A DNA stretch of 22,245 bases from a virus: positions 1 through 22,245 of the IMG/VR virus record IMGVR_UViG_3300034198_010497. The stretch is one strand, 5' to 3'. This document shows, piece after piece, positions 1 to 22,245 of this stretch. Position 1 is the stretch's first letter; the number at the start of each line of letters is the position of its first letter. The notes below the pieces were generated by a model. That model did not search any database. It was not told the DNA's origin and saw only the letters and a program-made list of their open reading frames with translations. The translations under genes were made by a program, and so were the position numbers.

Positions 1-472
1 CCGGCCGTTATCGCGCGTCGCCGCTTGCGATAGTGTTAGGAATCCGGGAATAGTGCAGGTTCAACCTACGCTATTCCTTATTGCAACTCAGTTGCGATAT
101 GACTCGTGCTTCGGCCCGTCTCGAACGGCGGCGCGAGCTTACCCGGAACGTCACTCTACCGGAACGTTACCACATAGAAGCATGTCTATTAGCGTGCGTG
201 TATTCGATATTCTCTTTTCTAATATTCACGTTCTATAGGGGCTCTATGGTCCGGCGCGTTTAGGCCCGTTTCGCGGCTAACCACGCGTTATCGCTGGATA
301 CTGGCGCAAGCGCAGGCGGCAACGCACCTACCGTACCGGTAGAACCGGCGATAACGTAGGGCCAACGCCACGATACGACGAGCCCCGACAATATGACCGA
401 TCCGGCTTGACAGATCATACCACCACGATAAGGTACAAACACCGGCGCCGAACGCCGGCCAACGGAGGACAG
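1..472. other. gene-free, dyad-rich region; possible origin or control region
   Basis: No convincing gene is visible here. The stretch is less GC-rich than the rest and carries several short inverted repeats: GGAATAG (47-53) with CTATTCC (71-77), enclosing AGGTT/AACCT; GCAACT (83-88) with AGTTGC (90-95); CTACCG (328-333) with CGGTAG (337-342); and CGTTATCGC (286-294) with GCGATAACG (348-356). CGTTATCGC also occurs at 6-14. CCGGAACGT is directly repeated at 143-151 and 159-167. Such clusters are common at phage origins and regulatory regions, but no initiator gene lies beside it, so the role is inferred. The open frames here lack ribosome sites and do not look coding. Confidence 0.5.
407..434 (+). 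promoter_or_regulatory. sigma-70-like promoter for the rightward small-gene series
   Basis: A perfect -35 hexamer TTGACA (407-412) is followed after 16 bases by TAAGGT (429-434), a weak -10. It lies just upstream of the first rightward gene, whose ribosome site is at about 463-470. The -35 context CTTGAC and a nearby TACC match the other promoter-like sites of the window. The -10 is poor, so confidence is moderate. Confidence 0.45.
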
Positions 473-739
473 ATGTTCAGCGTAGCAGTCAACAGCCCCA
501 ACCCGATCCGCGGCCTCACCGGATGCTTCAGCGTCCGCCCCGCCGGACGCACGGACGCGCTCGCCAACGCGCTCCGGCGCATCCACAGGGACACCGGGCT
601 GGGAGCGCTCGCGCACCACTGCTACGGCTACACCCGGAGCCCGAAGGGTGGCGTCACTACCTACCACGACGTCACGCTGGGCCGCGACGGCGTGCCCTCC
701 GCGCGCGTCCGCGTCGTGCTCGGTGGGGGTGTCGCGTGA
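473..739 (+). CDS. small protein of unknown function (88 aa)
   Basis: I do not recognise the family. The start ATG at 473 is chosen over an upstream in-frame ATG at 407 because a strong Shine-Dalgarno sequence, CGGAGGA, sits just before it and because 407 falls in the promoter. The predicted protein is basic with many Arg residues, has no evident membrane segment, and ends in a Gly-rich tail (LGGGVA). It is the first gene of the rightward series. Its stop overlaps the GTG start of the next gene by four bases, which indicates translational coupling. Confidence 0.6.
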   Translation: MFSVAVNSPNPIRGLTGCFSVRPAGRTDALANALRRIHRDTGLGALAHHCYGYTRSPKGGVTTYHDVTLGRDGVPSARVRVVLGGGVA

Positions 740-819
740 ACCGCGCCGCCGCCGTCCTGATCCTCGCCGCCTACGGCATTGCGGCCGGCTGGGCCTTCCT
801 CAACTGGGGGCTCGCATGA
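736..819 (+). CDS. very small single-span membrane protein (27 aa)
   Basis: A GTG start at 736 overlaps the preceding stop (GTGA), and the TGA stop at 817-819 overlaps the next ATG (ATGA). Nearly the whole product is hydrophobic (AAAVLILAAYGIAAGWAF), consistent with one transmembrane helix preceded by Met-Asn-Arg. The function is unknown. Support for it being real is the double overlap and the G-rich stretch (GGTGGGGGTG) at 722-731 that can act as a ribosome site. It could instead be a chance frame filling the gap between its neighbours. Confidence 0.45.
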   Translation: MNRAAAVLILAAYGIAAGWAFLNWGLA

Positions 820-1067
820 TCGTCGACCCCGTAGCCCGACACGAGGCCGCCGCGCTCCGTGCCCGGCGCGAGCAGGACGAGCGCCGCGCCTACGGCAACT
901 GGGCCGGTGTCCTGGCCGCGGTCGACCGCGAGCGGCGGCACCTCGAAGCCGCCGCCGCGTTCCTCGACGAGGCGGCCGAGGTCGCCACGGCTATCGGCGA
1001 CCGCGCCGGAGCTCGATCCTACCGCGCCCGCGCTACCAGCCTCCGCAGCTGGGCGCACGTTCTCTAA
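816..1067 (+). CDS. small Ala/Arg-rich helical protein of unknown function (83 aa)
   Basis: The ATG at 816 overlaps the previous stop by four bases. The protein is rich in Ala, Arg and Glu and should be almost entirely helical (for example ALRARREQDERRAYGNW and ERRHLEAAAAFLDEAAEVA), perhaps a short helical hairpin. There is no Cys, no signal peptide and no membrane segment. I do not recognise the family. It lies in a tightly packed rightward operon of small genes, a setting typical of phage accessory or host-takeover genes. Confidence 0.6.
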   Translation: MIVDPVARHEAAALRARREQDERRAYGNWAGVLAAVDRERRHLEAAAAFLDEAAEVATAIGDRAGARSYRARATSLRSWAHVL

Positions 1068-1091
1068 CCTCGACCCCCAGGAGTATCAGCC

Positions 1092-1367
1092 ATGAATACC
1101 GCTTCCACTCGCATGAACCGGGTAACCGTGCTCGCGGAGTACCTCGGCTGGGACCGCGCCGACGTGCCGGCCTACGAGTACAGGGCCGGACGCTTTGCCA
1201 CGCGCGTCTACTCTATCGGACGCCGCTGCTACTGCGTGACCACGCGCGGACAGACGCCGCCGCAGGATGTCCGCGGGGACGGGCCGGCGCTCGACTGGCG
1301 GGCGTTGCCCGCCGATACGTGGCCGCTCCCGCGCTATCCGGGCACCGTGCTGTGGGTGGCAGAATGA
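1092..1367 (+). CDS. small protein of unknown function (91 aa)
   Basis: The ATG at 1092 follows a good ribosome site (CCAGGAG near 1077-1083). A second in-frame Met at residue 8 is possible, but the ribosome site favours the first. The N-terminal third (VTVLAEYLGWDRADVPAYEY) is followed by a basic, Cys-containing stretch (GRRCYCVTTRG). The C-terminus is Pro/Trp-rich. I do not recognise the family. The stop overlaps the next ATG by four bases. Confidence 0.6.
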   Translation: MNTASTRMNRVTVLAEYLGWDRADVPAYEYRAGRFATRVYSIGRRCYCVTTRGQTPPQDVRGDGPALDWRALPADTWPLPRYPGTVLWVAE

Positions 1368-1567
1368 CCGCGCGCCACGAAGAGCCGGCCGCGTCGGAGC
1401 CGCTGCGCGACGACCTGTGCGCCTGGTACGGGACGCCGCCCTGGACCCGTCCGGTCCAGCCGGTCGACCGTCCGGCCACCGATCCGGCGGACACGAGCGC
1501 CGACGGCCAGGACTACGGCCAGGATGCCGGCCCGGATGCCGGCGCGGACAATCTTCTACCTTTCTGA
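1364..1567 (+). CDS. small acidic disordered protein with an SSB-like C-terminal tip (67 aa)
   Basis: The ATG at 1364 overlaps the preceding stop (ATGA). After a short N-terminal part (EPLRDDLCAWYGTPPW) the protein is Pro-, Asp- and Gly-rich, with repeats around GQDYGQDAGPDAGADN, and ends LLPF. An acidic, disordered tail ending in hydrophobic-Pro-Phe is the hallmark of the bacterial SSB C-terminal tip, which recruits repair and replication proteins. No OB-fold is present, so this is not an SSB. The resemblance is seen directly; a role as an SSB-tip mimic is inference. A promoter follows just after the stop, so the upstream transcription unit may end here. Confidence 0.55.
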   Translation: MTARHEEPAASEPLRDDLCAWYGTPPWTRPVQPVDRPATDPADTSADGQDYGQDAGPDAGADNLLPF

Positions 1568-1577
1568 CGCATGCCCC

Positions 1578-1606
1578 TTGACTGTACCTTACCGCCGTAC
1601 TATGAT
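1578..1606 (+). promoter_or_regulatory. strong sigma-70-like promoter with TACCTTACCGCC spacer
   Basis: TTGACT (1578-1583), a 17-base spacer and TATGAT (1601-1606) give a near-consensus promoter about 25 bases upstream of the gene starting at 1631. The spacer contains TACCTTACCGCC, which recurs exactly in the promoter at 2480. It also matches half of the dyad found in the leftward promoter region at 18532-18550, suggesting a shared operator. Confidence 0.75.
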
Positions 1607-1630
1607 CTATCCACACAACGGAGGCCCACA

Positions 1631-1954
1631 ATGAACTACGCAGGCGCACCGAACAGCCCCTACGCCGACATGCTCGGCGACCGGCCCGATCACCTCACGA
1701 CCGACGACGTACTGCCGGCCCTGATCGAGGCGGACATCGCCGCATGGCTCGACCAGGACGGCGACCTGCACGTCGAGGCGGCCGACGGCACGCGCATCGA
1801 GGTCGCCTGCTATCGGGACGACGAGCAGTGGATCCGGCGCCGCAGCGGCGCGTTCGTCGGTCAGCTGACCGAACGCAAGCCGGCCGCCTTCGTGACCGCC
1901 TTCGTCGCGCTCTGCAAGGCCGAAGGGATCGACCTGCTCGGCTCTGACGACTAA
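1631..1954 (+). CDS. acidic protein of unknown function (107 aa)
   Basis: The ATG at 1631 sits after CGGAGGCCCACA, a good ribosome site, and directly downstream of the 1578 promoter. An upstream in-frame ATG at 1571 lies before the promoter and is rejected. The middle (ADIAAWLDQDGDLHVEAADG) looks like a small alpha/beta domain, followed by a helix (AAFVTAFVALCKAEGIDLL). There is no membrane segment and no metal motif. I do not recognise the family. It is the first gene of a second rightward transcription unit. Confidence 0.65.
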   Translation: MNYAGAPNSPYADMLGDRPDHLTTDDVLPALIEADIAAWLDQDGDLHVEAADGTRIEVACYRDDEQWIRRRSGAFVGQLTERKPAAFVTAFVALCKAEGIDLLGSDD

Positions 1955-2009
1955 CTACGCAGCCCCGGCCACACGGCCAGCCTACACGACAAACACGGAG
2001 ACGTCAACC

Positions 2010-2231
2010 ATGAACACCGATCATACAACCCCGCCCGGCTTCATCGAGGTCACGACCTACAACACCAACGCGCAGTGGACGGTGCTGCTGCCCATCGCCG
2101 GCGTATTCGTCGTGGCCGAGCCGGGCTGCGCCGTCCGCCTCCGGCCCTTGACCGGCGGCACGGGCTGGGAGGTCCGCGAATCCTACGAGCAGGTACTCGC
2201 CAAGATCACCGCAGCCTGCGTGCGGCCATGA
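2010..2231 (+). CDS. small protein of unknown function (73 aa)
   Basis: The ATG at 2010 follows ACGGAGACGTCAACC, a fair ribosome site. The predicted product is mostly beta-strand in composition (WTVLLPIAGVFVVAEPG), which could be a small beta-sandwich or a weak membrane-associated segment, and ends with a short helix (YEQVLAKITAACV). I do not recognise it. Its stop overlaps the ATG of the zinc-ribbon-like gene by four bases, so the two are probably co-translated. Confidence 0.6.
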   Translation: MNTDHTTPPGFIEVTTYNTNAQWTVLLPIAGVFVVAEPGCAVRLRPLTGGTGWEVRESYEQVLAKITAACVRP

Positions 2232-2452
2232 GCGCGACCGACAGCCGCCCGCCCTGCCCCGACTGCGGCGCGCCTGCGTCCCGCTGCGCCTGGTACGGGC
2301 GCACCCGCCGCGTCTACTCGTGTGACCAGTGCGCCGCCCGCCGCCGCGATCCGGCCGTGGTCGAGGTCCGCACCTCGTCCGGCTGGCGCGGCTGGCGCAA
2401 CGCACGCGGCCCGTGCGAGGACGCGCCCTGCTGCGGCTGCTGCACATACTGA
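2228..2452 (+). CDS. small Cys-rich, zinc-ribbon-like protein (74 aa)
   Basis: The ATG at 2228 overlaps the previous stop (ATGA). The product has a CPDCG knuckle near residues 10-14 and a CDQCA knuckle near residue 32, the pair spacing expected of a zinc ribbon. More Cys residues are clustered at the C-terminus (CEDAPCCGCCTY). It is otherwise Arg-rich. Such small zinc-ribbon proteins are frequent in phage early regions and may bind nucleic acid or host proteins; the actual role is unknown. A promoter follows its stop. Confidence 0.6.
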   Translation: MSATDSRPPCPDCGAPASRCAWYGRTRRVYSCDQCAARRRDPAVVEVRTSSGWRGWRNARGPCEDAPCCGCCTY

Positions 2453-2479
2453 AGTCGGGCCGCGCAGGTGCCCCGCCCC

Positions 2480-2508
2480 TTGACGATACCTTACCGCCAC
2501 GCTATCAT
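2480..2508 (+). promoter_or_regulatory. sigma-70-like promoter, second copy of TACCTTACCGCC type
   Basis: TTGACG (2480-2485), a 17-base spacer and TATCAT (2503-2508) lie about 27 bases upstream of the gene at 2535. The spacer has the same TACCTTACCGCC at the same offset from the -35 as the promoter at 1578, so the two are duplicated or co-regulated. Confidence 0.7.
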
Positions 2509-2534
2509 CTGTCTGCCACTCAGGAGAACCGACC

Positions 2535-3020
2535 ATGACTAACCTTACGGGCGCAATCGCGAAACGCTACGACAACCCTGCCGACCTGTTCCGTAGCCTC
2601 TACAAGTACACCGACTGCGGCGCGCAGGCGGGCATCCTCGTCGAGGAGACCATCCACGCCCCCACCTCGTCCGACCCGTGGGCCGAAGAGGGCGGCACCC
2701 GCTGGGTCTACGACGCGCGCGACCTGCCCGGATCGTGGGAGGACATCCACGTCCTCGCCGTCAGCGTGTCGTCCATCGTGGAGGGGATCGACGCCATGAC
2801 GGCGACGCACGTCGTGCGCGTTGAGGACGTGAGCGAGGAGAACTTCGACGCAGCGTGGGACGCAGCCGTCGCCGCCGTCGAGGAGGAAGCGGACGCCCTA
2901 TGGAACGATACTCACGGCTGCCCGACCTGCGCGGCTCATCATGGCGTCGACCTCTCCGAGGAAGCCTCCCCCGTGTGGGATGAGTGTCCCGAATGCGGCG
3001 GACACGGCGACGCGATCTAA
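2535..3020 (+). CDS. acidic protein with C-terminal zinc knuckles (161 aa)
   Basis: The ATG at 2535 follows the ribosome site CAGGAGAACCGACC and the 2480 promoter. The N-terminal part (AIAKRYDNPADLFRSLYKY) resembles no family I can name. Two CxxC knuckles, CPTCAAHH and CPECGGHG, lie near residues 130 and 152 and suggest a zinc-binding C-terminus. The centre is strongly acidic and helical (AAWDAAVAAVEEEADALW). It is one of the larger rightward genes. Its ribosome-site and start block is repeated exactly before the next gene. Confidence 0.65.
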   Translation: MTNLTGAIAKRYDNPADLFRSLYKYTDCGAQAGILVEETIHAPTSSDPWAEEGGTRWVYDARDLPGSWEDIHVLAVSVSSIVEGIDAMTATHVVRVEDVSEENFDAAWDAAVAAVEEEADALWNDTHGCPTCAAHHGVDLSEEASPVWDECPECGGHGDAI

Positions 3021-3049
3021 TCCTCACCGACCGACCAGGAGAACCGACC

Positions 3050-3280
3050 ATGACCCACGTCGAAGAATACGCCAACGCCATGTCTGAGCTGTACGAGTTT
3101 GAGTCCGCAGCCTACGAGGATCAGGCCCGCCGCTACCTGCTCGGCGAGCCCGCCGCTGCTGCCCGACACGCCTACAGCCTGCTCCTGAAGGCCGACGCCA
3201 CCGACGACCGGTGCAGCGCCCGCCTCCTCCGCACGGCCGGCATGGCCCTCCTCGCGGCCGTCGTCGAGGGGGACGTATGA
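3050..3280 (+). CDS. small helical protein of unknown function (76 aa)
   Basis: The ATG at 3050 is preceded by the same 19-base ribosome-site and start block (CAGGAGAACCGACCATGAC) as the gene at 2535. The product is helical and acidic (VEEYANAMSELYEFESAAYEDQARRYL), with an Ala/Leu-rich C-terminal helix. No motif is recognisable. Its stop overlaps the ATG of the next gene by four bases. Confidence 0.6.
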   Translation: MTHVEEYANAMSELYEFESAAYEDQARRYLLGEPAAAARHAYSLLLKADATDDRCSARLLRTAGMALLAAVVEGDV

Positions 3281-3558
3281 GCGCCGAAGACCGCGCGCGG
3301 CGCTCCGCGCACGACCTGTCCATCGCCCTCGTCGGCATCATCGCCGACGAGGCGGCCTCCGCCATCCGTATCGTCGAGGCGCAGGCCATCGCGCAGCGCG
3401 CCCTCGCCGTCGCAGGCCACGCCTACATCCGCGGCATGGTGCGAGGCCACGAGGAGGCGCTCGTCGAGTTGCGACGCATCCAGCGGCGCGTCACGATGGT
3501 GCAGGACGCGCTCCGCGAGGCGCGCATGGCCGCCGAGCGGATCGAGGCCGGACCGTGA
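3277..3558 (+). CDS. small helical protein of unknown function (93 aa)
   Basis: The ATG at 3277 overlaps the preceding stop (ATGA). The protein is Ala/Arg/Glu-rich throughout and should be all-helical, perhaps a two-helix coiled hairpin (HEEALVELRRIQRRVTMVQD and ALREARMAAERIEAG). It has no Cys and no membrane segment. I do not recognise the family. The last base of its stop is the first base of the next ATG. Confidence 0.6.
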   Translation: MSAEDRARRSAHDLSIALVGIIADEAASAIRIVEAQAIAQRALAVAGHAYIRGMVRGHEEALVELRRIQRRVTMVQDALREARMAAERIEAGP

Positions 3559-3641
3559 TGTGCCTCCTGCTGATCGTCCCGCCGCTCGCACTCGTCGTGT
3601 GGGCGAGCGTCTGCCCCTACAACCCCCGGAGGGAACCGTGA
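3558..3641 (+). CDS. very small single-span membrane protein (27 aa)
   Basis: The ATG at 3558 overlaps the previous stop (TGATG) and the TGA at 3639-3641 overlaps the GTG of the next gene. The product begins with a hydrophobic helix (CLLLIVPPLALVVWASVC) and ends with a short basic tail (NPRREP). It is similar in size and design to the 27-residue membrane protein at 736-819. Its function is unknown. The tight fit between two overlapping neighbours is the main evidence that it is real. Confidence 0.45.
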   Translation: MCLLLIVPPLALVVWASVCPYNPRREP

Positions 3642-4081
3642 CCACACAAGACTACACCATCTCGCTGCGCGTGAAGCCTGGCGCACGCCGCGCCCAGCTG
3701 ACCCTGAACACGCCCACCCGGCCGGGCCTCTGCGTCGTCCGGCCCGGCGTCGACGAGGCGCACGCCGTCGCCAACGCGCTGCGTGGCATGGCCGACATGA
3801 TCGACGCGCGCCGCCGGCAGGCGCTCCGGGACGCCGGTGCCACCGACTGGGTCCGGCTCAGCATCGACGTGGACGTCGAGGTCGAGGCCGGCCAGATCGA
3901 GGCGGCCCGCCGGGCCGAGGCGGGCGCGCAGTCCGGCGACATGGCCGCCGCGCAGGAGGTCATGAACCTCGCGCTCGAATGGCTGGCGACCGCCATGTAC
4001 GACAAAGACTCCAGGGACTGGCAGTCCTTCGACTGGGCGCTCGTGGACGACTGCGACCCCGACGACTTCCCGGAGGCATGA
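3638..4081 (+). CDS. protein of unknown function (147 aa)
   Basis: The GTG start at 3638 is preceded by CCGGAGGGAACC, a strong ribosome site; an earlier in-frame ATG at 3560 overlaps the small membrane gene and lacks such a site. The N-terminal half looks like a small alpha/beta domain (SLRVKPGARRAQLTLN, then a helix with ANALRGMADMIDARRRQAL). The C-terminal half is acidic (DCDPDDFPEA at the end). I do not recognise the family. Its stop overlaps the start of the WYL-like gene. Confidence 0.65.
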   Translation: MTTQDYTISLRVKPGARRAQLTLNTPTRPGLCVVRPGVDEAHAVANALRGMADMIDARRRQALRDAGATDWVRLSIDVDVEVEAGQIEAARRAEAGAQSGDMAAAQEVMNLALEWLATAMYDKDSRDWQSFDWALVDDCDPDDFPEA

Positions 4082-4275
4082 TGCCGGATCGCGTCATCAT
4101 CATCGACTACACCAACTGGAAGGGAGAGCGGCGGCGCCGGACCATCCTGCCCCGCGAGCTCTGGTACGGGACGACGAACTACCACACGACGCCGCAATGG
4201 TTCATCCGTGCGGTCGACCTTGAGAAGACGGCGGTGCGTGACTTCGCGCTCCGTGACATCCACTCCACCATCTGA
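4081..4275 (+). CDS. minimal WYL-like domain protein (64 aa)
   Basis: There are two adjacent ATGs, at 4078 and 4081; 4081 gives the better distance from CGGAGG. The pattern is that of a short WYL-type fold: an N-terminal IIIDYTNWKGERRRRTILP strand pair, then LWYGTT, then QWFIRAVDLEKTAVRDFALR. WYL domains are small Sm-like beta barrels that bind ligands, often oligonucleotides, and usually sit in regulators beside an HTH. Here the domain stands alone with no HTH. Similar single-domain proteins occur in other phages as I recall, with unknown function. The family assignment is moderate. Confidence 0.55.
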   Translation: MPDRVIIIDYTNWKGERRRRTILPRELWYGTTNYHTTPQWFIRAVDLEKTAVRDFALRDIHSTI

Positions 4276-4282
4276 GGACACC

Positions 4283-4438
4283 ATGAACGACAACCAGCAC
4301 CAGCAACTCATTGAGACGCTCATCGCGCAGACCACGGCGGTCCGGGAGATCCACGCCCTCATCGTCCGCATCATCCTGTGGAGCGCCGTCGCCGGCCTCG
4401 CGAGCGTCGTCTGGACGTTCGTCAACACGCCCGTCTGA
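4283..4438 (+). CDS. small membrane protein with C-terminal anchor (51 aa)
   Basis: The ATG at 4283 follows TGAGGACACC. The N-terminal half is polar and helical (NQHQQLIETLIAQTTAVREI) and the C-terminal half is hydrophobic (LIVRIILWSAVAGLASVVW), giving a short cytoplasmic helix with a C-terminal membrane anchor. It is the last gene of the rightward series; the hairpin at 4460-4493 follows. Proteins of this design can be superinfection or lysis helpers, but nothing here proves either. Confidence 0.55.
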   Translation: MNDNQHQQLIETLIAQTTAVREIHALIVRIILWSAVAGLASVVWTFVNTPV

Positions 4439-4459
4439 ACGCGCCAGGGAGGACCGCCG

Positions 4460-4493
4460 AGGGCCGCCGGAGCATCAAGCATCCGGCGGCCCT
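4460..4493. terminator. strong hairpin between convergent transcription units
   Basis: A perfect 12-base-pair stem is formed by AGGGCCGCCGGA (4460-4471) and its complement (4482-4493) around a 10-base loop. It sits between the last rightward stop (4438) and the last leftward stop (4587). The plus-strand side is followed by TGCTGCGTTTC, so there is only a poor U-run. Position and stem strength support a transcription stop, possibly acting in both directions. The rest of 4494-4586 shows nothing recognisable. Confidence 0.7.
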
Positions 4494-4586
4494 GCTGCGT
4501 TTCAGGCAGTCTCGTCAGGCATGGCTCCGCCAGGGAGGCACTTCACCCCGGTTGCGCGGCCATGTGACGCCCGCAGCAGGGATCCG

Positions 4587-5186
4587 TTATCCGCTCACGC
4601 GCTGGGCCGCAACGATCTGAGCGAGACGTTCGTCGAAGTCGAGGTCGACCTTGACCGCAGTCTCCACCGTGGTCGTCGAGGTCTTCGGCACCTCGACGAG
4701 GCCGCACCGGTCGAGGACCAGCTCGGCCGCCTTGAGCCGGTCCTTCGGCGTCACGGTGTCGTCGTTCATCAGGTCGACGAGCGTGGAGAGCGCCGCCTCC
4801 GCCGCGTCTTCGAGCTCCTGGCCGAGTGTCTTCCGGCGCAGGTCGCGACCCTTGTCGATGCCCGCCTTCATGGCAGGATCCTCGGCCCACTGCCACACGA
4901 TGTGGGGCCGGAGCTTCAGCCGGCGCGCCACGTCGCGCACGGTGTACCCGGCAGCGAGGAGCTGGACCGCCACAGCGCGCGTCTCCGGGTCGTTGGAGAA
5001 GCGCGTCTGCTCCGCCAGCATCTCGACCACTTCCTGCTCGGCGGTCGGCGCCACGCGCGTCACCTTGGCGAGTTGGAGCGGGCCGGGAGCGGACGGCGCG
5101 ACGACGTGGTCGGGCTTCGCCGCGTCCGGCAGGTCGACGGCGTGGGCGGTCGGGGCGGTCTGCGTAGGCTTCGGTTCGCGTGGCAT
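4587..5186 (-). CDS. putative phage terminase small subunit (HTH protein, 199 aa)
   Basis: After a Pro/Ala-rich disordered N-terminus (residues 1-50) there is a helix-turn-helix (AAGYTVRDVARRLKLRPHIV, about residues 78-97). It is followed by a helical region containing DRLKAAELVLDRCGLVE, which resembles small terminase subunits and related HTH proteins that bind the packaging site. The family role would be DNA recognition for the packaging motor. No large terminase is in the window, so it could also be another HTH protein. The gene is last in the leftward block and has its own motif-bearing promoter. There is no Shine-Dalgarno before its ATG, so its mRNA may be leaderless. Confidence 0.5.
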   Translation of the reverse strand: MPREPKPTQTAPTAHAVDLPDAAKPDHVVAPSAPGPLQLAKVTRVAPTAEQEVVEMLAEQTRFSNDPETRAVAVQLLAAGYTVRDVARRLKLRPHIVWQWAEDPAMKAGIDKGRDLRRKTLGQELEDAAEAALSTLVDLMNDDTVTPKDRLKAAELVLDRCGLVEVPKTSTTTVETAVKVDLDFDERLAQIVAAQRVSG

Positions 5187-5192
5187 GCGTGA

Positions 5193-5212
5193 AGCATAAC
5201 CGCAGCGGCAAG
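5193..5212 (-). promoter_or_regulatory. promoter/operator motif upstream of the terminase-like gene
   Basis: Read on the minus strand, CTTGCCGCTGCGGTTATG (5212-5195) matches the shared motif of the other leftward promoters. TATGCT (5198-5193) could serve as a -10, with just six bases to the ATG at 5186, which would make a leaderless transcript. The -35 at that spacing is poor. Confidence 0.45.
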
Positions 5213-5254
5213 GGAACGGGAGGACGAAGATACCGGTGGACGCCCTCCCGTTCC
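5213..5254 (-). terminator. hairpin terminator after the 5265-5789 gene
   Basis: A perfect 11-base-pair stem (GGAACGGGAGG at 5213-5223 and its complement at 5244-5254) surrounds a 20-base loop. It lies 10 bases after the stop of the upstream leftward gene and directly before the promoter motif at 5195-5212. There is no U-run, so it may be a weak or Rho-assisted stop, or an RNA stability hairpin. Confidence 0.55.
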
Positions 5255-5264
5255 TCGTGTATCC

Positions 5265-5789
5265 TTACGGAGCCGGAGGCTGCGCGCTTGGCTTCTTGTG
5301 CGCGTCCCGCCGGGCCTTCTGCGCCACCGCACGCTTGATGTGGTGGATGCAGAACGTCCCGCGCGCGTTCGCGATCCGGTACTGACCCGTCCGGCTGCAC
5401 CGGATGCCGCCCTTCGGGTCGATCAGGTACGAGCATCCGTAGCGCACGGGCTGCCCCTTGTGGTCGAGGCGCTCGCGCCGCTCCACGTTGGCCGGCAGCG
5501 TGTCGATGCGGTTGACCACTTCCTCCGACGTGGTGATCGTGAGCCGGCGGAGCCGACGGCAGAGCCGCTTCGCCCCGTCGTCGGGGAGCCGGTCGAGGAG
5601 GGCGCACGCCGCCAGGACGTGACGCACGCACACCTCTCCCTTGATCAGGGCGAGGCCGGACAGGATCGCCAGCGCATCGCCCTCGGAGCGCTGCCAGAAC
5701 AGGCAATGCTCCGCCGTGGCCTTCGAGATCGGCACCTCGTACCAGTCGGGCAGCTGCTCGTAGATGCGGGGCTGGACGCGCTTACCCAT
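5265..5789 (-). CDS. protein of unknown function with Cys/His cluster (174 aa)
   Basis: The ATG at 5789 overlaps the end of the DUF927 helicase gene by eight bases. The first 115 residues are helical and include GDALAILSGLALIKGEVCVR. The C-terminal third has spaced Cys and His residues (YGCSYLIDP, IRCSRTGQ, TFCIHHIKRA) that could hold a zinc ion, followed by a basic, Pro-rich tail (HKKPSAQPPAP). The basic tail and zinc-like cluster hint at nucleic-acid binding; I do not recognise the family. Coupling to the helicase suggests a replication-linked job. Confidence 0.6.
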   Translation of the reverse strand: MGKRVQPRIYEQLPDWYEVPISKATAEHCLFWQRSEGDALAILSGLALIKGEVCVRHVLAACALLDRLPDDGAKRLCRRLRRLTITTSEEVVNRIDTLPANVERRERLDHKGQPVRYGCSYLIDPKGGIRCSRTGQYRIANARGTFCIHHIKRAVAQKARRDAHKKPSAQPPAP

Positions 5790-7986
5790 CGTCGCCCTCC
5801 GCGTTCACGCCGGCGTAGTCGGCACGGTCCATCTCGTCCACGGCGACCTGCGAGTCGACCGCGGTCCTGCTGATCTGGAACACGCGCATCGGCGCCCCGT
5901 GGATGCGGTGGATGGCGGCCCTGCTCTTGATCACCTTGTTGTGGCTGCGCCGGTCGGACAGCACGATCCAGTTGCGCTCCGCCCATCGCTCGATGATCTC
6001 CTCCGCCTGGAAGCCGAGCGGTTCGAGGATCTCGCGCAGCGTCGTCGGCAGCACCGAGATGCAGCCCCAGTCGTCGTCGGACTCCCACGCACCGGCCCAC
6101 CCACGCACCGGGATGATCGGCGCCCCGCTGTTCGTCTTCTCGTGCCGGCCCCAGAACCGGGACTGGTTGGCGGTACACCACGACACGACCTCGATGAGCG
6201 CGACGTGCGGCCGGTCCTTCTCGGACTCGATCCGGTTCACGCACTCCAGGGCGTAGGCCATCGCGTCCTCTTCGGGGAGAGGCACGCCGAGCTCGTGGTG
6301 CAGGATCGAGGACATGAGATGCAGCGTGGCGAGGTTGCCCGCATGCCGGCGCCCGATGGCCGTGCGCGCGACCGCGGCGTAGCCGTCCCGCGCCTCGCGC
6401 CACACGCGCCGCAGTTCGTCATGCTGGTCGGCGATGGACACGAGGTAGTGGATCACCTTGCGGCCGAGGTGGCCGTAGTTCTGATGCACGAGGCGCGTCA
6501 GCTCCTCCGCCGCCGGCCCACCCGTGCCGGTGTCGTTGCCCATCGGCTTGCCCGTGACGGACAGCACGCGCGCACGGGTGCCTCCATCCTGCGAGAACGA
6601 CGTGGCCGCGCTCTCGCCCGACGTGAGCATGATCGTGCGCCACGACACCGTCTGCCGGGTGCCGCCGATGGACCCGCGTCCGCGACCCTGCCCGTTGGCG
6701 AAGTCGTAGATGACGTCGCGCACCTGCTTCTGATCCTTCGCCCGCTTCGTCTCGTCGAGGATGATCGGGAGGTTGCAGAGGAACCCGGACAGCCGCTCGA
6801 TGTAGACGCGGGTGGAGTCCCACGAGTACATGGCCGTCGGCGCGTTGTCGCCGGGGCGTCCCCACACGGAGGCGCCCACGCGCATGGCCGTCGTCTTCCC
6901 GCTCGACGTCTCGCCGTTGAAGTCCACGATGAACGAGGGCGCGCCGAGGATCTCCAGCAGCGGGGCCGAGGCCGAGGCGTAGAGCGCGAGCCACATCGGG
7001 ATGAACGGCTTCATCACCTCCATCGCCTCGATCCAATCCTCCCACGTACCGGACGGCTTCCAGCCTTCGAGCACGGGCTCCATGCCCTCCGGCGGGGAGA
7101 GCTCGACGCCGCCGTCCTCCGGCCCCTGCTGCGTCGTGTAGAACGTCTCCGGCAGGAGGAAGCCCTGCACCCCGCCCTGCGCGATCCAGCCCATGCGGCT
7201 CGCGGCCTGGTGCGCGGCGAAGCGGTGCATGTTCTCCGCCTCGAACTCAGCCAGCCATTCAACGAGCATGCCCGCCGTGTTGCTGGTGACAGGCACCTCG
7301 ATGTCGGCGAGGCTGATCAGCTTCTGGCTGTTCATCACCATGCCACGCTCCACCGGGCGCATCGTCCAGCCGGCCGGCGTGCGCCACATGAGCATGCGCT
7401 TCGCCGTCCCGGTCAGCACGTCGTGCGAGCGGCCCACGAGGAAGATCGGGGCCGTCGCAACACGTTGGCTGTTCGTCCCGCCGTCGGCGGCGGCCGACAA
7501 CTTGAACACGCCGGTCGGGTCGATGAGGTAGCCGCGCGGCACCTTCATCATGTCGAGCATGCCCGGCTCGATCAGCGTCGGAGGGGGCGCGCCGGCACCG
7601 AGCGCGACACCCAGCGACAGGAGCGACGGGTCGCGCGTCACGCCGATGGCCCGGTCGAGGCTGGCCTTCCGCTTCTCAATGACGAGACGCTTGAGCGCGT
7701 TGCGGAGGGCGCGCGTGCGCGTGGCCTGTCCGGGCAGCATCTCCACGACCGCGAGCATCGAGGACACCATGCTCTCGTCGGACATCCATGCGTCCGCGAT
7801 GGCGCTGAGCGCCTCCGGCCGTTGGAGCGCGGCCCACGCGGCGAGGTGGTTGCTCTTCTCGCCGGACTGCACCTGGTTCTGCAACGTGCGGAGGAGGTCG
7901 AGCCCCTGCGACACGGTGTCCGGCCTGTCGTCTTCGAGGATGGGGCCGTCGCCAGCCACCGGCTCGTCGTTCTCTTCGGTGTTCAT
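5782..7986 (-). CDS. DUF927-type ATPase, putative replicative helicase (734 aa)
   Basis: The C-terminal half carries the DUF927 signature: Walker A NGETSSGKTTAMRVGASVWG (G358 to K364-T365), Walker B LPIILDE (D411-E412), then VIYDFANGQGRGRGS and a TIMLTSGES stretch. DUF927 proteins are hexameric-helicase-like ATPases of mobile elements and phages, often fused to or paired with primases. The first 300 residues are unrecognised and carry no clear primase motif (no CHC2 zinc finger, no TOPRIM). The ATG at 7986 overlaps the preceding HTH gene's stop (ATGA). A fork helicase role is inferred from the family and from the neighbouring HTH and polymerase genes. Confidence 0.8.
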   Translation of the reverse strand: MNTEENDEPVAGDGPILEDDRPDTVSQGLDLLRTLQNQVQSGEKSNHLAAWAALQRPEALSAIADAWMSDESMVSSMLAVVEMLPGQATRTRALRNALKRLVIEKRKASLDRAIGVTRDPSLLSLGVALGAGAPPPTLIEPGMLDMMKVPRGYLIDPTGVFKLSAAADGGTNSQRVATAPIFLVGRSHDVLTGTAKRMLMWRTPAGWTMRPVERGMVMNSQKLISLADIEVPVTSNTAGMLVEWLAEFEAENMHRFAAHQAASRMGWIAQGGVQGFLLPETFYTTQQGPEDGGVELSPPEGMEPVLEGWKPSGTWEDWIEAMEVMKPFIPMWLALYASASAPLLEILGAPSFIVDFNGETSSGKTTAMRVGASVWGRPGDNAPTAMYSWDSTRVYIERLSGFLCNLPIILDETKRAKDQKQVRDVIYDFANGQGRGRGSIGGTRQTVSWRTIMLTSGESAATSFSQDGGTRARVLSVTGKPMGNDTGTGGPAAEELTRLVHQNYGHLGRKVIHYLVSIADQHDELRRVWREARDGYAAVARTAIGRRHAGNLATLHLMSSILHHELGVPLPEEDAMAYALECVNRIESEKDRPHVALIEVVSWCTANQSRFWGRHEKTNSGAPIIPVRGWAGAWESDDDWGCISVLPTTLREILEPLGFQAEEIIERWAERNWIVLSDRRSHNKVIKSRAAIHRIHGAPMRVFQISRTAVDSQVAVDEMDRADYAGVNAEGDDG

Positions 7987-8786
7987 GTGACGTGATCCCT
8001 GAGATAGAGGAAGCCGCGGGGCCGGAGGAACCCGTTGGCGCGGAGTTGCACGAGCGCGATGTTCATCGCACTACGACTGTAGCGGAGTTGCTCTGCCAAC
8101 GTATCCAACGACGGCAGCGGGTCACCCGCATCCCACGCCGTGACGATGGCATCGAGCGCGCGGTCGGGGCAGAAGGGGCGCCCCTCGCAGCCGGCGCGCC
8201 CACGGATGAGCCCCGTCTCCGTCGGCGTCGGGCCGTCGGAGATGATCCGGCGGCGGCGCAACTCGGCCACGTACAACTTCGTGTCCCGGTCGGTCAGGCC
8301 GACGGCGTCCGCCAGGTCGAGGACGTCCGTCTGAAGACCGGCCGCCTCTCGGTTCATGATGGCCGCCTTGATCTTCGCCACGATCACCGGCACGAAGTCG
8401 GTCGGCTTCGCCGGGCGGAAGACCCGCGTCGGCTTCACGACCACGGGGTACGGGATCTCCAGCCGCTCGCAGTACCGCACGAGGCGCATGTAGAGCTTGC
8501 GCGTCGTGGCCTGCGATGGTTCCATGCCGAGCGCCTCGGCGATCTCCGGGTACTCCTTGCCCGCCTTTCGCATGGCGTAGACCCGCTCCAACTGGAGGTC
8601 GGTCGTGGTATCCGCCCGACGAGACTTCGTCGGTTCGTAGCCCGCCGTCCGCAGCCGCTTGTGGATGTTGTTCACCGTGCAGCCCTGCTGCGCGGCGATG
8701 GTCTTCACGTCCGTGCCGGAGCGCAACTGTTCCCACACCCGCTTGGCGCGCACGGCCGTCCACGGCCGTCCCTTCATGGCTTCCAT
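7983..8786 (-). CDS. multi-HTH DNA-binding protein (267 aa)
   Basis: Four helix-turn-helix-like segments are visible in order: residues 24-48 (TDVKTIAAQQGCTVNNIHKR), 74-105 (YPEIAEALGMEPSQATTRKL), 152-180 (TDVLDLADAVGLTDRDTKLY) and 225-254 (PSLDTLAEQLRYSRSAMNIA). The last resembles a winged helix. The ATG at 8786 is chosen because GGAGGACGC precedes it; ATG 8777 is an alternative. The gene is four-base coupled to the DUF927 helicase. An origin-binding, loader or transcription-factor role is plausible; the helicase coupling favours replication initiation. No exact family is recognised. Confidence 0.7.
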   Translation of the reverse strand: MEAMKGRPWTAVRAKRVWEQLRSGTDVKTIAAQQGCTVNNIHKRLRTAGYEPTKSRRADTTTDLQLERVYAMRKAGKEYPEIAEALGMEPSQATTRKLYMRLVRYCERLEIPYPVVVKPTRVFRPAKPTDFVPVIVAKIKAAIMNREAAGLQTDVLDLADAVGLTDRDTKLYVAELRRRRIISDGPTPTETGLIRGRAGCEGRPFCPDRALDAIVTAWDAGDPLPSLDTLAEQLRYSRSAMNIALVQLRANGFLRPRGFLYLRDHVT

Positions 8787-8977
8787 GCGTCCTCCGTGAA
8801 GGTGCCGTGCAGGATCTGGTAGTGCGCCGCGGTGTAGGCATGCTCGATGCCGAGCAGGTACGTGGAGTACTCCGTCTCGCCACGCTGGCGCGCGTCCACC
8901 TCGCCCTCGTGCGCCATGCGGGCGCGCCGCAGGCACTCCGCCGCGATGGCCTGGACCTCAGGATCACGCTTCGTCAC
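8774..8977 (-). CDS. small protein of unknown function (67 aa)
   Basis: The GTG start at 8977 is chosen because AGGAGGTGATGC lies just before it. The product is acidic and helical, with EVQAIAAECLRRARMAHEGE followed by TEYSTYLLGIEHAYTAAHYQ, suggesting a two-helix bundle. No catalytic motif is visible. It overlaps both neighbours (14 bases upstream, 13 downstream) and so belongs to the same leftward operon. Confidence 0.6.
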   Translation of the reverse strand: MTKRDPEVQAIAAECLRRARMAHEGEVDARQRGETEYSTYLLGIEHAYTAAHYQILHGTFTEDAWKP

Positions 8978-9233
8978 GCATCACCTCCTCCCACGCAGTC
9001 AGGTCCATCATCGACGTGAGCCGGGACAGCGCAGCGCGGGCCGCGCGGATGCGGTCCTCGTGCGCCACCCGGAGCGTGGCCTCGATGTCACGCGCGATGC
9101 GCGACTCGAACTGGTTGGCCTCCTTGTTGCGAAGCCAGTCGATGTACTCGGTGTTCGTCAGCGCATCGATGATGATCTGCTCGTGCGCCTCGACCTGCGA
9201 CTCGAACGTCGCGTACTTCTCGTACCTGTCCAT
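8964..9233 (-). CDS. small helical protein of unknown function (89 aa)
   Basis: The ATG at 9233 overlaps the stop of the Rad50-like gene by one base (TGATG), indicating translational coupling. The protein is charged and almost all helix (ESQVEAHEQIIIDALTNTEY, then ARDIEATLRVAHEDRIRAAR), with no Cys and no membrane segment. It may be a partner of the upstream ATPase, judged only from coupling. I do not recognise the family. Confidence 0.6.
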   Translation of the reverse strand: MDRYEKYATFESQVEAHEQIIIDALTNTEYIDWLRNKEANQFESRIARDIEATLRVAHEDRIRAARAALSRLTSMMDLTAWEEVMRDEA

Positions 9234-11101
9234 CACTGCACCTCGCTCGGCGGCGCCGCGATGCCGTTGGCGATGATGTTCGCTGCGCTCTCGCGGTTCA
9301 GCGCGCTGATCTGCCCGTTGGTGTAGCCGAGCGCCTTGAGCATGGCCCACATGCTGGGCGATGCCACGAAGACCTGCATGACCGGCTTCTCCGACAGGGG
9401 CGGCACGGTCACCTGGGGCACGCTGACAGGCGCGCTGGCCGTCACGCCGACGACCTCCGGCACGACCGTCTCGACGACCTCCGGCGCGGCCTCCTCGACC
9501 TTGCCGAGCTCGATGACGGTCCAGCCCTTCGGCGTCTTCTTCGGCTTCGTCGGCGTGCCGATCACGACCTGCCCGTCGAACGACGACCACGAGGCGAGCA
9601 CCTTGCTCAGGGTGTCCGCATCCCAGCCGCGGTCCTCCGGCATCACCAGCACGGGCCGGTCGGAGGGGACGGTGCTGCTGATCGCCATCGCCAGGGCACA
9701 CGTCACCGTGGCCCACTCCGCACCCGACAGGGCGGCGCGCAGCTTGCCGCCGGCGGCCAGGCCGAGGCGGAAGACCTCCTTGTCCCCGTCCACCAACTGG
9801 AGGCCGAACGTCCAGCCGTCCGGCATGAACGTCTGCACGCGCGCCACGAACGCATCGGAGACGCGCTTGAGGAGGCCGGCGACGACACCCTCCAGTTCCT
9901 TCTTCATGCCCTTGTACGTCTCACTCTCGCGCGTCATCTCCGCGACGGTGTCGCGTGCGCGCTTGAGGCTCGACCACTTGTCCGCCGTGGTGCGGAGCGC
10001 GAGGTAGCGGTCCTGTGCGGCGATGGCTTCCTTCTGCAACTCAGTCGCATCAAGGTCGAGCAACTCCTGCGGGAGCAGCGCCACGTCCTGCGCGAGCTCC
10101 GCGAGGCGGCGCTCCATCCCGGCGTAGTCCGGCGCCGGCTGCTGCGCCGGAAGGGAGTTCAGCGTGTCGGAGTAGAACGAGGCGCACGCCTTGATGTGCG
10201 CCTTGCCCACAGCGCTGGAGCAGAGGGGGCACGCCTCCACGCCCTGCGACACGGCGATGCCCGCCGCCGACGCCATGCTGCGGTAGAACTCGCGCTCGAT
10301 CTCGGACGCCGGCGCGACGCGCGGGGCCGCGAGCTGCTGACGCAACCCGGTGATCTTGGCGAGCAGCGCGGCATGCTGCGCCTGTGCGCTCTGCGTGCGG
10401 CTGAGACGGGCCGCCGTCTCGCCGGAGATGCGCTTCGCCTCCTCGATGTCGGCCTCGGTCGGAGCCTCGTCGAGATCCTGCGTCATGCCGGTGAGCAGCG
10501 TCTCCGCCCCGCTCGCCTCCTTGGCGGCGTCACGCTGCCGCTTGCCCGCGTACTCCAGCGTGGCGAGGAGCGCCTCGACCGGGGACTTGCCACGGCCGAC
10601 CGCCGCGCTGATGTCCTTGTACTTGGCCTGATAGATGGTCGGCACCATCTCCTCGACGTCGGAGGCGCGCACGTCCGCAGCGGCCCACGAGAGGAACGCC
10701 TTGCGCGCCGTGGCCGGGGAGCCCTCCAGCACCTCGCGCACCGCGTGCAGCGGGAGGAACGCATCGCCCGCCGTGTCGTGCGAGGGGCGCCCGCCGTCCT
10801 TGGCGATGAAGACGTAGTCCTCGCCGCTGCTCAACTTGGCGTGGATGGAGAGGCGCTCGGCACTCGCCATGCTCATCAGCAGCGCCGAGTCGCGCACACC
10901 GGAGCGCCCGACGAGGTCGTCGGCACTGCCGAGCAGCGCCAACTGAAGGCTCTGCTGGATGCTAGACTTGCCGCTTCCGTTCGGCCCGACGATCAGCGTC
11001 TTGGGTCCGAGCTCGACGGTCTTGGGGCGGCCGTCGGCGGTCTTGAGGTTGGAGACGAGGCGCTCGACGTGCGGGCGCTGGGTGGTGGTCTTCTTTGCCA
11101 T
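9233..11101 (-). CDS. Rad50/RecF-like SMC-family ATPase with zinc hook (622 aa)
   Basis: Walker A is IVGPNGSGKSS (G39 to K45-S46). The coiled-coil arms (about 185-260 and 325-415) flank a hook CPLC (C291-C294). The ABC signature is LSGAE (458-462) and Walker B is VLVMPED (484-490). These are the parts of Rad50/SbcC-type ATPases, which open and tether DNA ends together with a nuclease; the arms here are short, as in many phage versions. Residues 530-622 form a Val/Pro-rich linker and a small helical tail (MLKALGYTNGQISALNRESA). No Mre11/SbcD gene is in the window. The start ATG follows GGAGTGCATC; a 5' leader hairpin and promoter lie upstream. Confidence 0.8.
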   Translation of the reverse strand: MAKKTTTQRPHVERLVSNLKTADGRPKTVELGPKTLIVGPNGSGKSSIQQSLQLALLGSADDLVGRSGVRDSALLMSMASAERLSIHAKLSSGEDYVFIAKDGGRPSHDTAGDAFLPLHAVREVLEGSPATARKAFLSWAAADVRASDVEEMVPTIYQAKYKDISAAVGRGKSPVEALLATLEYAGKRQRDAAKEASGAETLLTGMTQDLDEAPTEADIEEAKRISGETAARLSRTQSAQAQHAALLAKITGLRQQLAAPRVAPASEIEREFYRSMASAAGIAVSQGVEACPLCSSAVGKAHIKACASFYSDTLNSLPAQQPAPDYAGMERRLAELAQDVALLPQELLDLDATELQKEAIAAQDRYLALRTTADKWSSLKRARDTVAEMTRESETYKGMKKELEGVVAGLLKRVSDAFVARVQTFMPDGWTFGLQLVDGDKEVFRLGLAAGGKLRAALSGAEWATVTCALAMAISSTVPSDRPVLVMPEDRGWDADTLSKVLASWSSFDGQVVIGTPTKPKKTPKGWTVIELGKVEEAAPEVVETVVPEVVGVTASAPVSVPQVTVPPLSEKPVMQVFVASPSMWAMLKALGYTNGQISALNRESAANIIANGIAAPPSEVQ

Positions 11102-11120
11102 GATGCACTCCGGGGAAGGC

Positions 11121-11173
11121 GTCCGGTGGGCGTCGCTGCCGCTGACAGGGAAGCGAACGACGCCGCACCGGAC
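11121..11173 (-). promoter_or_regulatory. 5' leader hairpin of the Rad50-like gene
   Basis: GTCCGGTG (11121-11128) pairs perfectly with CACCGGAC (11166-11173), and pairing continues inwards through GCGTCG/CGACGC with one bulged base. The hairpin lies between the promoter at 11180-11208 and the ribosome site before ATG 11101, so it would be in the mRNA leader. It may protect the transcript or bind a regulator. Function is inferred only. Confidence 0.5.
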
Positions 11174-11179
11174 ACGAAC

Positions 11180-11208
11180 ACCTTAGTGTATCGCTACCGC
11201 ACCGTCAA
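11180..11208 (-). promoter_or_regulatory. sigma-70-like promoter of the Rad50-like gene unit
   Basis: On the minus strand, TTGACG (11208-11203), a 17-base spacer and TAAGGT (11185-11180) form a promoter-like site. Its CTTGACGGTGCGGTAGCG context is a variant of the motif in the other leftward promoters. The -35 overlaps the stop of the upstream gene (11205). The -10 is weak but identical to that of the 407 promoter. Confidence 0.5.
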
Positions 11209-11633
11209 GTAGACAGAGTATATTTTGTGTACGGCATGCAGATGCCCTGGTCCGCACCGCACTCCAAGCAGTCGGTGTACTCGTCAGGATCGGCGAGGCC
11301 CGACGCCATGCGAACCATCGTGTGCATACGCAGCGAATGGCCGCAACGAGAACACGACGAAGCCGAGGCGCGCTCTTCCTCATCGCGCACGGGGGCCACG
11401 GGCGTCTCCGTAACGCTGGAGCGTGAGTCTGTCAAACGCTTGTGCATCGACCAGTACGCGGCGCGCATCTGCCGGTTCTCCTCGCGCACCGTCTCCAGGG
11501 CGAGGGCCGCCTCGACGAACAGGTGGCGGATCTGCGTCTGCTCGTCGGGCCGGTGTTGCTGCCACCATCGGATGCGGCGGAGAAGCGACTGCGCCTTGTC
11601 GATCTGCGGACATGTGTGCCCCGGAGGTTTCAT
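11205..11633 (-). CDS. zinc-ribbon protein of unknown function (142 aa)
   Basis: The ATG at 11633 overlaps the preceding stop by four bases and follows GGAG. The N-terminal 75 residues are helical (QTQIRHLFVEAALALETVRE, then ENRQMRAAYWSMHKRL). The C-terminus has the pattern of a zinc ribbon: CSRCGHSLRMH, then CLECGADQGIC. The ribbon may bind nucleic acid or protein; no named family is recognised. It is the last gene of the unit that begins after the polymerase gene, and the next promoter overlaps its stop. Confidence 0.65.
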   Translation of the reverse strand: MKPPGHTCPQIDKAQSLLRRIRWWQQHRPDEQTQIRHLFVEAALALETVREENRQMRAAYWSMHKRLTDSRSSVTETPVAPVRDEEERASASSCSRCGHSLRMHTMVRMASGLADPDEYTDCLECGADQGICMPYTKYTLST

Positions 11634-11959
11634 GGCGCAGCCTCCAGCGCGGCGACTAGAAGTTCGGACTCGCTCTCGCCTTGCAGCGCGGTCGTTCCGT
11701 AGTCCGCGAGGAACCAGCGTCGTTTCCCACCGTTCACGGGCGATAGCGTCGTCTGCCCGTGCGCCTCCCGCACCAGCGCCAGCACGCACCCGAGCGTGGC
11801 AGGATCGCGGAGATCCGGCACGTCCACGTCGTTCGACCAGCGCCACAAGAGCGAGGCGTCCCACGTCCTACCCTGCATGTCGAGCATGCCGCGCATGGGG
11901 CGGAAGCCCTTGCACGCGACGAGGCGCTTGCCCAGCGCGGTGGCTTCCTCTTCGGTCAT
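11630..11959 (-). CDS. protein of unknown function (109 aa)
   Basis: The ATG at 11959 follows a strong GAGGAGGGGGC ribosome site and overlaps the previous stop (ATGA). Recognisable pieces are EATALGKRLVACKGFRPMRG, MLDMQGRTWD and LRDPATLGCVLALVREAHG, which resemble small hypothetical proteins common in phage replication regions, in which a residue's local context reports numbers such as percentages or map positions; no function is known for them. It has no metal-binding or catalytic motif that I can identify. Confidence 0.65.
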   Translation of the reverse strand: MTEEEATALGKRLVACKGFRPMRGMLDMQGRTWDASLLWRWSNDVDVPDLRDPATLGCVLALVREAHGQTTLSPVNGGKRRWFLADYGTTALQGESESELLVAALEAAP

Positions 11960-12177
11960 GCCCCCTCCTCGCGGCGGTGCTCGCCGCGTTCGATGGTGTC
12001 GGCAATGTTGCGGCGCACGTTGCAGTACGCGCAGAACCTGTCTTCGTGCCCCGGCGACCCGCACTCCGCACGCAGCCACGCCACCACGGCGGCGCGCTCC
12101 TCGGCAGCCCCGGCATGGAAGGCCGACTCGACGGCAGCCTCCAGCCATCGACGCAGCTTCTCGTCGTCAATGGTCAT
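11956..12177 (-). CDS. small Cys-containing protein of unknown function (73 aa)
   Basis: The ATG at 12177 overlaps the stop of the tiny gene upstream (ATGA). The product starts with a helical region (KLRRWLEAAVESAFHAGAAE) and has a loose Cys/His cluster (CGSPGHEDRFCAYCNVRR) that might hold zinc. No family is recognised. It sits in a chain of overlapping genes. Confidence 0.55.
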   Translation of the reverse strand: MTIDDEKLRRWLEAAVESAFHAGAAEERAAVVAWLRAECGSPGHEDRFCAYCNVRRNIADTIERGEHRREEGA

Positions 12178-12251
12178 CGGGACACCGTGTTGCGGCGGGC
12201 GAGCTCGCGCTGCAAGTACCAGAGCGCCTTCTTGAGATTACGCCTATACAT
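12174..12251 (-). CDS. tiny ORF resembling a DUF3310 C-terminal end (25 aa)
   Basis: The ATG at 12251 overlaps the HNH stop by eight bases, and the TGA overlaps the next ATG. The product MYRRNLKKALWYLQRELARR... shares LKKAxWYxxRxL with the end of the DUF3310 protein encoded on the other side of the HNH gene (DLKKARWYIDRAL). At the DNA level CTCAAGAAGGCGCTCTGGTAC matches the DUF3310 gene at 18 of 21 bases. It is either a short real gene or, more likely, a leftover 3' end separated from DUF3310 by the HNH insertion. Confidence 0.45.
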   Translation of the reverse strand: MYRRNLKKALWYLQRELARRNTVSR

Positions 12252-12912
12252 TTTCGTACCTCTGTATGATCGTCTTTGCCCACTCAAGAACGTCGGCCAC
12301 ACGCTGACCTTTCGGCTGCGCCGTAGTCCAGAGTTCCAGGTTTTCCGGTCGGTTGTCATCTTTGACGCCGTTGATGTGATGGACGTTCTCGTCAGGGTGC
12401 AGCGCGCGTCCGAGACGGTTCGACATCACAAGCCTGTGCTCCATGATGTAGCCCTGCTTGGTCGCGTTCGGATGACCCTTGGCGTAGACGATGACGTACC
12501 CCTTCGAGTCTTTTCGCCTCCCGCCACGCCAGTTTTTCGCGTTTTCGCCGTTTCGCGGCAAGCACTGTCCGCACGAGCGGACGCTTCCGCTGCGAAGGTT
12601 ACTGCTCAAGACAGTGTGTTCGTGGCCACAAGCACAACGACAGAGCCACCTTGCCCCGCCGCTTTGATGTGGCTCGCGCTCGCAGCGCATAAGCACCGAC
12701 AGCAGTCCGAAAGTCAGCCCTGCGAGGTCCATGAAGTTGGGATCAAGGCAGCCGCAAGACTTCGTGTTTCCACTATTGAGATTGCCTCCGGTGACGATCC
12801 TCTCGTTCCCGCAAGAACATCGGCATAGCCACCAAGACTTGCCGCCAGCACGGGGAACTTCGCGGATCACAGTAAGCCGTCCGTAGACGCGACCAGTTCT
12901 ATCTATCTTCAT
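12244..12912 (-). CDS. free-standing HNH endonuclease, probable homing type (222 aa)
   Basis: Two zinc-binding repeats lie at the N-terminus (LCRCSCGNERIVTGGNLNSG...SCGC and LCRCACGHEHTVLSSNLRSG...SCGQC), a pattern seen in phage HNH proteins. The catalytic HNH core follows: MEHRLVMSNRLGRALHPDE, then VHHINGVKDDNRPENLE. Such enzymes nick or cut DNA and spread their own gene. The stretch is less GC-rich than neighbouring genes, suggesting transfer. ATG 12912 is chosen because MKIDRTGRVYGRLTVI is the usual start of the first repeat; it overlaps the DUF3310 stop by 14 bases. Confidence 0.8.
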   Translation of the reverse strand: MKIDRTGRVYGRLTVIREVPRAGGKSWWLCRCSCGNERIVTGGNLNSGNTKSCGCLDPNFMDLAGLTFGLLSVLMRCEREPHQSGGARWLCRCACGHEHTVLSSNLRSGSVRSCGQCLPRNGENAKNWRGGRRKDSKGYVIVYAKGHPNATKQGYIMEHRLVMSNRLGRALHPDENVHHINGVKDDNRPENLELWTTAQPKGQRVADVLEWAKTIIQRYENV

Positions 12913-13450
12913 CACCTGAAGTCTCCGCGACCGATAGCGCACGGTCGATGTACCAGCGGGCTTTCTTGAGGTCTTCTGCGGCGGAGCCCTTCTTTCCCGC
13001 ACGCGCGATATATTTTATCGCATTTCCGAGATGAAAAGCAACCCCCCTCGGCCAACCTTTGGTCCAGTCCTCGATCACCGTGATGGCTTCGATCTTTCCG
13101 ACGTTGTAGTGGCGCGGATGATCGACCGTGTTAGGTTCGGGTCGAACGGGGTCTACAATAGCGAGAGGCGCGGCAGAGCGGGCCGCCTGCAAACTTTCAA
13201 GGCGGGACGCCATGTACCTGCGGTTGCGGTCGGCCAAAGCGTACATCACGTCGGTGTGCTCGTCGCAGTAGCGACCCCCTTCGAGGGCCGTACCCGTGCA
13301 GCCGCCCGCCCACTTGCAGCCCTTGGGGGCGGCCTTCTCGCACAGTTCGCGCCAGCCCTTGTGCCACCGACAGGTATCGGCGTAGTTGGCACAGGTCCGC
13401 TCTTCGTCGCCATGCACGTATACACGCGCGCCACACTTCTCTCTGCTCAT
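12899..13450 (-). CDS. DUF3310 protein with N-terminal Cys cluster (183 aa)
   Basis: The C-terminal part matches DUF3310: DHPRHYNVGKIEAITVIEDW, then HLGNAIKYIARAGKKG and DLKKARWYIDRAL. The domain is common in phage genomes, sometimes annotated as a nucleotide kinase without good proof. The N-terminal 85 residues add Cys/His residues (CGARVYVHGDEERTCANYAD, CRWHKGWRELC, CKWAGGC, CDEH) that may bind zinc. ATG 13450 follows GGAGAATCAGC. The last residues (SVAETSGDEDR) lie next to the HNH gene and may have been replaced on its insertion. Confidence 0.75.
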   Translation of the reverse strand: MSREKCGARVYVHGDEERTCANYADTCRWHKGWRELCEKAAPKGCKWAGGCTGTALEGGRYCDEHTDVMYALADRNRRYMASRLESLQAARSAAPLAIVDPVRPEPNTVDHPRHYNVGKIEAITVIEDWTKGWPRGVAFHLGNAIKYIARAGKKGSAAEDLKKARWYIDRALSVAETSGDEDR

Positions 13451-13860
13451 GCTGATTCTCCGATGTGAAGTACGCCGACGTCCGTCCAGGCGTCGGTATC
13501 TTTGGCCTCGACGCCGATGATGGCGGCGACCTGCTTGCTGGCGGGGATCCATGCGAAGGCCGGCTTACGGCGGGCGAGGAACCCCTCGACGAGCGCGAAC
13601 GTGGCGCGGCCCACGGCTGGCTGATCGAAGTGGAACACCGGCACGACGATGCCGTGAAACAGCGGGCTGCCGCTCCAGTCTTCCGCGACCGGCACGTCCT
13701 TGACCCATGTGTTCCAGCCGCCCATCGCGCGGCTGCGCTTCATGTAGTCGTCGCGGCCCGGCACGACAGAGACTTGAAACCTCTCGGTCGCAGCCGCCAC
13801 CCATGCGTCGATGGTCGCGTCCTCGACCTGCTTGGTGTGCGCGAGGAACAGCGCGTTCAT
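13447..13860 (-). CDS. conserved-looking phage protein of unknown function (137 aa)
   Basis: ATG 13860 overlaps the winged-helix gene's stop (ATGA). An alpha/beta fold is suggested by MNALFLAHTKQVEDATIDAW, then FQVSVVPGRDDY, then GIVVPVFHFDQPAVGRATFA and ARRKPAFAWIP. The order of strand, acidic helix and GRATFALVEG resembles nucleoside deoxyribosyltransferase-like folds, but I see no certain catalytic pair, so that is a weak guess. The stop overlaps the DUF3310 ATG. Confidence 0.6.
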   Translation of the reverse strand: MNALFLAHTKQVEDATIDAWVAAATERFQVSVVPGRDDYMKRSRAMGGWNTWVKDVPVAEDWSGSPLFHGIVVPVFHFDQPAVGRATFALVEGFLARRKPAFAWIPASKQVAAIIGVEAKDTDAWTDVGVLHIGESA

Positions 13861-14078
13861 GCCGCCCTCCAAAGCAGCACGTACTTGCGACGCGGCTGCG
13901 TCTTCTGCTGGTAGATCACCTTGCCCTCCTCGTACAACTCCATGAGCATGGGCTGAAGGAAGCGCGGCGTGATCCGCAGTTCGGATGCGACCTCCTCGGT
14001 CGTCGACCACGGCTCGTCGGTGATGACGGCGAGCGCCTTCCGCTTGTGCGTGGCGCGGGGATCGGTCGGCGGCTTCAT
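13857..14078 (-). CDS. small winged-helix DNA-binding protein (73 aa)
   Basis: The start is ATG 14078, which overlaps the preceding stop (ATGA) and follows AAGGAGATCGC. After a basic N-terminus comes a winged-helix pattern (WSTTEEVASELRITPRFLQP, then MLMELYEEGKVIYQQ, with wing-like strands in RRKYVLLW). Such domains bind DNA as regulators or as parts of replication proteins. The target is unknown. It lies mid-operon between small genes. Confidence 0.65.
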   Translation of the reverse strand: MKPPTDPRATHKRKALAVITDEPWSTTEEVASELRITPRFLQPMLMELYEEGKVIYQQKTQPRRKYVLLWRAA

Positions 14079-14248
14079 GCGATCTCCTTGCGCGTCTGCG
14101 CCTGCCACGCTTGGATCGCCTTCACCAAGGCGTCGAAGTCGTCGCGGTCGATGGTCAGGGTGCGCCGGCGCGTGATGGCGTCGGTGCGGTTACGCGCGAT
14201 GACACGGTCCACGAGCGCTTCGAGCTGCGCCTGCGTCATGGGGATCAT
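14075..14248 (-). CDS. small protein of unknown function (57 aa)
   Basis: ATG 14248 follows CAAGGAGAACTC and overlaps the preceding stop (ATGA); ATG 14239 is an alternative. The product is one or two helices (AQLEALVDRVIARNRTDAIT, then DDFDALVKAIQAWQAQTRK). No motif is recognised. The double overlap with its neighbours supports it as a real gene. Confidence 0.55.
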   Translation of the reverse strand: MIPMTQAQLEALVDRVIARNRTDAITRRRTLTIDRDDFDALVKAIQAWQAQTRKEIA

Positions 14249-14484
14249 GAGTTCTCCTTGCGATGGTCGCCGCGCAGGATGGCCTCGGCCAGCGCGGCGT
14301 TGTCGCAGCCGGTCCCCGGCGCGAGCAGGTACGCCACCACGGCCTTCTCCTCTGCCGCGAGGTCGAACTTCAGTGACTCGATGATGAGTTCCTTGAACTT
14401 CAGCGACTTCTTCAAGTCCTTGATCGTCAGCGCCATCTCAGCGATCTGCGCGGCGAGCGCTTCGTTGCGTTCTTCTAGCGTCAC
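14245..14484 (-). CDS. small coiled-coil protein (79 aa)
   Basis: GTG 14484 is preferred over GTG 14490 because the ribosome site GGGAGG then sits five bases upstream, and because it overlaps the previous stop (GTGA). Residues 1-50 form a coiled coil (TLEERNEALAAQIAEMALTI, then KDLKKSLKFKELIIESL). The C-terminal part is a short helix region with LLAPGTGCDNAALAEAILRG. A partner-binding role is plausible; none can be named. Confidence 0.6.
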   Translation of the reverse strand: MTLEERNEALAAQIAEMALTIKDLKKSLKFKELIIESLKFDLAAEEKAVVAYLLAPGTGCDNAALAEAILRGDHRKENS

Positions 14485-14564
14485 GGCCACCTCCCGACCT
14501 TGCGGGCCACGGCGGCCACGAGGTCGAGCAGCCAGTGCGTGATGTCGATGAGGTCTGCTTGCAT
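14481..14564 (-). CDS. very small protein (27 aa)
   Basis: The ATG at 14564 follows TAGGAGAGACGAC, a strong ribosome site, 25 bases after the promoter at 14589-14617. The product is amphipathic (IDITHWLLDLVAAVARKVGR). It is the first frame of the transcription unit and is four-base coupled to the coiled-coil gene. It may be a real micro-protein or a leader frame whose main effect is on translation of the next gene. Confidence 0.5.
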   Translation of the reverse strand: MQADLIDITHWLLDLVAAVARKVGRWP

Positions 14565-14588
14565 GTCGTCTCTCCTAAAGACCTCTAT

Positions 14589-14617
14589 GGTATAGCAAGA
14601 CCATACCGTAGCGGCAA
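14589..14617 (-). promoter_or_regulatory. sigma-70-like promoter with shared dyad motif
   Basis: On the minus strand, TTGCCG (14617-14612), a 17-base spacer and TATACC (14594-14589) lie just after the polymerase stop and upstream of the gene starting at 14564. The -35 region CTTGCCGCTACGGTATGG is nearly identical to the motif at 18532-18550. It would drive the unit from 14564 down to 11205. Confidence 0.65.
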
Positions 14618-14626
14618 GAAGAAACG

Positions 14627-17600
14627 CTACGCCTCCTTCAAGTTGCGCCCGACGCTCGCCTCGGCCGTGAGCGCGACCTCCCATCCGGGGATGCGGACGG
14701 TCATGCACTCCTCGACCTGCTTCCGCATTCGCTCCAGTTCAGGCGGCAGCGCCTCGCCCTTCACCGGCTTCCATCCCGCGAGGCCCGGCGGCGCCTCCAC
14801 CTCGACCGCGACGGAGTCGTGACACTGGTGGATAAGGCCCGTCCGGCGTCCGAGATCCCACGGAAACGCATGGATCAGCGCCTGCTCCGCAAGCCGCATG
14901 ATGCTCGTCTCGGCGGCGAGGACGGGGAAGTTGACCACCTCGTTCTTCTTGCCGTCGGAGAGGCTGCCGGATCGCCGGCCCAGCACCGGCTCCTCCATGT
15001 AGCCCTGATGCCGGTAGAGCAGGAGCATCTCCTCCCACGCCTGCATCCACTCCGGCTCCGTCTTCAGCCACGTCTCGTGGAAGTGACGGACCTCCTTCGA
15101 GGTCATGTTGAGGTAGGGCATATCGCCGCCGTCCGACTCGGTCGACGTAAGTACTTGCCAGACCGTCATCGGATCGGCCCAGTAGATGCAGTTGTGGACG
15201 AAGATGCCTGAGGCCAAGGCGAAGTTGTGGGCCTCGTGATCGACGCCGATGTCCCAGACCTCGTGCTCGCCGGCCGGCACGACGCTCTCGACGACGTGGT
15301 TGGGGAGCGTGTCGGTCTGCCCCTTCCAGTACGCCGGGATGCCGCGCGACTTCCGGTAGTAGACGACGGCCTGCTCGGTCACGCCTGCGCGCTTCGCCAC
15401 GTCACGGTCGTGCTCGTGGCCGACGAACTCGACGAATGGGTCGAGCTTCGACTTGAAGCGTTTTCCCTTGTTCGTGGTCTTTCGCAGCTTGCTGTTGCGG
15501 CGCATCGCCTCTGACGCAGCTTGCCGCCACTTCTCCGAGCGCTTTCGCCCCTCGACGAGGGCGGTGTTCATCTCGTCGTAGCCCGCGGCCCACATGGCGC
15601 GTGATGCCTCACCGTAGGCGGCGGCACGCTCTGGCGTCCAGTGATGGCGGCTGTGCTCGCTGGCGGTCATGCCTTCGAGGTTGTCGGGATGGTTGTTGCC
15701 CTTGTCGCCGTCCTTGTGATGGACATGCTCGTGGCCCGGCAGCACCCAGCGATGCTCCTGCACGCGGCTCTTGTTGTCGTTGAACTGCTCGATGAGACGG
15801 TAGCCGGTCTTCGGGTGCGTCCACCGCTTGAACGGCATGAGCCGGTCGCCGGGTCGCAGATCTTGCAGCTCACGCCACGAGCCGTCGCGCAGCATGAACT
15901 TGTGGTCGGGCGTGAACGTCTCCGTCCATCGCTTTCGGCCATCACGCATCGTGATGGTCATGCACGCCCGCACACCGACCTTTGTCTTCTGGATGATACG
16001 AGCGGGAACGTACTGTGCCCCGTCCCAGCACCACGTCCAGTCCTGACCAGGCTCGATGTCAGCGATGCGCTTGTGGCCTTCGGGGCCGAGAGTGACGACG
16101 AGTGTATCTTCCACCGCGCAAGCATAGCGGAACGTCTTCATAATGTCACGCATCGCCTTCGCCATGCCGCCTGCGGGTTTCTTGTAGAGGCTGAACCCGT
16201 CCGGCCCCCATCCGTCCGCGTTCTTGAACTTGTCGCCGAAGACGTTGTAGGACAGCGTGTTGTGTGGATCCTTGCCTTCGGTGAAGCACTCCAGCAACAG
16301 CGGGATGCGCCAGTAGTTGGCCGTGATGCGGAGGTGCGCTTGGTCGAGGTCGGCCCCCACGAGGATGTGGCCCGGCTCCGCGGCGAAGAGCGTCTTGAGT
16401 TTGCCCTGTCCCTTCCTTGAGCCGATGTTCTGGAGGTTCGGGCCGCTCGACGAGAGCCGCCCCGGAGCCGTGACGTGCGCGTTCCACGTCGAGCGGATGC
16501 GCCCGTCCGGGTGCCAGATGAGCCCCTTGTTCGGATCATGCGCGGCGAGGTTCAGCGGCAGCAGCACGGTGCCGAGGATCTTGTTCTTCTCCCGGCGGTA
16601 CAGCCGGAGCTCGCGGATGAACGCCTCCTGGTCGGGCGAGAGGCGGCCTCCGGCGAGGTGGCCGCGAAGCACCTTGTCCCCCGTGCCGGGCATGCCCGAC
16701 GCCGTGTAGAAGTCGCGTGCCTCCATCTGCGGCGGGATGCCGAGCTTCCACGTCTCGTAGAGCAGGTCGCGGATCTGGTCGGCGCTGCCGGGCTTCACAC
16801 CCACAACCTCGTCGCCGTCGTCGTTGGAGCCCGCGCTCTTGAGGTCGAGCTTCCCGAGGCCCACGGCGAAGGACAGTTCCGCGAGCCGCTTCTCCCGCTT
16901 CGCGACGGACGCGCGCGTGTCCATCTCCATCTTCCACCGCGCCTCCTGATCGACGTACACGCCGATCTTGTGGAGGTTCACGCACATGTCCTGCGTGGCG
17001 TGGTCGATCTCGTGGAGATCCCACCGACGCTGCTCCCAGCCCACGGGGCGCAGCGCCTCCGGCAGGTCACGGAACGCACCGGCCTCCTCCGCCGCATCCA
17101 TCAACGGCACGACGATGCGCGCGTTCACGGTGCTGTCGGTGCAGTTGTAGGCGAGGCGGTCCCAATCGTCGACCTTGCCGTGCGCGAGGCTCTCGCCCTT
17201 CTCCGTCGTCTCCCAGCGGTCCACGTCGGTGAGCACGGAGCCGACGACCTTCAGCCCCTTCGGAAGTTCAGGCGCCCTGAACCTTGCTGCGAACAGCGTG
17301 TCGATGATGGGCATCGGCGTGACGCCGAGCCACTGCTCGACGACCTGTCGGTCGTAGGAGCCGGCGTTGTGCCCCACCTTGACCTTGGTCGGGTCCGACA
17401 GGAAGCGGCGCAGGATGTCGAGGATCCGCACCTCGTCATCGAACGAGTAGAAGCGCGTGTAGCCGTCGCCGCTCAGGATGTTGAGGCCCATGACGCCGGC
17501 GCGACGCGCCTCGACCTGGCCCTCGCGGAGCGCCCTGCCCTCGGTGTTGAGGTCCGGGTGCGCGATGGCGATGGAGCGCACCTTGCACACCATCGGCTCG

Positions 17601-18394
17601 ATGCCGTCCGTCTCAAGGTCGTAGGCCCAGAACGGCATGTCCTGCGCGAGGAACGCTTCAAGCTCGTCAGGCGTCGGGTTGAAGGACCGCACGGGGTCTG
17701 TCCAGCGCAACTGCCCCGCAAACCAGCGCATCGCCTTGCCGAGGTCCGCATGCACCGTCGCGCGCCACCCCGGAGCCTTCTGCACGAAGCCGGGATGGAA
17801 CGTCGGGAACACCTTCCGCACCGCGCCTTCGGGCACGACGTTGGCGAGCGGCGTCTCCATCAGCGCGCCCCAGTTCTCGTCGACCCACACCGGGCCGCCG
17901 CGCAGCGCGAAGATGCTCTGCGTCTTGGCCGTCAGCGCGTTGGCCGCCGTGCGCCCTAGCGCGAGGATGTTCTCGTAGTCTTCTGCCTCCTTGAGTAGAC
18001 GAGGACGGCAGCACGCGATAGGGTCCGGGAGGGCCGGGAGCCCTGTAGCAAGACGACGACGGTTCTCCTTGTCGAGCGCCTTGGTCATCTTCTCCCATGC
18101 GTTCGGCTGCGTGCCTGCGTTGCACGCGACGACGTGGGTCAGGTCGATGTCGGCGCGCTTGCGGCCCGCAGCGAGGAGCGCGAGGTTCCACTCCTGCCCG
18201 CTGCGGCCGGACAACGGCCGTCCGTTGTTGGTGTCCTCGACGTGCGGGGACTCGGCAACGGCGAGCACGATGGCGCCCTCGTGGCGCTCCGGCGGGCATG
18301 GCTGCCAGTAGCCGTCGCGGAACGCGCCCTTCGGGCCGAGCGGGCACTCGTCGCAACGCGCGCCGTGCTTGCGCGGATCATACGGCATCGTCAT
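14627..18394 (-). CDS. polA: DNA polymerase I with UDG-like domain, 3'-5' exonuclease and intein (1255 aa precursor)
   Basis: Domains in order: a family-4-like uracil-DNA glycosylase region (about 10-225; C14/C17, AESPH, GRPLSGRSGQ, LGRTAANAL, TFHP with H200); a DEDD exonuclease (D259/E261 in YDLETDG, N343/D348 in GHNAGSYD, Y416/D420 in YNCTD); then PolA palm and fingers (GRLSSSGPNLQNI, motif A GADLDQAHLRI with D682, motif B KTFRYA/CIYW, motif C HDS at 1192-1194). An intein (759-1068) splits motif B; the spliced enzyme would be 945 aa. The motif-B selector residue is Tyr (Y757). ATG 18394 is used; 18388 is possible. UDG-polymerase fusion is also known, as I recall, for SPO1-type polymerases. 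It would copy the phage genome. Confidence 0.9.
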   Translation of the reverse strand: MTMPYDPRKHGARCDECPLGPKGAFRDGYWQPCPPERHEGAIVLAVAESPHVEDTNNGRPLSGRSGQEWNLALLAAGRKRADIDLTHVVACNAGTQPNAWEKMTKALDKENRRRLATGLPALPDPIACCRPRLLKEAEDYENILALGRTAANALTAKTQSIFALRGGPVWVDENWGALMETPLANVVPEGAVRKVFPTFHPGFVQKAPGWRATVHADLGKAMRWFAGQLRWTDPVRSFNPTPDELEAFLAQDMPFWAYDLETDGIEPMVCKVRSIAIAHPDLNTEGRALREGQVEARRAGVMGLNILSGDGYTRFYSFDDEVRILDILRRFLSDPTKVKVGHNAGSYDRQVVEQWLGVTPMPIIDTLFAARFRAPELPKGLKVVGSVLTDVDRWETTEKGESLAHGKVDDWDRLAYNCTDSTVNARIVVPLMDAAEEAGAFRDLPEALRPVGWEQRRWDLHEIDHATQDMCVNLHKIGVYVDQEARWKMEMDTRASVAKREKRLAELSFAVGLGKLDLKSAGSNDDGDEVVGVKPGSADQIRDLLYETWKLGIPPQMEARDFYTASGMPGTGDKVLRGHLAGGRLSPDQEAFIRELRLYRREKNKILGTVLLPLNLAAHDPNKGLIWHPDGRIRSTWNAHVTAPGRLSSSGPNLQNIGSRKGQGKLKTLFAAEPGHILVGADLDQAHLRITANYWRIPLLLECFTEGKDPHNTLSYNVFGDKFKNADGWGPDGFSLYKKPAGGMAKAMRDIMKTFRYACAVEDTLVVTLGPEGHKRIADIEPGQDWTWCWDGAQYVPARIIQKTKVGVRACMTITMRDGRKRWTETFTPDHKFMLRDGSWRELQDLRPGDRLMPFKRWTHPKTGYRLIEQFNDNKSRVQEHRWVLPGHEHVHHKDGDKGNNHPDNLEGMTASEHSRHHWTPERAAAYGEASRAMWAAGYDEMNTALVEGRKRSEKWRQAASEAMRRNSKLRKTTNKGKRFKSKLDPFVEFVGHEHDRDVAKRAGVTEQAVVYYRKSRGIPAYWKGQTDTLPNHVVESVVPAGEHEVWDIGVDHEAHNFALASGIFVHNCIYWADPMTVWQVLTSTESDGGDMPYLNMTSKEVRHFHETWLKTEPEWMQAWEEMLLLYRHQGYMEEPVLGRRSGSLSDGKKNEVVNFPVLAAETSIMRLAEQALIHAFPWDLGRRTGLIHQCHDSVAVEVEAPPGLAGWKPVKGEALPPELERMRKQVEECMTVRIPGWEVALTAEASVGRNLKEA
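15191..16120 (-). mobile_element. HNH-bearing intein in DNA polymerase motif B (310 aa)
   Basis: It begins with Cys (CAVEDTLVV), has the block-B motif FTPDHKF (T70, H73 of the intein), and ends HN (EVWDIGVDHEAHNF, then ASGIFVHN), followed by Cys as the +1 extein residue (CIYW). All self-splicing residues are therefore present. Between the splicing blocks lies an HNH endonuclease (HRWVLPGHEHVHHKDGDKGN, then NHPDNLE, about intein residues 123-160) and a basic HTH-like segment (RDVAKRAGVTEQAVVYYRKS). It is likely an active, homing intein. Removing it restores an uninterrupted motif B. Confidence 0.9.
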
Positions 18395-18518
18395 CGTCCA
18401 TCCGCTCGAAGTCGCGACGGAACGCCCGTTCGAGGCGGTGCAGCGCACGATGGAAGACGAAGACGGTAGCGACGACGATGCTAGCGAGCATCAACAGGAT
18501 GGCGAGTGTGGGGGTCAT
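18378..18518 (-). CDS. small membrane protein overlapping the polymerase start (46 aa)
   Basis: From ATG 18518 the product has one hydrophobic helix (residues 4-22, TLAILLMLASIVVATVFVF) and then a basic, charged tail ending DDDDAV. The stop overlaps the polymerase start by 11-17 bases, suggesting coupled translation. No Shine-Dalgarno is visible and the -10-like TACCGT sits six bases before the ATG, so the mRNA could be leaderless. A role in anchoring the polymerase to the membrane is possible but unproved. Confidence 0.5.
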   Translation of the reverse strand: MTPTLAILLMLASIVVATVFVFHRALHRLERAFRRDFERMDDDDAV

Positions 18519-18524
18519 GCAGCC

Positions 18525-18553
18525 ACGGTATCCTTACCGTAGCGGCAAGGCAA
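18525..18553 (-). promoter_or_regulatory. promoter/operator with perfect dyad upstream of the polymerase
   Basis: The plus-strand sequence CCTTACCGTAGCGGCAAGG (18532-18550) is a near-perfect inverted repeat (CCTT-CCG, CGG-AAGG, centre TAG). It is a typical size for a dimeric regulator. On the minus strand TTGCCT (18553-18548), a 17-base spacer and TACCGT (18530-18525) form a weak promoter, with the dyad lying in the spacer and over the -35. It lies between the Dps-like stop and the membrane-protein ATG. Confidence 0.6.
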
Positions 18554-18554
18554 C

Positions 18555-18998
18555 CTACATCTTCGGCGTCGAGCCGTACCGCTGCTTCAGCAGGTACACG
18601 TCCGTCAGGTGCTTGGTGCCGATGCCGGTCACGAAGTTGGACAGGGAGCCGGGGTACGGACACTCGCCGCCGTTCACGATGGCGTCATTCGCCGCCTCGG
18701 AGAGCTCCATGAGCATCTCGGCGATGACGAGGGGCGTGCCGCCCGTCGAGGCGACCTGGCTGATCTTCTCGCCAGCCGCGGCCCATGCCTTGATCGGGTC
18801 GAGCTTGTCCGACCCGTAGTGCCCGGCGATGACCTCGGCAAGGCCGTCGATCTCATCCTCGACGCTCTCGTAGAGACGCTTGAACATGAGGTGGTCGCCG
18901 TAGAACTGCGGCCCCTTCGACTGCCAGTGCAGCGTGTGGTACAGGTGGTGCGCGGCGCGAAGGCCGGCCCACAGGTCGAGCAGGACGGGCAGAAGCAC
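18555..18998 (-). CDS. Dps-like ferroxidase (ferritin-like) protein (147 aa)
   Basis: The helix pair HWQSKGPQFYGDHLMFKRLY, then ESVEDEIDGLAE, matches the Dps ferroxidase region. His24, His36, Asp51 and Glu55 have the spacing of Dps iron ligands (H-x11-H-x14-D-x3-E), although one further usual acidic residue is a Lys here. Dps proteins form 12-mer shells that oxidise iron and protect DNA. The start GTG 18998 is chosen because GGAGGCTCT precedes it; a TTG at 19010 would be longer. It stands in a phage replication block, right after a terminator. Lys replacing one acidic ligand could weaken iron oxidation. Confidence 0.7.
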   Translation of the reverse strand: MLLPVLLDLWAGLRAAHHLYHTLHWQSKGPQFYGDHLMFKRLYESVEDEIDGLAEVIAGHYGSDKLDPIKAWAAAGEKISQVASTGGTPLVIAEMLMELSEAANDAIVNGGECPYPGSLSNFVTGIGTKHLTDVYLLKQRYGSTPKM

Positions 18999-19031
18999 AG
19001 AGCCTCCCAAGCCCGACCATCATATCAAAAA

Positions 19032-19076
19032 CGAGAACGCCCCGCCACTAAGGACGGGGCCGAGCTTACGTTCTCG
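19032..19076 (-). terminator. intrinsic terminator after the SSB-like gene
   Basis: On the minus strand CGAGAACG (19076-19069) pairs with CGTTCTCG (19039-19032), enclosing an inner GCCCCG/CGGGGC stem. The outer stem is followed by TTTTTGATATG. The stem and U-run fit a Rho-independent terminator ending the transcript that began further right. It lies 88 bases after the SSB-like stop and just ahead of the Dps-like gene. Confidence 0.75.
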
Positions 19077-19088
19077 CCGGGCGTTGAG

Positions 19089-19147
19089 CTGCAAGATGTG
19101 TCTACTCAACGGAGCTGGGTAAACACTTCTTGCAGGCCCGTGTCTAC
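19089..19147 (-). ncRNA. structured intergenic RNA element (possible attenuator)
   Basis: CTGCAAGATGTGTCTACTCA (19089-19108) pairs with 19116-19135 to form a stem of about 20 base pairs with few mismatches and a seven-base loop. GTGTCTAC occurs at both 19098-19105 and 19140-19147, on either side of GTAAACAC (19119-19126), so the middle arm could pair with either copy. Switchable pairing of this sort, followed by an intrinsic terminator, looks like an attenuator or a stable trans-acting RNA. It may also just be a 3'-end protecting hairpin. Confidence 0.45.
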
Positions 19148-19164
19148 GGTTCCCTCGTCAGGGA

Positions 19165-19785
19165 CTAACGAGCGACGCCAACGGCCGGGGGCGGCGGGAG
19201 GCGCAGGCCACCGGCGGGAGCCGGAGCGACCGTCTGAACCGCCGGACCGGCGGAAGCGGACGGGGCCGCGGGGATCGCGCCGGGGATGACCGGCGCGGAG
19301 GACGGACGGGGCGTGTTGTTGACGCCGGCCACCGAGGGGACCGCGCCGGACGCCTTCGCCTTTTCGTACTGCTCCTTCGAGAGGAACTTGTTGATCTTGG
19401 CGTAGGAGCCCTGCACGCCCTGCTGGCCGGGCACGAACTCGACGTAAGCCTTGCGGCCACCGTTCGTCCCGGAGACGAGCCAGGCGTCGCTGATGTCGCC
19501 GTTCTCGATCTGCTCGTCGGAGAACCCGAACGACACGAGGATGGTCTTCAGGGCGGCGATGCGACCCTTGAAGGACTTCTCCGGCAGGCCGTCCACCGGG
19601 AGGTGGAGGAACTCGAACATCTTGAACCCGTTGGGGAACTCGACGGTGAAGCGGCGAGCGTCGGGCTTGTCGCCCTGCTTGTACTCGACGGAGACGCCGG
19701 ACACCTCGTAGTAGCCGGCCTCCGGCTGGGAGGAACCGAGCGTGGAGACGCCCTTGAAGGAAGAGCCGTTGATGTTGAAGGACAT
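19165..19785 (-). CDS. putative ssDNA-binding protein (206 aa)
   Basis: The N-terminal 140 residues (MSFNINGSSFKGVSTLGSSQ, then GYYEVSGVSVEYKQGDKP, then RRFTVEFPNGFKMFEFLHLP) have the strand pattern of phage DUF669-like or OB-type ssDNA-binding proteins. Residues 150-206 are a Pro/Ala-rich disordered tail that does not end in the acidic tip of bacterial SSBs. Its position just after the RecA-like ATPase and Cas4-like nuclease is the usual place for a phage SSB in a recombination operon. The family is inferred from layout and fold, not from a sure motif. Ribosome site: GGAGTACATC. Confidence 0.55.
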   Translation of the reverse strand: MSFNINGSSFKGVSTLGSSQPEAGYYEVSGVSVEYKQGDKPDARRFTVEFPNGFKMFEFLHLPVDGLPEKSFKGRIAALKTILVSFGFSDEQIENGDISDAWLVSGTNGGRKAYVEFVPGQQGVQGSYAKINKFLSKEQYEKAKASGAVPSVAGVNNTPRPSSAPVIPGAIPAAPSASAGPAVQTVAPAPAGGLRLPPPPAVGVAR

Positions 19786-19827
19786 GATGTACTCCGATGG
19801 GTGGTCTGTGATGCTGGGGTTGATGGA

Positions 19828-20823
19828 CTACGGGGCGACCGAAGCAGAGGGAGGCAGTGGCACGCCGCCCGACTTCTTCGGTTCATCCTTCGGCGCGAGG
19901 TCGAAGAGGTTCCTCGCCTTGCGCTTGAGGAACGTAGCGCGGGCAATACCATCTTGGCAAGCCCAACGCAGATGGATTTGTTGATGACCCGCGTGGAACA
20001 GCGGGTGCTGCTCGGAAAGAGCCTTGATGGAACCCTGCACATCGCCCGTCTCGACGATGCGCTCGGCCAGCGTGTCGGCCAAGTCGTCCTGCCACTCCAG
20101 CCCCGGAACGCGACTGAGCTGGTAGCCGCCCGCGCTCGCCCGCAGGATCTCGCGCAGGTTGCCGGGGGTCTTCGCCCAGCACACGCCGGTGCGGTCGCCC
20201 GTCACCCACTCCGGCGACGTCGGGTCGCAGAAGTAGATGCCAGGGAACCACGGGTCCGGGTAGGTCGAGTCGACCATCGCGCGCACGTTGATGTCGCACC
20301 ACGAGGGCAGCGTCTCGACCTGGTTGCGGCTCGGCACGTTCGGGCCGCCGGGGCAGAAGAACCCCTCGGCGTTCGTACCCGGCATGCGCTCGTGGAACGT
20401 GAAGGCGAGATGCACGCCCATGTGGCGGGCGAGGCCCGACAGCATCAGCAGGTACTTGTTGAGCTGCTGGTAGGCGTAGAACTTGTCCTTCTTGCCGCTC
20501 TTGCCGGCCGGCGCCTCCTCGTTCCAGACCATCATGCTGCGGTCGCAGATGTGGCTGGCGTCGTCGATCACGACCGCGCCGTACTGGCGGGCCATGCCGG
20601 TGCGATGGACGTAGTCGAGCAGGGTGACCAGCTCGTGCAGCGTCTGCGGCGGCTCGGGGTGGACGGCGGGCGTGAAGCCAAGCTCGTTCTGCGCGACGAG
20701 CGTGATGGCGCTCGGCACGCCGATGCACAGCGCGGTCGGGAACGCCGCCAGCACATCGCTCGTCTTCTTCTTCTTGGGCTTCCCGTAGACCGTCACCATG
20801 ACGGTCGGGTTGTCGGTGGTCAT
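19828..20823 (-). CDS. RecA-like (Sak4-type) recombination ATPase with atypical P-loop (331 aa)
   Basis: The gene shows the layout of AAA_24/Sak4 single-strand annealing-type ATPases: an N-terminal P-loop region, then AVVIDDASHI (Walker B, DD), then polar helices and GVHLAFTFHERMPG. The P-loop is VYGKPKKKKTSD (G14 to K20-T21) with Lys19 in place of the usual Gly. The C-terminus is basic and Pro-rich. The ATG follows GGAGTACTGAC. Such proteins work with an SSB and a nuclease to recombine phage DNA, and both are next door. Whether the altered P-loop still uses ATP is unknown. Confidence 0.7.
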   Translation of the reverse strand: MTTDNPTVMVTVYGKPKKKKTSDVLAAFPTALCIGVPSAITLVAQNELGFTPAVHPEPPQTLHELVTLLDYVHRTGMARQYGAVVIDDASHICDRSMMVWNEEAPAGKSGKKDKFYAYQQLNKYLLMLSGLARHMGVHLAFTFHERMPGTNAEGFFCPGGPNVPSRNQVETLPSWCDINVRAMVDSTYPDPWFPGIYFCDPTSPEWVTGDRTGVCWAKTPGNLREILRASAGGYQLSRVPGLEWQDDLADTLAERIVETGDVQGSIKALSEQHPLFHAGHQQIHLRWACQDGIARATFLKRKARNLFDLAPKDEPKKSGGVPLPPSASVAP

Positions 20824-20884
20824 GTCAGTACTCCGGCCCGGTGGTCATCCACGCCGCGTGGGCCAGCCACGGCGAGGCCGTCCC

Positions 20885-21847
20885 TCATCCGCGGCTCGGA
20901 CCAAGGGAACAGAGGTCGAGCCCGGCACAGGCTCCGTAGCGTCCATAGCACGACAGTTCGTTCTGCGCCTTCGGCCACTCCCACGGATCGGTGGTCATGT
21001 CGAGGGTGGCGATCTGATGCTCCGCCCACCACAGCCAACGAGCGAAGTGGGCGTCCCGGTGCGGCGTCTGCGGAACCTGCTCGCGGACCACGCGCCCCGG
21101 CTGCGTGCTGCTGATGAGGTTCAGCGTCAGGCCGCCGAACGCCTCCCCGTAGAGCTGCTTGCCCATGATGCGGAACGCAGCGAAGCCGCCATCGATTGCA
21201 TAGGCCGCAGCGCTGTTCTTCGCGTTGACGTTGGCCTGGTGCTTGTGGTCCCAGATGTAGTAGCGTCCCGACGCATCGCGGGTTACGAGGTCGATGCGGC
21301 GCGTGAGCGTGATCGGACGCCCATGTTCTCGGTGGTCGGGCATGTGCAAAGGCGTCACCTCGATGTCGGCACCGTCGAGGCTTCGCCACGCGCCGCCCCT
21401 CTCCTCGCCGACCCACAGCCCCCACTCGCCGCGCAGCGTGCCGAGCACCGCCGTGACGGGCGCCTCGACCGCGATGACGTCGCCGGGAGGTTCGGGGAAC
21501 TTCGCCAGGTAGGCGTGGAACACCGTCTGCATGGTCGGCAGGAGCTCATGGCTCCCGTACTTGTCGCACCACGCCGTGGCCGCCTCCTCCGGCTCCATGA
21601 ACACGCTGGGGTCGTGGTGCATGGTCTCGTCGACCATCACGCCCTGGGGCTGCCCTGCGCCCCAGATGGCGTGCAGATGCGCCTGTAGCGTGTGGCCGAT
21701 GCTCCCCTTCGCCAACGCCTCGATGGGTGGGGAGAGGTTCACGTCGTCGATGCGGTTGTTGTAGGCGAAGAGTTTGGGGCACTTCGCGAAGTTGCCGACA
21801 CGGCTCCAACCGCGGCTCGACTTGCCGGCGTCGATGAGCATCTTCAT
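20885..21847 (-). CDS. Cas4/RecB-type PD-(D/E)XK nuclease with Fe-S cluster motif (320 aa)
   Basis: The nuclease core is visible: C23 in FAKCPK, GSIGHTLQAHLHA (H52), RRIDLV (D186) and YYIWDHKH (D200-x-K202). The C-terminal Cys triplet C300-x6-C307-x5-C313 (SCYGRYGACAGLDLC), together with C23, fits the iron-sulfur cluster of Cas4/AddB-like exonucleases. These enzymes trim DNA ends. No Cas1 or Cas2 is nearby, so this is a phage recombination nuclease rather than a CRISPR part. ATG 21847 overlaps the helicase stop by four bases. Confidence 0.8.
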   Translation of the reverse strand: MKMLIDAGKSSRGWSRVGNFAKCPKLFAYNNRIDDVNLSPPIEALAKGSIGHTLQAHLHAIWGAGQPQGVMVDETMHHDPSVFMEPEEAATAWCDKYGSHELLPTMQTVFHAYLAKFPEPPGDVIAVEAPVTAVLGTLRGEWGLWVGEERGGAWRSLDGADIEVTPLHMPDHREHGRPITLTRRIDLVTRDASGRYYIWDHKHQANVNAKNSAAAYAIDGGFAAFRIMGKQLYGEAFGGLTLNLISSTQPGRVVREQVPQTPHRDAHFARWLWWAEHQIATLDMTTDPWEWPKAQNELSCYGRYGACAGLDLCSLGPSRG

Positions 21848-22245
21848 GCGTCGTCCTCCTCTTCTTCGATGAACAGCTTGGACACGACGTCGTCCACGAT
21901 GGCCTCGCGGTCCTCCATGCCGAGGAGCTTCTCGCCCATGCCGTCCAGCTCGTCGGCCGCAAGGAACTGCTCGATGGGGCCGAACTTGTCGGTCAGGATC
22001 TCGACCACACGCTCGTCGTAGGTCGAGGCTGCGACGACGACCTTCAGCAGCGTGGCCCGCCCACCATGACGGTCGAACCGGCCACGCCACTGAAGGAAGT
22101 CACCGGGCTTCCAAGGAAGCATGGCGAAGATAGCGAGGTCCGCCGTCTGCATGCCATCGACCGCGATCCCGAACGCCTGGCCCGTGCCGACGAGGCAACA
22201 CGGGCCAGGACTGTTTCGGAACCCGTCGATCATGTCGTTGCGCTC
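21844..22245 (-). CDS. C-terminal part of an SF2/SNF2-like helicase (truncated by the window)
   Basis: The frame is open to the window end, so the first part is missing and only 133 residues are seen. Motif V-like VGTGQAFGIAVDGMQTADLA and motif VI QWRGRFDRHG (Q-x2-GRx2R) mark the second RecA-like domain of an SF2 helicase close to SNF2-type proteins. The end is acidic (FIEEEEDDA). SF2 helicases of this kind in phages remodel DNA during replication or recombination. It is the first visible gene of the leftward operon. Confidence 0.75.
   Translation of the reverse strand, partial: ERNDMIDGFRNSPGPCCLVGTGQAFGIAVDGMQTADLAIFAMLPWKPGDFLQWRGRFDRHGGRATLLKVVVAASTYDERVVEILTDKFGPIEQFLAADELDGMGEKLLGMEDREAIVDDVVSKLFIEEEEDDA

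Follow-up and report, generated by a model that had tools for sequence, protein, structure and literature searches.

An HNH intein in motif B of a phage family A DNA polymerase, one residue beyond Tyr762

The stretch of DNA analysed here, referred to as the window, covers positions 1 to 22,245 of the IMG/VR virus record IMGVR_UViG_3300034198_010497 (22,245 nucleotides). On its minus strand lies a gene for a family A DNA polymerase (PolA) that is interrupted by an in-frame insert of 310 codons. The features of the locus are the following, with the basis of each assignment in brackets (polymerase residues in motif B in E. coli numbering; L010 is another carrier of the intein):

14627..18388, minus strand: DNA polymerase precursor, 1253 aa, interrupted by the intein (ORF; Pfam; start from orthologues)
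15191..16120, minus strand: intein with HNH endonuclease, 310 aa (junctions from intein-free orthologues; TIGR01443; PF14890 in the L010 copy)
16118..16120, minus strand: Cys1 codon, N-terminal splicing nucleophile (invariant in eight related inteins)
15902..15913, minus strand: block B, T70-P-D-H73 (invariant in eight related inteins)
15647..15742, minus strand: HNH_3 endonuclease domain, intein residues 127-158 (PF13392, 36.2 bits against a cut-off of 24.8)
15191..15196, minus strand: C-terminal His309-Asn310 of the intein (invariant in eight related inteins)
15188..15190, minus strand: C-extein Cys+1, E. coli 764 (Ser or Ala in empty alleles)
16121..16150, minus strand: motif B, N-side half with R754, K758, Y762 and A763 (alignments; O helix 741-758 in the model)
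15179..15190, minus strand: motif B, C-side half with C764, I765, Y766 and W767 (alignments)
16334-16336: His at the steric-gate position, in motif A DLDQAHLR (equivalent of Klenow Glu710)

The gene starts at window position 18388, where its orthologues begin with M-x-YDPR, and this start gives a precursor of 1253 residues and a spliced protein of 943. The original prediction had expected a spliced product of about 945 residues, a figure counted from an ATG two codons upstream; likewise, the tyrosine that had been numbered Y757 does correspond to E. coli 762, but it is residue 755 when the start is placed at 18388. In the precursor, a UDG-like N-terminal domain is followed by a 3'-5' exonuclease and a family A polymerase domain, with Pfam scores of 30.9 bits for UDG and 85.2 bits for DNA_pol_A, and of 23.0 bits for the exonuclease, slightly below its cut-off of 23.6. 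The UDG-like domain fused to the exonuclease and polymerase contains the cysteines C12, C15, C89 and C126/127, which could be ligands of an iron-sulfur cluster. As for the membership of family A, the AlphaFold2 model of L002, an intein-free orthologue, has a Klenow-like fold matching the Klenow, Bst and Taq fragments (Z 26-29, and 28-29 for Klenow and Bst), and the equivalents of R754, K758, Y766, D705 and D882 are all present in the window polymerase. The steric-gate Glu at 710, usual but not defining for the family, is a His throughout the window clade, to which L041 with 52% identity belongs. This Glu is not universal in viral PolA, since a survey of 79 viral PolA ORFs gave Glu in 46, Asp in 18 and His in 15.

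The insert spans 930 nt, free of stops and in frame with the polymerase, and it begins with CAVEDTLVV and ends with SGIFVHN, followed by the extein Cys; its flanks are KAMRDIMKTFRYA on the N side and CIYWADP on the C side. The intein had been proposed to occupy 15191-16120, directly after KTFRYA and before CIYW, and these limits are exact, with relatives reading across the site. Nor is the junction a reading artefact, since related contigs are continuous there (KTFRYA-SIYWADP in L002, KTFRYA-AAYAADP in L004-L007). The eight related inteins aligned, among them that of the Rhodobacter phage RcKickapoo and five bacterial ones of the RtcB type, show no variation at Cys1, Thr6, block B TPDH or His309-Asn310. 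The splicing residues originally reported as intact (Cys1, the HN end, Cys+1) are thus found, and so is the HNH endonuclease, whose domain exceeds its cut-off in the window and also passes HNH_3 in the L010 copy, where the motif is conserved. In terms of curated profiles, the intein C-terminal region (TIGR01443) scores 23.8 bits in the window against a cut-off of 15.6, and PF14890 (Intein_splicing) scores 42.0 bits against 35.8 in the L010 copy, the window copy having no reported match to it. As regards the HINT fold, a DnaE-type intein was matched weakly among PDB profiles (E = 0.008), and an AlphaFold2 model of the intein, built from only two sequences, was discarded at a mean pLDDT of 36.6. 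Since removal of the insert restores an uninterrupted homologue and C1, TxxH, HN and Cys+1 are all in place, the insert is, judging from its sequence, an intein of class 1 type (Cys1...His-Asn/Cys+1). Its bacterial homologues include RtcB inteins and apparent gyrase B inteins, both named by their flanks; the RtcB inteins of Calothrix, Chlorogloea and Acidobacteria are the closest full-length bacterial relatives, alike in block order and splicing residues, and differ in being ~30% identical and in their host protein.

Phage family A polymerase genes are known to harbour HNH-bearing group I introns, which occupy sites 674, 676 and 881 (PMC3428280), and an insert of this kind, as in SPO1-like phages, has to be weighed here. 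All 310 codons are nevertheless open in frame, with intein motifs at both ends and a Cys at +1, so that an intron is next to impossible. The introns of SPO1, Bastille, Pf-WMP3 and phiL7 are instead a parallel to the intein, in that they too are mobile, bear HNH enzymes and sit in conserved motifs of family A polymerases (PMC3428280, PMC2814812), but they are removed as RNA and their sites lie outside motif B.

An HMM alignment to the Klenow fragment fixed motifs A and C and stopped short of motif B, which was therefore placed by a multiple alignment with two distant phage polymerases, where the equivalents of R754, K758 and Y766 do not vary, a 15-member alignment and the survey of 79 viral ORFs (the 762/763 letters of its three intein-bearing rows, which arise from misalignment, were left out). 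In family alignments K758 is invariant and R754 and Y766 are nearly so, and position 758 is Lys in all 79 distinct viral PolA ORFs covering motif B. Counted from this invariant Lys, the Tyr is 762 and the junction falls between 763 and 764, so that all the alignments anchored on it agree with the insertion point claimed from the start, one residue past Tyr762. In the AlphaFold2 model of L002 (mean pLDDT 84.6), a helix spans residues 741-758 and the junction falls at 756/757, which brings the site near the C-terminal end of the O helix. According to this model, the intein splits the O helix near that end, as had been anticipated when the insert was assigned to the nucleotide-binding fingers helix. 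Could the polymerase work with the insert in place, as a non-splicing in-frame domain? With all splicing residues intact and the O helix interrupted between Tyr762 and Tyr766, this is hardly credible, and from the position of the insert the activity of the polymerase is likely to be strictly dependent on splicing.

In IMG/VR, the polymerase intein is carried by L003, L010 and L011, and motif B is free of it in L002, L004-L007, L018-L022, L026, L027 and L029. The polymerase gene of the L003 record (70,497 bases) is practically identical to that of the window, and the nearest empty allele is that of L002, with extein DNA ~96% identical and KTFRYA-SIYW uninterrupted. Such relatives bear on the idea that splicing is a control switch of the polymerase (e.g., a redox switch based on the two catalytic cysteines) and that the intein is retained for that purpose. 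Conditional splicing does exist in other inteins, including disulfide control in a Pyrococcus polymerase intein (PMC5874633), but close relatives do without the intein, which is hence not required, and a role as a switch is very unlikely.

In a core tree of the extein, built from the gene without its fingers segment, each carrier is the partner of an empty relative (L003 of L002, L010 of L029). A single clade of these two carriers is rejected there (AU p = 0.0002), and at least two changes are needed. The trees would fit both a gain in the window lineage and a loss in L002, and loss through recombination with an empty allele would fit the data too. Around the junction, from -170 to +70 nt, the window and L002 differ at 11.1% of positions and at 3.5% elsewhere, a cluster that is not unique, since another segment of the gene is equally divergent (28 against 26 mismatches); in most pairs of empty alleles, the motif B region is less divergent than the gene average. 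L003 and L010 also have near-site extein residues in common (SYN, KPAGG, RDI, Cys), unlike the empty Ser alleles compared. A second peak of divergence between the window and L002, spanning the site of an intein in the Exo II motif of L026, was considered as a homing trace and rejected, the region being variable in several other pairs.

The window and L010 inteins are 89% identical in protein, nuclease included, and with a dN/dS of ~0.10 (dN 0.063, dS 0.62, NG86) the intein is under purifying selection. That the element is mobile had been suggested from the intact splicing residues and nuclease; the ~96% identical empty allele, the carriers that do not form a clade, the linked flank differences and the purifying selection now speak for it as well, and together would fit a homing element that drags flanking sequence along. 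Somewhat doubtful, in comparison, is the alternative without active homing, in which the intein still splices but has a dead or idle HNH nuclease, is passed on by vertical descent and disappears through recombination with empty alleles. The synonymous divergence between the window and L010 is similar for intein and extein (0.62 and 0.73-0.97, respectively), which argues against a recent transfer between the two and agrees with an idle nuclease, as does the fact that gain and loss are not separable by tree counts. Against it stand the residues of the HNH catalytic motif, intact and conserved in both copies, and the degree to which the whole intein, including the nuclease, has been preserved.

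All in all, the best joint explanation, with a probability of roughly 0.93, is an HNH intein in motif B of a phage PolA that would both splice and home. The polymerase and the intein would be translated as a single chain, in which Cys1 would begin an acyl shift and the N-extein would be passed to Cys+1 at position 764; cyclisation of Asn310 would then free the intein and leave a ligated polymerase of 943 residues with an intact O helix. When a relative with an empty polymerase allele infects the same cell, that allele would be cleaved by the HNH domain and then repaired from the occupied gene, and the intein would be copied into it with some flanking extein, which would supply the required Cys+1.

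The gene itself appears in more than one version around this site. Codons ~681-840 exist as two divergent forms, xIYW and AAYA, named after the residues following the junction: the xIYW form reads Ser-Ile-Tyr-Trp when empty and Cys-Ile-Tyr-Trp when occupied, and the AAYA form, with Ala at +1, is intein-free in 5/5 distinct sequences in the tree. The core tree rejects AAYA as a single clade (AU p about 1e-81) and the fingers data reject the core groupings (p about 1e-57 and 1e-9), p values that are overstated, as the groups were named after the trees had been seen, although the log-likelihood differences between fingers and core topologies (56 to 223) remain large. The simplest account is that recombination has swapped the fingers segment between gene backbones. 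A narrow co-conversion tract was discarded as the cause of the contrast between the two forms, which covers ~160 codons. Ala at +1 is unable to act as a splicing nucleophile, and the AAYA allele should for that reason not tolerate the motif B intein unless it were co-converted. There is a precedent in the mcm gene of Haloferax, where proline alleles have been argued to resist the MCM-d intein unless co-converted, and where, as in AAYA, a +1 residue unfit for splicing marks the unoccupied alleles (Pro there, Ala here) (PMC10643990). The Haloferax resistance has experimental support, whereas that of AAYA is read from sequence only. It is a speculative and rather unlikely extension that homing pressure has shaped the polymerase, with AAYA, through its Ala at +1 and its altered target DNA, as an intein-resistant active site spreading between phage genomes by recombination and a selfish element driving swaps of the catalytic helix between two working versions.

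This is not the only intein in these genes, and others were found by scanning related polymerases. The viral family A polymerase of L058 (IMGVR_UViG_3300020045_012038) has one at the same 763/764 junction (KVFCHA|C...GN|TNYIG), but of another type (CITGDHEVLTPEGW), with no HNH match, a GN end and Thr at +1, and with relatives in mycobacteriophage primases; that of L079 sits at 758/759 of motif B. Motif B is accordingly a repeatedly invaded target, with different inteins at the two sites. Proteus phage RS8pmA and Pseudomonas phage PA28 have inteins like that of L079, but these were set aside, since the ORF that holds them is a neighbour of the polymerase gene and distinct from it. Elsewhere in the protein, the Exo II motif of L026 is split at 6030-7142 by a distinct intein that bears a LAGLIDADG_2 domain (GHN|C...KN|CGYYD), motif B of this polymerase being empty, and L043 and L044 have a ~270-residue intein in the UDG motif (GKPF|C...VVHN|CGASG) of a 29% identical polymerase. 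The RcKickapoo intein (OP009274), a related HNH intein with an HN end, is also in a phage family A polymerase (38.7% identity in the first 162 residues and 30% along the full alignment), but it lies in the TGR-S/NPNGQN motif (near 669-670) and has Ser at +1. Two degenerate DNA patterns for other 763/764 inteins gave 0 matches and 10 matches (0 in a polymerase) in the viral collection, nulls that do not show rarity, since only some codon choices and intein types were covered and L058 is undetectable by them.

Some neighbouring genes have similar elements. In the phage of L026, an HNH intein of 275 aa occupies the Walker A of a neighbouring SNF2-type helicase (L206, 3186-4010; CG|C...HN|SGKT), and a portion of a similar one stands at the beginning of L004. 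In the window, a free-standing HNH endonuclease is encoded at 12244-13002 (minus strand), past the polymerase gene by 1.6 kb. It has a 64% identical counterpart close to the AAYA-type, empty polymerase of L004, whereas the loci of most other relatives gave none, and it may thus be mobile or a competing endonuclease. In L024, the polymerase ORF (5001-7487) runs out of register right after motif B (MTVWQV, then unrelated residues), which is a frameshift or an assembly error.

As to the lifestyle of the phage, Tyr762 is associated with virulent phages, and virome polymerases with this residue often adjoin RNR and a Gp4-like helicase (PMC6302109, PMC13228545). Searches of five related records, which may be incomplete, gave no match to a tyrosine or serine recombinase (integrase, resolvase), which agrees with a virulent life; there was no match to the RNR large subunit or to Terminase_6N either. 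The neighbouring replication gene in the window encodes a primase-helicase of the DUF927/Cch type. The link between Tyr762 and lytic phages that had been put forward is thus sustained by the literature and by the recombinase result, but the RNR that often goes with it was not found in these records, and a lytic lifestyle is plausible but weakly supported.

It is established that inteins prefer conserved sites and active sites (PMC2814812, PMC5050341, PMC5874633), and PolA is among their listed hosts (PMC5874633), so the window intein itself is of a known kind. What seems to be new is the exact PolA site, its repeated use and a natural trio of alleles (with the intein, without it, and apparently closed to it): the open papers searched gave no account of an intein at motif B of PolA. 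As the intein splits motif B, surveys that class phages by residue 762 of PolA can misread or drop such genes. Beyond that, the set of alleles offers a matched panel for measuring what splicing costs a phage polymerase and makes the intein-driven evolution of invaded active-site motifs directly testable.
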